Virus record (IMG/VR): IMGVR_UViG_3300023184_000171
Span: 1-52,254 of that record
Origin: a virus
Reading direction: 5' to 3' (one strand)
Length of the DNA stretch: 52,254 bases
How positions within the stretch are numbered: position 1 is the first letter of the stretch; the number at the start of each line of letters is the position of its first letter. The notes beneath the pieces are model-generated. The model did no database searches. It was not told the DNA's origin and was given only the letters and a program-made list of their open reading frames with translations. The translations under genes and the position numbers were made by a program. This document shows positions 1-52,254 of the stretch, piece by piece.

Positions 1-4
1 CCAT
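1..4 (-). CDS. Start codon of a virion protein whose body lies at the other end of the window
   Basis: On the minus strand an ATG at 4-2 follows an AGGAG ribosome binding site about 7 nt upstream, just past the stop of the 204-aa head gene. Only four bases remain before the window edge. If the ends are joined, the codons run ATG, GAT (bases 1, 52254, 52253), then CGG at 52252, which is exactly the open frame of the partial gene at the far end. I infer one 107-aa gene split by the linear cut. Confidence 0.75.
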
Positions 5-15
5 TAGTTATTCTC

Positions 16-630
16 CTAGACGCCGGTTGCAAGGCGATATTGATGAATGCCTTGGTTCCATGACACCAGAACTTCGACAAAGGAACCGGTAGCCGGTGCG
101 GTATCAGGCACAACGTCCACAACCTTACACGGGATTGCTGCCGTGGTTGCGGTGCTGTTAAGGACACAATGTGCGCTGTTGCCGGTGGTCGTGCTACCCG
201 CATTAACAACCAGCGCGGCATTTCCGCCAACCATCGTCGCACGGGTAGCTTGTGCAACAGTGGTAGTGCCAGAAACAATCGCGGTCTTCATCACCAGATC
301 GGGATCATCCGCAATATATGCGGTAATCGCGGTCGAAGTGTCCGGGGTGCCGGTGGTCAGGGCGGGGTAATACTGCCCGTAAATGCGCTGGTTGGATGAG
401 TTGATATAACTGCAACCCATAAAGATACCAACGACGTTAACCGTGGACGCAGTCAAAACAGCCGTAGTAATACAGCCATTTGAAGACATGAGAACCACAT
501 CACCAAAGTAAATACTGGTGCCGTGTGCCGTTTGGATCGGAATTTGCCGGGTTGAACCGGAAAAGACCTGTCCACCCAGCAGATTGACGGGAATTAGCCC
601 GTACGGTGCTGAAACAGTAGGATAAGCCAT
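16..630 (-). CDS. Virion head protein, decoration or short capsid protein candidate
   Basis: This 204-aa product is rich in Thr, Ala, Val and Gly and looks like an all-beta protein, with no signal peptide or membrane segment. Its N-terminus (MAYPTVSAPYGLIPVNLLGGQ) matches in style a protein family I associate with uncultured aquatic phages, usually found next to the head genes. An AGGAG site lies about 9 nt upstream of the ATG at 630. It follows scaffold and a 150-aa gene, so it sits where a major capsid protein would be expected. It is short for an HK97-fold capsid protein and lacks the long helix and E-loop pattern. Head decoration is as likely as a capsid role. Confidence 0.6.
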   Translation of the reverse strand: MAYPTVSAPYGLIPVNLLGGQVFSGSTRQIPIQTAHGTSIYFGDVVLMSSNGCITTAVLTASTVNVVGIFMGCSYINSSNQRIYGQYYPALTTGTPDTSTAITAYIADDPDLVMKTAIVSGTTTVAQATRATMVGGNAALVVNAGSTTTGNSAHCVLNSTATTAAIPCKVVDVVPDTAPATGSFVEVLVSWNQGIHQYRLATGV

Positions 631-662
631 GTAAAACTCCTAAAAGTTGTTTAAATGTTACG

Positions 663-1115
663 TTATTTTTTGCCGCTGCCGAACGTCACTGACGACCTGT
701 TATCTTTAAACAAGGGCATACGAGCGTCGTTTTGCTGCATAAAGCTGTTGTCTACGGCCTGTACCTGATCGTCTGAGGCTTTCTTGTAGAAAGCTGCGCG
801 TTGTTCCATAAATTCTTTAGGAATTTTGCACAGCAAAAGCCCACCAATCTCGATATTGCCTTTAAATCTGCTGTTAGGGTCTGAAAATGCGTGCATTTGC
901 GGTTGACTATCCGCTTTTACGGGTTCCCAGCCTTCACGGAATTTTGCAGACGTATTCGTTGGGTCAAATTGCCCAAGAAGTGACGTCCGTACCCACCTGA
1001 AAGAATACCCTTCCTCCGGTTCTGGAGTGGGCAAACCCTGTGGTTGTGTCCAACGTTGAACGCGCTGCGTAGTTTCACGAGCTTCCATTTCACGAGCGAG
1101 ACGATTTTCAGCCAT
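663..1115 (-). CDS. Conserved phage head-cluster protein of unknown function
   Basis: This soluble 150-aa protein starts with a charged helix (MAENRLAREMEARE). It then has an aromatic core containing SFRWVRTSLLG and FREGWEPVKA, and a Lys/Gly C-terminus. The ATG at 1115 is chosen because AGGAG lies 10 nt upstream and the ATG overlaps the scaffold stop by 8 nt (ATGGCTGA). An upstream in-frame non-ATG start at 1136 would run deeper into scaffold. The gene lies between scaffold and the 204-aa head protein, so a virion or head-assembly role is inferred from position. I recall similar proteins in uncultured aquatic phages but no biochemical function. Confidence 0.65.
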   Translation of the reverse strand: MAENRLAREMEARETTQRVQRWTQPQGLPTPEPEEGYSFRWVRTSLLGQFDPTNTSAKFREGWEPVKADSQPQMHAFSDPNSRFKGNIEIGGLLLCKIPKEFMEQRAAFYKKASDDQVQAVDNSFMQQNDARMPLFKDNRSSVTFGSGKK

Positions 1116-2079
1116 TTGCAGACTCCTGAAGAGCAAGTTGTTTAGCGTATAGTTCTAAAGGCACACCCAGCCTCTTAGCTATACTAACTTGTGTTGTAGT
1201 TAAAATAATTTTTTTAGCCCCTGTAGAACGCTTTGCTGGTGCAACAACAGTTGCCGATCTTTTAACTTCGGGAGCATCTGCGCTGTCATCATCGCCTACT
1301 GACTTGTAGAAGTCAGGGAACCGCTGTTTCATACGCGCATCTATCTGCGTGTAATACTCGTCACTACGCGGGTCTAAACCCGAAGATACCAACTGCTTAT
1401 GCCGAACAAGCGCGACGGCAGTCATCTCGTCATCATTGCCAAACCACTGGTTTCTGGCTTGCCAGCGCAAGGTTTTCTCATCAGGTTTGGCAGGTGCTTG
1501 TACTGATAATTGTTGTTCTACCGCATTAGAATCATCTTGTAAAGGGGTAGGCTTAAAATTCTTAGCCTGTTCCATTCGCATTTGCGCGGTAGTCAAGGCC
1601 GCTTGTGCCTCAATCATAGCGTCTGCGTCAAAAGCCTCATGCGCTTCTTTAAACTGCTTTTTGGCAACCTCGTATTCAGCATCGGCGGCGCTCTTTAGAG
1701 TCCCCGCGTATGCTTGCTCGCCAGTAGAAACGTATTGTTTGAGGCGTTTGTTTTCGTCAACAAGGCTGCGAGCAACTTTTTCAAGCTCTTCCCGTTCCCG
1801 AACAGCCGTTTCTTTAGCCCGCCGCTCATCATGCCGAAGATGACTTATCTCTTTGATTCTGCGCTTAACTTTATCGCCGTATTGCTCCAATTCCTCGTCA
1901 GTAACCTCTGCTACGTTACCTGCGGGGGCGTAGCCACGGTCTTTTTCAGGCGTGTCATCTTTTACTTCAATGTCAACATCGCCCTCAATATCAAACTCTA
2001 TAGCCGCATCATCTTGCTTTTGTTGCGATGCAGCATCTTTGTCTTGTTCGTCTGGAAACTTATACGATTCATTTGCCAT
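1108..2079 (-). CDS. Capsid scaffold protein
   Basis: This 323-aa product is strongly acidic at the N-terminus (EFDIEGDVDIEVKDD), then coiled-coil and charged from about residue 60 to 175. A Gln-rich linker follows, and the C-terminal part is basic (about 270-300). That composition, with an acidic Glu/Gln-rich coil, no cysteine and a basic C-terminal end that could dock on capsid, is typical of podovirus scaffolds that chaperone procapsid assembly and leave before packaging. It lies downstream of portal and upstream of the head protein genes, the usual scaffold position. The stop overlaps the next start by 8 nt. The assignment rests on composition and order, not on a sequence signature. Confidence 0.75.
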   Translation of the reverse strand: MANESYKFPDEQDKDAASQQKQDDAAIEFDIEGDVDIEVKDDTPEKDRGYAPAGNVAEVTDEELEQYGDKVKRRIKEISHLRHDERRAKETAVREREELEKVARSLVDENKRLKQYVSTGEQAYAGTLKSAADAEYEVAKKQFKEAHEAFDADAMIEAQAALTTAQMRMEQAKNFKPTPLQDDSNAVEQQLSVQAPAKPDEKTLRWQARNQWFGNDDEMTAVALVRHKQLVSSGLDPRSDEYYTQIDARMKQRFPDFYKSVGDDDSADAPEVKRSATVVAPAKRSTGAKKIILTTTQVSIAKRLGVPLELYAKQLALQESANG

Positions 2080-2090
2080 GATTTATCTCC

Positions 2091-2501
2091 TTATGCGCGG
2101 GCTATGCCGCGTGGGTCTTCAACAACTCCCTCAACTGCGTCGTCGTTAATTAAACGAAACTCACGGTTGTGAATCTTCAGGCGTGAACCCGTATTAGGAC
2201 GAATCAGAACGAAGTCTCCTTTTTTGCACCATGCTCCACTGGGGAAGCGCGTGGTGTCTTTGTAGCAGTCTGGCCCAAGTTCAACAACAAATAACACTGT
2301 GGTGAGGCGCTCTTCGTAGGTCTTGGTAACGTCTGCTTTGACAATTCCACTCTCGTAAGTCCCGTCAATTTCGGGGACAGCACATAGCATATGGAAACCT
2401 GAAGGTATTGGGAGTTGCTTTGCTTTTTGCTCAGGTGTGTCAGGTAGGACTGTTGACTGCTCCGGGTTGTTTGCATCTTGGCCTATAAAGATTTCACTCA
2501 T
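2091..2501 (-). CDS. GroES-like co-chaperonin
   Basis: This is a 136-aa protein. Residues about 33-130 follow the Cpn10 order: a first strand (GFHMLCAVPE), a mobile-loop-like stretch (SGIVKADVTKTYEE, 51-64), a VVELGPD turn (72-78), KKGDFVLI (93-100), then RLKIHNREFRLINDDAVEGVVED (107-129). The last three match GroES blocks for the barrel strands and the final inter-subunit strand. Phage GroES relatives such as T4 gp31 cap host GroEL so capsid protein can fold, and its place in the head operon between portal and scaffold fits this. The ATG at 2501 overlaps the upstream stop by 8 nt. The long acidic N-terminal extension (1-32) is unusual. Confidence 0.72.
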   Translation of the reverse strand: MSEIFIGQDANNPEQSTVLPDTPEQKAKQLPIPSGFHMLCAVPEIDGTYESGIVKADVTKTYEERLTTVLFVVELGPDCYKDTTRFPSGAWCKKGDFVLIRPNTGSRLKIHNREFRLINDDAVEGVVEDPRGIARA

Positions 2502-2694
2502 CTGGATCGCTCTCAAGTTGTCTTACGAGGTCTGTGATATGGCGCTCCGCAAGGGCTAGACCTTTTATTACCCCGCAAAGGTTTTGATACTCGTCAAATG
2601 TTTTGCAAGCGCCGCCAGCAGCGTCGTTTGTGTAGTTGTGTATATCTTCGCGCAGCCGTCTTACCAGTGCATCAGAAAACTGCGGGTACATCAT
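2494..2694 (-). CDS. Small protein between portal and co-chaperonin genes
   Basis: This 66-aa soluble protein is mostly helical by composition (DALVRRLREDIHNY, LALAERHITDLVRQLES). The start overlaps the portal stop as TAATG, and a second ATG follows directly, so either may be used. The stop overlaps the co-chaperonin start by 8 nt, so expression is likely coupled on both sides. I do not recognise the family. Being locked between two head-assembly genes suggests a head-related role. Confidence 0.6.
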   Translation of the reverse strand: MMYPQFSDALVRRLREDIHNYTNDAAGGACKTFDEYQNLCGVIKGLALAERHITDLVRQLESDPDE

Positions 2695-5135
2695 TACGCA
2701 CTCTCCGGTGGGGTTTTTTTAACTTCAGCCATCTTTTTCTGATGCGCAAGCTGCTCGCGGTGCTTATTAAAATCAAGCGTCCGTTGATTTGTCTGGTGCC
2801 CAGACTGCTCTTTAGCTTTGGCTATCTCAACACCAACCTTCAACCCCGCAAGCTTCAGTTCCTCTTGTTTCGCCGCATTGTCGGCTTGGTCTTTAGCTGC
2901 TTTACGTTGAACCTCAGACTGTTTAATTTGAAGTTCCTGCTGCTGCATCTGCATCATCGGGTCTTGCTGGTTCTGCTGGGCTTGCTGGTTAGCCACCATC
3001 GCTTTACTCTGCGCTATAACCTGCGTGGCAGCTTGCGCAAGGAGCTTGGACAACTGGTATTCCATCTCCGGTGGCAAGCCCTCTTTAGAGTCTGGCAGCG
3101 GTGCGCCCAAGGCTTCAGACATTTTGTTACGGTATGCAAACCCAACGTGCTCCGCTATGTGCGCCATCATGGATGCTTGGATAGCCTGTGCTCGCGGGTT
3201 CTGCCCAATCAACTGTTGAATAATTGGGTCTTGCATAGCCGTGTTATGCACCACTATGTGCGACTCGTGGTCTTGGTATGCCACGGCTTTCACCGGTTTA
3301 CCTGCCAATACATTCTGGTTTTCTTGCACGGGGTCGGTTGGTTTTAAATCATCCTCGGTGGGCACAAGCTTCTCAATATTTTTAATGCCCAACACATGCA
3401 ACATCTGCCGATGAAGCTCTGGCATGTCGTATATCTGTGGTGACATCGCCGCCAGTTGCAGAACCGCCTGATACTGGACAACCCGCTGGCTCATCGTTGC
3501 CGCGTTCGGGTCAGACACCGGGATAATCTCTACGTGGCGGTAGTCTTCATATTTAGCGCTGCGGCCTTGCTCTCCGTCTACATCATACGGATATTCTTTA
3601 TTAGCTGGGCAATCCTCGCGCACTAGCTCTGCAATTAATTTTAACTCTTGCTTAAACGCAAAGTGAACCCGCGCCTGAACCGCTGACATAATCTTAAGGG
3701 TGCGTTCAAGAATAGCCAGCGTTGTCCCAACCGGGGCTTGCGCCGACATATCGGAAACCTTCATGTCCGCAGTTGCACCAAACCTGCGCCCGTCTTCTAC
3801 AATCTTATCCAGCAACCCCGCCAATACTTGACTTGGTTCCTTATAGGGAAGCATTAGAATGTTATCCCGTATGGCACCCGAACCAATATCTACGTCTCTA
3901 AACTCTCCCGGAGAAATTGGCGTGTCATCACCTTTTATGCGCATCCCACGGGTTTTCAATCCACCCGGAAGATTAGATAGCGTCCCAGCGTCTACAAGCT
4001 GGCGGATGATGCTGGTGGCACTTTTAGCAAAACCGCCAATCAAATGAAACAACCCAAACCCATACGCGCCAAAGCCGGGGATGTATTGATAGTGAACGTA
4101 GTGCAGCCGCTTCTGTTTTACTTTATCGCTTTCTTTCCAATTACGGCGTATAGCCAAAACCTGATTGCTACCTTCTACAAAAGTAACAATGTAAGGCCGC
4201 GCTATCCCCGTCGCATCGCCTTCTTTGTCGGTATCTTCAAACCCCGGCAAGTCCAAATCCGCGCAACATTCATTAATAACGTAGCGGTCATCATTTATTG
4301 GAGATACGCCAGTCTCCGTGTCTATCCGTTTCTGAATATCACTAACCGTCTTGGGCGGGTCACCAATTTCTACATCAAGCCAAAAGCCGTCGTATTGCAG
4401 CATCCGCACTTCGTTTTTATTCTTGCGCATACGGTGCGTAATGCGGGGGCATGTCAGAAGCTCGGATGTCCCGTACGGGAGAATAATATCTTCTGCCGTT
4501 ACAAACACCGAGGTCTGTCTGCCAAGGGCTGGGTCTTTATAAACTTTCTTAAAGGCAGACCCCGCTGCGGGGAGGCTCCACAACATCCGTTCATGCTCAG
4601 GACGGAACTCCACCATGTTCTCCGTCAACTGCCAATTCAAGTCTTCTGCCACACGCCCCGCTGCCGCGTCTTTCTCGATAGTCTGCTTCCCAACAATTTT
4701 TGTTTTAGCTGGCCCCGCAGCGGGGAACGTCTCCATGATTGTCTCTGATTGAAACCGAACAACCGCTTCCGTTATCATCGGATGAAACACTCCACACGCC
4801 CCTGACCACGGCTCCGTGCGTTCCTCGTATTTAAGACCCAGCAACTTAATGCCGTCCTTCATCATGCTCTCCCAATCCTTGCGGGAGCTAATGTCGTTCT
4901 TTACATCCGCCGCCAATTCAGACACCAACGTCTCCAAATCCCGCGCATCCATATACTCCGCGAGGTTAGCGTTGAAATCGTCAGAGCTTTCTTTACCGGG
5001 AGTTATCTCAATCTCTACCCCGTCCGCAGTAATTTTTACGGCTTCTGGGTCAACAATCTCTATCTCCATGTCCGACTGGTTCTGCTCAGCGTCCATCCCT
5101 TGCGGGGCTTGGTAGATACTTTTTTCCATAGCCAT
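2694..5135 (-). CDS. Portal protein
   Basis: This 813-aa protein forms the dodecameric ring at the head vertex through which DNA enters and leaves. Its length and layout match large podovirus portals of the P22 class: an acidic N-terminal arm (about 1-60), an alpha/beta core with the phage-portal-like stretch GACGVFHPMITEAVVRFQSE, and a GVEPTTL-like region (VGTTLAILERTLKIMSAVQARVH). The C-terminal third is Gln/Lys-rich coil (about 700-800: QQAQQNQQDPMMQMQQQELQ), reminiscent of a portal barrel. AAGGAAA precedes the ATG at 5135, one base after the preceding stop. It lies directly downstream of terminase. Confidence 0.92.
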   Translation of the reverse strand: MAMEKSIYQAPQGMDAEQNQSDMEIEIVDPEAVKITADGVEIEITPGKESSDDFNANLAEYMDARDLETLVSELAADVKNDISSRKDWESMMKDGIKLLGLKYEERTEPWSGACGVFHPMITEAVVRFQSETIMETFPAAGPAKTKIVGKQTIEKDAAAGRVAEDLNWQLTENMVEFRPEHERMLWSLPAAGSAFKKVYKDPALGRQTSVFVTAEDIILPYGTSELLTCPRITHRMRKNKNEVRMLQYDGFWLDVEIGDPPKTVSDIQKRIDTETGVSPINDDRYVINECCADLDLPGFEDTDKEGDATGIARPYIVTFVEGSNQVLAIRRNWKESDKVKQKRLHYVHYQYIPGFGAYGFGLFHLIGGFAKSATSIIRQLVDAGTLSNLPGGLKTRGMRIKGDDTPISPGEFRDVDIGSGAIRDNILMLPYKEPSQVLAGLLDKIVEDGRRFGATADMKVSDMSAQAPVGTTLAILERTLKIMSAVQARVHFAFKQELKLIAELVREDCPANKEYPYDVDGEQGRSAKYEDYRHVEIIPVSDPNAATMSQRVVQYQAVLQLAAMSPQIYDMPELHRQMLHVLGIKNIEKLVPTEDDLKPTDPVQENQNVLAGKPVKAVAYQDHESHIVVHNTAMQDPIIQQLIGQNPRAQAIQASMMAHIAEHVGFAYRNKMSEALGAPLPDSKEGLPPEMEYQLSKLLAQAATQVIAQSKAMVANQQAQQNQQDPMMQMQQQELQIKQSEVQRKAAKDQADNAAKQEELKLAGLKVGVEIAKAKEQSGHQTNQRTLDFNKHREQLAHQKKMAEVKKTPPESA

Positions 5136-5136
5136 G

Positions 5137-5421
5137 TTATTTCCTTAAAGCAGCGTTTGTTTTGGGGTTGTAAGTAAAGGCTGTTGCAGGTTTCCCGGTT
5201 CTTTTAGCAGCCCTGTCTTTCGCACGTTCTTCAGCGGTCATCGCATCCCTAGCAGCGCCGCTTTTAGTGAATGTCTTGCCATCGTCTTTCATCTGCCCCC
5301 GCGCTTGCAGCACCGCTATCGCCGCCGCTTGTGGGTCAGCAGGGGGATTCTTCTGGGTGCGCATCTGCTCCGTCAGCCTATCCAGCAACTGATTCTTACC
5401 CATAAATTTCTGCGTTGCCAT
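5137..5421 (-). CDS. Small basic protein between terminase and portal
   Basis: This 94-aa, Lys/Arg/Ala-rich, soluble protein has a helical N-terminus (GKNQLLDRLTEQMRTQ) and a basic tail rich in KSGAARDAMTAEERAKDRAAKR. There is no recognisable motif. It ends one base before the portal start and begins 8 bases after the terminase stop, so all three are probably co-translated. Small genes in this slot are common in podovirus-like phages. A head-assembly or DNA-binding accessory role is possible but unsupported. Confidence 0.6.
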   Translation of the reverse strand: MATQKFMGKNQLLDRLTEQMRTQKNPPADPQAAAIAVLQARGQMKDDGKTFTKSGAARDAMTAEERAKDRAAKRTGKPATAFTYNPKTNAALRK

Positions 5422-5429
5422 AAAAACCC

Positions 5430-6899
5430 TTAGTAATACGCCATGCTGCGGCGTGACCGAAACTCTTTTACCGGTGGCGCTTCATCCAGCGCGGTGCCAA
5501 TGAACCCGCCCTGCCTGAACCGTAGCAGAGCTTGTGTAGTTGTATCCACAAAGTCGTCATGCTCCCCCACCGGGAACGCTGCCATCTCTTCAATCACATC
5601 GTGCGCCCAGCGCTCGTCGGGTGCCCACACCCGCCCACTGGCAAACAAGTCAGCCACCGCGTTGACCCGGACTGTCTTGTCGTTACCTCTGCTTGGCGTA
5701 AACTCCTGCACCGGAATCCCGGCTAGGCGTAGCTCTTGAATCAATGGTGCGCCCGCTGCCTTCTTCTCAACAATGAACGCGTCGGGTTTCCAATCCTTGT
5801 AGTGGTCGAGCGCCACTTGCTTTAACTCAGGAAACTCCATCCGGTCTTTGAATGCGTCCAGCAGTATGACGTGCGCTACGTTCTTCTCTTCTTCGTTGAA
5901 CCACACCCCCCACGTTGTGCAAGCGCTATAGTCAGCGGATGTTTTAGCTTCAAACGCGGTGTCCCACGACTGAATCACGAACTGGCACTGGGGTGGGGTG
6001 TCATGAGGCCACACCCGCCACATCTCCCGTTTAATTATGGCGATGTTATCAGAGGTCGGTTCCTGCTGGTATTGAGCGTTCCAGAAGCGCGGCTGAAGCG
6101 TTGCCTTTGTTTTTAGCAACTCTTCAATAGGCCACTTCTCAGGCCATAAAGCTTTGCCTGACGGCAAGATAGCGGGGAGTTCAACTATCTCCCACTGGTC
6201 AGCGTCAGGGTTTTTAGTTTGGTAGTCTAGTAGCTTGGCGGTTAAGTCCAACTGCCCCCACCGCGTCATCACCACAATAATCGAACCGCCCCACATCAAC
6301 CGCTGGCGGGGGCCGGTCTGATACCAACTCCAACCCTGCTCAAACGGGAGCTTAGACCCACTCTTTAAGTCCTGCTCCGAGTGCGGGTCATCTATTACCA
6401 CCAAGTTAGCGCCGCGTCCCGCCAACGCACCCCCCGTGCCGACTGCGTAGTATTTCCCGCCTTGCGCCGTGCTCCACGACCCCGCGCTCTTAGAGTCGGC
6501 GCTGAGTTCTGTGCCGGGAAACACCTCCTTATATTCGGGCGTGGCAATCAAGTTCCGCACCCGGCGTCCAAAATCCTCTGACAAAGACGCGGTATGCGTA
6601 GCCATAATAACTTGGTCGGTGGGCTTATGCCCAAGCCACCACGCTGGCAGGAGGTAGGATGTCAACTCGGATTTGCCGTGGCGCGGGGCGATGTTGATAA
6701 TGATGCGTTTCTTTTTGCCGTCAAGAACATCCTTGAACAGCTTCGCCATTATCTTGTGGTGCCCCCCAACGGAGTAGTTGGGATACAACCTTTTGGCAAA
6801 TTCAATGAGCGATGCTTGTGACGCTGTTACCTCCAGACGTTTAATTTTCTCGTCAAGGAGCGTTAGTAGTTCTTCTTTCTGTTCACGCTGGGCTAGCAT
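5430..6899 (-). CDS. terL: Terminase large subunit, packaging ATPase and nuclease
   Basis: This 489-aa protein drives DNA into the procapsid and cuts the concatemer. The ATPase domain has a Walker A-like APRHGKSEL (71-79) and Walker B with catalytic acid in LVVIDDPH (166-173). The RNase H-like nuclease begins at SWDTA (311-315), with Asp313 as first metal ligand, and continues through an acidic C-terminal region (DAFIVEKKAAG, HDDFVDTTTQAL). The ATG at 6899 is preferred because GGAAGAGG lies just upstream. It overlaps the upstream gene by 17 nt. An alternative in-frame start at 6923 would add 8 residues. Confidence 0.96.
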   Translation of the reverse strand: MLAQREQKEELLTLLDEKIKRLEVTASQASLIEFAKRLYPNYSVGGHHKIMAKLFKDVLDGKKKRIIINIAPRHGKSELTSYLLPAWWLGHKPTDQVIMATHTASLSEDFGRRVRNLIATPEYKEVFPGTELSADSKSAGSWSTAQGGKYYAVGTGGALAGRGANLVVIDDPHSEQDLKSGSKLPFEQGWSWYQTGPRQRLMWGGSIIVVMTRWGQLDLTAKLLDYQTKNPDADQWEIVELPAILPSGKALWPEKWPIEELLKTKATLQPRFWNAQYQQEPTSDNIAIIKREMWRVWPHDTPPQCQFVIQSWDTAFEAKTSADYSACTTWGVWFNEEEKNVAHVILLDAFKDRMEFPELKQVALDHYKDWKPDAFIVEKKAAGAPLIQELRLAGIPVQEFTPSRGNDKTVRVNAVADLFASGRVWAPDERWAHDVIEEMAAFPVGEHDDFVDTTTQALLRFRQGGFIGTALDEAPPVKEFRSRRSMAYY

Positions 6900-7512
6900 C
6901 AGCCTCTTCCGGCACAATCTCAACTAGCTCCGGGGGAACATCGTTGGCTTTACCCTCCACGACTTTCATCAAATCCATATACTTATCCATCCGGGTTTGG
7001 ATTTCTTTTTCCAAATCGCCGTCAGACAGCGCGGCTTTTTTAATTTCGATGCGTTCCGTAAACAGCGCCACTTCCGTTACCTTGCCTAGAACCTCGATTG
7101 CGCGGAGGCGTATCTTGGCGTCGGGGTGTTTGGATTCTTCAAGCAGTTGGGCGATACAGTAACCCCGTATCTCTTTAGCTTGTTCTACAAAAGCCCAGTC
7201 ATATGCAGTGAGCATCCCGACAAGATGCTGGACAGCTTTTGGAACCGTAACTTTAGTGAGCGCTTGCTTTTGGGTTTCCGCGTCAAGCGGTATGGTCATC
7301 GCGGCAAAGGCGTCTTGCGCGGATTTCTGTTGGGCGTTGGTGATTGTGGCGTCATCATCGAAGCCGAGGTCTTTTAACCACGCTGCGGTGGTTGTCTTCC
7401 CGTCCACAATATCGGCGGGAGGAGCCGTAGCATCCGCCACGAACTGCGCGTCATTTGATAGCACACTGGGCGCGTAGTCCGCATCTTGAATGCTAATCAG
7501 GTGTTCGAACAT
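6883..7512 (-). CDS. Putative terminase small subunit
   Basis: This 209-aa, mostly helical, acidic protein is the first gene of the late operon and is directly upstream of terL, overlapping it by 17 nt. The central part (about 95-165) reads as helical repeats (IRGYCIAQLLEESKHPDAKIRLRAIEVLGKV), and the end is acidic. Small terminase subunits recognise packaging sites and are poorly conserved, so the call rests on position, size and helix content. A GGAG site lies close before the ATG at 7512, within a small hairpin-bearing leader. Confidence 0.6.
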   Translation of the reverse strand: MFEHLISIQDADYAPSVLSNDAQFVADATAPPADIVDGKTTTAAWLKDLGFDDDATITNAQQKSAQDAFAAMTIPLDAETQKQALTKVTVPKAVQHLVGMLTAYDWAFVEQAKEIRGYCIAQLLEESKHPDAKIRLRAIEVLGKVTEVALFTERIEIKKAALSDGDLEKEIQTRMDKYMDLMKVVEGKANDVPPELVEIVPEEADASPA

Positions 7513-7613
7513 TTAACTCCGCGCTTAATAAGCGAAAAACGGGTTTACTCTTTGCCCAATGTAGAATACACTACAAGCTCCTTCGTTGTGAAGCGCTTTT
7601 TAAGCGCCCTCCA

Positions 7614-7645
7614 AACAGCCCCACCTCCTCCGGGGCTGTTTTTTT
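7614..7645 (+). terminator. Intrinsic terminator facing the early promoter
   Basis: AACAGCCCC (7614-7622) and GGGGCTGTT (7632-7640) form a perfect 9-bp stem with a 9-nt loop, ACCTCCTCC, followed by a further T5 on the plus strand. Another hairpin, GCGCTT-TTT-AAGCGC, lies just upstream at 7593-7607. No plus-strand gene lies upstream. In a circular genome this would stop plus-strand read-through before the early promoter. It may instead end a short RNA; see findings. Confidence 0.7.
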
Positions 7646-7710
7646 GTCTACTTATGTATAAGATTAGACAAGGGGGCTGAAATCCGTATTTAAATCCCTA
7701 GATGTAAAAA

Positions 7711-7739
7711 ATTAGACATTAGACCTCTATTTTTGGCAA
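7711..7739 (-). promoter_or_regulatory. Sigma70-type promoter of the late operon
   Basis: On the minus strand, TTGCCA (7739-7734) and TCTAAT (7716-7711) each match the consensus hexamers at five of six positions, with a 17-nt spacer. Transcription would begin near 7704 and give a leader of about 190 nt before the first late gene at 7512. This is the best minus-strand promoter I see in the control region. It implies that host RNA polymerase transcribes the late genes. Confidence 0.65.
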
Positions 7740-7795
7740 TATGGTTCAAGAATAGTGTTCCCGCCAAGCTGCCTCGCCGCCCCGCCAAAAGGGTT

Positions 7796-7835
7796 GCCCC
7801 GCCCCCGGTGGGGTTCCGCTACCCCGTTGCGGGGC
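7796..7835. repeat. GC-rich inverted repeat between the divergent promoters
   Basis: GCCCCG (7796-7801) pairs with CGGGGC (7830-7835). Inside are competing shorter pairs, CCCC/GGGG at 7803-7813 and GGGGT/ACCCC at 7810-7825. It sits just upstream of the early -10 box and could be an operator or a structural insulator. There is no T-tract, so it is not a plain terminator. Confidence 0.5.
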
Positions 7836-7861
7836 TAATGGGGAGTTACCAAAACGTGTTA

Positions 7862-7870
7862 TGGTATAAT
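7862..7870 (+). promoter_or_regulatory. Extended -10 promoter for the early genes
   Basis: TGGTATAAT is a perfect TATAAT (7865-7870) with an upstream TG in extended -10 position. There is no convincing -35 at the expected distance, which extended -10 promoters do not need. Transcription would start near 7877, about 35 nt before the first copy of the palindrome family and 75 nt before the first early gene. Confidence 0.7.
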
Positions 7871-7911
7871 GTAGTTGTCGAATTGCTTCACGCCGTGGGG
7901 CAGCGACGCAG

Positions 7912-7932
7912 TAGGTGTGCATCACACACCTA
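7912..7932. repeat. Palindrome family A, copy 1
   Basis: TAGGTGTG (7912-7919), centre CATCA, CACACCTA (7925-7932). One base pair shorter than the other six copies because the outer T/A pair is changed. It lies in the leader of the first early gene, 20 nt before its ATG. Confidence 0.9.
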
Positions 7933-7952
7933 TCCACAAAAAGGAAATACAA

Positions 7953-8342
7953 ATGAACAAACAGCAAAGCAATTGGGTCACGATGCTCGGCAATTTGATT
8001 GCCGCCAAGAAAGACCACGCCGTGGCGTTGCGCGGGTTGCTCGCGCACCACGACAACAAACGGACGCTTGCGTTGGTGCAAGACATCGTGACGGGCTTGC
8101 GCATCGCGTTCCCGCAGACGGACGCTTGTGAGGGGGTTTACGCCGGGCAACCGACGGTAAGCTTCCCGAAAAAGGGAAGCGGGTTCCAGTTCTACCGCGA
8201 CGAGATTGCGGGGCTGTTGCCGAAGCTGCGCAAGAGCACGTCGTCGAAGCGCAACACCGTTGACCCCGTCGAAGCCGCTATCAAACGGCTTCGCAGCAGC
8301 TTCACCACCGCGCAGCTTCGCCGTATTGCCGCCGCGTTGTAA
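7953..8342 (+). CDS. First early protein, unknown function
   Basis: This 129-aa, basic, soluble protein has a helical N-terminus (VTMLGNLIAAKKDHAVALRGLLAHH). The middle contains TVSFPKKGSGFQFYRDEIAGLL, and the Ser/Thr/Arg-rich C-terminal helix ends AQLRRIAAAL. The ATG at 7953 is chosen for the AAGGAAA site 7 nt upstream; in-frame codons further upstream run through the palindrome. It is the first gene after the early promoter, a position often used for proteins that take over or shield the host cell. I do not recognise the family. Confidence 0.65.
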   Translation: MNKQQSNWVTMLGNLIAAKKDHAVALRGLLAHHDNKRTLALVQDIVTGLRIAFPQTDACEGVYAGQPTVSFPKKGSGFQFYRDEIAGLLPKLRKSTSSKRNTVDPVEAAIKRLRSSFTTAQLRRIAAAL

Positions 8343-8357
8343 TCGGCGGCTTCAAAG

Positions 8358-8380
8358 TTAGGTGTGTTCGGCACACCTAA
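8358..8380. repeat. Palindrome family A, copy 2
   Basis: TTAGGTGTG (8358-8366), centre TTCGG, CACACCTAA (8372-8380). It starts 16 nt after the stop of the first early gene. The T-rich stretch comes 14 nt later, so it is a poor intrinsic terminator on its own. Confidence 0.95.
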
Positions 8381-8464
8381 TTGTTAGACATTTTTCCACG
8401 GGCGTTGCTCGTGGGCGCGATGGGGGCGGCGCTATTCTGCCCCCGCTTGTTTTGGAGAAACACA

Positions 8465-8644
8465 ATGAGGTTCGGGATGTATCACGCAGAGACGGGCGCA
8501 CACCGTGAAGCGACTTGCTTCACACAGGCGCTCGATATGTGGCAGAACGCGCCACGCAGCGCGGGCACATGGGTGCTCGTTGTAGACGAGGTTGAGGTGG
8601 ATTCGGCGTATACCGCCGAGACGCCCAACAAGTGGGGCGAGTAG
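8465..8644 (+). CDS. Small early protein, unknown
   Basis: This 59-aa soluble protein (MRFGMYHAETGAHREATCFT...) has a beta-like segment GTWVLVVDEVEVDSAY. The ATG at 8465 has GGAGAAA 6 nt upstream. The leader holds a hairpin, GGGGGC (8422-8427) with GCCCCC (8439-8444). A second hairpin, GTGCGCC/GGCGCAC (8655-8675), lies after the stop. It is flanked on both sides by copies of palindrome family A. No family recognised. Confidence 0.55.
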   Translation: MRFGMYHAETGAHREATCFTQALDMWQNAPRSAGTWVLVVDEVEVDSAYTAETPNKWGE

Positions 8645-8698
8645 TCCCGCACTCGTGCGCCGTGACAGGGCGCACTGTGGGCGCGATTGCCCGTAACC

Positions 8699-8721
8699 TT
8701 AGGTGTGCATCACACACCTAA
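8699..8721. repeat. Palindrome family A, copy 3
   Basis: TTAGGTGTG (8699-8707), centre CATCA, CACACCTAA (8713-8721). It has the same centre as copy 1 and the same placement, about 20 nt before a start codon, which suggests the two leaders share an origin. Confidence 0.95.
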
Positions 8722-8741
8722 TCACAGAGAGGAACAGCAGT

Positions 8742-9014
8742 ATGAAAAGGTACAAGCAACTCTTAGAGGACTACTACGCTGCGCTGGCGTGGCTGCACCT
8801 CGACTTCGCTGCGGGGGTAGACGACAACCTCGCATACATGAACACCCTCGTCGAGCGGGTGGGGGAATTGGAGTTGACGGATGACGAGTTGGACAGGCTC
8901 GACATGGCGTGGTCTATCAGCGAAAAGCTGAATGACTACTGGGATTTTGACATGGCGCTCTACCATATCGAATACATAGTCAGTTACCGTAACCACCTGA
9001 AAGGAACAGCATGA
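8742..9014 (+). CDS. Acidic early protein, unknown
   Basis: This 90-aa, acidic, aromatic-rich, largely helical protein (LEDYYAALAWLHLDF, LTDDELDRLDMAWSISEKLNDYWDF) has no signal or membrane segment. The ATG at 8742 follows AGAGGAA. The stop overlaps the next ATG as ATGA. Small acidic early phage proteins often bind host enzymes or mimic DNA, but no family match supports that here. Confidence 0.55.
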   Translation: MKRYKQLLEDYYAALAWLHLDFAAGVDDNLAYMNTLVERVGELELTDDELDRLDMAWSISEKLNDYWDFDMALYHIEYIVSYRNHLKGTA

Positions 9015-9166
9015 AAGCAAAAGCTTGCACCACAACCGCGCCCCGATTCTGGGCATTACTCGTAGAGGTGAAAGCCTCTATGAACCCCGCGCTTAAGAAC
9101 GCGGAGATACCGCAACGAACCACGCTCACCGCACTACAGCGCCACCACGCCGCGAGGCGCACATGA
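9011..9166 (+). CDS. Small basic early protein
   Basis: A 51-aa basic, Ala/Thr/His-rich peptide (MKAKACTTTAPRFWALLVEVK... ending ALQRHHAARRT). It overlaps the preceding stop as ATGA (9011-9014), with AAGGAAC just upstream, and its own stop overlaps the next ATG, again as ATGA. The chain of exact ATGA overlaps argues that it is translated. Function unknown. Confidence 0.5.
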   Translation: MKAKACTTTAPRFWALLVEVKASMNPALKNAEIPQRTTLTALQRHHAARRT

Positions 9167-9303
9167 AATCTCTGATGCTAATTAGCTTCACGGGTTGGGC
9201 GGGTCTCTCGCTCAGCTTCCTCATACCAGAGGGCATGTGGCTGTGGCTTGCCATCTTCGGGGCATCCTGCTTCGGCCTATCGGCGGCGGTGATATTGGAC
9301 TAG
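9163..9303 (+). CDS. Small membrane protein with two hydrophobic segments
   Basis: This 46-aa protein has two membrane-length hydrophobic runs, LMLISFTGWAGLSLSFLI (about 4-21) and MWLWLAIFGASCFGLSAAVIL (about 25-45), joined by a short PEG turn. It starts by ATGA overlap at 9163 and stops directly before the first TGACA palindrome. It could be an early inner-membrane effector such as a superinfection-exclusion or depolarising peptide. It is far from the lysis genes, so a holin role is less likely. Confidence 0.5.
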   Translation: MKSLMLISFTGWAGLSLSFLIPEGMWLWLAIFGASCFGLSAAVILD

Positions 9304-9306
9304 CAC

Positions 9307-9333
9307 AACTCGCTGACAATCTGTCAGCGAGTT
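9307..9333. repeat. Palindrome family B, copy 1
   Basis: AACTCGCTGACA (9307-9318), centre ATC, TGTCAGCGAGTT (9322-9333), with 12-bp perfect arms. Followed by ACC, so it carries the GAGTTACC tail also seen at 7843-7850 just upstream of the early -10 box. Confidence 0.9.
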
Positions 9334-9380
9334 ACCTGCACTGCGGCGTGGCACGACTCCTCACCCCCACGCCGCAGCAG

Positions 9381-9403
9381 TTAGGTGTGCTGTTCACACC
9401 TAA
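9381..9403. repeat. Palindrome family A, copy 4
   Basis: TTAGGTGTG (9381-9389), centre CTGTT, CACACCTAA (9395-9403). First of a tandem pair. Confidence 0.95.
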
Positions 9404-9407
9404 CTAA

Positions 9408-9430
9408 TTAGGTGTGCTGTTCACACCTAA
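9408..9430. repeat. Palindrome family A, copy 5
   Basis: TTAGGTGTG (9408-9416), centre CTGTT, CACACCTAA (9422-9430). Identical to copy 4 and separated from it by 4 bases, so the pair repeats at 27 bp. Confidence 0.95.
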
Positions 9431-9432
9431 TC

Positions 9433-9451
9433 GTGAGTTACCATAACTCAC
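9433..9451. repeat. GTGAGTTA inverted repeat
   Basis: GTGAGTTA (9433-9440), CCA, TAACTCAC (9444-9451), perfect 8-bp arms. It contains the GAGTTACC string found in family B flanks and next to the early promoter, so it may be bound by the same factor. Confidence 0.75.
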
Positions 9452-9541
9452 TACCAAAAAGGTCAATTGGACAATAGTCCACTATGTCCGGCATTTTTAG
9501 GGGTAGATGGGCGTAACTTTGTTCAATCAAATCAGGTAAGT

Positions 9542-9622
9542 CAGCGTCCACCTGTCCGGGATGCCCACATATATATATCCTTTTCCTTTTCTATATATAT
9601 AAGCAGCAACAAGTGGACGCTG
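9542..9622. repeat. Nested inverted repeat around TA tracts
   Basis: Outer arms CAGCGTCCAC (9542-9551) and GTGGACGCTG (9613-9622) are perfect and continue inward with one mismatch. Inner arms are alternating ATATATATAT (9569-9578) and TATATATATA (9592-9601), flanking a 13-nt pyrimidine loop. The whole could form an 81-nt cruciform or hairpin. The easily melted centre inside a GC-rich clamp suits an initiation site. Confidence 0.75.
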
Positions 9623-9859
9623 GACTTGTCTCTCGCTTTGTCTTTTTCTTTTTCTTTGTTCCTTGGAAGTTAAAAAGACAAAAAACACGTAGACAGTGGA
9701 GACGCACACGCGCTAACCCCATGATGTTGTATACTGTATGCCCTGTCCACGAGCACACAGATTTGCCGGACTATTTCGTAATAAGTGGACTATTTTAGTT
9801 TTCCACGCCCCATTTCCCGGCATTTAGGTGGACTATTTTCGTTACGGAGGGATAAAGCC

Positions 9860-10390
9860 ATGAACAAATACTGCCACACCTGCAAGAAAACCAAGCTGTT
9901 TAGGTGCTTCCGCTACACCTCGCAGCAGACACCCAACGCCGTGCCGCGCCGTCTATTCGGGCGTATGTGCAACGCTTGCCGCACCGCAGCGCTACTCAAA
10001 GACGAGCGCAAGCTGGAGACCGCCATCCAACGCGGCGAGGTTGGGCACGTTCAAGGAACGCTACTCTTGCAGAAGATGCGCTCCGAGGCTGCAACCCGCA
10101 AAGCCGAGTATCGGGCGCAGCAAGTTGAGCGGGCACTGGAGACGCATCGGCTGGGGCGTTACCTGACCCGTGAGTGCAACCTGCACAAACGCTCAACGGC
10201 TGAACTACGCGCAGCATACGAACTCGACCCCGCCGAGGCGCAAGCATACGAGGCGCACTACGCCGTGAAGCTGGCAGAGGGCAAGGATAAGTATGCGCGG
10301 CTCAAGGCGCGGGTAGCTAAGGGTGACCGCAAAGCCATCATCCTCTACGCCAGCCTAGACAGGGGGGAGGGAACGGTCACCCCGCGCTAA
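9860..10390 (+). CDS. Zinc-finger early protein
   Basis: This 176-aa basic protein has an N-terminal zinc-binding pattern, YCHTCKKTK (residues 4-12), paired with MCNACR (about 37-42). A long charged helical region follows (about 45-150; KDERKLETAIQRGEV, RKAEYRAQQVERALETHR). GGAGGG lies 8 nt before the ATG at 9860, right after the last GGACTATTT repeat, which may be its control site. CxxC-x(n)-CxxC knuckles of this kind are common in phage HNH-like or DNA-binding proteins, but no nuclease motif is visible. A nucleic-acid-binding role is inferred. Confidence 0.6.
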   Translation: MNKYCHTCKKTKLFRCFRYTSQQTPNAVPRRLFGRMCNACRTAALLKDERKLETAIQRGEVGHVQGTLLLQKMRSEAATRKAEYRAQQVERALETHRLGRYLTRECNLHKRSTAELRAAYELDPAEAQAYEAHYAVKLAEGKDKYARLKARVAKGDRKAIILYASLDRGEGTVTPR

Positions 10391-10413
10391 CCACGCACGA
10401 CTCACCCCCCGCA

Positions 10414-10436
10414 TTAGGTGTGCGCTTCACACCTAA
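10414..10436. repeat. Palindrome family A, copy 6
   Basis: TTAGGTGTG (10414-10422), centre CGCTT, CACACCTAA (10428-10436). It directly abuts copy 7. Confidence 0.95.
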
Positions 10437-10459
10437 TTAGGTGTGCGTTTCACACCTAA
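10437..10459. repeat. Palindrome family A, copy 7
   Basis: TTAGGTGTG (10437-10445), centre CGTTT, CACACCTAA (10451-10459). Tandem with copy 6 at a 23-bp period and one base different in the centre. Confidence 0.95.
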
Positions 10460-10463
10460 ACCA

Positions 10464-10490
10464 AACTTGCTGACATTTTGTCAGCGAGTT
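10464..10490. repeat. Palindrome family B, copy 2
   Basis: AACTTGCTGACA (10464-10475), centre TTT, TGTCAGCGAGTT (10479-10490). One arm position is T against G, which would still pair as a wobble in RNA. Confidence 0.9.
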
Positions 10491-10516
10491 ACTTGCTGAC
10501 ATTTTGTCAGCGAGTT
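10490..10516. repeat. Palindrome family B, copy 3
   Basis: ACTTGCTGACA (10491-10501), centre TTT, TGTCAGCGAGT (10505-10515). It is a tandem duplicate of copy 2 offset by 26 bp and ends 34 nt before the next gene. GTTATAG follows immediately and could act as a weak -10 box, which would place the palindrome over the promoter. Confidence 0.88.
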
Positions 10517-10549
10517 ATAGCACTACGTTTCACAACAAAGGAGAACCAC

Positions 10550-10750
10550 ATGAAGACGAAGAAAGTAAACCTGCGCACCATCCTCCGCGTGTCGGCCACC
10601 AACACCAAGTTTGGCTTGGTCAAGCGCATTGCCTACGTGCAAGGCAGCAACAAGAACGAGGCGCACTTCATCCACACCAGCAACGCCGACAACACCTGCA
10701 TCACTATCAAGCGCATCCCGAAGTGGCGCAACGCAAGCATCTATAACTAA
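10550..10750 (+). CDS. Small basic early protein
   Basis: This 66-aa basic protein is likely beta-rich (VNLRTILRVSATNTKFGLVKRIAYVQGSNKNEAHFIHTS). The ATG at 10550 has AAGGAGAACC upstream and follows the repeat block at 10414-10516. No motif recognised. It begins a run of closely spaced genes extending to about 15.1 kb. Confidence 0.6.
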   Translation: MKTKKVNLRTILRVSATNTKFGLVKRIAYVQGSNKNEAHFIHTSNADNTCITIKRIPKWRNASIYN

Positions 10751-10760
10751 GGAGAAACAC

Positions 10761-11123
10761 ATGGACAAGATATCGAACTCGGTAGGGAAGGAAATCGCGG
10801 GGGTCACGCTGCTTGACAGCAGGTTGCACTTCGTCTTCACGGACAAGACGGAGATATACGTGGTTGATGACGGGCAGTCTTGTTGCGAGATGCGTTACAT
10901 GACCACGGACGACGAGTTGGATTCGTTTGTTGGGGCAAAGCTCCTTGGGCTGGAGGTTAAGGACGCGCCGTATGCGAAGGCAAGGTGTGAGGATGATGTG
11001 CATCAGGTGCAGTTCCTTGAAATACAGACGAACAAGGGTGTGTTCACGATGGCAAACCACAACGAACACAACGGGTGTTACGGTGGGTTTTACATTACGG
11101 TAGAGGAGAAACGACATGAGTAA
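10761..11123 (+). CDS. DUF7448-like phage protein
   Basis: A 120-aa, probably beta-rich protein. The order GKEIAGVTLLDSRLHFVFTD (about 9-28), a CC pair in GQSCCEMRY (about 38-46) and a late FLEIQTNKGVFTMANHNEHNGCYGGFYITV recall the DUF7448 family of phage proteins, a call made from memory of its CC and terminal pattern. AAGGAGAAAC lies before the ATG at 10761, and the stop overlaps the next start by 8 nt. Function unknown. Confidence 0.55.
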   Translation: MDKISNSVGKEIAGVTLLDSRLHFVFTDKTEIYVVDDGQSCCEMRYMTTDDELDSFVGAKLLGLEVKDAPYAKARCEDDVHQVQFLEIQTNKGVFTMANHNEHNGCYGGFYITVEEKRHE

Positions 11124-11574
11124 TAAATTGGACTGGACGAAGACGAATGCCGTGTGGAATGGCGAGGACTGGCTGTTCTACGAGGTGCCGCTGGAGGCTT
11201 GCCCTAACTGGGGCGGCACAACCTGCTTCAGTCGAAGTGAGTTGAACTACGAGGGTGACGACCCCGTTAAGGCGGTGGTTGCGCTGAGGTATTGGTGTGA
11301 CCACGGGGAGTCGCAGCCCAGTGAGGACTACCTTGACACTAGCGTTTTTGAGTTGCCGCTACTAAGCGACAGGTCTTCGCGCTTGGACAAGAGGGTGCTG
11401 TTGCGTAGTGCCGACATGATTGTAGTAGATTTTTGGTATGTGATGGGCATCAGCAGCACCTACTACGGCACCAAGATGCAAGCAGAAGTGGAGGCGCGTA
11501 AAGCGTTTCCAAATGAGGATGCGGGTAAGCGGTATGCCCGTGTGTTTTATAAAACGTTTTATCAGGAGGTATGA
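11116..11574 (+). CDS. Hypothetical early protein
   Basis: This 152-aa, acidic, Trp/Tyr-rich, soluble protein (WNGEDWLFYEVPLEACPNWGG, YWCDHGESQPSEDYL, VDFWYVMGISSTYYG) overlaps the preceding gene by 8 nt, with GAGGAGA just upstream. No domain recognised. Cysteines at about 29, 37 and 61 do not form a clear metal motif. Confidence 0.55.
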   Translation: MSNKLDWTKTNAVWNGEDWLFYEVPLEACPNWGGTTCFSRSELNYEGDDPVKAVVALRYWCDHGESQPSEDYLDTSVFELPLLSDRSSRLDKRVLLRSADMIVVDFWYVMGISSTYYGTKMQAEVEARKAFPNEDAGKRYARVFYKTFYQEV

Positions 11575-11575
11575 G

Positions 11576-11782
11576 ATGGGCGAACGATACGTGATATGGA
11601 CAGAGAAACGAAAGCAACACAGCAGCCCCTCCGGTGCGGTGTATTACAGCCGCGCCTTTGGCTGTTTCAGTAGTAAACACCGCGCAACGCGGTTTGAAAG
11701 TCTTGAAGCCGCGCTAGCCAAGGTAAGGCAATTACGTAGCGCAGCACCCAAATGGTTTATTCACGTAATCAAGGAGGTATGA
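11576..11782 (+). CDS. Small basic hypothetical protein
   Basis: This 68-aa basic protein (MGERYVIWTEKRKQHSSPSGAVYYSRAFGC...) ends in a helix, ALAKVRQLRSAAPKWFIHVIKEV. The ATG at 11576 has GGAGGT 7 nt upstream and is one base past the previous stop. The start region and final motif resemble small phage proteins often encoded beside DNA-processing genes, but I cannot name a family. Confidence 0.55.
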   Translation: MGERYVIWTEKRKQHSSPSGAVYYSRAFGCFSSKHRATRFESLEAALAKVRQLRSAAPKWFIHVIKEV

Positions 11783-11783
11783 A

Positions 11784-13340
11784 ATGAGAAAGCATCTGAG
11801 ATACACGGAACCAAAGCGCAGCCCCATCGGGCAGTTTCTGCAACGCGCCTACGACATCAAGGAGAACCGGGCGAACGCTCGACTGCTGGGCTTGGAGATA
11901 GCCAAGTCCGGGGTGATGAAGCACAAGCCCCTCATACCGCTCGCCGTCGTCGAGATGGTAACGGAGATATACGGGCGGTCAGCGTTGGCAACATCCGTGC
12001 GTAACTACGGCGAGCAGATGTTGAACGGGCTGCTCAAGTCCCTCTTGGGTGAGGAGATGGCGATAGCTATCGAGCGCGACGAAGCGCGGTTTGACAGTGG
12101 GTATTGGGGGAATGTTGCTTGGGCGCAGGAGTTCTGGTTCAGGAACAGCCCGCTTCGGTTGCTGCACTCACTGCACCTGCCGAGGGAGGAAGCAAATCGG
12201 GGGATGGTTGCGTTCGCTGAGTCCCCTGCCAAGCTGCTGGCTGACAAGTTCACGGTGATGAAGCCGGGGCGGTATCTGTCGCGGTTCTTCAGCGGCAAGC
12301 TGGAGGAGCGCACCATCAAGGTGTGGGCAGACAAGGTGGCTGCTGCTGGGATACCTCTCAGCCCGTTGCAGTTCATCGAGCATGACGACAGCGACGGGTG
12401 GATGCGGGTCTACAACGAGGGCTGCGACTCGTGCATGAAGGGACACGATGAGGTGCAGGTGTATGCACACCGTAAGAGCGTGTTGCGTCTGGCTTACCAG
12501 ATGAAGGGGACTGAGATAGTGACACGCGCTATCGTGCGGGAGGATACCGAGCCGAAGCAATACATCCGCGCCTACCCCAACACGACCAGCGACGAGAACC
12601 AGAAGCTGCACACTGCGATGGTGTCAGCACTGGAGGCGGCAGGGTATGAGCATGGCAACCTGAAGGGTGTGCTGCTGGACTCTATTGAGTATGAAGGGGA
12701 CAGCGACAGGTATACGTGCCCGTATCTGGACAGCGGCAACAGAGGCAGCTACGTCCACTTGACCGTCGTGCATGTGGAGGGGCGGGAGTATCTGCGGGTG
12801 GGCAACAGCGGGATGGATGGGCAGCAGCAGGACGGGTATGTGTCCGAGGAGGACATGCAGACTTGCGAGGACTGCGATGACACCATGCACGAGGACGAGA
12901 GTTGCTACATACCCTTCTGTGAGCGCACGGTGTGCGAGAGTTGCCGCGACAACAACTATACACACGCTATCGGACGGCGTGGGCATAGAGATTGGTATGA
13001 CAACAACGACTGTATCTATTGCGATAGCGATGGCGAGCACTATGTCGAGGAATACGCTAACGACAGGGGCGTGTATCAGTGCGAGGTCAGTGGTGATTGG
13101 TATGCGGAGGGTGACATGGTGACCACAAGCCGGGGCATGGTGCATACGGACAGGGCGGTGGAGTTGGATGTGGATGACAGCGACGGTAACTCGTGGGCTG
13201 CCGAGAGTGACACCGTGACTACGCACGACGGACGCGTGATACACGAGAACGATGCAGTGATGAGGACTGTTTACTTCCACAAGGATGATGAGATTCAGAA
13301 CGACCAGACGCCGGTGGTTGCGGCGCAACAAGTAGCTTAA
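11784..13340 (+). CDS. Zinc-knuckle-rich early protein, unknown function
   Basis: This 518-aa protein has a helical, basic N-terminal half (about 1-200) and a very acidic C-terminal half with repeated cysteine knuckles. These include GCDSCMKGHDE (near 215), CEDCDDTMHEDESCYIPFCERTVCESC (two CxxC pairs, about 365-395), CIYCDSDGEHYVEE and CEVSGDWYAEGD. The last units repeat the pattern Cys-x(n)-GxxY-x-x-DxVTT, each like a small zinc ribbon with an Asp/Glu-rich loop. GGAGG precedes the ATG at 11784. Possible roles are nucleic-acid mimicry or host-protein binding; no enzyme motif is visible. Confidence 0.6.
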   Translation: MRKHLRYTEPKRSPIGQFLQRAYDIKENRANARLLGLEIAKSGVMKHKPLIPLAVVEMVTEIYGRSALATSVRNYGEQMLNGLLKSLLGEEMAIAIERDEARFDSGYWGNVAWAQEFWFRNSPLRLLHSLHLPREEANRGMVAFAESPAKLLADKFTVMKPGRYLSRFFSGKLEERTIKVWADKVAAAGIPLSPLQFIEHDDSDGWMRVYNEGCDSCMKGHDEVQVYAHRKSVLRLAYQMKGTEIVTRAIVREDTEPKQYIRAYPNTTSDENQKLHTAMVSALEAAGYEHGNLKGVLLDSIEYEGDSDRYTCPYLDSGNRGSYVHLTVVHVEGREYLRVGNSGMDGQQQDGYVSEEDMQTCEDCDDTMHEDESCYIPFCERTVCESCRDNNYTHAIGRRGHRDWYDNNDCIYCDSDGEHYVEEYANDRGVYQCEVSGDWYAEGDMVTTSRGMVHTDRAVELDVDDSDGNSWAAESDTVTTHDGRVIHENDAVMRTVYFHKDDEIQNDQTPVVAAQQVA

Positions 13341-13351
13341 GGAGAATGAGT

Positions 13352-13669
13352 ATGAAAACGAGTGAACTGCAAGGTGCTGCCCTTGATTGGGCGGTAGCGA
13401 AGTGCGAGGGAATTACTTTAGGGGTTGTGTATTACTTCCAACCATCAACAGATTGGGCACAAGGTGGCCCGATCATTGAGCGGGAGGAGATCAGCATTAC
13501 CAATGAAGCGGAGGGAAGATGGATCGGGGCTATTGATAACCCTGAAGCTGGTGGAGAATGGGACTGGCGCTGGAATCGGGTCGGCCCCACCCCACTCATC
13601 GCAGCCCTGCGTTGCTACGTTGCAAGCAAGTTGGGCGATGAGGTTGAAATCCCAGAGGAGTTGAAATAA
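13352..13669 (+). CDS. DUF2591 family phage protein
   Basis: This 105-aa protein reads as a full DUF2591 member: SELQGAALDWAVAKCEG at the N-terminus, a central QPSTDWAQGGPIIEREEI, and GPTPLIAALRCYVASKLGDEVEIPEEL at the end. The family is common in phages and prophages and has no known function. The ATG at 13352 is preferred over 13346 because the GGAG lies 7 nt before it but only 2 nt before the earlier ATG. The stop overlaps the next start as TAATG, so the peptidase downstream is probably co-translated. Confidence 0.8.
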   Translation: MKTSELQGAALDWAVAKCEGITLGVVYYFQPSTDWAQGGPIIEREEISITNEAEGRWIGAIDNPEAGGEWDWRWNRVGPTPLIAALRCYVASKLGDEVEIPEELK

Positions 13670-14667
13670 TGAAACGCTTACAAGCAATGCTGACCTACTG
13701 CCGTCCACACGGGGGTGAGGGTGAGAAGCAGTTCGTCAAGAGGTTCATCAAGCCATACAAACCGCTTGCCATGCTGGATGACAAGGGTGAGGTGATGGCG
13801 TGGTGTGTGCGGGTGGGGGACGCGCCTGTCCTGTGGTCGGGTCATGTTGATACGATGCACAAGCCCGATGCACCCGCTAAGCAATCAATCGTCTATGACG
13901 AGGGATGCGGCATGATTTACAAGGACGACAAGGTGATGCCGCTGGGTGCTGACAATGGCGCGGGTGTCTGGCTGATGCTGGAGATGCTGGATGCGGGTGT
14001 GCCGGGGACGTATCTCTTCCATCGTGGTGAGGAGCGCGGGGGTATCGGGTCGGGTGGCATAGCGAAGCACCACGAAGCGTTCCTCAAGCCGTTCAAGTAT
14101 GCCATCGCGTTCGACAGGCGGGGCACGGGGGATGTAATCACTGAGCAGATGTGCGGGGTGTGTTGCTCAGATGAGTTTGCGCTGGCACTCGCGGCACTAC
14201 TCAATACCAACGTGGCTATGGACTACAAGCCCGACAACACGGGCAGCTTCACTGACACCGCGAACTACATAGGCATCATCCCTGAATGCACCAACGTGAG
14301 CGTAGGGTATGACAACGAGCACACGCCCAACGAGACGCTGGATGTGTGGCACTTGATGCAGTTGCGCGATGCCGTGATAGCGGTCTTTAAAGCTGGCATC
14401 AGTTTGCCTGTGGTGCGCGACCCCAGCATAGTGGTAGACCGGTGGGGTGGCTTCGGTAGCTTCGGGGATAACTACGACTACCCGTTGTGCGCGGCAGAGG
14501 TGTTGGATATGCCGTTCAAAGACCTCATCAAGCTGGTGAAGACGACTCATCCAGAGGACATAGCGGAGTTGCTACTGTCACTGGCAGAGGAGGCAAGTGT
14601 AGCGGGGGCAGTGGAAGCAAACGATTCACAATACATGGAGAAAGATTATGCGCGGTATAGATATTGA
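13669..14667 (+). CDS. M20/M28-like zinc peptidase
   Basis: This 332-aa protein has the ordered metal-ligand motifs of di-zinc exopeptidases: SGHVD (His59, Asp61 as ligand and catalytic support), GADNGAG (Asp95 bridging), HRGEERGGIGS (Glu121 general base, Glu122 ligand), AFDRR (Asp149) and DNEHTPNE (His218). The fold is expected to cleave a peptide or aminoacyl bond in the cytoplasm, as there is no signal peptide. All ligands are present, so it is probably active. It overlaps the DUF2591 gene and is followed by a tiny membrane peptide. Such enzymes are unusual in phage genomes, and a role in degrading or releasing host peptides is inferred. Confidence 0.82.
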   Translation: MKRLQAMLTYCRPHGGEGEKQFVKRFIKPYKPLAMLDDKGEVMAWCVRVGDAPVLWSGHVDTMHKPDAPAKQSIVYDEGCGMIYKDDKVMPLGADNGAGVWLMLEMLDAGVPGTYLFHRGEERGGIGSGGIAKHHEAFLKPFKYAIAFDRRGTGDVITEQMCGVCCSDEFALALAALLNTNVAMDYKPDNTGSFTDTANYIGIIPECTNVSVGYDNEHTPNETLDVWHLMQLRDAVIAVFKAGISLPVVRDPSIVVDRWGGFGSFGDNYDYPLCAAEVLDMPFKDLIKLVKTTHPEDIAELLLSLAEEASVAGAVEANDSQYMEKDYARYRY

Positions 14668-14722
14668 TTGGTTCGTGGCAGGGTTGATAGTTGTAATGGT
14701 AGTTTTACTTGTAGTTCTTTAG
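14648..14722 (+). CDS. 24-residue membrane peptide
   Basis: MRGIDIDWFVAGLIVVMVVLLVVL is almost entirely one membrane helix with an acidic start. GGAG lies 8 nt before the ATG at 14648, inside the end of the peptidase gene. The stop is followed at once by the AGGAGG of the next gene. The size and hydrophobicity resemble tiny phage or toxin-like membrane peptides. The good SD and tight packing support translation, but composition alone could be chance. Confidence 0.45.
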   Translation: MRGIDIDWFVAGLIVVMVVLLVVL

Positions 14723-14731
14723 GAGGATGAG

Positions 14732-14920
14732 ATGGATAAAGACCTGAAGTATCACGATTGCAATCGAAACGATTCATGGTGGGAGCATGATGGTAGGGGC
14801 ATACCGCTGTGTCGCGTATGCGACAAGTGTCGAGAAGTGAAGCTGTCCAAGTATCGGCCTGAGATACTGGAGTATTACACGCAGCATGATGTCGATGAAC
14901 AAATCGAAGCAAACTACTAG
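14732..14920 (+). CDS. Small zinc-knuckle phage protein
   Basis: This 62-aa acidic protein has a CRVCDKC pattern (about 27-33) preceded by Trp-Trp-Glu and followed by KLSKYRPEILEYYTQHDVDEQIEANY. I recognise the SWWE...GIPLCRVCDKC...YRPE arrangement as a recurring small phage protein of unknown role. AGGAGGATGAG gives a strong SD before the ATG at 14732. Zinc binding is likely but not proven, since only three cysteines are clustered. Confidence 0.65.
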   Translation: MDKDLKYHDCNRNDSWWEHDGRGIPLCRVCDKCREVKLSKYRPEILEYYTQHDVDEQIEANY

Positions 14921-14930
14921 GAGATTGACA

Positions 14931-15128
14931 ATGTATAAATACATCAGGATTCAAGCGATACCGGCACCGTTGTCTTTAGTGTTGGACGACGGCAGTGACT
15001 ACAACGTGGGGGTTGCGCGGGAGCGGGAGTTGGCGGAGTCAGCACCCTACTTGGTTGAGCGCATAAAACATCTGGAGTTTTTGGTTGCGGGTCTGCGGAA
15101 AGATAACGACGAGGCAGATGAAGCCTGA
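14931..15128 (+). CDS. Small hypothetical protein
   Basis: A 65-aa protein with a beta-like first half (YKYIRIQAIPAPLSLVLDDGSDYNVG) and a C-terminal acidic coil (YLVERIKHLEFLVAGLRKDNDEADEA). AGGAGA lies 7 nt before the ATG at 14931. It is the last gene before the structured non-coding stretch. No family recognised. Confidence 0.55.
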   Translation: MYKYIRIQAIPAPLSLVLDDGSDYNVGVARERELAESAPYLVERIKHLEFLVAGLRKDNDEADEA

Positions 15129-15130
15129 GT

Positions 15131-15285
15131 CACGGCAGGTAGCCCGTGAACGGTAGCGAAACCGAGTTGATGCAGAAGGAAAGCATCTAGCGTGGATGAG
15201 CCGGTGTTTGACCAGACCGAGCCGGTAAGGAACTCGCAGCACGAAATGGCGCACCTAAAACTAACGCCCCTACGGTGCATGGGGC
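15131..15285 (+). promoter_or_regulatory. Candidate structured leader RNA with a pseudoknot
   Basis: In a 174-nt gap four stems can form in order: CACGG/CCGTG (15131-15148), CGGT/ACCG (15151-15164), GATGC/GCATC (15169-15187) and CGGT/ACCG (15202-15219). CGAGTT (15163-15168) can also pair with AACTCG (15231-15236) to close a multibranch. Then GCACC (15251-15255) pairs GGTGC (15274-15278), interleaved with GCCCC (15266-15270) and GGGGC (15281-15285), an H-type pseudoknot ending 6 nt before the SD of the next gene. It could be a cis-acting regulator or a small RNA. I cannot match it to a known riboswitch class. Confidence 0.45.
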
Positions 15286-15302
15286 TTATCAAAGGAGAGG
15301 AA

Positions 15303-15482
15303 ATGAGCGTTAAATTTGAAGTGTGTTACCCGTCCACCGCGACGGTAGTTAAATCCTTCAGGACATTGAAGGCCGCGAAACAGTTTGCCAAGAACATGAC
15401 AGAGAAGGACTTGCCATTCCTTGTCATGCCGTGGGACGAAGGCTGCTGTCCGATAATCAAACGAACGGAGGTAAGAGTATGA
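15303..15482 (+). CDS. Small hypothetical protein
   Basis: A 59-aa basic protein (MSVKFEVCYPSTATVVKSFRTLKAAKQFAKNMTEKD...) with a beta-alpha pattern, ending CCPIIKRTEVRV. AAGGAGAGG lies 5 nt before the ATG at 15303. An open frame extends upstream to a GTG at 15192, but that lacks an SD and would cross the structured leader. Its SD lies just past the pseudoknot, so translation may be controlled by it. Confidence 0.55.
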   Translation: MSVKFEVCYPSTATVVKSFRTLKAAKQFAKNMTEKDLPFLVMPWDEGCCPIIKRTEVRV

Positions 15483-15658
15483 GAGCACACGATTGGGAGG
15501 AGGCGTTAGACCAAGTTGTTGAAGAGAAACATAAATTGCGCTGTGCCCTGATGGACATCCTGTTGACGTGGTATCTGACTACAGGATTGGCCTCAATGGA
15601 GAACGCATTACACCGGGCAAAGGAGGTGCTCGACGCTACGGATGCAAAGCATTCTTAA
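15479..15658 (+). CDS. Small helical hypothetical protein
   Basis: A 59-aa mostly helical protein (HDWEEALDQVVEEKHKLRCALMDILLTWYL, then SMENALHRAKEVLDAT). The ATG at 15479 overlaps the previous stop as ATGA, with CGGAGG 7 nt upstream. No known domain. Confidence 0.55.
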   Translation: MRAHDWEEALDQVVEEKHKLRCALMDILLTWYLTTGLASMENALHRAKEVLDATDAKHS

Positions 15659-15668
15659 TGTATAACGC

Positions 15669-15698
15669 TTGACAGGGGGGGATTCTCTCCCCTAGACT
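15669..15698 (+). promoter_or_regulatory. Candidate internal promoter for the MoxR-VWA triad
   Basis: A perfect -35 TTGACA (15669-15674) is followed after 18 nt by TAGACT (15693-15698), a fair -10. The spacer is itself a small inverted repeat, GGGG then CCCC around GATTCTC, which could serve as an operator. It lies 35 nt before the MoxR start and could express the triad separately from the upstream early genes. Confidence 0.5.
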
Positions 15699-15732
15699 TA
15701 CCAAAAAACAATTCACAACAAGGAGCATCACA

Positions 15733-16851
15733 ATGCAAGCACCTATGCTGTCGCATAAGCAAGTCTATTCACTCATCAAAGCGGTGGGTAGGAAGAGAAC
15801 GGTCATCGTGCAGGGGGAGACGGGCGTTGGTAAAACGTCCATCCAGATGGAGTTTATGCGTGACCCCGACTTTGCCAACCACCACGTTCGCCGCCCGTTG
15901 GAATGCACCCAGATGTCCGATGGTTCAGTATGGATGCCCGACATTGACCGAGAGTTGGGCGTGTCCCGCGAGTTGCCCAACGAGCGCTTCCACATCAACA
16001 CCAAGAACCGCAAGGGTGTGGACGGTTCCAAGCCGGTAGTCATCTGTCTGGATGAAGTGTTTAAGGCAACCAACCCGGTCAAGTGCATGATTTCCCCTGT
16101 GCTATATGAGCGCACCGTGGGTGACTATGAAGCCCCGGATGGCAGCATCGTGTGGGGTGCCACTAACCTAGCGGCTGAAGGGTTGGGGGACTCCCTCAAG
16201 ATGCACCTGCGCACACGCATGAAGATTGTAACCATGCGCAAGCCCACTCAGCCTGAATGGGCGAACGACTTCGCCATCCCCAACGGCCTACACCCTGCCG
16301 TTATCGCAGCCACCGCGCTGCATCCCGAGTGGTTCGACTCGTTCATGGACTACGAGCCGGGGGGTAAGCATGAGGGCAAGACGCTGGCTAAGGAGAATCC
16401 CTGCATCAACAACCCGCGCTTGGCACAGGAGGGCATCGTCAGCCCGCGCACACTGCACTCAGCCAGTGACTCGCTGCATGAGGCGCACAACATGGACAAG
16501 GAAACCCTGTTGGCTGACTTGTGTGGCACGGTGGGGGTTACGGCAGGGCAGATAGTTATGTCGGTCATGCGTCTGGGTAACGACATACCCGCACCGGAGC
16601 GTGTGTTTGCCGACCCTGACAACACACCGCTCTCTAACAATGCCAGTGCGCAAGCATTGCAGGTGTTCCAGTTGTTTAACCGCGCCACCACACGCGACGA
16701 TATGGCGGCTGTCGTGCGGTATGTTCGCCGGATGCGCACCGAGATGCAGACCATCTTTCGCCATAGCGTCGAGCATTCAGTTAAGAACCCTGTGTTCTCC
16801 ACCATCGCTGAGTTTCAGGTGATGTTGCAGGACGCTAGGTTGTTCGTATAA
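15733..16851 (+). CDS. MoxR/CobS-like AAA+ ATPase
   Basis: This 372-aa protein has Walker A GETGVGKTS (28-36), Walker B VVICLDE (102-108), sensor 1 in VWGATN (140-145) and a candidate arginine finger in HLRTRMK (159-164). This is the MoxR/CobS branch of AAA+ proteins, which remodel a partner that usually carries a von Willebrand A domain. The partner is plausibly the next gene, 6 bases downstream. CAAGGAGCATC precedes the ATG. The ATPase motifs are intact, so it should be active. The protein is a single domain without extra DNA-binding parts. Phage MoxR proteins exist, but their roles are not settled. Confidence 0.88.
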   Translation: MQAPMLSHKQVYSLIKAVGRKRTVIVQGETGVGKTSIQMEFMRDPDFANHHVRRPLECTQMSDGSVWMPDIDRELGVSRELPNERFHINTKNRKGVDGSKPVVICLDEVFKATNPVKCMISPVLYERTVGDYEAPDGSIVWGATNLAAEGLGDSLKMHLRTRMKIVTMRKPTQPEWANDFAIPNGLHPAVIAATALHPEWFDSFMDYEPGGKHEGKTLAKENPCINNPRLAQEGIVSPRTLHSASDSLHEAHNMDKETLLADLCGTVGVTAGQIVMSVMRLGNDIPAPERVFADPDNTPLSNNASAQALQVFQLFNRATTRDDMAAVVRYVRRMRTEMQTIFRHSVEHSVKNPVFSTIAEFQVMLQDARLFV

Positions 16852-16857
16852 GGAGGC

Positions 16858-18030
16858 ATGATGATTCCAAACCATACGTGGGAGGTAATGACGTTGCAGC
16901 AGAGGGTGTCGGCTTGTAACAGCGACATCATTGAGCATCCAGAGTTTGGGCGGTTGACGGGCATCGTGTTCATGGGCGAGGTCATCATCGACCCCGCTTG
17001 CCCCACCGCCGCAACGAATGGGCGCGACGTGCGCTACGGAGAGAAGTTCTGTAGCAAGCTGAACCAGAAGCAACTGCGCTACGTTGACCTGCATGAGAAC
17101 TTGCACAAAGGCTTGCGGCACTGCGTCTTATACAAAGCTATCGTGGAGAAGTATCCAGACGAGTCTAACCGTGCGCAGGACTACGTAATCAACGGGATGA
17201 TTGAGGAAGTTGACCCGGCGTTTCAGTTCGTTGAGCGCCCGTGTGCTGTGCTGGTGGATGTTAAGTATCAGGGCATGGGGTTCATAGAGGTGTTGAAAGA
17301 CCTGATAGCTAACCCACCGCCACCCAACGGTGGGGGCAGCACGTTGGATGAGCATGAGCCGATGGATGAAGCCCCTGAGTTGGGCGACGAGATAGAAGAC
17401 GCGCTACGTCAAGGCAAGATTGTGTCTGACCGCATACGGGGGGAAGCTGGCGAGAGCGGTGCGTTGGATGTGCTGCTGCGCCCACGTAGCACGGCGTGGC
17501 GAGAAGCTATGCTGGAGTTCATGCAGTCTGTGTGTGACGGGGATGAGTTGAGCCGCATCTGTCCCCCGAACAAGCGCTTGCTACCTTCCGGGTTCTTGAT
17601 GTGGTCGCATTACTCAGAGGCGGTGGGGGAAGTAGTCATCGCGGCGGACACATCAGGGTCGATGCGCGGCGTGTATCCGGTAGTGTTCGGAGAGATATCG
17701 CACATATGCCAGACGTTGATGCCTGAGTCAGTGCGGGTTATCTGGTGGGACAGTCAGGTTCGTGGCGAGCAGGTGTTCACGCCTGATAACTATGAGGCGA
17801 TAGGTAGTTTAATGAAACCAGAAGGTGGTGGTGGCACTCGCGTGTCTACTGTTGCCGACTACATACAGGAGAAACAATATGCACCGATAGCAGTGATATA
17901 CCTGACAGATGGATACATCGAGTCTGAATACCGCACCCCTGCACTGCCGATACTGTGGGGGGTTGTAGACAACACACGGTTTGTGCCGCGTGTTGGTAAG
18001 AAAATAGACATTTGCAGCTTCACAATCTAG
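16858..18030 (+). CDS. VWA-domain protein with an N-terminal HExxH zincin-like domain (DUF2201-like)
   Basis: This 390-aa protein has two parts. Residues about 60-120 hold HENLH (79-83) within DLHENLHKGLRH, then NRAQDYVINGMIEE, the pattern of the metallopeptidase-like domain of DUF2201 proteins. After an acidic linker (155-205), a VWA domain carries MIDAS residues DTSGSM (264-269), GGGGT (323-327) and YLTDGY (348-353). VWA proteins act with MoxR ATPases, in RavA-ViaA and chelatase-like pairs. The start is ATGATG, and the second ATG (16861) has better spacing from AGGAGG. The HExxH, if metal-bound, would make this a protease module driven by the AAA+ partner. Confidence 0.82.
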   Translation: MMIPNHTWEVMTLQQRVSACNSDIIEHPEFGRLTGIVFMGEVIIDPACPTAATNGRDVRYGEKFCSKLNQKQLRYVDLHENLHKGLRHCVLYKAIVEKYPDESNRAQDYVINGMIEEVDPAFQFVERPCAVLVDVKYQGMGFIEVLKDLIANPPPPNGGGSTLDEHEPMDEAPELGDEIEDALRQGKIVSDRIRGEAGESGALDVLLRPRSTAWREAMLEFMQSVCDGDELSRICPPNKRLLPSGFLMWSHYSEAVGEVVIAADTSGSMRGVYPVVFGEISHICQTLMPESVRVIWWDSQVRGEQVFTPDNYEAIGSLMKPEGGGGTRVSTVADYIQEKQYAPIAVIYLTDGYIESEYRTPALPILWGVVDNTRFVPRVGKKIDICSFTI

Positions 18031-18041
18031 GAGATATAAAA

Positions 18042-18950
18042 ATGCAGCACTACAATATTGATACATGCGCGATGCTGGTGGAAGTTAATGCGTCCGTGTG
18101 GACTGCTCGTAAGCTTGACCGAGCCACAACGGATGAAGTCATTACCAGCAAGAATGCCGCGTCCAAGGGTGCGGCGCGGGTCAACAAGCACTTGCTGGCG
18201 GGTCGCCCTGAGTTGGAGGTGATCATCACGCACGTTGGCGGTGTGCGGGGCTACGTGTATGAGAACACGCTGCCGTGGTCAGACAGCGGTTTGCGCTTGC
18301 TGCCGGTGGTTAAGTTTCAAGAGTTCAACACGCGCATGAAGGTAGAGGAAGATAAGTATTGGGAGCTATGTAAGTCTTTCGTGGACGTATACCCCTCGTT
18401 GATTACAGCCCAAGCGTTGCAGTTGGGGGATATGTTCAAGCGCGAGGACTTCCCCAGTGCGGACACTATCCTGCACAAGTTCGGGTTTCAGGTGAACTAC
18501 ATGCCTGTGCCCACTGCGGGGGACTTCCGTGTAGACATCGGCAATGAGGCACAAGCTGAGCTTAAAGCCCAGTTGGTCAAGCTGGCTGACGAGCGGCTAA
18601 CGTCTGCGATGGATGACATCAAAGGCAAGCTTAAAGCCCACCTTGTCCATATGTCCGGGCGGTTGGCTGTGGACATTGTAGATAACGTGCCGAAGGTGCG
18701 GGGGTTTCACGACTCATTGATTGAGTATGGCTTCGACCTGTGCGACATGGTGAAGAGCTTGAATCTTACCCAAGATGTAGAACTGGAGGATGCACGGGCG
18801 GCACTTGAGCGGTGCTTGGGGGGCATAACTACGCGCACTAACAAGCGGGGGCGGGAGTTGACCGTAGCGGATACGCTGCGCGAGGATATGGGCAAGCGCA
18901 GCGCAGTGAAGGCGCAGGTGGATGAGATTCTTAACAAGTTCACATGGTAA
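18042..18950 (+). CDS. DUF3150-like third member of the MoxR-VWA cassette
   Basis: This 302-aa soluble protein begins with an alpha/beta stretch (DTCAMLVEVNASVWTARKLDRATTDEV) that resembles the DUF3150 start. Long helical regions follow (about 170-300; AELKAQLVKLADERLTSAMDDIKGKLKAHLVH, DTLREDMGKRSAVKAQVDEILNKF). I recall DUF3150 genes sitting beside CobS/MoxR-type ATPases and VWA genes in phages and plasmids. The family call is from memory. AGGAGATATAAAA precedes the ATG at 18042, 11 bases after the VWA stop, so the three are probably one operon. Function unknown; possibly the substrate or adaptor of the AAA+/VWA machine. Confidence 0.6.
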   Translation: MQHYNIDTCAMLVEVNASVWTARKLDRATTDEVITSKNAASKGAARVNKHLLAGRPELEVIITHVGGVRGYVYENTLPWSDSGLRLLPVVKFQEFNTRMKVEEDKYWELCKSFVDVYPSLITAQALQLGDMFKREDFPSADTILHKFGFQVNYMPVPTAGDFRVDIGNEAQAELKAQLVKLADERLTSAMDDIKGKLKAHLVHMSGRLAVDIVDNVPKVRGFHDSLIEYGFDLCDMVKSLNLTQDVELEDARAALERCLGGITTRTNKRGRELTVADTLREDMGKRSAVKAQVDEILNKFTW

Positions 18951-18960
18951 AGGAGCGGTC

Positions 18961-19116
18961 ATGATTCAAACAAACGACGAAAAGGTAGCGGCAGCTATCG
19001 CTTACTTGCGCTCGCGGGATAGATACTTGCTAGACGGTTGCAAGTGGGTGCCGACCCCGGCAGGGCAGACTGACGTTAGGAAAACGATTGCGGACTACAG
19101 GGAGGCGTTGAAATGA
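18961..19116 (+). CDS. Small hypothetical protein
   Basis: This 51-aa soluble protein is helical at its start (DEKVAAAIAYLRSRDRYLLDG), then has KWVPTPAGQTDVRKTIADYREALK. AAAGGAG lies 6 nt before the ATG at 18961, and the stop overlaps the next ATG as ATGA. It begins the array of tiny overlapping genes that runs to 24.2 kb. Confidence 0.55.
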   Translation: MIQTNDEKVAAAIAYLRSRDRYLLDGCKWVPTPAGQTDVRKTIADYREALK

Positions 19117-19514
19117 AAGACAACAGCACAGGAAAGACCAAGGGCTTCTACGAACGAGGCCAAGCTATATTTGATAGGATTCCAAAAATGCCGGAGGAGA
19201 AGAAGGAAATGAAAATGTCAAAAGCCGAGGTAGAAAAAGCACTTGCAGAGTATCCACGCGTTAAGCCCACGCCAGCGACTCCGCTGGAGAATTGGTATTA
19301 CTTGGATGAAACCCATGTGCTGCATCAAATGAGTAAGAATAAAACATTTGATGACGCGTGGGCTGAAATGGAACTTGCAGCAACCGTGCGCGGGACTCCT
19401 TTTCTTACCCTAGTTTGCGAAGACAACGCAAGGGAGTGGAGGGCAAAGCTAGACCGCTGGCTTGGTGATGATAAGTATCGGGAGAAATATAAAAAACGGA
19501 AGGGGGATTTATGA
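19113..19514 (+). CDS. Hypothetical charged protein
   Basis: This 133-aa protein has a Lys/Glu-rich first third (GKTKGFYERGQAIFDRIPKMPEEKKEMKMSKAEVEKAL). A central aromatic region (ENWYYLDETHVLHQMSKNKTFDDAW) and a basic tail (WRAKLDRWLGDDKYREKYKKRKGDL) follow. It starts by ATGA overlap and stops by ATGA overlap with a membrane peptide. No known family. Confidence 0.5.
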   Translation: MKDNSTGKTKGFYERGQAIFDRIPKMPEEKKEMKMSKAEVEKALAEYPRVKPTPATPLENWYYLDETHVLHQMSKNKTFDDAWAEMELAATVRGTPFLTLVCEDNAREWRAKLDRWLGDDKYREKYKKRKGDL

Positions 19515-19645
19515 AATTCGTGGACGTTGTTATGTTTATCGCGTTCCTCACTTCTCTTGCGTTCCTGTGGGGTATCGTCGATGGGACGATACAGATGGCA
19601 ACTGTTAAGGATTCCTTGACAGTTGGGAAGGAGTGCGGGAAATGA
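19511..19645 (+). CDS. Small single-pass membrane protein
   Basis: This 44-aa protein has one membrane segment, VVMFIAFLTSLAFLWGIV (about 6-23), and ends with KECGK. It begins by ATGA overlap after AGGGGGA and ends inside the first copy of the AAGGAGTGCGGGAAATGA coupling cassette. The membrane run is clear; the function is unknown. Confidence 0.5.
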   Translation: MKFVDVVMFIAFLTSLAFLWGIVDGTIQMATVKDSLTVGKECGK

Positions 19646-19911
19646 ACGATACGCCAAGGACGGACATTCGGCATTGCGAAGCGTGTGGGCAGGTAAAGTT
19701 TCCAAGTGATCATTGGCAACGCCAACTCGCCGCCGCACAAGCCGAGATTGCAGCACTGCGGACGGATGCGGAACGGCTTGACTGGCTTGATACTGTTGAC
19801 TGCGGTATTAACCATATAGGTTACGGAGAATACAGAGATTATATTGGGCGTGGATTTATAAAAAAGATACGCGAAGTGGTTGACGCGGCGATGAAGGAGT
19901 GCGGGAAATGA
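19642..19911 (+). CDS. Hypothetical protein with CxxC pair and AERLDWLD motif
   Basis: This 89-aa protein has RHCEACGQVKFPSDHW near the start, a coil (QLAAAQAEIAALRTDAERLDWLD), then a short globular end closing with VVDAAMKECGK. The AERxxWL...AIDAAM pattern is common in small phage proteins of lambdoid-like accessory regions. The last five residues are set by the coupling cassette. The next gene shares its last 10 codons almost exactly. Confidence 0.6.
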   Translation: MNDTPRTDIRHCEACGQVKFPSDHWQRQLAAAQAEIAALRTDAERLDWLDTVDCGINHIGYGEYRDYIGRGFIKKIREVVDAAMKECGK

Positions 19912-20210
19912 GGTTGATGGACTGTAAAGGGTATGACCTATACCCGGACGGAACGATGCGACCGGCGCACGGCTTGGGCGAATGGGTTAAAGCCGAAGAC
20001 TACGACAAACTCCACGCTGCCGCCGAAGCCGCCGAGCAGCGCCTTGCCGAGGTCGGGCGGGATGGGGAGCGGTATCGGTGGCTGCGCGCGCACGATGTTC
20101 TGTGCTGGTCAAGGGAGCCTAATGGGGCTGGTAAAGCGCCAATCGAGACGTCACATGGCAAAAAACTTGACGCCGCAATCGACGCGGCGATGAAGGAGTG
20201 CGGGAAATGA
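19908..20210 (+). CDS. Hypothetical phage accessory protein
   Basis: This 100-aa protein has an N-terminal MDCKGYDLYPDGTMRPAHGLGEWVKAEDYDKL, then a coil (AAAEAAEQRLAEVGRDGERYRWLRAHDV) and the ending LDAAIDAAMKECGK. The DGERYRWLR...LDAAIDAAM arrangement is the same recurring small phage protein type as the preceding gene, so the two are probably distant paralogues. It starts by ATGA overlap within cassette copy 2. Confidence 0.62.
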   Translation: MRLMDCKGYDLYPDGTMRPAHGLGEWVKAEDYDKLHAAAEAAEQRLAEVGRDGERYRWLRAHDVLCWSREPNGAGKAPIETSHGKKLDAAIDAAMKECGK

Positions 20211-20455
20211 GTAGTGACAAAGCATACAGAGCGCTGCATTTAAAGTATTGCGATCTTAAAGAAGAACTCGCCTCCGCAATTGAGCAGCGCGACAGGCTGG
20301 CCTGTGCGTTAAGAGCGTTACTGTCAAAGTGTCCTGACTGCGGTGGAACGGGTGAGGTAGGCACTGGGATAATACAAATAGGGCAACCAGACCAGATGCC
20401 GTGTTTCGTGTGCGCGGGTGAGCGTCAAATATTGTTGAAGGAGTGCGGGAAATGA
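20207..20455 (+). CDS. Small DnaJ-like zinc-ribbon protein
   Basis: This 82-aa protein begins MSSDKAYRALHLKYCDL, has a short coil, then CPDCGGTGEV (about 40-49) and PCFVCAGER, the paired CxxCxGxG-type knuckles of DnaJ-like zinc ribbons. It starts in cassette copy 3 and ends in copy 4. The next gene shares its first 16 residues. A zinc-stabilised protein- or RNA-binding function is inferred. Confidence 0.6.
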   Translation: MSSDKAYRALHLKYCDLKEELASAIEQRDRLACALRALLSKCPDCGGTGEVGTGIIQIGQPDQMPCFVCAGERQILLKECGK

Positions 20456-20637
20456 GTAGCGACAAAGCGTATCGGGCACTGCATTTAAAGTATTGCGCTC
20501 TTGAGGGGGAGATGCTGGTGCTGAAAGACCAGCTAACCTGCGCGCTGCTTCAAGCGCGGGAGAACGCGGAGACTGCAAATGAGTGTAAATTAAGAATGGA
20601 AGATTTAGAAGCCAAACTCAAGGAGAAGAACACATGA
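20452..20637 (+). CDS. Small coiled-coil paralogue of the preceding gene
   Basis: This 61-aa protein is nearly identical to the previous product over residues 1-16 (MSSDKAYRALHLKYC) and then diverges into a coil (LEGEMLVLKDQLTCALLQARENAE, CKLRMEDLEAKLKEKNT). It has lost the zinc ribbon. The shared start with different bodies points to duplication followed by replacement of the C-terminal part. The stop overlaps the methyltransferase ATG as ATGA. Confidence 0.55.
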   Translation: MSSDKAYRALHLKYCALEGEMLVLKDQLTCALLQARENAETANECKLRMEDLEAKLKEKNT

Positions 20638-21053
20638 GTGTTAATGCAGGAATGTTGTCTAGCGCGACAGACTTATGGGCTACACCACAAGAATTTTTTG
20701 ACAAACAAAATTTGTTATACGGGCCATTTGATGTTGATGTTTGCGCTGATGCCACAAACGCCAAATGCCCCGCGTATTTTGACAAAACTTTAGATGGACT
20801 TAAACAATCATGGAATGGGAAATGTTGGATGAATCCGCCATACGGAAAAGAAATTGGCAAATGGATGAAGAAAGCCTACGAGTCGGCTGGTAACGGGGTG
20901 GTTGTTGTATGCCTAGTCCCCGCAAGAACGGACACAAAATGGTGGCATGAATACGCGATTAAAGGACGCATTGATTTTATCAAAGGCAGGTTAAAGTTCG
21001 GCGGCGCAAAAAATAGCGCACCTTTCCCGTCTGCAATTGTTGTTTTTAGTTAA
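20634..21053 (+). CDS. Phage DNA N-6-adenine methyltransferase
   Basis: This 139-aa protein has the short-form phage adenine methyltransferase pattern: SSATDLWATPQEFFD (9-23), FDVDVCADATNAKC (32-45) and the catalytic WMNPPYG (65-71, NPPY motif IV). It ends with WWHEYAIKGRIDFIKGRLKFGG and FPSAIVVF. It would methylate adenine in the phage genome, probably to avoid host restriction or alter regulation. Full length for the family. It is more AT-rich than upstream genes, and the coupling cassette expected before the next gene lies after its stop. I infer that it was inserted. Confidence 0.85.
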   Translation: MSVNAGMLSSATDLWATPQEFFDKQNLLYGPFDVDVCADATNAKCPAYFDKTLDGLKQSWNGKCWMNPPYGKEIGKWMKKAYESAGNGVVVVCLVPARTDTKWWHEYAIKGRIDFIKGRLKFGGAKNSAPFPSAIVVFS

Positions 21054-21077
21054 AGCCAAACTGCGGGAGAAGAACGG

Positions 21078-21362
21078 ATGACACCAGCATCATCAAAGAC
21101 GCAAATAATCTGGCTTGAAGACCGTGTTGACGGTTTAGAAAAGAGGCTGAAAGAGGTGGAGCGTTTAAACAAAGCTACTCAGCCAGATGATGATCTTAAT
21201 AACGTGCGTTACAAAGCTAACTATCGTTACGAAACCAAGCAGCCGCTGACGGATGAGCAGATAAAAGAATGTAGTTATGACGCAGAGGGTTTTATGATTA
21301 GCCGTGAAGCAGCAATGCGTAATGTTGAGAAAGCACATGGGATAGGAGAGAAAGATGAGTGA
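21078..21362 (+). CDS. Hypothetical coiled-coil protein
   Basis: This 94-aa protein starts with a coil (IIWLEDRVDGLEKRLKEVERLNKA), has a middle NNVRYKANYRYETKQPLTDEQIKEC and ends with a helical stretch REAAMRNVEKAHGIGEKDE. LTDEQI is common in small phage accessory proteins. The ending VEKAHGIGEK is repeated in the gene at 21660. GGGAGAAG provides the SD from an orphan coupling cassette. Confidence 0.55.
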   Translation: MTPASSKTQIIWLEDRVDGLEKRLKEVERLNKATQPDDDLNNVRYKANYRYETKQPLTDEQIKECSYDAEGFMISREAAMRNVEKAHGIGEKDE

Positions 21363-21663
21363 CCATCCATTAGGGTTTAATTTTGCTGCTGCTTTGGCGG
21401 GAGAAACAGATCATCTCTTGGTATACACGGACAACCGTTTGGTTGGCGCTAACCCAGACCAAGTAGATGGTTATTGGGACACAAAAGAAAAAGCTTTCGT
21501 AAATTTTGCGGTGCAGTTTTCAGAGATGGCTCATGCCGCGCAGGGCCATCATTTATTTGTACGCAGGGCACCGGAACTTGTGGCAGCAAGTCAGTTTGAA
21601 GGCGACACTAAATGGCGCATGATTGGTAGGTTTTCAATTGCAAAACTTAAGGAGAAAGAATGA
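21355..21663 (+). CDS. Hypothetical protein
   Basis: This 102-aa, mixed alpha/beta, soluble protein (TDHLLVYTDNRLVGANPDQVDGYWDTKEKAFVNFAVQF, HHLFVRRAPELVAASQ) ends SIAKLKEKE. Its start overlaps the previous gene by 8 nt and its stop overlaps the next by 4. The KLKEKE ending comes from the GGAGAAAG coupling motif. No family recognised. Confidence 0.5.
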   Translation: MSDHPLGFNFAAALAGETDHLLVYTDNRLVGANPDQVDGYWDTKEKAFVNFAVQFSEMAHAAQGHHLFVRRAPELVAASQFEGDTKWRMIGRFSIAKLKEKE

Positions 21664-21884
21664 TACTCGCATGGTATGACCCCACCAACCATCATGTCAG
21701 CACTGACAAGCACGACCCCTTGTTTACACAATTAGGACAGCTATGGCCTCTGCACAGGATACCGCTACCGCTGACAAAAGAAGCGGTGGGGTTGTTGATA
21801 GGAAACAGTCTTGAGGCGCAGTCGTGGCTTATGTCGGTAGTCAGAGCAGTTGAGAAGGCGCATGGGATAGGGGAGAAAGAATGA
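21660..21884 (+). CDS. Hypothetical protein with repeated C-terminus
   Basis: This 74-aa protein (MILAWYDPTNHHVSTDKHDPLFTQ...) ends SLEAQSWLMSVVRAVEKAHGIGEKE, sharing VEKAHGIGEK with the gene at 21078. The shared part coincides with the SD of the next gene. It starts and stops by ATGA-type overlap. Function unknown. Confidence 0.5.
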   Translation: MILAWYDPTNHHVSTDKHDPLFTQLGQLWPLHRIPLPLTKEAVGLLIGNSLEAQSWLMSVVRAVEKAHGIGEKE

Positions 21885-22087
21885 GACTCCAGATGAAAGC
21901 GTGGGACTTGGTTGGTCTTGAGAACGGCATACAAGAACACTTGGGGACGTTCAGCAGTCACAGAAAAGCTATGGCATACGGAGAGTATTTAATAACAACG
22001 GGGCAGGAAATATGCTGGGCTAACGCAACCAGCGATGGCTTGTCAGTGAGCGGCCCGTATAAATTACGTATCAACCCAGAATATTAA
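21881..22087 (+). CDS. Hypothetical protein
   Basis: This 68-aa protein (MRLQMKAWDLVGLENGIQEHLGTFSSHRKAMAYGEYLITTGQEICWAN...) has a small alpha/beta pattern. The GGGGAGAAAGA cassette supplies its SD. No recognised motif. A 12-nt gap separates it from the next start. Confidence 0.5.
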   Translation: MRLQMKAWDLVGLENGIQEHLGTFSSHRKAMAYGEYLITTGQEICWANATSDGLSVSGPYKLRINPEY

Positions 22088-22099
22088 AGGAGTTACAAA

Positions 22100-22261
22100 G
22101 TGAAGAAGCAAGTAACGACCCCAAAGACTGATGAGTTGCTATACCGTCTCATGGGGCAGATAGACAAGCACCGCAAGACCAGCCAGAGCGTCTACGAAGC
22201 ATTGTGGGAAATGGCGAAACATGCGCGGGAGTTGGAAACAAAACTACGGGAGAAGAAATGA
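22100..22261 (+). CDS. Small charged helical protein with GTG start
   Basis: This 53-aa protein starts at GTG (22100) with AAAGGAG 8 nt upstream. It reads KKQVTTPKTDELLYRLMGQI, then DKHRKTSQSVYEALWEMAKHARELETKLREKK, a long amphipathic helix. The stop overlaps the next ATG as ATGA, and KLREKK is the third recurring coupling ending. The SD and overlap support translation. Confidence 0.5.
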   Translation: MKKQVTTPKTDELLYRLMGQIDKHRKTSQSVYEALWEMAKHARELETKLREKK

Positions 22262-23457
22262 TACTGACAAAAGACGAGATGATTAAGGACACGATCACCG
22301 TAATCAACGGCACAAAAGAAAAAATTCGCAGCTTTATAATGAAGTTGTGGCATTCCGCGTTCCCCGCTACACCCGATTTCTATTTCAATCGGCAACCGTT
22401 TGAGCAACCGGTTATACCTGTGGTTGAAAAGAAACCAAGGGTAGCCAGACAGAAAACCTTACAAAAAATGTTGGGGGGAATCGAATACGTATTTGAATCT
22501 GTTGGGTTACCTACCGAATGGGCTTGGGCGCACACATCAAAAGATACAATTATTGCTTTGCGAAAGCTTGGGCCTCACATAAGCAAAATTCCTCCAATTG
22601 GAGACCTTGATAGCAGAATTAAATTAAAAACTTTAGATGGTAAGTGGGGAGCTTTAATGTTTGTTGCTTACGAAAAACAGGAAAAACATAAAGGCTTTAT
22701 GAATCCAGTATTTTGTTACTCTGTATTGTTGAAAAAAGCACCGTGGTATGTTGGGAGACACAACAAAAAGTTACCAATCTTTGAATGCGGTGCTTCATGG
22801 AGGGACGAAAACGACAAACTATTTTGGGGCAACTGGCACGTCGTCGTGGACAAAACTACAGGAAGTGTCGATGTTTGCTCGTGTTTAAATTACACGCATA
22901 AACGTGTAAAAAATATGTCCTATACCCAAAAAGAATGGGGTTTGCCACCAATGGCGACTGCTGGATTTTCCGTAGAGGCAAGTCGTCAAGTAGATGTACT
23001 GAAGGCGATTTTTGTGGATTGTTTTGAGGCTTGGCAAATCGTTAACACTCATTGGAAGGTGTGTGTTTCTAAACAAAAACAAAGGGTAACGTGGACTGTG
23101 CCACAAGACGAAACGAAACACTTCTTCGCTGACAGGGATACAACTGTTACTGATGCTAGTGGAAAGAAAAAAAAGATAATCCACCACGTTGTACAGCACG
23201 AACGGATTACGGCGAGTGGAAAAGCATCAATGGTTCGGGAACACATACGTGGGTTAAACAAGTTTGACTGGCGCGGCTACGAGGTAAATGTCATAGCCCC
23301 AAAGTTTCACGTTACGGCACACGATTTTGACGTGGGAGCCTATGAGGAAGACGAACTACCAGCGGGTAAGAAAATGGTTTTCGCTAGCAAGGTCGGAAAG
23401 GTTCTGGCTGATCTGGAGCAGCGCGGTGAACGTAAAGAGCTACCCGCATTGCGCTAA
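22258..23457 (+). CDS. AT-rich gene of unknown function
   Basis: This 399-aa basic, aromatic-rich, soluble protein has no recognisable domain. Segments include LGGIEYVFESVGLPTEWAWAHTSKDTIIALRKLGPH, CYSVLLKKAPWYVGRHNKKLPIFECG, WGNWHVVVDKTTGSVDVCSCLNY, a GKKKKIIHHVVQHER linker near residue 320, and an acidic end. The start at 22258 is by ATGA overlap. Base composition is visibly more AT-rich than the polymerase and triad genes, so recent acquisition is likely. It precedes a HicA-like gene but no HicB-like antitoxin is seen. Confidence 0.5.
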   Translation: MILTKDEMIKDTITVINGTKEKIRSFIMKLWHSAFPATPDFYFNRQPFEQPVIPVVEKKPRVARQKTLQKMLGGIEYVFESVGLPTEWAWAHTSKDTIIALRKLGPHISKIPPIGDLDSRIKLKTLDGKWGALMFVAYEKQEKHKGFMNPVFCYSVLLKKAPWYVGRHNKKLPIFECGASWRDENDKLFWGNWHVVVDKTTGSVDVCSCLNYTHKRVKNMSYTQKEWGLPPMATAGFSVEASRQVDVLKAIFVDCFEAWQIVNTHWKVCVSKQKQRVTWTVPQDETKHFFADRDTTVTDASGKKKKIIHHVVQHERITASGKASMVREHIRGLNKFDWRGYEVNVIAPKFHVTAHDFDVGAYEEDELPAGKKMVFASKVGKVLADLEQRGERKELPALR

Positions 23458-23674
23458 ATGTGAAATAGTTAAACATAAAGGGGGATATGTGCTAACAACA
23501 AATAAAGACCTTAGAAATGTATTGAAGAGCGCCGCGCAACAAGGGTGGGAGTTTGAATGCAAGAACAACCACATCAAGGGCAAGCACCCTAGCGGCAAGA
23601 CCACGACGATAAGCCGAAGCCCAAGCGACGGGCGGGCAATCAAAAACATAATGAGAGACTTGAGGATTGCATGA
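23426..23674 (+). CDS. HicA-like small protein
   Basis: This 82-aa basic protein starts at GTG 23426, with GGAG 8-9 nt upstream, inside the end of the previous gene. After HCAKCEIVKHKGGYVLTTNKDLRNVLKSAAQQGWEFE comes NNHIKGKHPSGKTTTISRSPSDGRAIKNIMRDLR, a pattern like the dsRBD-fold HicA mRNA interferases (His followed by a basic beta-hairpin and a final helix). The usual HicB partner is missing. It could be an RNA-binding protein rather than an active toxin. The adjacent nuclease gene starts by ATGA overlap. Confidence 0.5.
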   Translation: MNVKSYPHCAKCEIVKHKGGYVLTTNKDLRNVLKSAAQQGWEFECKNNHIKGKHPSGKTTTISRSPSDGRAIKNIMRDLRIA

Positions 23675-23964
23675 CACCCGAAGCTAAGGTAAAGAAGCGG
23701 GTGCGTGTTTTCTTAAAAGAACTTGGCGCATATTATTCCATGCCGGTAACAGGCGGGTATGGCGTGTCGGGTGTGCCAGACTTCCTAGTGTGCTGGCGTG
23801 GTAAGTTCTTCGGAGTTGAGTGTAAAGCCAACGGCAACAAGCCCACCGCGCTGCAAGAAAAGAATATGCACGACATACGCGAAGCGGGTGGGCACACAAT
23901 AGTTATTGATGAAAACAACGTAGACCAACTTGGGTCATGGATAAGGGCGCACGAATATGAATGA
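23671..23964 (+). CDS. VRR-NUC domain nuclease
   Basis: This 97-aa stand-alone VRR-NUC protein has a helical N-terminus, GGYGVSGVPDFLVCWRG (28-44, Asp37), FFGVECKANGNKPTALQ (46-62; Glu50, Lys52, Gln62) and HTIVIDE. These form the PD-(D/E)xK core that cuts structured DNA such as branched intermediates. Phage members are typically this size. It sits just upstream of DNA polymerase, fitting a role in replication or recombination. Confidence 0.88.
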   Translation: MTPEAKVKKRVRVFLKELGAYYSMPVTGGYGVSGVPDFLVCWRGKFFGVECKANGNKPTALQEKNMHDIREAGGHTIVIDENNVDQLGSWIRAHEYE

Positions 23965-24196
23965 CGAGCCACCAGATGAAGTTAAAAGTAAATACGAAGA
24001 AGCACTTCAAGGAATAATTGGTGAGTGTGTATGGGGAGAGCACGGACGGTTCGCTATCTTGCTGGTTGGTGACCCGCGTAGTTCTTTCGTAAACGTGCTG
24101 TCTATAAATAGCGATAGGGAACAGGCGTTGATGCTGCTCGCCCTTGCTAGTGATGCGATGACTACCCAGCCTAAAAACAACGGAGCACTTAACTAA
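23957..24196 (+). CDS. Small hypothetical protein upstream of DNA polymerase
   Basis: This 79-aa acidic protein (EVKSKYEEALQGIIGECVWGEHGRFAILLVGDPRSSFVNVLSINSDREQALMLLALASDAMT) has a beta-core then helix pattern. It overlaps the nuclease by 8 nt and its stop overlaps the polymerase start as TAATG, so coupling to polymerase is likely. No known family. Confidence 0.55.
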   Translation: MNDEPPDEVKSKYEEALQGIIGECVWGEHGRFAILLVGDPRSSFVNVLSINSDREQALMLLALASDAMTTQPKNNGALN

Positions 24197-26181
24197 TGGC
24201 TATACCTTTTAAGAGAGTTATGGTTCTTGATTTCGAAACTGCATGGTGCAGCAGCACGTATACGCTGTCCAAGATGACCACGGAGTCCTATATCCGCGAC
24301 CCGCGCTTCAAAGCATGGGGCGCTGCGTTTAAGTTCCACGGCGACCCCACGCCGCCCATGTGGGTAACTGCTGAGCAACTCCCCGACTTCTTTGCCAGCA
24401 TAGATTGGTCTACCACCGCAGTGCTGGCGCAGAACACCGCGTTTGATGCGGCTATCCTGCATTGGGTATACGGCTACCTGCCCTGCTTCATGTTCGACAC
24501 CTTGAGCATGGCTCGTGCAGTGCGGGGGGTGGAAGCTGGCAATAGCCTACGGGCGCTGGCAGAGGCGTTCGGGTTCCCGCCCAAAGGCAATGACGTGAAG
24601 TTGAGCGACGGCATCCTTGATACGCTGCCCCGCCACATCGAGGACAGACTAGCCAGCTACTGCGTCCACGACGTGGAGCTTTGTGAAGGGGCGTTTGATA
24701 AGCTGGCGGCGGGGTTCCCGGTGAAAGAGTTACGACTCATCGACATGACGTTGAAGATGTTTGTTGACCCGCGCCTTGAGCTAGATTCAGAGATGCTGAA
24801 AGGTGCTATAGAAGATGAACGTATAAAACGGGAGGGGCTACTGTCGAGGCTGACGGTATCGGAGGAAAGCCTAGCCAGCAACGATAAGTTTGCAGAGGTT
24901 CTGAAGTTGGTTGGGGTATCGCCACCGCTGAAGAAAAAGAAGCCTACCCCCAAGACACCTAACCCTGTGGGTATGACCTACGCGTTTGCCAAGACGGACG
25001 CTTTGTTTCAAGCCCTGTTGAACGGCGACAATGAGGATGTGGCGCTGCTATGCGAGGCGAGGCTGGCGGTTAAGTCTACGCTGGGGCGCACACGGGCGCA
25101 GCGGTTTCTGGACATCTCTACCCGTGGCACGTTGCCGGTTCCCCTGAACTACTACGGGGCGCACACGGGGCGGTGGGCTGCGGGGCGCGGGAGTAGCATC
25201 AACCTACAGAACCTGAAGCGGGGGTCAGCCCTGCGCAGGGCTATCATGGCTCCCGAAGGCTATAAGGTTGTAGTCTGTGACCTTGCCCAGATTGAACCCC
25301 GCGTGTTGGCGTGGTTGGCTGGCTACCAATACCTGTTGGATATCTTCAAGTCAGGAGATGATGCGTATGCCGCGTTTGGAGCGCAGATGTTCGGCATTCC
25401 CGGCCTTTCAAAAGAGAGTCACCCCGACCTACGGCAGTCAGCGAAGTCTGCGCTGCTAGGGGCTGGCTACGGGATGGGCTGGTTCTCATTTGCCGCCCAG
25501 CTTCTTACGGGGTTTCTGGGCGCACCCCCCATGCGGTATGACGTAGCTTTTGCTAAACAGCTTGGTGTAACTAAGGACACGATGCTGGCGTTCATGGACT
25601 ACGCGCCCAACATGGAGAAGGCGCTATCCATACCAAGGCTGTGTAACGATGACGAAATCGTGGTGCATTGCGTAGCCGCCAAGCAGATTATTGACAAGTA
25701 TCGCACCGCTGCGAAGCCGGTTAAAACCTTCTGGGAGATATGCGACGAGCTACTGATTCGGTCATTGTCAGGGGGTATGCCGTATACCCATAAATGTCTA
25801 ATCTTTGAAAAGGAGCGTATAATATTGCCAAGCGGCCTCGCTCTGCGCTACCCCAATCTAGTCAACACTTCGGACGAAAAGGGGCGCTTGCAGTGGTCGT
25901 ATGGAACGCAGAACAAGAAGCTGTATGGCGGGAAGCTCACTGAGAACATCGTGCAAGCGGTGGCTCGGTGCGTGATGACGGATGGCATGTTGCGGATACA
26001 GAAGCGGTATCCCTGTAAGCTGACTGTGCATGATGAAGCGGTAGTGCTGGTGCCCGAAGACGAGGCGGATGACGCCGAGGGTTGGGTGCTGGAGCAGATG
26101 ATTAAAGAGCCTAGCTATATGCCGGGGATACCACTAGCTGCGGAGACAGGAGTGGCAGCACGTTACGGAGATGCGAAATAA
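24196..26181 (+). CDS. DNA polymerase, family A with 3'-5' exonuclease
   Basis: This 661-aa phage replicative polymerase has an N-terminal DnaQ-like exonuclease with LDFET (11-15), QNTAFD (79-84) and YCVHDVEL (155-162). The polymerase domain carries motif A CDLAQIEPR (361-369), motif B RQSAKSALLGAGYG (413-426) and motif C VHDE (611-614). All catalytic acids are present (Asp362, Asp613). Motif A has Pro in place of the usual Leu after QIE. The residue equal to E. coli Pol I position 762 is Leu (Leu421). There is no 5'-3' exonuclease domain. Confidence 0.95.
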   Translation: MAIPFKRVMVLDFETAWCSSTYTLSKMTTESYIRDPRFKAWGAAFKFHGDPTPPMWVTAEQLPDFFASIDWSTTAVLAQNTAFDAAILHWVYGYLPCFMFDTLSMARAVRGVEAGNSLRALAEAFGFPPKGNDVKLSDGILDTLPRHIEDRLASYCVHDVELCEGAFDKLAAGFPVKELRLIDMTLKMFVDPRLELDSEMLKGAIEDERIKREGLLSRLTVSEESLASNDKFAEVLKLVGVSPPLKKKKPTPKTPNPVGMTYAFAKTDALFQALLNGDNEDVALLCEARLAVKSTLGRTRAQRFLDISTRGTLPVPLNYYGAHTGRWAAGRGSSINLQNLKRGSALRRAIMAPEGYKVVVCDLAQIEPRVLAWLAGYQYLLDIFKSGDDAYAAFGAQMFGIPGLSKESHPDLRQSAKSALLGAGYGMGWFSFAAQLLTGFLGAPPMRYDVAFAKQLGVTKDTMLAFMDYAPNMEKALSIPRLCNDDEIVVHCVAAKQIIDKYRTAAKPVKTFWEICDELLIRSLSGGMPYTHKCLIFEKERIILPSGLALRYPNLVNTSDEKGRLQWSYGTQNKKLYGGKLTENIVQAVARCVMTDGMLRIQKRYPCKLTVHDEAVVLVPEDEADDAEGWVLEQMIKEPSYMPGIPLAAETGVAARYGDAK

Positions 26182-26194
26182 CAACGGAGAACGT

Positions 26195-26605
26195 ATGGAT
26201 AAAATTAAAATCGGTAAAACCGGTTACACAGTAAAAGTAGTTGAAGCGTTCTGGAACAAAACGATAGTTGCCCAGATTGATTACCACACAAAAGTATTAA
26301 CACTTGCCAGACGCGGCGGTATATCGCACAAGCCGCGCTCAAAGACGGACATAGAACAGTCTTTCTGGCATGAGGCTGTGCATGGGATTTTGAAAGACAT
26401 GCGCAACCCTTTGGAGAGCAACGAAGCGTTCGTAGATGGAATTGCCATCCGGCTAATGAAGCTTCTTAAACAGGTATATCCGAATGAAAGTAACTTGGTC
26501 ACACAGCGCGTTAAAGGAATACGAAAGCTGCGCACGGAAGTATTACGAAGTCAACGTGTTAAAGAACTACAAGTTTCAAGAAACACAAGAAACAAGATAC
26601 GGTAA
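26195..26605 (+). CDS. Small HExxH zincin-like protein
   Basis: This 136-aa protein has WHEAVHGILKDM (58-69; His59, Glu60, His63) and a downstream NEAFVDGIAIRLM that can give the third ligand, as in minimal zincins. The fold resembles small phage or ImmA-like metallopeptidases. CGGAGAAC lies before the ATG at 26195. Its last 40 codons overlap the next gene in another frame by 122 nt, and that tail (RKLRTEVLRSQRVKEL...) is basic and looks unselected. I infer that the original stop was lost. Confidence 0.6.
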   Translation: MDKIKIGKTGYTVKVVEAFWNKTIVAQIDYHTKVLTLARRGGISHKPRSKTDIEQSFWHEAVHGILKDMRNPLESNEAFVDGIAIRLMKLLKQVYPNESNLVTQRVKGIRKLRTEVLRSQRVKELQVSRNTRNKIR

Positions 26606-27140
26606 AGACTTACACAAAGCAGCAGAACGTTACGTCAAAGGTGGGCCGCTGGCAAAGCAGTTTAGTTTCATTCAGCCCACCCTCGACGCGCTGAAAGCCA
26701 AACGCGGCACCAAGCATACGGAACTCCAGCTTGCGTTGGACGTAGACTTGAAGCCGTGCAAGTGGTTTGATAAAGAGTTGGTGTGGGTGCGGGGTATCAT
26801 CGACCTGTTGATTCTTGATGGCGACACAGCATGGGTGATTGACTACAAGACCGGCAGTAACAAGTATCCCGACAAAGACCAACTTGATTTGATGGCACTG
26901 ATTACGTTCGCGCACTACCCTGAAGTCAAGAAGGTTAATGCGGCGCTGCTGTTCGTTGTAAAAGAAAGTATGACGAAGCACAAGGTAGAAGTAGAAAACG
27001 CAGAAGGTATCTGGTGGGACTATCGTGAGCGTGTTGCCAAGATTGAGGCAGCGCACACTAACAACGTGTGGAACCCCAAGCAGTCGGGGCTATGCCCGTG
27101 GTGTCCTGTTAAAACGTGTGAGTTTCATCCTGAACATTAG
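26484..27140 (+). CDS. Cas4/RecB-like PD-(D/E)xK nuclease
   Basis: This 218-aa protein begins with WSHSALKEYESCARKYY, typical of Cas4/AddB-type nucleases (first Cys at 16). It then has Glu80, GIIDLLI (104-110, Asp107), WVIDYKTG (117-124, Asp120 and Lys122) and QLDL (133-136). The last cysteines C204, C207 and C212 (CPWCPVKTC) with C16 would bind a 4Fe-4S cluster. It would resect or trim DNA ends during replication or recombination. The start at 26484 lies inside the preceding gene with a weak SD, but the conserved N-terminus requires it. Confidence 0.87.
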   Translation: MKVTWSHSALKEYESCARKYYEVNVLKNYKFQETQETRYGKDLHKAAERYVKGGPLAKQFSFIQPTLDALKAKRGTKHTELQLALDVDLKPCKWFDKELVWVRGIIDLLILDGDTAWVIDYKTGSNKYPDKDQLDLMALITFAHYPEVKKVNAALLFVVKESMTKHKVEVENAEGIWWDYRERVAKIEAAHTNNVWNPKQSGLCPWCPVKTCEFHPEH

Positions 27141-27149
27141 GAGAGTGAA

Positions 27150-27416
27150 ATGCCTAAGTCGTCCAAGCAAGAACTTAAAACAAAAGCAGCCTACAACAAG
27201 ATACCCAGTGTGCAAGACAAACGGGTTATCAACAACCGCGCTAGGCGGCAAGCACTTGCTGCCGGTAAAGCAAGCGTGGGGGATGGCACTAGCGTAGACC
27301 ACATCAAGCCTCTGGGCAAAGGTGGTTCCGCAAGCAAGAAGAACACGCGGATAATTTCAGCCGCAGAAAATAAAGGGTGGCGTAAAAGACAACCTGAGAT
27401 GTATGGGAAAAAGTAA
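27150..27416 (+). CDS. HNH-like small basic protein
   Basis: This 88-aa, very basic protein has VDHIKPLGKGGSASKKNTRIISAAENKGWRKR (about 49-80), the DHI-P-x(n)-GG-x(n)-N pattern of HNH nucleases. The cysteine pairs of larger HNH proteins are absent, so it is a minimal or degenerate member. TAGGAGAG precedes the ATG at 27150, and its stop overlaps the helicase start as TAATG. A nicking or DNA-binding role in replication is inferred. Confidence 0.6.
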   Translation: MPKSSKQELKTKAAYNKIPSVQDKRVINNRARRQALAAGKASVGDGTSVDHIKPLGKGGSASKKNTRIISAAENKGWRKRQPEMYGKK

Positions 27417-28993
27417 TGCAGATTGTAGATAATAAGGTGCTGGTGTTGCGTACTAAGACGCCCTCTAAGTACGCAATAATCCCGCGCTCAAAACACATCG
27501 GAGAAGTAAAGAAGGGTGTTCACGAAGTGGCAGTTCACTGGGGCTTGGATGAGGTGCGTGTGCTCAAGAATCTGGGTGTGCGCAACGTGCCTTCTCCCAT
27601 CTTGCGTAAGTATGAGTGGCCGGGGCGCTACACCCCGTTCGCTCATCAGCGCGACACCTCTGCGTTCTTGACTATGCACAAACGCGCTTTCGTATTTAGT
27701 GAACCGGGAACTGGCAAAACGCTGTCAGCATTGTGGGCAGCAGACTACCTGATGCGCATGGGGGAGGTCAGGCGCTGCCTTGTGTTGTGCCCGCTGTCTA
27801 TCATGCAAGCTGCGTGGATGGCAGACATAACGAAGAGCGTGATACACCGCACGGCTGTGATAGCGTATCACTCCAATGCGGAACGTCGCATAGAAGCGGT
27901 AAAGAATGATTACGAGTTTGTAATCAGCAACTATGACGGGTTGCCCATGATAGCCAACGCGCTGCTGGAAGACGGGCGCTTTGACTTAATCATAGGCGAC
28001 GAAGCGAACGCGTGGAAGAACGTATCAACCCGCCGCTGGAAGACGCTTAACAAGCTGATACTGCCTGACACGTATCTGTGGCTGATGACCGGCACCCCTG
28101 CCGCGCAGTCGCCCGTGGATGCGTATGGGCTGGCGCGTCTGATTAACCCCACTGCCGTGCCCCGCTTCGCTACCGCGTGGCGTGACAAGGTGATGCGCCA
28201 GATCACAAAGTTTAAGTGGGTGCCGAAGGAGGATGCCTACGATACGGTATACGACGTGCTGCAACCCGCCATCCGGTATACGAAAGACCAGTGTCTTGAC
28301 TTACCACCAGTGGTAACTATTACACGCGACGTTGAGCTTACCAGTCAGCAGATTAAATACTACCGGATGCTGAAGAGCCAGATGCTGGTGCATATGTCGG
28401 GGGAAACAATCACCGCCATAAACGCTGCTGCCAGCGTCAACAAGCTGTTGCAGATTTCAGCGGGGGCAGCATACACCGACAACAAGGAGGTAGTGGAGTT
28501 TGACTGCGCCCCACGGTTGGCAGTGCTGCTGGAAACACTGGAGGAAACTACCCGCAAGGTGCTAGTGTTCGCACCCTACCGGCACAGCATAGAAACCATC
28601 AGCAGCTACCTTGATAAGCATGGCATCTCTAACACCAAGATACACGGAGATGTTTCTGCTTCTAAACGTGCACTGATATTCGATGCGTTTCAAACCGCCG
28701 AAGAACCACGGGTGCTGGTCATTCAACCGCAAGCTGCCTCTCACGGGGTAACGCTCACGGCGGCTGATACGGTTGTCTTCTGGGGGCCGGTGATGTCTGT
28801 TGAGACTTACCTCCAGTGCATAGCCCGTGCGGACAGGGTAGGGCAGACGGGAAACAAAGTTACGGTGGTTCACATACAAGGCAGCGACATAGAACGCCGT
28901 ATGTTCAAGCAGTTAGCAGGAAAAGTTGATAGCCACGGAATACTCATCCAACTTTATGAAGATGAGCTTGCGAATAGAACTATCGACCTGTAA
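27416..28993 (+). CDS. SNF2-type DNA helicase/translocase
   Basis: This 525-aa superfamily 2 protein has a Q-like FAHQRDTSAF (76-85), Walker A SEPGTGKT (95-102), DEAN box IIGDEANAW (192-200), motif III LMTGTPAA (223-230), FAPYRHS (near 385) and motif VI QCIARADRVGQTG (about 467-479). The RxGQ ending marks it as SNF2-like, so it would translocate on duplex DNA instead of classic unwinding. It is complete for phage members and could help fork restart or remodel bound proteins. Confidence 0.92.
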   Translation: MQIVDNKVLVLRTKTPSKYAIIPRSKHIGEVKKGVHEVAVHWGLDEVRVLKNLGVRNVPSPILRKYEWPGRYTPFAHQRDTSAFLTMHKRAFVFSEPGTGKTLSALWAADYLMRMGEVRRCLVLCPLSIMQAAWMADITKSVIHRTAVIAYHSNAERRIEAVKNDYEFVISNYDGLPMIANALLEDGRFDLIIGDEANAWKNVSTRRWKTLNKLILPDTYLWLMTGTPAAQSPVDAYGLARLINPTAVPRFATAWRDKVMRQITKFKWVPKEDAYDTVYDVLQPAIRYTKDQCLDLPPVVTITRDVELTSQQIKYYRMLKSQMLVHMSGETITAINAAASVNKLLQISAGAAYTDNKEVVEFDCAPRLAVLLETLEETTRKVLVFAPYRHSIETISSYLDKHGISNTKIHGDVSASKRALIFDAFQTAEEPRVLVIQPQAASHGVTLTAADTVVFWGPVMSVETYLQCIARADRVGQTGNKVTVVHIQGSDIERRMFKQLAGKVDSHGILIQLYEDELANRTIDL

Positions 28994-29029
28994 AATCTTT
29001 TACTTGCAGTAAACACAACGAGGATAAAA

Positions 29030-29434
29030 ATGACAACAGAAGATTTAGTTCCTATGGACAGGCTTGCGAAAATCTATCTCAAGATTCGCACGAGTGTTCA
29101 GCTACTCACGCAAGACTACGAAAAACAAAAGGCCGCTTTGGAAGCGCAGAAGTCTGAGGTAGCTAATGCCATGCGCGACCAGATGAAAGCGTTGGGTTCC
29201 AAGTCGGTTAAGACAGAGTATGGAACGGTCATGCTGGGCGTAAAGACTCGCTACACCACGCAGGACTGGGATTCGTTTAAAGATTTTTGCATCAAGAACA
29301 ACACGATTGACCTCCTTGAGCGGCGCATTGCTCAACGGAATATGGCGAAGTGGCTGGAGGAGAATCCCGAAGATGTTCCACCGGGGTTGAACTCTGATTC
29401 TGAGTATGAAGTGACTGTTAGAAAACCTAGTTAA
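29030..29434 (+). CDS. Conserved phage replication-region protein, unknown
   Basis: This 134-aa protein has a helical coil (about 10-55; IYLKIRTSVQLLTQDYEKQKAALEAQKSEVANAMRDQM). A compact end follows (KSVKTEYGTVMLGVKTRYTTQDWDSF, NMAKWLEENPEDVPPGLN, YEVTVRKPS). I recognise this arrangement next to SSB-like genes in related phages but know no function. GAGGATAAAA precedes the ATG. A small inverted repeat, TTTAC/GTAAA, lies in the 36-nt gap upstream. Confidence 0.6.
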   Translation: MTTEDLVPMDRLAKIYLKIRTSVQLLTQDYEKQKAALEAQKSEVANAMRDQMKALGSKSVKTEYGTVMLGVKTRYTTQDWDSFKDFCIKNNTIDLLERRIAQRNMAKWLEENPEDVPPGLNSDSEYEVTVRKPS

Positions 29435-29444
29435 AGGAATGAAC

Positions 29445-30413
29445 ATGGCTACAGAAATGGCAGTATTTAATCCCGCGCAACTCCCCGCTTTTGCACGTAA
29501 TCGTAAAGGCCCGTCCGCACTGGCGAAGGCGCTGGCTGGTGGTGGCGGTGGTGGCTACGAGCATCGCTTGTCAATCAAGGGTTGCGTGTTTCGTTTGGTG
29601 GCTGGCGGTAAAGAGATTGCGTCCATTGAGGAGCGCCATCTGGATGTGGTGATTGTCAACGCAACTCCTAAAGTCGGGCGCATCTTCTACGGTGTGAAGT
29701 ATAGCGAGTCGGAAACCGCAGCACCCAAGTGCCAATCCGTGGACGGTATCAAACCGGATGCTGGCGTTAACGAAAAGCAGGGTGACAATTGCGCAAGCTG
29801 CCCGATGAACATCAAGGGTAGCGGTGACGGCGACACTAAAGGGTGCCGCTATTACCAACGTGTTGCTTTGGTTCTTGCCAACGACCTTCAGGGTAACGTG
29901 TTGCAGCTAACGGTGCCGTCGAAGTCACTCTTTGGTAAAGAAGAGAACGGCAACTACCCGCTGCAAGCTTATGCGCGGTGGTTGGACGCGCAGAACATCG
30001 ACCCTGACCTTGTGGTTACGCGTATCAAGTTCGACACCCGCGAGTCTTCGCCCAAGCTGTTCTTCCGCACCGTGCGTTATCTGGAAGACGCAGAGTTTGA
30101 ACTGGTGCAGGTCAAGGCTGAATCGCAGGATGCCAAAGACGCGATTGCTAACGTGAATAAGGCAGGTGCTGCCCCCACTACCGCGCCAGCACAGATTGAA
30201 GCTCCCAAAGGGCCACAGTTCCCACCTGACGATGACGAGGAAGACGCACCTCCTCCGAAGCCGAAGGCCAAGCCGAAGGCCAAGCCCAAAGCCGAGCCAG
30301 AGGAGGACGTAGAGGAACCGCCCGTCCGCAAGGGCGCAACGCCACCGGCAGCACCGGCAACAACATCGCTGGCGTCCGTTGTGGCCGATTGGGATAAAGA
30401 TACAGACGATTAA
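29445..30413 (+). CDS. Putative single-stranded DNA-binding protein
   Basis: This 322-aa protein has a beta-rich core (about 40-235) carrying cysteines in KCQSVDG, NCASCPMN and GCRYY, a likely zinc site as in T4 gp32-type proteins. A Pro/Lys/Glu linker with a repeated PKAK unit (about 270-290) follows, then an acidic tail, ADWDKDTDD. Zinc core, flexible linker and acidic tail together are the hallmark of phage SSBs that recruit replication partners through the tail. The ATG at 29445 has AAGGA 7 nt upstream; the earlier ATG at 29439 is too close to it. Confidence 0.6.
   Translation: MATEMAVFNPAQLPAFARNRKGPSALAKALAGGGGGGYEHRLSIKGCVFRLVAGGKEIASIEERHLDVVIVNATPKVGRIFYGVKYSESETAAPKCQSVDGIKPDAGVNEKQGDNCASCPMNIKGSGDGDTKGCRYYQRVALVLANDLQGNVLQLTVPSKSLFGKEENGNYPLQAYARWLDAQNIDPDLVVTRIKFDTRESSPKLFFRTVRYLEDAEFELVQVKAESQDAKDAIANVNKAGAAPTTAPAQIEAPKGPQFPPDDDEEDAPPPKPKAKPKAKPKAEPEEDVEEPPVRKGATPPAAPATTSLASVVADWDKDTDD
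30252..30300 (+). repeat. Short PKAK-coding tandem repeat
   Basis: The bases code for PKPKAKPKAKPKAEPE, a four-residue period in the linker of the SSB-like gene, with near-identical codons between units. It lengthens the flexible, basic linker and could vary in number between strains. Confidence 0.7.
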
Positions 30414-30425
30414 TTAACCTGAAGG

Positions 30426-30448
30426 GCGAGGGGTGTTAAGCCCCTCGC
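30426..30448 (+). repeat. Perfect 8-bp-stem hairpin after the SSB-like gene
   Basis: GCGAGGGG (30426-30433), loop TGTTAAG, CCCCTCGC (30441-30448). It lies 12 nt after the stop and only 7 nt before the next start, with no T-tract. It is more likely an mRNA-stabilising or translation-limiting hairpin than a terminator; the next gene has no visible SD. Confidence 0.7.
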
Positions 30449-30454
30449 TACAGT

Positions 30455-30733
30455 ATGCCGTATAAAAGTTCGATTAGAAAAAAGATAGCCGTAGCGCCGA
30501 GCAGTATGGGCAAGACGTTGGGCGGTCATGCCGTGCGCACAGACTTTTCCGTGCTTCGCATTTCAAAGGCAACCGGTGCAACGCGCCAAACTATTTACAA
30601 TTGGTTTTTTGGCGGTGTTGTCGCGCCGTATTACCGCGATAAAGTTACTGAAATAATCGCCATCTTACGAGATTCACAAACCGCCGAACACGCATGGAGA
30701 ACCGTATGCTCGCGCTTCCACCTGAAAACTTGA
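30455..30733 (+). CDS. HTH transcription regulator
   Basis: This 92-aa basic protein has a helix-turn-helix at about residues 32-52 (VLRISKATGATRQTIYNWFFGG), followed by a helix VAPYYRDKVTEIIAILR, the pattern of Cro/CI-type or small excise-like DNA-binding proteins. It is the only clear HTH regulator in the window and could act on the early palindromes or on late promoters. The hairpin at 30426 lies directly before its ATG. Confidence 0.7.
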   Translation: MPYKSSIRKKIAVAPSSMGKTLGGHAVRTDFSVLRISKATGATRQTIYNWFFGGVVAPYYRDKVTEIIAILRDSQTAEHAWRTVCSRFHLKT

Positions 30734-30873
30734 CCGATGAAGAACTCATCCGCAACGCATACCAGTATATTCACGACGGGTTGCCCATACGCTGGCAGAA
30801 AGAAATCTTTCGTCGTTACACAGAACTGTATGACGCAAACTATGACCTTGCCGTAAGCCAAGCAAGCACTTAA
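30706..30873 (+). CDS. Small acidic phage protein
   Basis: This 55-aa protein (MLALPPENLTDEELIRNAYQYIHDG...) is mainly helical, with PIRWQKEIFRRYTELYDANYDLAVSQAST. GGAG lies 7 nt before the ATG at 30706. It overlaps the end of the HTH gene by 28 nt in another frame. The LPPENLTDEELIR...WQKEI...R pattern recurs in small phage proteins. Function unknown. Confidence 0.6.
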   Translation: MLALPPENLTDEELIRNAYQYIHDGLPIRWQKEIFRRYTELYDANYDLAVSQAST

Positions 30874-30893
30874 TCCCACAACGAAGGGTTACT

Positions 30894-33812
30894 ATGACAC
30901 CGCTGGAATTCATAGCGGCTGTAGTGCCGTCGGCGGGGGTTTTGTGCGTCGCGGAACTAAGCTCAAAGAAAAAAGAACACGTATTCGTAGACAAGGTTGA
31001 AGACCTTGGCATTCACATAGCACGTTTCATCGCAGAAAAACGGGATACCTATTTCGCATTAGCAAGCTTTACGGAAAGCGGTAACCGCACTGCGCCCAAC
31101 GCGCTATACATGAAGTCGCTGTTTGTTGACATCGACTGTGGTGGAGGCAAGCCGTATTTAACAAAGCAAGCTGCCGCAACCGCGTTAGATACGTTCTTGC
31201 AGGAGACGAAGTTTGGCGCAATGGGCAACCCTTGGGTTGTCACGTCAGGCGGGGGGCTGCACGTCTACTGGCCTTTCACCGAAGACATACTTATCGCGCA
31301 GTGGCGTTCTGTCGCTGAGAACTTCAAGCGCCTGTGCAAGAAGCACTCGCTTCATATCGACTTTACTGTAACCGCCGATGCAGCGCGGGTGCTGCGTGTG
31401 CCTGACTCCTTCAACTGGAAGATTAAGGGCAAGCCCCGCAAGGCCAAGCTTATGGTGGAGGGCGGCACCTTTGTGTTTGCAGATGTAGCAGCAGCACTCA
31501 AGGTGCAGATTAACGGAGAGGCTGTAGCTGAACCGATATTCAACCCTGCGTCCATTCCCGGCATTCGCCCCAAACGCCAAACCGCATCGCAGGTCAAGCT
31601 GATCGAGAACAGCATCACGCGGTTCAAGACCATCATGCTGCGCACGGAAGGAGGTTCTGGGTGCTTGCAGTTGCGCCACTACGTAGAGAACGCAAAGCAG
31701 GAGGGTATGGAACCCCTGTGGCGTGGGCTGCTGTCGATAGCGCAGAAGTGCGTGGACGTTACCAAGGCTGCGAAGTGGCTGTCAGGATTGCACCCCTACG
31801 ACGAAAGCCGTATGGAGCAGAAGCTGCGCGAGATTAAGGGGCCATACTCCTGCGTCAAACTGGATGGCGAGAACCCCGGCTTGTGCGAGAAATGCCCGAA
31901 CTGGGGCAAGATCACCAACCCCCTCGCACTGGGGCGGGAGCTAGCAACGGACAACACCACCAAAGAAATCACGCTGCTGCCTGAGAGTAGCTCATCTGGT
32001 GAGCCAGTGCGTCCTAGCCAAATCAAAGTAACGCGCCCCACACCACCACGCGGCTTCTCTTACGGTAAGAACGGAGGCGTGTATCGTGAGATGGAAGTGG
32101 AGGACGAGAGTAAGAACGTTATTAAGAAACAAGTTTTGGTATTACCGTATGACTTGTTTGTTGTAGACCTGCTGAACGTCAACAAAGAACATTACGTGTT
32201 CATGCTGGCTACGCGCCCTGAAGGGCCAGTGCAGATATCCCTCCAGCAGAAAGCCGTAGTCAGTAAAGACGATACCGTTAAAGCGCTGGCAGCACAGAAC
32301 ATCGTGGCGGCGTATGGCTCTGGCAACGATAAGAACCTGTTTGATTACGTCAGGGCGTGTGTGGAGGCGGTATCTTCCAACAAGAACGCCATCAACGTGC
32401 CTAACAGCTATGGCTGGCAACCGGACGGCGGCTTTGTGGCGGGGGGTAAGATATTCATGCCCGACCAGACTGTTCGCCAGATACCCATGCCGGGGTTAGA
32501 GAACCTTACCCACGCCACCACACCAAAAGGAACGTTGGAGACATGGCGTAAGTATCCCGAAATGCTGATTGCGAAGGGGCTATACGACGTGCTGGCGATT
32601 GGCTGCGGGGTAGGGTTTGGCTCCCCGCTGATGGAGTTCACGGGACTGGACGGCCTAACCTTCCACGCTGGCTCAACGGAGTCAGGCACCGGCAAGACCG
32701 TAGCGCTGGAGTTGGCGGCGTCTATCTGGGGGCACCCTCGTGACTACCGCGTAGGCAAGAGCACCTCTGCGGTAGCCATGCAGCAACGGGCGGGGCTGCT
32801 ACGGAACCTGCCGCTGTTGAGCGATGAGATAACCAGTAAGAACAGGCGCGATGCAGAGTGGTTTCCTGAGTTCGTGTTTGACCTGTCTGAAGGCCGCGCT
32901 AAAGAGCGTATGGAGTCAGGGGCGAACAAGGAACGGCTGAACACCTCAGTCTGGTCGCTGATGGCGGTGCTGTCATCCAACACCCACATGATGGACTACC
33001 TGACCGGTGGGCGTAAGCACTCCTCTGAGGGTGAGATGCGCCGGATGCTGGAGTGGGTTACTAACGAGACGCTCTCGTGGGAGGTGCATGAGGTCGAGGT
33101 TATAAAGACCCTACGCTACCACCACGGCACCGCTGGCGATGTTTACGCGCAGTGGCTGACCCTCAACCGCAGCACGGCTATGGCGGTCTACCAGAGTGTT
33201 TACCAGCGCATCAGGGCTGAGTTCAAGATGACCAACGACGAGCGCTACTGGCACGCTGGCGTGGCGTGTTGTGTGGCGGGGTGCATCCTAGCGGGGTCGA
33301 AATACTCCAACGTGGTAAACCTCCCGATTCAGCACATTATCATCAGCCTGAAAGTCATTGTGGAGAAAGCCCGTCAGACGGTTCGCTCCAACGTGCGCAC
33401 GGCTGAAGATATCCTGAACGCCTACATCCGTGAGTTCTATGGCAAGTTCATCGTAGTCCGCGCTATTGACGGGGCGATACAGGCTACCTTTGGCGAGGCG
33501 GGGACGGTAGATGAATCCATCACACGCACCCAGATTTCAGGGCGGGTGGAACGGAACATAACACCGGGCTACGTAAACTTCTTTATAGAAGAGGGGCTAC
33601 TGAAATCCTACTGTTCCAGCATGAGCTTCGGGTATGCCGACTTCCGTAAGCAGATGGAGAAGTTGCACCGTGTTGAGTACGTTAAAAAGGACATGTTGTC
33701 TAAGACCAAAGGCCCACAGATGCGGGTCAATGCGATAAAGATCAGCCGTCCTGAGTCACCCCTGCTTGAACCCGATGCCGAAAAAGATACGGATATACTA
33801 CCCGTGGAATGA
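30894..33812 (+). CDS. AEP-type primase fused to a helicase-like ATPase
   Basis: This 972-aa protein has an N-terminal archaeo-eukaryotic primase domain with LFVDIDCG (Asp79, Asp81), TSGGGLHVYWPF (117-128) and DAARVLRVPDSFNWK (near 162-176). A cysteine site, CVKLDGENPGLCEKC, lies near 320-335. The C-terminal ATPase has Walker A GSTESGTGKT (about 593-602), a downstream LLSDEI acidic box and AVLSSNTHM, like DUF927/superfamily 3-type helicases. It would prime and unwind at the fork. A winged-helix-like end (about 890-950) may bind DNA. There is no separate DnaB-like helicase or DnaG-like primase in the window. Confidence 0.88.
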   Translation: MTPLEFIAAVVPSAGVLCVAELSSKKKEHVFVDKVEDLGIHIARFIAEKRDTYFALASFTESGNRTAPNALYMKSLFVDIDCGGGKPYLTKQAAATALDTFLQETKFGAMGNPWVVTSGGGLHVYWPFTEDILIAQWRSVAENFKRLCKKHSLHIDFTVTADAARVLRVPDSFNWKIKGKPRKAKLMVEGGTFVFADVAAALKVQINGEAVAEPIFNPASIPGIRPKRQTASQVKLIENSITRFKTIMLRTEGGSGCLQLRHYVENAKQEGMEPLWRGLLSIAQKCVDVTKAAKWLSGLHPYDESRMEQKLREIKGPYSCVKLDGENPGLCEKCPNWGKITNPLALGRELATDNTTKEITLLPESSSSGEPVRPSQIKVTRPTPPRGFSYGKNGGVYREMEVEDESKNVIKKQVLVLPYDLFVVDLLNVNKEHYVFMLATRPEGPVQISLQQKAVVSKDDTVKALAAQNIVAAYGSGNDKNLFDYVRACVEAVSSNKNAINVPNSYGWQPDGGFVAGGKIFMPDQTVRQIPMPGLENLTHATTPKGTLETWRKYPEMLIAKGLYDVLAIGCGVGFGSPLMEFTGLDGLTFHAGSTESGTGKTVALELAASIWGHPRDYRVGKSTSAVAMQQRAGLLRNLPLLSDEITSKNRRDAEWFPEFVFDLSEGRAKERMESGANKERLNTSVWSLMAVLSSNTHMMDYLTGGRKHSSEGEMRRMLEWVTNETLSWEVHEVEVIKTLRYHHGTAGDVYAQWLTLNRSTAMAVYQSVYQRIRAEFKMTNDERYWHAGVACCVAGCILAGSKYSNVVNLPIQHIIISLKVIVEKARQTVRSNVRTAEDILNAYIREFYGKFIVVRAIDGAIQATFGEAGTVDESITRTQISGRVERNITPGYVNFFIEEGLLKSYCSSMSFGYADFRKQMEKLHRVEYVKKDMLSKTKGPQMRVNAIKISRPESPLLEPDAEKDTDILPVE

Positions 33813-33972
33813 AACCCCGGTGTGGGGTAGCTTCTTCGTGCCAACGCTGGATGTATACGCAACGAAAGAGACAGGGCTGAAGGTAGCCCTGCATCTTCGC
33901 ATCAAAGGTAAAACAACTTTCGGTCTATACAAAGGCAAGCACGGCGTGTTGTTTACGCGGCTTTCCGTATGA
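33775..33972 (+). CDS. Small basic protein at the convergent end
   Basis: This 65-aa basic, beta-rich protein (KKIRIYYPWNETPVWGSFFVPTLDVYATKETGLKVALHLRIKGKTTFGLYKG) starts inside the end of the primase gene (38-nt overlap). Its stop lies 20 nt inside the end of the convergent 2867-aa gene. The ordered strand pattern and compositional quality favour a real gene, though there is no strong SD. No family recognised. Confidence 0.5.
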   Translation: MPKKIRIYYPWNETPVWGSFFVPTLDVYATKETGLKVALHLRIKGKTTFGLYKGKHGVLFTRLSV

Positions 33973-36900
33973 TGTCGCGGTATAGTTTAGCCGTATCTAT
34001 CTGCTCTTTGCGTAACTGGTCTATGCGGTTGCGCTTTTCGCGGGGCGAAAGATCAGAAGCTTTAACTTCAGTTATGGCATCGGTTGACTGTTTCATATCT
34101 TTTTTAAAGTCCCCGTAACTGGTGCCAATTGAAACCCGTTGCATATTAGCGTTGAGATACGCTTCGGCTTCAGCGGGGTTACCATCCGCGTACAGTTTGT
34201 TGTAGGTATTAACCGCCCGCTCACCGTCCTGCATCAACTCATAAGTGCGGTTGATGATACCGCCAGCGTCGTTTGGCTGAAACGCGCTACTAAAGAACGC
34301 AACTTGGGAAGCTTTCTTTTCAGCCTGTTGCACTTTAGGGCTTGCAATAAACGCATCAGCCAGTGACACAGCAGACAGCAACGTTTGTGCTCCAACGCCT
34401 TTTATAAATTGATCCACTTTAACTGGCGATACCCCCGGAATGCCCATGCTGCCAAGCACCTTTGCCAGTTCAGTTGTTGTATCTTTATACCGTTGCGCAG
34501 GGTCAAGGGACTGCATACGAGCAGACTCAACATCTGCGCCGGTAAACAAGTCTTTACCGGTTATGCTTTCAACAACCGGCACAAGGAATTGCGGTATGCC
34601 CTTGCTGGAACCGCCCGGAATCGCGTTAATACCCAACTGCACCAACGCTTGCGCAATGGGCGCTACGTCGCCATCTCCAGCTACAGAATTGTAAATGGCT
34701 TCCGGTACGGCTTTAGCCAGTAAACCGAACTCAAACGGAATTGGTATCTTAAGCGGTTCATCAAACCCCGGAACACGCACAAACCAGTTGTTAAGTTTTT
34801 GCTCCGGTGTGGCGTTCTTGTAGGCTTCGTCGTCTTCCATCGCCATCGCATACATAACCGTAAACGCAGCCATTGCCACAACCCGTTGCTTAAACTTTTC
34901 TTGAATCTTTAAGCGCTCGTTGTAAGGCATATTGCCCGTCATGGCTTTAACAAACACACTCAAGCCTTGTATCTGCGCGTTAAAGAACGGATACAACGTA
35001 TTGGCCCATTGCACCGAAGGGGATACACCGCGCCGATTAAAATCTGTAATTTCATTGGCGGCTACCCACGCCTCCATTTCGTTCAAACCCTGCTTGATGT
35101 AGCTGTTGTAAGCAGACAAACGCACACCGACATCAGCCTCCATGCTCTTGGCTTCAGCATACGCAAGCAATCCTGATATTGACTGCTTACCACTAACAAC
35201 ACCGCGCAAAACCGTAGACAGCGCTTCTTTGCTGCTTCCGGCAAGAACTTGCCCGCCCAGCAACCCTTGGCTTTCAAGCAACGCAGCTTCGCGGCTGGTG
35301 CCAGTCAACGATTTATATATGTTTTTAAAGGGGTCAACAATCGGTATAAAGTTAGCGCCACTGGTTCCCAGCGCAGAAAACGAATCTTTAACAACCTGCC
35401 GAAGCGGATACATCGGACTCAAAATAACAGCGCGGCGCAGGAACTGCGCAGGGAGGCCCATAAGTTCCAGCGCCTTGGGCATTGTAGTTTTAACGCCTTC
35501 CAGCCCTTTGACCAATAGCGTCGGCGGGATACCTTCAAACATCGTATCGTTTGTGTCTTTTACGCGCACCGCAATATCTTCGCCGTCTTTTCTAAAGCGA
35601 ATAACATTAGCGCCTTTATGCGCATCCGAAATTTTAAAGTCTTCTTTTTGTTCCCCGGTTTTTTTGTCTTTATATTTACGAGTTTCAAGCATGTTGAGCT
35701 TGCGCAGTGTATCCACAACACTACCCGTTGCAATGTTACGCAGCGCCATGTCTGTCAGCAGGTTTGTGTTCTGCACCGCGCTGGTAAAGATGTTACTGAT
35801 CGCAGTGTCACCACCCACCAAACCGTGCAAATGCGGTTGGTCTGTTAAATTTCCAACAATAATCGGACTTGATTCACTGCCCAAAATCAATTCAATTTCA
35901 CCGCTAGGGTTTTCCCGGTAGAAAGGAATGTAGTCTTTGGTAGCGCGAAGAGCATCAGCTTTTTCTTTAGAAAGTGCCCCCGCTTGTTCGGCAAAATCAA
36001 CCAGCCCTTTGTTGTATTCGTTGTATATACCCCGCGCTTTTTCAAATGCAGTATTAACTCTGGGCATTGCCGCAATCTCGCGCTCAAATTGTTGCAGCTT
36101 AGCCCCGGTCAATACTTGATTGCCGTTCTTGTCTTTACCAAAATTTAATTTATCAACGCCAATTTTCTCGTTCTTAACCCGCTGCGCTGCCATATACATG
36201 GTAAACATATCACCAGCATCTTTTTCAGCAAGACCTGATTCACCTATAGCTTTAAACACCTTAACAAGATTAGCGCCGTCCTTGTTCTTGGTTTCAACCA
36301 TCCAATACTTGTTAGCACCAGTGCCTTTTTGTTTGTATTCAAGAGCGCCGTTTGCCGCAACCAACCGCGTAAAGTTCATTATCTTGTCACGCGCACTCAA
36401 GTCATAACGCACTTGGGACGCTTCCAAGTCTGTTATCTTTTTGCCAGCAACGCCTTTTTTAAGCGCCGCCCAAACGGGCGCATACCGGTCTACAAACTGG
36501 GTCATGCCAGCCAAACCCATTACGTTGCCGCGTATCTCGTCAATCTTAGACCTGTCCTGCGCCACTACCGTGTGCATCATAGCCCACGATTCCGCGCTCA
36601 TACCTGCGGGGCGTGGGCCTTCCTTGCTTCTAAAAGCAATTGTGCCATCGGGGGATACGTAGGCACCCAGCCGCCCCGCTGCCAAGTTGCGTGACGACTC
36701 ACGGATCAACGCTTGGATTTCTTTAGCATCACGCTTTGCCATCTCCGACAGACCGGAGTTGCGGAAGTAACTACGCACCGCAGCAACCATGTCCCGCACA
36801 AAGGTCTTAACCTTCTCGGTAAAGGTGGGCGCAACACGACGCCCCTCGGCAGCGTGGGCAACCATCTCGCGCACAAGTGCCATTTTAATGGCTTCTCTAG

Positions 36901-39900
36901 AGTCTACTTCTTGCGTGGTTGTTTCTTGGGTTTGTGTTTCGGTCTGTTTATTTTGAAAATTTGCCAATTTTACAATGTCCGCAACAGCAACGTCGTATGC
37001 GCGTTTTAAATTAGCCGTTAATTTTTCTACGCCATGCGTTTTGATAGCATCTTCTATATATTCTTCAGCTACCCAATTTTCTCCTTGGTTATCCCACGCG
37101 TTGTAAATGTCTTCACCAGCAATAGCGTGTATTTTAGTATGTAAAATGTCATTAGCTTGTTTCTGTAAATTAGCTGGTATCACCGTAAGGACACTACTAA
37201 CCCATTTTTCACTGGCATCCCATACATCGTACATGTTATCAATAGCATTTTCTGGGGTAATACTGCTAAAAGCTTTTACCAAATTGGTAGGCATAACGGG
37301 CGTTGCCATAGCCGCTGCCGCGCCTTTCAGCAATTTTCTACGTGTCAAATCAACTTCTGGGCGGGTGTATCCCAACGCTGCCAGCGCGGTCTCAACGTCA
37401 GGGAACACGCCCAGCGCCGTAGCAACGTCTGCTACGTGCGCATCGCCCTGCTTGAACAGCCGGTCAACCAGCGCTTGCATACCGTCTTTACCAATGATGG
37501 TATCTACGCCGTAGTGCCCAATCAACTCGTGGGCAAACGTTTCTTCAAGGTCAGCAAGGGTCTTGTGCGCCTCGCCTATGATGACAACGGTGCCGTCAGG
37601 CATCACAGCGCCTTTGGCAGAAGTAACACCATCTTCAGCCATTGCATCGCGTAACGCTTGGGGGGCATCGGCCAATGTTGGGGCGTATACAACCTCTACC
37701 CCTTTGGGCAGGGCTTTCTTAATCCGCGCCGCCACGTCCGCTGCGGCTTTGGCGTCAACACCACGGTCTTGTTCCGTGGCTTCGCGGTAGTCTGTCTTAG
37801 TTTTACGACCAGTTTTAGAGGTGGTTACTTTTCCGGGAGTTTTTTCTTTGTCTGGAATACCAAAACGCATACGAGGAGGCACACCACGACCCGACACTTC
37901 ACGATCCCCAATTACTACGCCAGTGCGAATTACTTCTTGTAAATTTTTTTGGCTTTTTTCAGAACTTTGATACAACTCTAAATTTATATTGTTAGCTTCA
38001 GCGTCTTCTATAATTTTTAAAAGCTTGTTTCCCACCGCATCTTTTTTAGACTGCACATACGCCATGTTTGCCATGAACTGCTCAGACTGCTGTTTTTTAG
38101 CGGCAATCTTTTTAAGCGGCGCTAACTGTTTATCTATAGCTTCGTACGCAATCTTGGTTTTTCTATAATTGCTTGGCAGCAACGACAGCTTGCGTTCCAA
38201 AGCTTCGGCTTTAGATTTTTGCGTAGGAGTTTCAGAAACGGTTGAAACAACTTCACGAGAAACGTTTATGTGCAAACGCTCTTCAAGTCTTGCTATCTCA
38301 TCAAGGATAGCGCCGCGCCGGTTTTCAAGCTGTATTTTCTTAGGCGTATTTGTTTCTGCGCCAGCGTAGGGGTTTAGCTGTTCAGTATTCCCCGTAATGC
38401 CTACGGCTTTAGCTATTATACGAGCGCGACTACGCAAGTCTTTTATACGTTTTTCAATAGCCGCAATTTCTGTTCCCGGCAAACCCCCTTTAACTGGAAC
38501 TAGTTCAGAAACAAAAGTGCGAGTGCCGGTAACATAGGGGGCCAAATCTTTAGCAACGCTATCCGACAGGCCATCCTCAAAAACTTTGGTATTTTTTAAT
38601 ATGGTTTCTATGGTATTTTTATGCGCTTTGTATTTTTCAGTTGCCCGCGCTATTTCGCTTTCAGTTTTTAACTGTATTATGTATTTTTCTAAACGTGTTA
38701 ATAAAGCACGTTCTTGTGCTAGTTTTTTATTATTTTCAGCAATGAATTGAATATACTTTTGCCGCGCTTTTTCTTCAATGCTTTTAGCTTTTGCAACCTG
38801 CGTATCCGTCAATTTTACAAAAAACTTAGAATTTTTTACAGAGCCTATAGCTCGTTTTAAACTACGAAGCGATTTAGCTAAAGCAAAACCGCGTTTCGTA
38901 TTGGCGTTAATAAGAGCTTCAATTTCCATCCGCGTTTTAGACACTTGCCCACGCAGAATATCTATATCCTTAGATACTCTATTTTTTATTTCTTCTTGCA
39001 CTTCTATATTTTGTTTCAGTGTAAGGGCTTTTTCTTTTGCTTTACGTGCAGCTTCAAGTTTTGCCGCACGAGTCTCTTCCGCTTTTTGTTGTTTAAGATT
39101 AAAAGCTTTTTCTTTGCGCAATCTTTCAAATTGCGCAGGAGTTTCCCTAGAAACAGAAGTTAACTTGCTGGGAAACAGATTTTTTTGTTTAGAAGTATCT
39201 TCTAAAGCTTGCCGATTAAGCGCCAATGCATCTTGTAGCGCTTGGGCATCCACTTCCCTACCCATAACAACGCGATCCGCCAAATCCGTGGCTGCTTCAA
39301 TTGTTTGGGCAGTTCCACGGCCTTTTTCAAGCAACCCCTTTGCTTCCCGCATAGCTGCACGAACGCCGGGGGCCATTACCTGCTCACCTAAAGCGGCGGT
39401 TAATTTGTTGAGTGCGTACGAACTTCCTTCTGCACGAGATGTTTCAGCAGCTTCGCTTTGCGGGGCAAGCCCAAACGGAATTATTTTACTTTGGGGCCGT
39501 GCTTTTTTACCAACAAGGGCCTCTACAAAATAATCAATCCCGCGCTGTAATTTTGCTAACTCTCCGGTTCTTTTATCAGAAATTGTCATGCCGCGTTCAA
39601 TGGGGCCAGCAGCAACTTTTTGTTGCATTGCCGTAAGCGTTTTTGTTAATTGTGTAATCTCTAATTGCTTACGGCGTATGGCAATCGTTGCCTCCATATT
39701 AGGAGGCGCTTTACTAGCGGCCTCTTTCATGGCGGCAAGTTCATTTTTTAAACGCAGTAGTTTATCCCCAAGTTTAAAATACGCTTCTTTTAACGCCCCA
39801 TGCATTACGCTGCTGGCGGGTGGTTTACCTTTTTCCGCAAGGGCTTTAAATTTGGTATTTATTTGTGTAACTATTTTATTTTTTTGAACATCGGACAAGG

Positions 39901-42556
39901 CTGGTATCCCCGCCGCAGCACGACGCGCAGACACTTCGTTAACAACGGATTCTGCTATTTTGTTGCTTAATTGCGCCGCTTCAACTAGCTGTTGGTCGCG
40001 TATGTTTTTTGTATACCCCGCTTTAGCAACGGCGGCAGTTATTGTAGAGTCAGTTATTTCGCCCTTACGCAACGAATCAACTATGTTGCCAAGGTCAAAA
40101 AGCGCAGTTTTGCGCGTATCCGCGTAAGCATTAGCCTCTGATACATTCTTCCTAACAATATCTTCCGGTTCCGCGTCTGTTGTTGCAAGCGGGAAATTCT
40201 GTAACGCTGTTTCAGCTTCTGTTGCAACAGGCTGCGCGGCTTGTTTTGCCGCACGGCTAAGTTCTTTAAGCTCTTGCAACGTTGCTTCTATCCGCACAAA
40301 CCTTTTACCAGCGGGGGTAAGCTTGCCATTCTGCACAAGGTCTTTACTTGGGAATACCCTTTTACGAAACGCTTCCAACTTTTGAATGTGCGGATCAAGA
40401 ATTTTAAGGGCTTCTTCGGCTTGCTGCGCATTCGTTAAATCATAGGTAGTATTGGCCGGTATTTTTAAACCAAGCACATTTGCTACTTGAGGGGTTAGCT
40501 GTTTGCTATTAAGCGCCGTATCTACTTGTTGATACGTCCGGGCAGCGCCCACGGATACTTTTCCGTTACCAAGAAGAACGGTTTTAAGCGGGTTCTCAAG
40601 TAGCTGCTGCGCTTGTTGGGTGCCTTGTTCAAAGCCAAGAGCCTCTAACTGCTTAGCCAAACGGCTTTTGTATTCCGCCGTTCTTTCCGCAGCTATACCT
40701 GCTTCGGCTTCTGGCCCCGTCTTTTTTTGAAATGTTTCATAATTTTTTTCTATTTCTTGACGTTTTTTCTGAGCAGCCTGTTGCGTAGCTTGTTGGGCTT
40801 TTTGCTGCGCTTTTTGCTTCTGTTCCGTATCCCGTTCAGCCATTTCTTGTTGCCGTGTAGAAAGTATATCCGGCGTAAGTGTGGCGGGAGGCATAGGCGC
40901 AATGTATTCATCTTGCATCTGCGCAGCCATAGTATCTTGCGCTTGAGCTTGCTGCGGCAAGTTAAACAGGTCTGCTTGGGGGCCGGGAGCCACACCCGCC
41001 GCTTGCTGCATCTGTTGATCTTTTTGTGCTTGCAGCGCTTGTGTCTTTTGCATAAGCGCATCAGGGATAACCTGCTTCTTGCTCATGTAACGCTGCGTTG
41101 CGGCTTGCGCGGCTTTTAACTCGGAATCAACATCTAAGATTACGTTGCTAGCTTTAGCAGTTTTTATAAGTTCGCTTTGAGCCGCTTCAATTTTCTGCAA
41201 CTGCTGCAACGCCGCGTTATACGCAGGAACATTTTTCTGTTCTTGCGCGGCTTCCACTTCCGCATTTAGCCGGTCACCTTCAGCTTTTGTTTTACGATAC
41301 TCATCTTGCAGAGATGCTTCAGGCGTCTGGGTTTCGATGCCGGTAGGCAACGCTTGCCCTTGCAGGGGTGTATACGCACCGCCAGTCTCACCAAAGATAT
41401 CGGTCTGCGTCCCGCCATAAGCAGGTAACCCCTCCGTCTTTTTAGTCCCCGGTTGCGCAGGAGCCATTCCGGGCAACGCTTGAAATGCTTGTTGTTGCTG
41501 TTGCAGTGCTGCTTGCTGCTGTTGCAGTGCTGCTTGCTGCAACGCTTCTTTCTCGTCCCTAACTTGTTGAATTTCGCCAAGCCGATCACGCGCTGCGCTG
41601 CGGCGACTAGCACCGCCCACACCACCAAACACGGCGGCGGGGCCAGCAACACCCACCGCAGTGGCGATATACTCCTCCTGCGCACCTTTATCAAACAGGG
41701 GCAGCCCCGCTTGCCAACGCTCAAGCACTGCTTGCGCGGTTTCTGTTGGGATTTCTATAACTTCACCAGCCACAACCCCCCGCCCAACTGTTCCGGCGAG
41801 GCTACGCTTTGATGCTTCAACCAGTGCCAGTTCTGCTTTTTCAACACCCAGCTTTGGTAACGCGCTGGCAAAAAGTTTACCAACACCCAAGCGGCCTAAA
41901 ACAAAAGCAGTCTCAGCAACATCTAGCGCGGCAGCAGGGGCAGCGGCAGTGGCGGCTTTACCGTAATCAAGGGGCTTATTTTCTTTAGCTTTTTCTTGTT
42001 CCTCCGCTTGGCGTTCGACGTACTGCCCAACAAACGCCGGATAGGACGCTGCCAACGCACCCAAAACCCCACCGCCAATCGTGCCTATCGGCCCCGCCAG
42101 TGACCCAATGCCAGCGCCTGCACGCGCCGCACCCATGACCGCGCCTATCTGGGGTAGAGACTCGCCCAACTGCCCACGCCACATATTCAGTAGAGAGCTT
42201 ACGCCGCCCTGTTCTTCTGGTTTTTCACCGCCAAACAAACCGTATTTTTCTTGAGCTTTTTGAACATCTTCCCAGCTTTTTGATTTTGCAATCTCGGAAC
42301 GTTTAGCTTGGGAGCGTTCAATACCTTTCTTAATTGCCTCATCAGAGAGGCCGAACAGCGGCGCAAATGTGGTTGAGTAGGCAGATTTGAGCGCTTCATA
42401 ACCTGACTTTGTGCTGGGTATAAGCCCTTCTTCGGCTTTTTTTACATCTGCGTATAGCTTGGGAAACTGGTCTTTGGCAAGTTTTATAGCATCATCATCA
42501 GACAAGCCGCTAGGAACTTCAACATACTTGCCAGATGGTGTTTGTAAATACGGCAT
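33953..42556 (-). CDS. Giant polyvalent protein, ejected virion protein candidate
   Basis: This 2867-aa protein begins MPYLQTPSGKYVEVPSGLSDDDAIKLAKDQFP. It then has a Gly/Ala hydrophobic stretch (about 140-185), long Gln/Ala coils (about 330-620), and a Lys/Glu coil region that is AT-rich (about 900-1500). A zincin-like HELIGH follows (1676-1681), then a twin-arginine-like run, TRRKLLKGAAAAM (1738 on). The C-terminal region, with ITDFNRRG and TLYPFFNAQIQG, resembles the LPD38 domain. Such multi-domain proteins are thought to be packaged and injected with DNA. GGAG precedes the ATG. It is the last gene of the late operon. Confidence 0.82.
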   Translation of the reverse strand: MPYLQTPSGKYVEVPSGLSDDDAIKLAKDQFPKLYADVKKAEEGLIPSTKSGYEALKSAYSTTFAPLFGLSDEAIKKGIERSQAKRSEIAKSKSWEDVQKAQEKYGLFGGEKPEEQGGVSSLLNMWRGQLGESLPQIGAVMGAARAGAGIGSLAGPIGTIGGGVLGALAASYPAFVGQYVERQAEEQEKAKENKPLDYGKAATAAAPAAALDVAETAFVLGRLGVGKLFASALPKLGVEKAELALVEASKRSLAGTVGRGVVAGEVIEIPTETAQAVLERWQAGLPLFDKGAQEEYIATAVGVAGPAAVFGGVGGASRRSAARDRLGEIQQVRDEKEALQQAALQQQQAALQQQQQAFQALPGMAPAQPGTKKTEGLPAYGGTQTDIFGETGGAYTPLQGQALPTGIETQTPEASLQDEYRKTKAEGDRLNAEVEAAQEQKNVPAYNAALQQLQKIEAAQSELIKTAKASNVILDVDSELKAAQAATQRYMSKKQVIPDALMQKTQALQAQKDQQMQQAAGVAPGPQADLFNLPQQAQAQDTMAAQMQDEYIAPMPPATLTPDILSTRQQEMAERDTEQKQKAQQKAQQATQQAAQKKRQEIEKNYETFQKKTGPEAEAGIAAERTAEYKSRLAKQLEALGFEQGTQQAQQLLENPLKTVLLGNGKVSVGAARTYQQVDTALNSKQLTPQVANVLGLKIPANTTYDLTNAQQAEEALKILDPHIQKLEAFRKRVFPSKDLVQNGKLTPAGKRFVRIEATLQELKELSRAAKQAAQPVATEAETALQNFPLATTDAEPEDIVRKNVSEANAYADTRKTALFDLGNIVDSLRKGEITDSTITAAVAKAGYTKNIRDQQLVEAAQLSNKIAESVVNEVSARRAAAGIPALSDVQKNKIVTQINTKFKALAEKGKPPASSVMHGALKEAYFKLGDKLLRLKNELAAMKEAASKAPPNMEATIAIRRKQLEITQLTKTLTAMQQKVAAGPIERGMTISDKRTGELAKLQRGIDYFVEALVGKKARPQSKIIPFGLAPQSEAAETSRAEGSSYALNKLTAALGEQVMAPGVRAAMREAKGLLEKGRGTAQTIEAATDLADRVVMGREVDAQALQDALALNRQALEDTSKQKNLFPSKLTSVSRETPAQFERLRKEKAFNLKQQKAEETRAAKLEAARKAKEKALTLKQNIEVQEEIKNRVSKDIDILRGQVSKTRMEIEALINANTKRGFALAKSLRSLKRAIGSVKNSKFFVKLTDTQVAKAKSIEEKARQKYIQFIAENNKKLAQERALLTRLEKYIIQLKTESEIARATEKYKAHKNTIETILKNTKVFEDGLSDSVAKDLAPYVTGTRTFVSELVPVKGGLPGTEIAAIEKRIKDLRSRARIIAKAVGITGNTEQLNPYAGAETNTPKKIQLENRRGAILDEIARLEERLHINVSREVVSTVSETPTQKSKAEALERKLSLLPSNYRKTKIAYEAIDKQLAPLKKIAAKKQQSEQFMANMAYVQSKKDAVGNKLLKIIEDAEANNINLELYQSSEKSQKNLQEVIRTGVVIGDREVSGRGVPPRMRFGIPDKEKTPGKVTTSKTGRKTKTDYREATEQDRGVDAKAAADVAARIKKALPKGVEVVYAPTLADAPQALRDAMAEDGVTSAKGAVMPDGTVVIIGEAHKTLADLEETFAHELIGHYGVDTIIGKDGMQALVDRLFKQGDAHVADVATALGVFPDVETALAALGYTRPEVDLTRRKLLKGAAAAMATPVMPTNLVKAFSSITPENAIDNMYDVWDASEKWVSSVLTVIPANLQKQANDILHTKIHAIAGEDIYNAWDNQGENWVAEEYIEDAIKTHGVEKLTANLKRAYDVAVADIVKLANFQNKQTETQTQETTTQEVDSREAIKMALVREMVAHAAEGRRVAPTFTEKVKTFVRDMVAAVRSYFRNSGLSEMAKRDAKEIQALIRESSRNLAAGRLGAYVSPDGTIAFRSKEGPRPAGMSAESWAMMHTVVAQDRSKIDEIRGNVMGLAGMTQFVDRYAPVWAALKKGVAGKKITDLEASQVRYDLSARDKIMNFTRLVAANGALEYKQKGTGANKYWMVETKNKDGANLVKVFKAIGESGLAEKDAGDMFTMYMAAQRVKNEKIGVDKLNFGKDKNGNQVLTGAKLQQFEREIAAMPRVNTAFEKARGIYNEYNKGLVDFAEQAGALSKEKADALRATKDYIPFYRENPSGEIELILGSESSPIIVGNLTDQPHLHGLVGGDTAISNIFTSAVQNTNLLTDMALRNIATGSVVDTLRKLNMLETRKYKDKKTGEQKEDFKISDAHKGANVIRFRKDGEDIAVRVKDTNDTMFEGIPPTLLVKGLEGVKTTMPKALELMGLPAQFLRRAVILSPMYPLRQVVKDSFSALGTSGANFIPIVDPFKNIYKSLTGTSREAALLESQGLLGGQVLAGSSKEALSTVLRGVVSGKQSISGLLAYAEAKSMEADVGVRLSAYNSYIKQGLNEMEAWVAANEITDFNRRGVSPSVQWANTLYPFFNAQIQGLSVFVKAMTGNMPYNERLKIQEKFKQRVVAMAAFTVMYAMAMEDDEAYKNATPEQKLNNWFVRVPGFDEPLKIPIPFEFGLLAKAVPEAIYNSVAGDGDVAPIAQALVQLGINAIPGGSSKGIPQFLVPVVESITGKDLFTGADVESARMQSLDPAQRYKDTTTELAKVLGSMGIPGVSPVKVDQFIKGVGAQTLLSAVSLADAFIASPKVQQAEKKASQVAFFSSAFQPNDAGGIINRTYELMQDGERAVNTYNKLYADGNPAEAEAYLNANMQRVSIGTSYGDFKKDMKQSTDAITEVKASDLSPREKRNRIDQLRKEQIDTAKLYRDIIRKAA
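41497..41535 (-). repeat. 21-bp tandem repeat in the polyvalent gene
   Basis: An 18-base block at 41497-41514 recurs exactly at 41518-41535, a 21-bp period, coding for Gln/Ala/Leu heptads (QQAALQQ) in the N-terminal coil. It is likely to expand and contract by slippage. Confidence 0.75.
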
Positions 42557-42577
42557 GGCGGCTCCAATCTTTTAAAG

Positions 42578-45319
42578 TCAAGGCGTAACGCGACCTGCAA
42601 CCTCGGCTGCATTTGGCACTTTATCAACCTGCGCTGACTCTGGCTTTGTAGCATCCCCGCTTAATCTTCTCAGTTCACTTTTGTAAATGCGGTCTCTAAG
42701 GGCGGGGAGTGTGTCATTTGGAAACTTAGCTTTCCAAGCCGCAAGTTCCGGTAAACTTTTCATTACATTTCCGGCGTTATCAGCAGCTTTGTCCCGAATT
42801 GCAGGAGTTATGCCCCCCCGTGGTTGGTTGTAGTAATTAGCACGTCCAAGGTTTTCTTTAATTTCAGAATCAACCCTAGTAGCCTGTGCCCCAGCAAGAA
42901 TTCCTTGCTGCCCAAACAACTTGATTTTAGCCCGTCCTTCTTCTATATCTCCCATAGCTTTCAGATACGCGGTTTCGTCTTGCTTAGTCCAATGCCCAGC
43001 TTGAACCGCAAGTTTTTTACCTTCCATGAGCATGTTTTCGCTCTGGTTATACATATCAGCGGCTATCTTAGTGTCGCCTTGTGCCAAGGTTGCTTTAGCC
43101 ATTGCAAGGCTCATACCCGCAGCAAGAGCCGCTTTCTTATCGGCTTTATCGGTGGCGGTGTAATCCTGCGCACCTTTAGCCAACGCTTCCATAGCGTCCG
43201 CTTGGCGGTCTCCAGACGGCCCCATTTTACGCAGCGCCGCAGCAGCACGGATAAACGCAATACCCGTAGCTTGCGCTTTAGCTTCGTTCCTTTCGTCGTT
43301 TGTGGCGGTCAACCCTTTAAGGAGGTTGGTGGCTTCATCCAGATACCCTTGTGACGCGGAGGTAACTTGGTTCTTGAATGCAGCATATCCTTCTGGTTTT
43401 GGAGGGCCAACTTGAAGGTCGGCAATCCCAGCGGGTTCTTGAGTTGGGGTTGCTGCTGTTTTAGCGGCATCAGTTGCGGCGATACCGTCTGAAAGTCGCT
43501 TTGCGGTTTCCTCAGAGTAGCCTAGCTGCTCTAAGCCTTGTGGCGGCGTTCTAGTCCTGACCGTAGCAGGGGCGGCAACTGGCGCGGCAGCAGGAGGGGC
43601 AGCAACAACGGGAGCAGCAGGAGCGGCAGCAACAGCGGGGGCGGGCGTGGTAGGATTGGATGCGGGTCGCGAATATGGTGATGGCGCGTCAACACCGAGC
43701 ATCCGTAAGCCGCCCATAATTGGCACTCCCATAAGCCGACCCGCAGCACGAAAAGGCTCAGTAACGGCGCTGTTAAAGTTTCTAGCTCCCGCAGCAACAG
43801 TGCCAGCAGCAGAACGGGTAGCATCAACACCCGCCCCCAACGCGTCTTCTAAAGCCGTACGCCGCGCTAGCACTTGAGCGGGGGTTTCCGGTATAAACGG
43901 ATTCTCCCTACGATGCCTGTTATATTCGTCTTCCTGCCCCTCTCCCTCTACTTTACCTTTATTTTGAAAGTGCTGCACCCCGCCACCCCCCGCGTAGCCC
44001 ATCACACCACCCTCGGCAGCTTGCGCAACGTCGTTCATATTCTCAGCCGGGAGGCTGGCAACGCCCCCTTGGTCTTCAGGCATTTGCGCCGGTTGGTTCT
44101 GCGCCATCATGCGGTCTATCACCGAGCCGGGGGATTTGGCTAGTTCCTGCTGGGCTTGTATACCTGCTGAAGCAGTCGCGTTCTTTATCGCCACCGGCAA
44201 CGCTGCGGCAGCTACCCCCGCAGATATGTCGCTGCGCTGTTGGCCTTTGATTATGGCATCCAAGTCTTTAGGGCGCATCGTCAAGGCAAGCTGGTATTGC
44301 GCTTCTATAGACATCCCACCAGCAATCCCACCTCCCACAAACTTCTTAACTTCCCCACCTTCCTTGTAGCCCTTGATTACGCCGCCTTCAGCGCCCAGCA
44401 ACTTACTGGCACCGTATGCGCCAAGGCCAAGACTCATCATGTTGTTAAACGCGGTGGGCGCTGCTTCCATCTTTTGCTGCGTTGTAATCCCACGCCCCTG
44501 AGTTTGCCCATGCAGGATGTCAGACATAAACCCAAGCTGCTGATAAGGGTAGTTCTGCTGGTCTAGGAAGTTCTGATATTGGTTGGTCAAGCCTTGTTGA
44601 TTAAACGCCTGTTGCTGCGCACCAACTTGTTGCTGTGCAGCATTAATACCCATCTGCTGACCGTATTGGTTCTGACCCAACTGCCCAAGTGTGTTGGCCC
44701 CTTGCAATGCTTGGTTGTAGCCTTGCAGCCCTAAACTAGAACCAAACTGTTGGGCTTGCTGGGCGTTCTGAAATGCGTTCTGACTACCGGTGGCTTGGAT
44801 ACCGGCAAGCTGGTTCTGGAGGTTACGTTGCCCTTCACCTTCTACGATAGCCTGACGACTACCACCAAACGCACCTTTGTTTGACGCTGCTGCGCCCATG
44901 CCCGGAAGTTGGCGTCCGTAGTCCATCACCGCTTGTTGCTTTTGGAAATCAGTGACGTTTTGTTGATACGGCGACATGAACGCTTGTATGGCACCGGGGT
45001 TGGTTGCCATCTGGTTGTATTGCTGACCCGCACCCAAACTACCCAGCCCTGCCGCGCCCGCTAGATTAGTAGCTTGTTGGTTCTGCGGAGATACCTGCAT
45101 GTTGTTGACGGTATTAAAAGCTTGCTGCTGCATCGGCGTGAAGTCAGCCAGACGCTGCCCCTGATACTGCTGGTAGGGGTTCTGGTTAATATCCGTCAAC
45201 GCACCGGCTTGCCCAAGCAGCTTCTCTGAATACGGCTGCGCCCATGCTGGGAGATTTGTATTAGTGACAGTCGAACTTGTCGGCTGTTGCTGCTGTTGTC
45301 CGCCGCCGCCTTTACCCAT
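42578..45319 (-). CDS. Gln-rich internal virion or ejection protein
   Basis: This 913-aa protein has an N-terminal LPAWAQPYSEKLLGQAGALT and a Gln/Asn/Gly-rich first third (about 40-270). A short EGGVIKGYKEGGEVKKFVGGG motif follows near 310, and an EGGVMGYAGGGGVQHF motif near 440. Then come Ala/Pro linkers and a helical charged end (about 620-900). EGG(V/I)-type motifs recur in virion proteins of aquatic podovirus-like phages and are also found in the neighbour at 45752. AGGAGAAT precedes the ATG at 45319. Its place beside the giant ejected protein suggests a DNA-ejection role. Confidence 0.7.
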   Translation of the reverse strand: MGKGGGGQQQQQPTSSTVTNTNLPAWAQPYSEKLLGQAGALTDINQNPYQQYQGQRLADFTPMQQQAFNTVNNMQVSPQNQQATNLAGAAGLGSLGAGQQYNQMATNPGAIQAFMSPYQQNVTDFQKQQAVMDYGRQLPGMGAAASNKGAFGGSRQAIVEGEGQRNLQNQLAGIQATGSQNAFQNAQQAQQFGSSLGLQGYNQALQGANTLGQLGQNQYGQQMGINAAQQQVGAQQQAFNQQGLTNQYQNFLDQQNYPYQQLGFMSDILHGQTQGRGITTQQKMEAAPTAFNNMMSLGLGAYGASKLLGAEGGVIKGYKEGGEVKKFVGGGIAGGMSIEAQYQLALTMRPKDLDAIIKGQQRSDISAGVAAAALPVAIKNATASAGIQAQQELAKSPGSVIDRMMAQNQPAQMPEDQGGVASLPAENMNDVAQAAEGGVMGYAGGGGVQHFQNKGKVEGEGQEDEYNRHRRENPFIPETPAQVLARRTALEDALGAGVDATRSAAGTVAAGARNFNSAVTEPFRAAGRLMGVPIMGGLRMLGVDAPSPYSRPASNPTTPAPAVAAAPAAPVVAAPPAAAPVAAPATVRTRTPPQGLEQLGYSEETAKRLSDGIAATDAAKTAATPTQEPAGIADLQVGPPKPEGYAAFKNQVTSASQGYLDEATNLLKGLTATNDERNEAKAQATGIAFIRAAAALRKMGPSGDRQADAMEALAKGAQDYTATDKADKKAALAAGMSLAMAKATLAQGDTKIAADMYNQSENMLMEGKKLAVQAGHWTKQDETAYLKAMGDIEEGRAKIKLFGQQGILAGAQATRVDSEIKENLGRANYYNQPRGGITPAIRDKAADNAGNVMKSLPELAAWKAKFPNDTLPALRDRIYKSELRRLSGDATKPESAQVDKVPNAAEVAGRVTP

Positions 45320-45320
45320 A

Positions 45321-45755
45321 CTATTCTCCTAGTCCCGCTTCAGCAGCGGGAAGTTCAAATGTCTGCCACAACGGTTTATGTCCGTCAGTTTTAAATATTT
45401 TTGCCCAGCCCAAACGGGCTGTTGCTTCAATTCCGTCACACTTACTATCAAAAGCCCATGCCTGTAACATCCTTAGCATCGGGGTTTTCCATTCGTCTAA
45501 ATCAACCCCGCCACAAAATGTCATACACAGAAACTTTCTTCTGGGGTAGTTTATGCAGTTAGTTACAACTGCACCTTTGATATTAGCCCCATCAAATGCA
45601 ATCCAAAGCAAATGCTCGTAATCGGTTATAGCTGTCAGTATGTCGTCAACTTGGTATCTGCCGTGCGTATAGTCCGCTGCACCTTCCAAATACTTTTCAA
45701 CTTGAGGCCATATTTGGTTAACCATCGTAGGCGGAACCAAACTAATTTGTATCAT
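45321..45755 (-). CDS. GNAT-like virion-associated protein
   Basis: This 144-aa protein (LVPPTMVNQIWPQVEKYLEGAADYTHGRYQVDDI, then LLWIAFDGANIKGAVVTNCINYPRRKFLCMTFCGG, DEWKTPMLRMLQAWAFDSKCDGIEATARLGW) follows the beta-alpha order of GNAT folds. Related small proteins occur at the T7 gp13 position among internal virion genes. It is tightly packed between two structural genes. Catalysis is doubtful; an assembly role is inferred from place. Confidence 0.6.
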   Translation of the reverse strand: MIQISLVPPTMVNQIWPQVEKYLEGAADYTHGRYQVDDILTAITDYEHLLWIAFDGANIKGAVVTNCINYPRRKFLCMTFCGGVDLDEWKTPMLRMLQAWAFDSKCDGIEATARLGWAKIFKTDGHKPLWQTFELPAAEAGLGE

Positions 45756-47320
45756 GCGGGCATAAAGTTAGCGGGGTTAATCTGACGCCCCTGTTTCTTG
45801 TTGCCAGTTCTTGCGTGACGAATCTTGTCCATCATGGCATAAAGCCTCTTGGCTCCAGCATCCGTCGAACCGTTGCCCAAGTGCGAAACTACGTCCGCAG
45901 GGACTACAAACTCCCCTTGCGCCAACGCAGCCCGTTGGGGTCTGGCACCCTTGATTACCGCAGGGATGGAGTCGGACATGCCGTCTCCCGGCCCTTGGAG
46001 CAGTTTACCACCCGCAGCGTATTCATTGGGCAGGGAGGCAACGCCGCCTTGGGCTAACTCGGTATACTTCTGCCCACCGGGGTCGTAGGAGTATTGTTTA
46101 GCTTTAGCTTCAGGTGGCCCCATTGCCATCACTTGACTGATTAGGTCTGAAAAAAACCCACCGCCAGCCATCCCCATAATCCCACCCTGCGCTGCCCTCT
46201 GCGTAGCTTTCTGCGTGGGTCTTTGCGTAGCTCCTGCAAAGTCGCCTTGCCCACGACTATACAGAGCTATCAACTTAGTCAGATATTCGTCTTTTTCTCT
46301 TGCAGAACGGTCATAGGGGCCAGCCGTCGAACCACCATACGGGCCGACAGGCGCAGTGTCCCCGCCCTGAGCCATGCCCTTAATTTCCCCGCCCTGCGCC
46401 GCGTTGTAGTAGGGCGTGGAACCTATTTGCCGGTAAGACGGGGCGGATATTAATCTGCCGCTGGCGTCGTATCTAGGCTGGTCGTAGGCGTAGTCTTGGC
46501 GCGTCCCTTGCAGGGTTGGGGCGGCGGGGTCAGCTTGCTTTGGCGTCATCATACCGGCAAGCCCCATCCCCGTTGCTATAAGGGGGAGTTTGTTGTTTTT
46601 TACAAAATCCATTGCGTTTTGGCCGGATGAGGTTATTTGCTTAAACCCGGCACCAAGCTTGTCCGTGTAAGACGGCATAGTTGGAGGTACAATATCCGGT
46701 GCCCCAGAATACGCAAGATTTTTAGTTGTAGGGTCTGAAAAATATTGCGGTTTATCAATAGGGTTGTACGGCTTTAGCATTGGATCAGCGGTTTCAAACA
46801 TAGGGGTTCTAAATGCGCTGGAGTCTCCTACAAACCCAAGTTTGTCAGAATCAATCTGGGGCAAATTTATTTCAGGCGTATAAAGGTTTTCTGCGCCCTT
46901 CAAAGCCTCGTTTGTTACGAAATCTTTGCCCGCGTCTTGTGCTGCGGTACGCGTAGCTTCGCTAAGAGCATCTCCGCCAACGCTTTCTACCCCACCCAGC
47001 AGCGAAGCTCCACCATAGCCCAGCGCACCGGCACCCAGAGCTTTACCTATGTCGCCTGTTTTTGCATAAGAAGTCAGTCCACTTGCAAGACCAGCACCGA
47101 TGGGGCCAAACATCATGCCCCCAACAATCGGAGCGGCAAAGCCAAGAACGTCTTCAAGAAACCCTGCCTCAACCAAGCCGGTATGGGGATTAACAGTGAG
47201 GGAGCCGCCGTGGGCAAGGGCTAATTGCTGAAGCCCCGCGACTTCACCGGGGGTCATGTGAACAAGTTGGGTGTCGTTGTTACGACCGAGAGAAGCGATG
47301 CCTTGGGCTAGTTGTTGCAT
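45752..47320 (-). CDS. Virion protein with conserved PADVVSHLGNGS C-terminal motif
   Basis: This 522-aa protein has an N-terminal Gly/Ala hydrophobic region (about 55-110), a Pro/Gln-rich middle with GGEIKGMAQGGD, and a C-terminus with LAQGGVASLPNEYAAGGKLLQGPGDGMSDSIPAVI and GEFVVPADVVSHLGNGSTDAGAKRLYAMMDKIR. I recognise this end as widespread in aquatic podovirus-like phages. It shares EGG/QGG motifs with the next gene. AAGGAAT precedes the ATG. It is likely an internal or tail-associated virion protein. Confidence 0.65.
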   Translation of the reverse strand: MQQLAQGIASLGRNNDTQLVHMTPGEVAGLQQLALAHGGSLTVNPHTGLVEAGFLEDVLGFAAPIVGGMMFGPIGAGLASGLTSYAKTGDIGKALGAGALGYGGASLLGGVESVGGDALSEATRTAAQDAGKDFVTNEALKGAENLYTPEINLPQIDSDKLGFVGDSSAFRTPMFETADPMLKPYNPIDKPQYFSDPTTKNLAYSGAPDIVPPTMPSYTDKLGAGFKQITSSGQNAMDFVKNNKLPLIATGMGLAGMMTPKQADPAAPTLQGTRQDYAYDQPRYDASGRLISAPSYRQIGSTPYYNAAQGGEIKGMAQGGDTAPVGPYGGSTAGPYDRSAREKDEYLTKLIALYSRGQGDFAGATQRPTQKATQRAAQGGIMGMAGGGFFSDLISQVMAMGPPEAKAKQYSYDPGGQKYTELAQGGVASLPNEYAAGGKLLQGPGDGMSDSIPAVIKGARPQRAALAQGEFVVPADVVSHLGNGSTDAGAKRLYAMMDKIRHARTGNKKQGRQINPANFMPA

Positions 47321-47328
47321 AGTATTCC

Positions 47329-47667
47329 TTATGTAGCTTCGCCGCCGCTGGCGGTTATGGTTAGACCTGTGTTGGAGCCTTTAACGCTGATGAACGTCCC
47401 AGCAACTAATACCTGTAACCCGCGCCACGACAGAGTGGTGTTTGCAGCAATGGTATACCCCGAATACAACGCGTTTGCTGCCCCCGCCGAACCGCCCGTA
47501 GCAACCAGAGAGATGAATATTGTCAGCGCCCCGCTCGTGGTGTTAGAAACATCTATGCTTTTTAATAACGTGCGCGTAAGTGTTGGAGTAGTATATAGCG
47601 TAACAAAAGCACTGGTAACTGCGGTTGCCGGTATAAGCACATTTGCCGTTATGTTCTGAAAAGCCAT
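47329..47667 (-). CDS. Small beta-rich virion protein
   Basis: This 112-aa, Thr/Ala/Gly-rich product (TANVLIPATAVTSAFVTLYTTPTLTRTLLKSIDVSN...) has strongly alternating hydrophobic strands. It looks like a small tail or decoration protein. The start overlaps the previous stop, and it lies in the structural operon. Not assigned to a family. Confidence 0.6.
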   Translation of the reverse strand: MAFQNITANVLIPATAVTSAFVTLYTTPTLTRTLLKSIDVSNTTSGALTIFISLVATGGSAGAANALYSGYTIAANTTLSWRGLQVLVAGTFISVKGSNTGLTITASGGEAT

Positions 47668-47852
47668 CAGTCACTCCCTAGCCATTGTAGGGTAGTTAAC
47701 CCATTGACTGCTTGGATAATTTGGGCATTATTGCTGTCTAGCTGGTTAAAGTATAGCCGCAACGTATTCAAAAGCTGGTCTTGATACCGTTGTTCGTATT
47801 CCAACGGCCCTACTGGAAGGCTTGGAGCTAGTGCGGGGAATATGTTTTCCAC
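47667..47852 (-). CDS. Small protein after the tail hub gene
   Basis: This 61-aa protein (ENIFPALAPSLPVGPLEYEQRYQDQLLNTLRLYFNQLDSNNAQIIQAVNGL) starts at GTG overlapping the tail-hub stop as TAGTG, with GGGAGAAGG upstream. Small helical proteins of this type recur next to tail-hub genes. Structural role inferred. Confidence 0.6.
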   Translation of the reverse strand: MENIFPALAPSLPVGPLEYEQRYQDQLLNTLRLYFNQLDSNNAQIIQAVNGLTTLQWLGSD

Positions 47853-50035
47853 TACCTTCTCCCATCAGGTCTGACATCAATTCTGGTAGCACCCAACTGC
47901 CACGCTACACCAATCTCCGTAGACTCAATCTTGAACGCCATCTGCCGCCCACGTATTCGCGTGTAAACCTGCCCAGTGAAAAGCTGAACAACATAGTTAT
48001 GGTTCAGCGGAGAGGAGTAGTTATTACCGCTGATTACAGCAGGAGCATCACCAACGCCGTAGTTAGTGCCTGAGTTTTGGCGCGGACGCACAGACAGATT
48101 GACCTTGGGTGCAGCTACCGTAGAACCGTCAAACGTAACGTCAGGCAGCATCCGCCATACAAAGCCAAAGTTATGCCCGTCACCAATATCAAAGTCAGAA
48201 GACTGAACGTAAGCGTTGATAGATGTAGGAGTTACATTGGAGTAATCGTCTGTTCCGTTCTCGTGGAACATGACTTGATTTGGTGTCAGGTAGGTTACCG
48301 CTGAGTATTGAACGTGTGTTGCGGCAGTCGTAGCAGCCCCAGTAACCGGATTAACTGCGCCACGAGAACACCCAGTCAACGTATTACCGTCGCCACTGTC
48401 GTGAGCCGTATAGCTTATGTATTCAGAGTCAATAACCAAGGTGCCTGAATTGGGGTAAGAATACCCGTTAAGCAGTGTCAGCGACGTAGCCGTTGTAGAG
48501 GTTATAGCTGTTGCCAAGAATGAATTCTGCACACTCTGTGCGCCCATCGGATATTGACGAAGCGGAGAATCCAACCATGCTGTGCGGTTCATGGTGCCGT
48601 AATACCAAATTTTTTCCAAATGGTTGTAGATAACATAGCGGTTGTTTACTGGGCTATTGGCAGACGGATAAAACCACCACACTTCGTTGAAGCCCTCATT
48701 AGTGCCAGCAACGATCTGATAAGATTGGGATTGGTTTATGTCATTAAAGACATACTGCCGAAGGGTGCAAGGAACGGTATCCACACGACCCGTGTAAACG
48801 TAGAACTTATCTACCCCCATCCAAAACGTCTGGTTATTTACCGAAGCAATAGCGTTAGGCGATATGATGGAAACGTTGTCCATCAGCAGGTTGAAGCCCC
48901 AGACATAGGGTGGCCCCAAATACTGCATGGTGAACAACGCCGCGTCTGTCCAAATTAAGACTTCCTGCTTTGCCGTTCTTGCGGCGACAATTGTTGAACC
49001 ACCAGCAAGCTTGTATTCACCGGATTGGTTGGTTGCAGCGGGAACCCATGTGTATGCATCTTCTTGGTCAGACCAACGCACAATCATCGGGTCAAATGTC
49101 GTGGCTGAGTTACCGGGGACGTATGGGTTTGAACCAAACGCTATGACAAATCGTTGAACATCTGAGGCTATGACAGCAAGCGTAGTTGTCGGGGTATATG
49201 GGCCGTTTGTTGCATTGTATGTAGTTGCCAAACTTGTCAGTGTCACTGCCCGTGCATACGTGGATGTATCTACAGCCCAGTAGTAAATAGCGCCACCACG
49301 CGGGGCAAAGATTAAGTCCTGACCAAAGTTATCCGCAGTCCACAACCGAAGCTGTGTGCCAATAGAGTTTGCCGTAGCAGAGGCATCGCCCCATCCATAA
49401 GCCCCGTTCCACGGGCCAGCGCCCCAACCATTGCTAGTAGTGTAAGTGGCGCTGCCAGCGGCAATTTGGAAGTTAGCAACAACAGAAGCGCCACCAGTAT
49501 TGGCGCTTGTAGAAGTAGCCGCAGTCGGGCTAATGATGGTAAACGTGTTGCCTGTTGGGGTTGATATGGCTTCAAACTCACCATTAAGCGTCAAACCGCC
49601 GCCCGCTACAGCGCCAGAGAATGTAACCCAAGTGCCGGGGGATATACCATGCGCTGAGACAGTAACTAAAACCAGCTTGGAGCCGCTGGTAGTGGCAAAC
49701 GGGCCAGTCCCGCCAATAGATACCGGAGACGCCGCAGTCAGTGGGGTAACGTCGTGATACAACCCACCGTTCTCAACATAGTATTTCTGGTTAGTGCCTA
49801 CCCCGTTCAGGTTGCTGTAGTTCAGCGTAACCCAGTTATTCATATCACGGCTTACACCATTGTAGGTATTAACCACCCCACCAGTTGATGCAGCCAAGTT
49901 AGTCCAGCCGCCGATCTTCTCAGGCTGACCGGAACGGAACCTGATCTTGTCAGATTCAAACCACCCGCCTTCATTGGCGTAGGTTGTGCTTTCCCGGTTA
50001 ACCCCCGGTCTTAGTTGTAATTTTTGTAGTGGCAT
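47852..50035 (-). CDS. Tail hub / packaged-DNA stabilisation protein, P22 gp10-like
   Basis: This 727-aa, beta-rich protein starts LQLRPGVNRESTTYANEGGWFESDKIRFRSGQPEKIGGW, a start I associate with the gp10-type tail-hub or stabilisation family. There are many aromatic, Ser/Thr-rich repeats (a beta-propeller-like body at about 190-480), and an Ig-like insertion near 525-590 (LLNGYSYPNSGTLVIDSEYISYTAHDSGDG). It would plug the portal channel after packaging and hold the tail. The length suits a podovirus hub. Confidence 0.72.
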   Translation of the reverse strand: MPLQKLQLRPGVNRESTTYANEGGWFESDKIRFRSGQPEKIGGWTNLAASTGGVVNTYNGVSRDMNNWVTLNYSNLNGVGTNQKYYVENGGLYHDVTPLTAASPVSIGGTGPFATTSGSKLVLVTVSAHGISPGTWVTFSGAVAGGGLTLNGEFEAISTPTGNTFTIISPTAATSTSANTGGASVVANFQIAAGSATYTTSNGWGAGPWNGAYGWGDASATANSIGTQLRLWTADNFGQDLIFAPRGGAIYYWAVDTSTYARAVTLTSLATTYNATNGPYTPTTTLAVIASDVQRFVIAFGSNPYVPGNSATTFDPMIVRWSDQEDAYTWVPAATNQSGEYKLAGGSTIVAARTAKQEVLIWTDAALFTMQYLGPPYVWGFNLLMDNVSIISPNAIASVNNQTFWMGVDKFYVYTGRVDTVPCTLRQYVFNDINQSQSYQIVAGTNEGFNEVWWFYPSANSPVNNRYVIYNHLEKIWYYGTMNRTAWLDSPLRQYPMGAQSVQNSFLATAITSTTATSLTLLNGYSYPNSGTLVIDSEYISYTAHDSGDGNTLTGCSRGAVNPVTGAATTAATHVQYSAVTYLTPNQVMFHENGTDDYSNVTPTSINAYVQSSDFDIGDGHNFGFVWRMLPDVTFDGSTVAAPKVNLSVRPRQNSGTNYGVGDAPAVISGNNYSSPLNHNYVVQLFTGQVYTRIRGRQMAFKIESTEIGVAWQLGATRIDVRPDGRR

Positions 50036-50418
50036 TATGGTATAAAAAACCTATGTCCAGAACGTGGTGGAACACACTGGATATGGCACCAAGTCGGCGT
50101 AGCCACATCATCTTCTAGCCAAAGACCTATGCCCTCTAGTATCTGGACATTGTTGCGACAGAACTTATCCAACTCTCCGTCGTTGTCTTCAATGTCTACT
50201 GCGTGACCCGTCATGTGCTTTGAATGCGGAGCGCCACCAGCATGGTTGTTTACCGCCGAAGGACGCCAACCTGACCGTAGCCCCCGGTCTACCCCAAAAG
50301 CAGCGATTAGCTGGTTAGCCTTCTCACAGATAATAGCAGCATTCGTCTTGATATCTTCGGTCAACTCCATCTCATGACCTTTCAGATGCTGACCTAGATA
50401 CTGGGCTACGGTAATCAT
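50035..50418 (-). CDS. Endolysin, M15-type peptidase
   Basis: This 127-aa peptidoglycan peptidase of the D-Ala-D-Ala carboxypeptidase/endopeptidase M15 fold has LRSGWRPSAVN (47-57), SKHMTGHAVD (66-75; zinc ligands His68 and Asp75) and TWCHIQ (109-114; His112). There is no signal peptide, so release through the holin is expected. The start overlaps the holin stop. Complete and probably active. Confidence 0.9.
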   Translation of the reverse strand: MITVAQYLGQHLKGHEMELTEDIKTNAAIICEKANQLIAAFGVDRGLRSGWRPSAVNNHAGGAPHSKHMTGHAVDIEDNDGELDKFCRNNVQILEGIGLWLEDDVATPTWCHIQCVPPRSGHRFFIP

Positions 50419-50849
50419 CTATGTCCTTCTACGTTTTTTACCTTTTCCACCGTTCTGTATGCGCCAAGCCCAAGGATTCCCATCAGTATCTGCATCGTCA
50501 GGTTGGTGTCTATAACAGGGAAATCCCCAACGTAGCCGAACCAGACTTTAGCCACAAACCGCGATACCGGCTCCACCACAGAAACGTAAGCTAAGGATAC
50601 GCCGCATGTCCACATAATAAACGGCCTTGCGCCAGCAACAAACCAGTTAGTCGATTTCGCTTCTTCAATATTAGTTTGAATTTGAAGTTTAGCCAAATCA
50701 GTTTCTGCGGCAAGCTGGGCTAAGTCACCACTCTGCTGCATCTTCAGTAGTTCAAGCTGGGCAGCCGCTTTTTTCTCCGGGTCAGGGAAGAATCGCTCAA
50801 TCAAAGACTGGGCAGCAGAGAACAGACCTGATATGACCAGCGGGTTCAT
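50415..50849 (-). CDS. Holin, three-TM type
   Basis: This 144-aa protein has a hydrophobic N-terminal helix (NPLVISGLFSAAQSL), a cytoplasmic coiled region (about 20-65) and ARPFIMWTCGVSLAYVSVV (about 74-92). A last helix, LTMQILMGILGLGAYRTV (117-134), completes it. The ARPFIMW motif is typical of GTA/3TM holins. It overlaps both the endolysin and the upstream TM protein gene, so the lysis cassette is coupled. Confidence 0.88.
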   Translation of the reverse strand: MNPLVISGLFSAAQSLIERFFPDPEKKAAAQLELLKMQQSGDLAQLAAETDLAKLQIQTNIEEAKSTNWFVAGARPFIMWTCGVSLAYVSVVEPVSRFVAKVWFGYVGDFPVIDTNLTMQILMGILGLGAYRTVEKVKNVEGHR

Positions 50850-51079
50850 TTGTCGGCTTTGTTTTCTAACTTCTCAAAAATCTTTGCGAGCATCGCTTTT
50901 ATGTCCCGGATGTCCTCGCGATAGTCGCTCCGAATAACGTATTCTTTTGGCAAATCCTCGCGCAGCTTGGCAAGATCGGCTTTGAGTTCTTTGACCGCCG
51001 CCCACAGTTCCCGCGCAAACCAGCCAAGAACGGTAAAACCACCACCCAGAAGCGCGTTTATTAGATGTTGGTTTTCCAT
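50846..51079 (-). CDS. Membrane-anchored coiled-coil lysis-cassette protein
   Basis: This 77-aa protein has an N-terminal membrane helix (LINALLGGGFTVLGWFARELW) and then a long charged coil (VKELKADLAKLREDLPKEYVIRSDYREDIRDIKAMLAKIFEKLENKADK). The ATG at 51079 is chosen; an in-frame GTG lies just before it. The topology resembles an i-spanin or an antiholin. Without a lipoprotein partner gene, the spanin call is only a possibility. Confidence 0.65.
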   Translation of the reverse strand: MENQHLINALLGGGFTVLGWFARELWAAVKELKADLAKLREDLPKEYVIRSDYREDIRDIKAMLAKIFEKLENKADK

Positions 51080-51089
51080 CACTTATCCG

Positions 51090-51935
51090 TTATGAAAATG
51101 TAATTGAACCTGAACCGGTAAAATCGTAATAACGAAATCCGCCAGTTACAGTAACAGTTGGGCTTCCAGTGGTGGCTATTGCCGCAGCAAGAGTGTCTGC
51201 GTATCGTATGCAAACCCGACCTGAACCGCCTGACGCAGCCGTTGAAACATACGCCTGACCAGAGCCACCACCACCCCCGCCAGTGTTTATTGTTCCAACA
51301 GTACCTATAAGTCCGTTTAAACCCCCAGCACCACCACCTCCAGTACCTGCGGCTGCAACAGTTCCACCAGAAGCTGCGCCTCCCGACCCACCGCCAGCAT
51401 AAGTAACTGAGACACCTGCGGCGTAAAGAGATGCGGTACCATTTCCTCCAGCACCTGATATTGTGCTGGAAACTGAAGCTGCGCCCGCCGAAGTTGCGCC
51501 ACCACCACCACCGCCCGCGTCTGACGAAGCCCCGTTACCATTGCCACCGTTATTCCCTTGTCCAGCAGTACCCGCCCCACCAGTAGCGCCGTTTGGATTG
51601 CCACCACCGCCAGACCCACCACTGCCACCAGTTTGTTCAGCAGAAGCACTACCACCCCCACCACCGCCAATAGAAGTAATGGAAGAAAATGCAGAATTAC
51701 CACCTACTGACCCACGCACTGAATTTGAAGTCGCCCCTGATCCTCCAGCACCAACAGTCACCGTTATTGCACCAGAGCTAATTGCAAATGCCGTAGCTGT
51801 GCGAAAACCTCCCGCACCACCACCACCGCCTCTGGAGTTACCACCACCGCCGCCACCAGCAATGACTAAGTAATCCACTGCCGTTGGGGGGAAGAAAACG
51901 GCACCACCCACCAGCATATGCATGATACCGCTCAC
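51090..51935 (-). CDS. Glycine-rich tail fibre or tip protein
   Basis: This 281-aa protein starts at GTG overlapping the preceding stop as TAGTG. It reads MSGIMHMLVGGAVFFPPTAVDYLVIAGGG, then runs of six to eight Gly interleaved with Ser/Thr/Asn (about 30-240), and an end TVTGGFRYYDFTGSGSITF. DYLVIAGGGGGG domains are typical of phage receptor-binding or tip proteins, whose polyglycine helices pack like a sandwich. It likely contacts the host surface, so sequence variation is expected in the repeats. Confidence 0.75.
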   Translation of the reverse strand: MSGIMHMLVGGAVFFPPTAVDYLVIAGGGGGGNSRGGGGGAGGFRTATAFAISSGAITVTVGAGGSGATSNSVRGSVGGNSAFSSITSIGGGGGGSASAEQTGGSGGSGGGGNPNGATGGAGTAGQGNNGGNGNGASSDAGGGGGGATSAGAASVSSTISGAGGNGTASLYAAGVSVTYAGGGSGGAASGGTVAAAGTGGGGAGGLNGLIGTVGTINTGGGGGGSGQAYVSTAASGGSGRVCIRYADTLAAAIATTGSPTVTVTGGFRYYDFTGSGSITFS

Positions 51936-52254
51936 TAGCTTACCCCAGCACCAGAAACAAACCACGTATCGGTAGCCACCTTAAGGCACGTTGCCACACC
52001 TTTGGTAGCCACAGTCCGGTTACCAGTATTAGATGTTCCGGCTTGATACACCGTTAAAGATGTGGTGACGATAGTGATTGAGGTTGTGCCGTTGTTTACG
52101 ATAGTGAATGCAGTTCCAATTGGGAAGGCTACCGAAGCATTGGTTGGGATGGTAATACTCTGTGCGCCTGAGTTAGTGCTGTAGATATGCTTGCCACCGT
52201 CAATCAGGACAAGCGTGTAGTTGCTGGATTGAATGTTTTGTGGAATATCCCGAT
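51935..52254 (-). CDS. Beta-rich virion protein, 3' part (107 aa when joined to position 4)
   Basis: The open frame runs from the window edge to TAG at 51937-51935. It reads RDIPQNIQSSNYTLVLIDGGK, HIYSTNSGAQSITIP, GTAFTIVNNGTTSITIV, and ends KVATDTWFVSGAGVS, in the style of tail-associated phage proteins. Its first two codons, ATG GAT, are supplied by bases 4-1 and the last two bases of the window. The stop overlaps the glycine-rich fibre start as TAGTG, so the two are likely co-translated. The family is not named, and the tail role is inferred. Confidence 0.75.
   Translation of the reverse strand, partial: RDIPQNIQSSNYTLVLIDGGKHIYSTNSGAQSITIPTNASVAFPIGTAFTIVNNGTTSITIVTTSLTVYQAGTSNTGNRTVATKGVATCLKVATDTWFVSGAGVS

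Follow-up and report, generated by a model that had tools for sequence, protein, structure and literature searches.

What might three adjacent viral genes, encoding an AAA+ ATPase, a protein that joins an HExxH domain to a VWA domain, and a DUF3150-like protein, accomplish together? The question arose from a first-pass annotation of a 52,254-base virus record (the window, that is, the whole stretch of DNA that was analysed), which put the trio forward as a candidate for an undescribed system. The trio is a real, widespread and uncharacterised variant of the MoxR-VWA systems, machines that are known mainly as metal-loading chaperones. Our preferred reading, to which we give about even odds (roughly 0.5), is that the three proteins together make up one MoxR-VWA-type remodelling protease driven by ATP.

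Organisation of the locus

The three genes follow one another on the + strand, in the order and at the spacing first described. The AAA+ ATPase gene (15733..16851, + strand) encodes a 372 aa protein of the MoxR/dynein-related, AAA_5-type group assigned to phrog_1297. It is followed after 6 bp by the gene for a 390 aa DUF2201 protein (16858..18030, + strand; phrog_1314), composed of a zincin domain, a linker and a MIDAS VWA domain, and after a further 11 bp by the DUF3150 gene (18042..18950, + strand; 302 aa). Each gene is preceded by a purine-rich ribosome site, and the third has an ATG start with a GGAG site; an alternative, longer reading from a TTG at 18012 would overlap the second gene.

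Upstream lies a sigma-70-type promoter (15669..15698, + strand; TTGACA-N18-TAGACT), whose spacer carries an imperfect inverted repeat with a G-run and a C-run. This promoter, also part of the original description, is kept in relatives that are 84% and 58% identical. Across related loci, such a motif was found near the first trio gene in 28 of 106 cases, at the second or third trio gene in 3 of 250, and at other ORFs of 200 aa or more in 8 of 428, the p-values being indicative only since the loci are related to each other. This contrast between the first gene and the later genes or other ORFs speaks for a single operon that has a host-type promoter of its own. Across the region as a whole, promoter-like sites showed no excess (9 found, 12.5 expected from shuffles).

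The trio shares the + strand with the DNA polymerase and helicase, while the - strand carries the terminase and most of the structural or ejection genes that were identified. A 97-aa gene (23671-23964) recurs as a neighbour of the trio in 105 loci. Judging by the families of its DNA polymerase, terminase and helicase, the virus probably belongs to a podovirus-like group other than Schitoviridae. The terminase has relatives in Pelagibacter phages, and the Pelagibacter-type phages examined contained neither a VWA protein nor DUF3150, which shows that not all members of this podovirus-like group have the trio.

Domain composition and conserved residues

The ATPase carries a Walker A motif (GETGVGKT) and a Walker B motif (VVICLDEV). 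The window protein is weak in Pfam and matches the phrog_1297 ATPase at 7e-29; within its family, 15 of 25 members match AAA_5, the dynein-related group. Walker A, Walker B, sensor 1 and two arginines are kept in all members of the 80%-non-redundant set, where the invariant residues are G31, G33, K34, D107, E108, N145, R162 and R239. The closest solved relative by sequence is Midasin. This combination of AAA_5 affiliation and intact motifs places the protein among the ATPases of the MoxR-VWA remodelling systems.

The second protein contains HENLH at residues 79-83 and a MIDAS formed by DTSGS (264-268), T327 and D351. Both DUF2201_N (PF13203, putative metallopeptidase) and DUF2201 (PF09967, VWA-like) score above the Pfam gathering score, and with its HExxH motif and an acidic ligand position in a second helix the protein belongs to the DUF2201 family. 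Among 80%-non-redundant phage copies, H79, E80, H83 and D108 are conserved in 86/86; the MIDAS residues D264, S266, S268 and D351 are present in 88/88 and T327 in 87/88 of the 80%-non-redundant set. The proposed joining of an HExxH domain to an intact MIDAS VWA domain thus stands, and the loss of these residues across the family, which would have counted against it, was not seen in this set. An intact MIDAS (DxSxS, T, D) encoded beside the ATPase is also what is expected of the VWA partner in a MoxR-VWA system.

The predicted structure of this protein shows a helical zincin domain, with the HExxH helix at 70-85 and a second helix at 100-118 that includes D108, followed by a linker that is also helical and by a VWA domain of the Rossmann type. 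By analogy with gluzincins, D108 is a candidate third zinc ligand. One family member matches Peptidase_M48 at 7e-4, and with its invariant motif the HExxH domain is predicted to be a zincin metallopeptidase. Fold matches include the Rea1/MDN1 MIDAS, Ro60 and other VWA proteins, with NorQD further down the list. The model is of low confidence at residues 228-235 and 249-253, adjoining the VWA domain; this stretch contains a PNRRxLxxGxxxP loop, largely conserved from phages to plasmids, which is a candidate finger for the AAA+ pore.

Other assignments were rejected. The PHROG label of phrog_1314, HNH endonuclease, was ruled out, as DUF2201_N and DUF2201, with HExxH and MIDAS, span the protein; this widely propagated label is unsupported by the domains of the N4 gp25 family. 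Membership of the cobaltochelatases (CobN/CobS/CobT) was set aside because the VWA protein matches DUF2201 and not CobT, and no CobN-like protein was found in the subset of window ORFs that was scanned. The trio matched no PADLOC model of a known anti-phage defence system (best 0.057). A literature search returned no function for DUF2201.

The third protein is assigned to DUF3150 at the family level. On its own, the window protein falls below the Pfam threshold; across the family, 20 of 29 members match PF11348 at E <= 0.1 (best 5.5e-8), and profile-profile comparison with plasmid DUF3150 gives a probability of 94% (E 9e-8). The structure model consists of long helices and short strands, and its nearest annotated viral fold is itself labelled DUF3150 (E 4.5e-17), which bears out the original naming; a fold search in the PDB gave no significant solved relative. 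No paper on DUF3150 was found in the literature search, whose coverage leaves out most subscription journals.

Co-occurrence and gene order in viral contigs

Two sets of viral contigs were compared: a DUF3150-anchored set, holding the best 80 of 564 confirmed DUF3150 relatives, and a VWA-anchored set of 80 contigs with a VWA relative. Both were profile-searched for all three families, and duplicates were removed. Among loci with at least 3.5 kb on either side, both partners were present in 31/31 DUF3150-anchored loci (from the best 80 of 564 relatives) and in 27/31 VWA-anchored loci. The random separation of homologues that would have spoken against a system was thus not observed. Across both anchor sets, with DUF3150 again represented by its best 80 of 564 relatives, the complete trio occurred in 125 of 150 distinct contigs, always on a single strand (125/125) and with a median span of 3.4 kb. 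Four gene orders were found: AAA-VWA-DUF3150 (59 contigs), DUF3150-AAA-VWA (43), AAA-DUF3150-VWA (13) and VWA-AAA-DUF3150 (10).

Such neighbours might be held together by phage synteny alone, without a physical complex. In mirror-tree comparisons, the distances within the trio follow those of the DNA polymerase nearly as closely as they follow one another, and other neighbours recur too, as the 97-aa gene does. Because all genes track phage phylogeny, the mirror-tree correlation is uninformative by itself; much of the co-inheritance in viruses is vertical, and shared ancestry explains part of it. However, AAA-VWA and AAA-DUF3150 distances remain correlated once the polymerase is taken into account (partial r 0.54 and 0.52, from points that are not independent), and ancestry alone is insufficient given that the genes were repeatedly reordered on one strand without separating, and that unrelated plasmids carry the same three families, which also recur in a deeply diverged version. 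We regard synteny alone as a very improbable explanation.

Exceptions to the complete set were also identified. The VWA protein is encoded by the N4-like phages N4, Presley, RHph_N38 and PG11, by phage G and by two other large phages, 121Q and GAP31, with an AAA match in the stretch examined for all except phage G, and DUF3150 is absent from the whole genomes of all seven. Conversely, a Manganitrophus plasmid and phage Tunturi_3 encode DUF3150 with a different AAA protein and DUF1257, without a VWA protein of the DUF2201 family.

Related sets on conjugative plasmids

By tblastn, the DUF3150 family was detected on 44 plasmids, mostly of Burkholderiaceae. In the full-set plasmids examined the genes run AAA-DUF3150-VWA, and PRTRC genes or a T4SS block often adjoin them. 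An alignment search of genome contigs yielded eight loci, and the full trio was also present on contigs assigned by binning to Rhodocyclus purpureus and to two further proteobacteria.

More distant versions were found on broad-host-range elements. In the case of pRA1 (IncA), a CbbQ_C-type AAA gene is followed by bet and exo, then by DUF3150 (E 8e-89) and a CobT-type VWA gene, whose product starts with HEAAH and continues with NILEDCRIE, a zincin pattern. On pCAR1.2 (IncP-7) and a Providencia plasmid, AAA, DUF3150 and VWA are consecutive; the VWA proteins of all three plasmids show the same succession of HExxH and an NxxED helix. The phage profiles barely recognise these plasmid proteins, which match the CobT and CbbQ_C families. 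Judged by domains and motifs, conjugative plasmids carry the set of AAA, zincin-VWA and DUF3150 again in a deeply diverged form. Plasmid records with DUF3150 of the pRA1 type number 1103, and 970 of these are typed as conjugative. Recombination genes (bet/exo, RecT/YqaJ) lie near two plasmid copies; as a lead only, they hint at a DNA-bound complex as the target.

The plasmid copies bear on what the machine may act upon. One proposal is that a MoxR-VWA chaperone assembles virion structural proteins while the zincin trims them as a maturation protease. This role has been proposed for the same two-protein architecture (PMC7824862), an archaeal virus MoxR-vWA pair is needed for tail assembly (cited in PMC7824862), and a MoxR-like ATPase is reported among the co-packaged proteins of a staphylococcal jumbo phage. 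Nevertheless, the trio occurs on conjugative plasmids that form no virion, often beside type IV secretion genes, and in the window it belongs to a + strand replication block opposite most structural genes; we therefore consider virion assembly unlikely.

The trio could instead be an anti-defence or host-takeover factor that takes apart or cuts an immune or nuclease complex of the host, with DUF3150 as the target adaptor. Phages and conjugative plasmids both carry the trio and face the same host defences, DUF3150 is common on broad-host-range plasmids, as the 1103 records show, and the trio is not itself a known PADLOC defence family. A near-core pair of all N4-like phages, however, resembles a core function more than a variable counter-defence gene, which makes this explanation rather improbable.

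Variovorax megaplasmids carry ATVLH in place of HExxH, with MIDAS, ATPase and DUF3150 intact. With the zincin degenerate in this lineage, proteolysis may not be obligatory everywhere. The survival of such a lineage fits a NorQD/CobST-like chaperone for the insertion of a metal or cofactor, in which the HExxH domain would hold or hand over a metal and cut no peptide. The plasmid matches to CobT and CbbQ_C agree with this, and the closest worked-out systems (NorQD, CobST, CoxDE) do load metal. Against it, E80 is invariant in all 86 non-redundant phage copies, where metal holding alone would not require it, and no metalloenzyme gene was identified adjoining the trio in the loci examined. Metal insertion appears rather improbable.

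Proposed mechanism

The remodelling protease that we favour takes AAA+/VWA machines such as NorQD, CbbQO and Rea1/Midasin as its working analogy. The first-pass annotation had already pointed to AAA+ and VWA pairs as remodelling or chelatase-like machines, and the analysis bears out the remodelling analogy, as it does the co-inherited unit with its promoter and the intact motifs. In NorQD, a VWA finger enters the AAA+ pore, and ATP-driven rotation stretches the linker between the VWA and N-terminal domains (PMC13036017). The MIDAS of NorD is needed for action on the target and not for ring binding (PMC9976466), and it has been proposed to hold the target (PMC13036017, PMC9976466).

By analogy, the AAA+ protein would form a hexameric ring, onto which the VWA domain of the second protein would dock, as NorD does with its finger in the pore. 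The MIDAS metal may grip an acidic residue of the target protein, and ATP-driven twisting would pass via the linker to the N-terminal zincin domain. Since that domain is a zincin, a motion like that in NorQD would put strain on the target held by the MIDAS and bring it to the protease, which would cut it locally once strained or partly unfolded. DUF3150 would serve as a third structural or adaptor subunit, fitting the machine to its target. The host-type promoter within a replication-side operon suggests that early action is most likely; the probable target is a host protein, or else a replication or recombination complex on DNA, and not the virion.

A wider proposal is possible and is offered tentatively: the trio may represent a class of ATP-driven metalloprotease undescribed in the literature searched, with a zincin on a MIDAS-VWA adaptor and DUF3150 as an obligate third subunit, common to phages and conjugative plasmids and directed, once the element has entered, at host proteins or DNA-bound complexes.

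Comparison with known systems

The description of the trio as an undescribed phage system holds in part. The two-gene core of ATPase and zincin-VWA protein is already known and published, and the trio also occurs on plasmids; DUF3150 as a third partner is undescribed in the literature searched. In group 2.2 jumbo phages, a MoxR AAA+ ATPase is paired with a vWA protein bearing an N-terminal metallopeptidase domain, as in the window, but no DUF3150 partner is described and the pair was proposed to act in virion assembly (Iyer et al. 2021, PMC7824862).

N4 gp24/gp25 have been published as core genes without an assigned function (PMC4193335, PMC7650795). As in other Schitoviridae, where they have core counterparts, they comprise a phrog_1314/DUF2201 protein with HExxH and MIDAS and an AAA+ ATPase directly upstream. 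They differ from the window trio in being about 25% identical and in belonging to genomes without DUF3150 (N4, Presley, RHph_N38, PG11). Counting the phage core pair (N4 gp24/gp25) and the DUF3150-bearing conjugative plasmids, two major kinds of mobile element carry the unit, and N4 together with a laboratory plasmid makes the question directly testable.

The IncA (pRA1), IncP-7 (pCAR1.2) and Providencia clusters resemble the phage trio in having three parts on one strand and a zincin motif at the start of the VWA protein. They differ in their CobS/NorQ-type AAA protein with CbbQ_C and in a CobT-type VWA protein of about 600 aa, with sequence similarity to the phage trio at the detection limit; pRA1 additionally has bet and exo between AAA and DUF3150. 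NorQ-NorD, CbbQ-CbbO, RavA-ViaA and Rea1/Midasin likewise combine a MoxR/dynein-related AAA+ ring with a target-contacting MIDAS VWA protein. These systems have no DUF3150, and no zincin on the VWA partner is described for them in the literature searched, whereas the VWA adaptor of the present trio bears a protease motif strictly conserved in the phage set and is joined by DUF3150 as a third partner.

Promoter and neighbouring genes

The spacer between the -35 and -10 elements of the promoter preceding the trio (AAA+ ATPase, zincin-VWA protein and DUF3150 protein) consists of an imperfect G-run/C-run inverted repeat at 15675-15692. This repeat is closer to perfect in one related locus (L005) and missing from another (L009), and is possibly an operator. 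A second peptidase-like gene (13669-14667), matching Peptidase_M28 and phrog_4191, precedes the trio by about 1 kb. A 97-aa gene (23671-23964) with no Pfam match is among the genes most consistently present near the trio, recurring in 105 loci; it is closely followed by the DNA polymerase gene. On the minus strand, a 2867-aa ORF (33953-42556) has the polyvalent-protein domain LPD38 as its sole Pfam match and lies close to a gene matching a DNA-ejection family.

Database records

In many phage records, the gp25 family (phrog_1314; 16858-18030 in the window) is labelled "HNH endonuclease", as in the RefSeq examples NC_008720 (gp25), NC_023581 and NC_023719. The domains do not support this label; the members are zincin-VWA proteins. 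The DUF3150 protein of phage Tunturi_3 carries the same label. Additionally, the records of cyanophages MinM2, Pag-Yong1 and Pra-JY27 (OQ594354, OL906435 and PP438419) differ in name and host, each comprise 65014 bases and gave identical hit statistics; they may represent a single virus.

Variant and plasmid-borne modules

In the VWA copies of the Variovorax megaplasmids (L181, 7938-9224; L201, 4938-6224), the HExxH motif is replaced by ATVLH, with loss of the HE residues, while the MIDAS, the ATPase and DUF3150 are all retained. From their sequences, these copies are predicted to be natural protease-dead versions. Another DUF3150 context is represented by a Manganitrophus plasmid (L178, 4854-7876) and phage Tunturi_3 (L180, 2117-6771), where a classic AAA protein and DUF1257 accompany DUF3150 and the zincin-VWA protein is absent; DUF2997 is additionally present in the former. 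In four Burkholderiaceae plasmids (L176, L198, L199 and L202), type IV secretion genes directly follow the trio, which is preceded by PRTRC genes in L176. Furthermore, the conjugative plasmids pRA1 (L203, 14829-22294), pCAR1.2 and a Providencia plasmid (L204 and L205) encode a diverged module of AAA, DUF3150 and HExxH/CobT-type VWA proteins, adjoined in two of the three cases by phage-like recombination genes (Bet/Exo; RecT/YqaJ).
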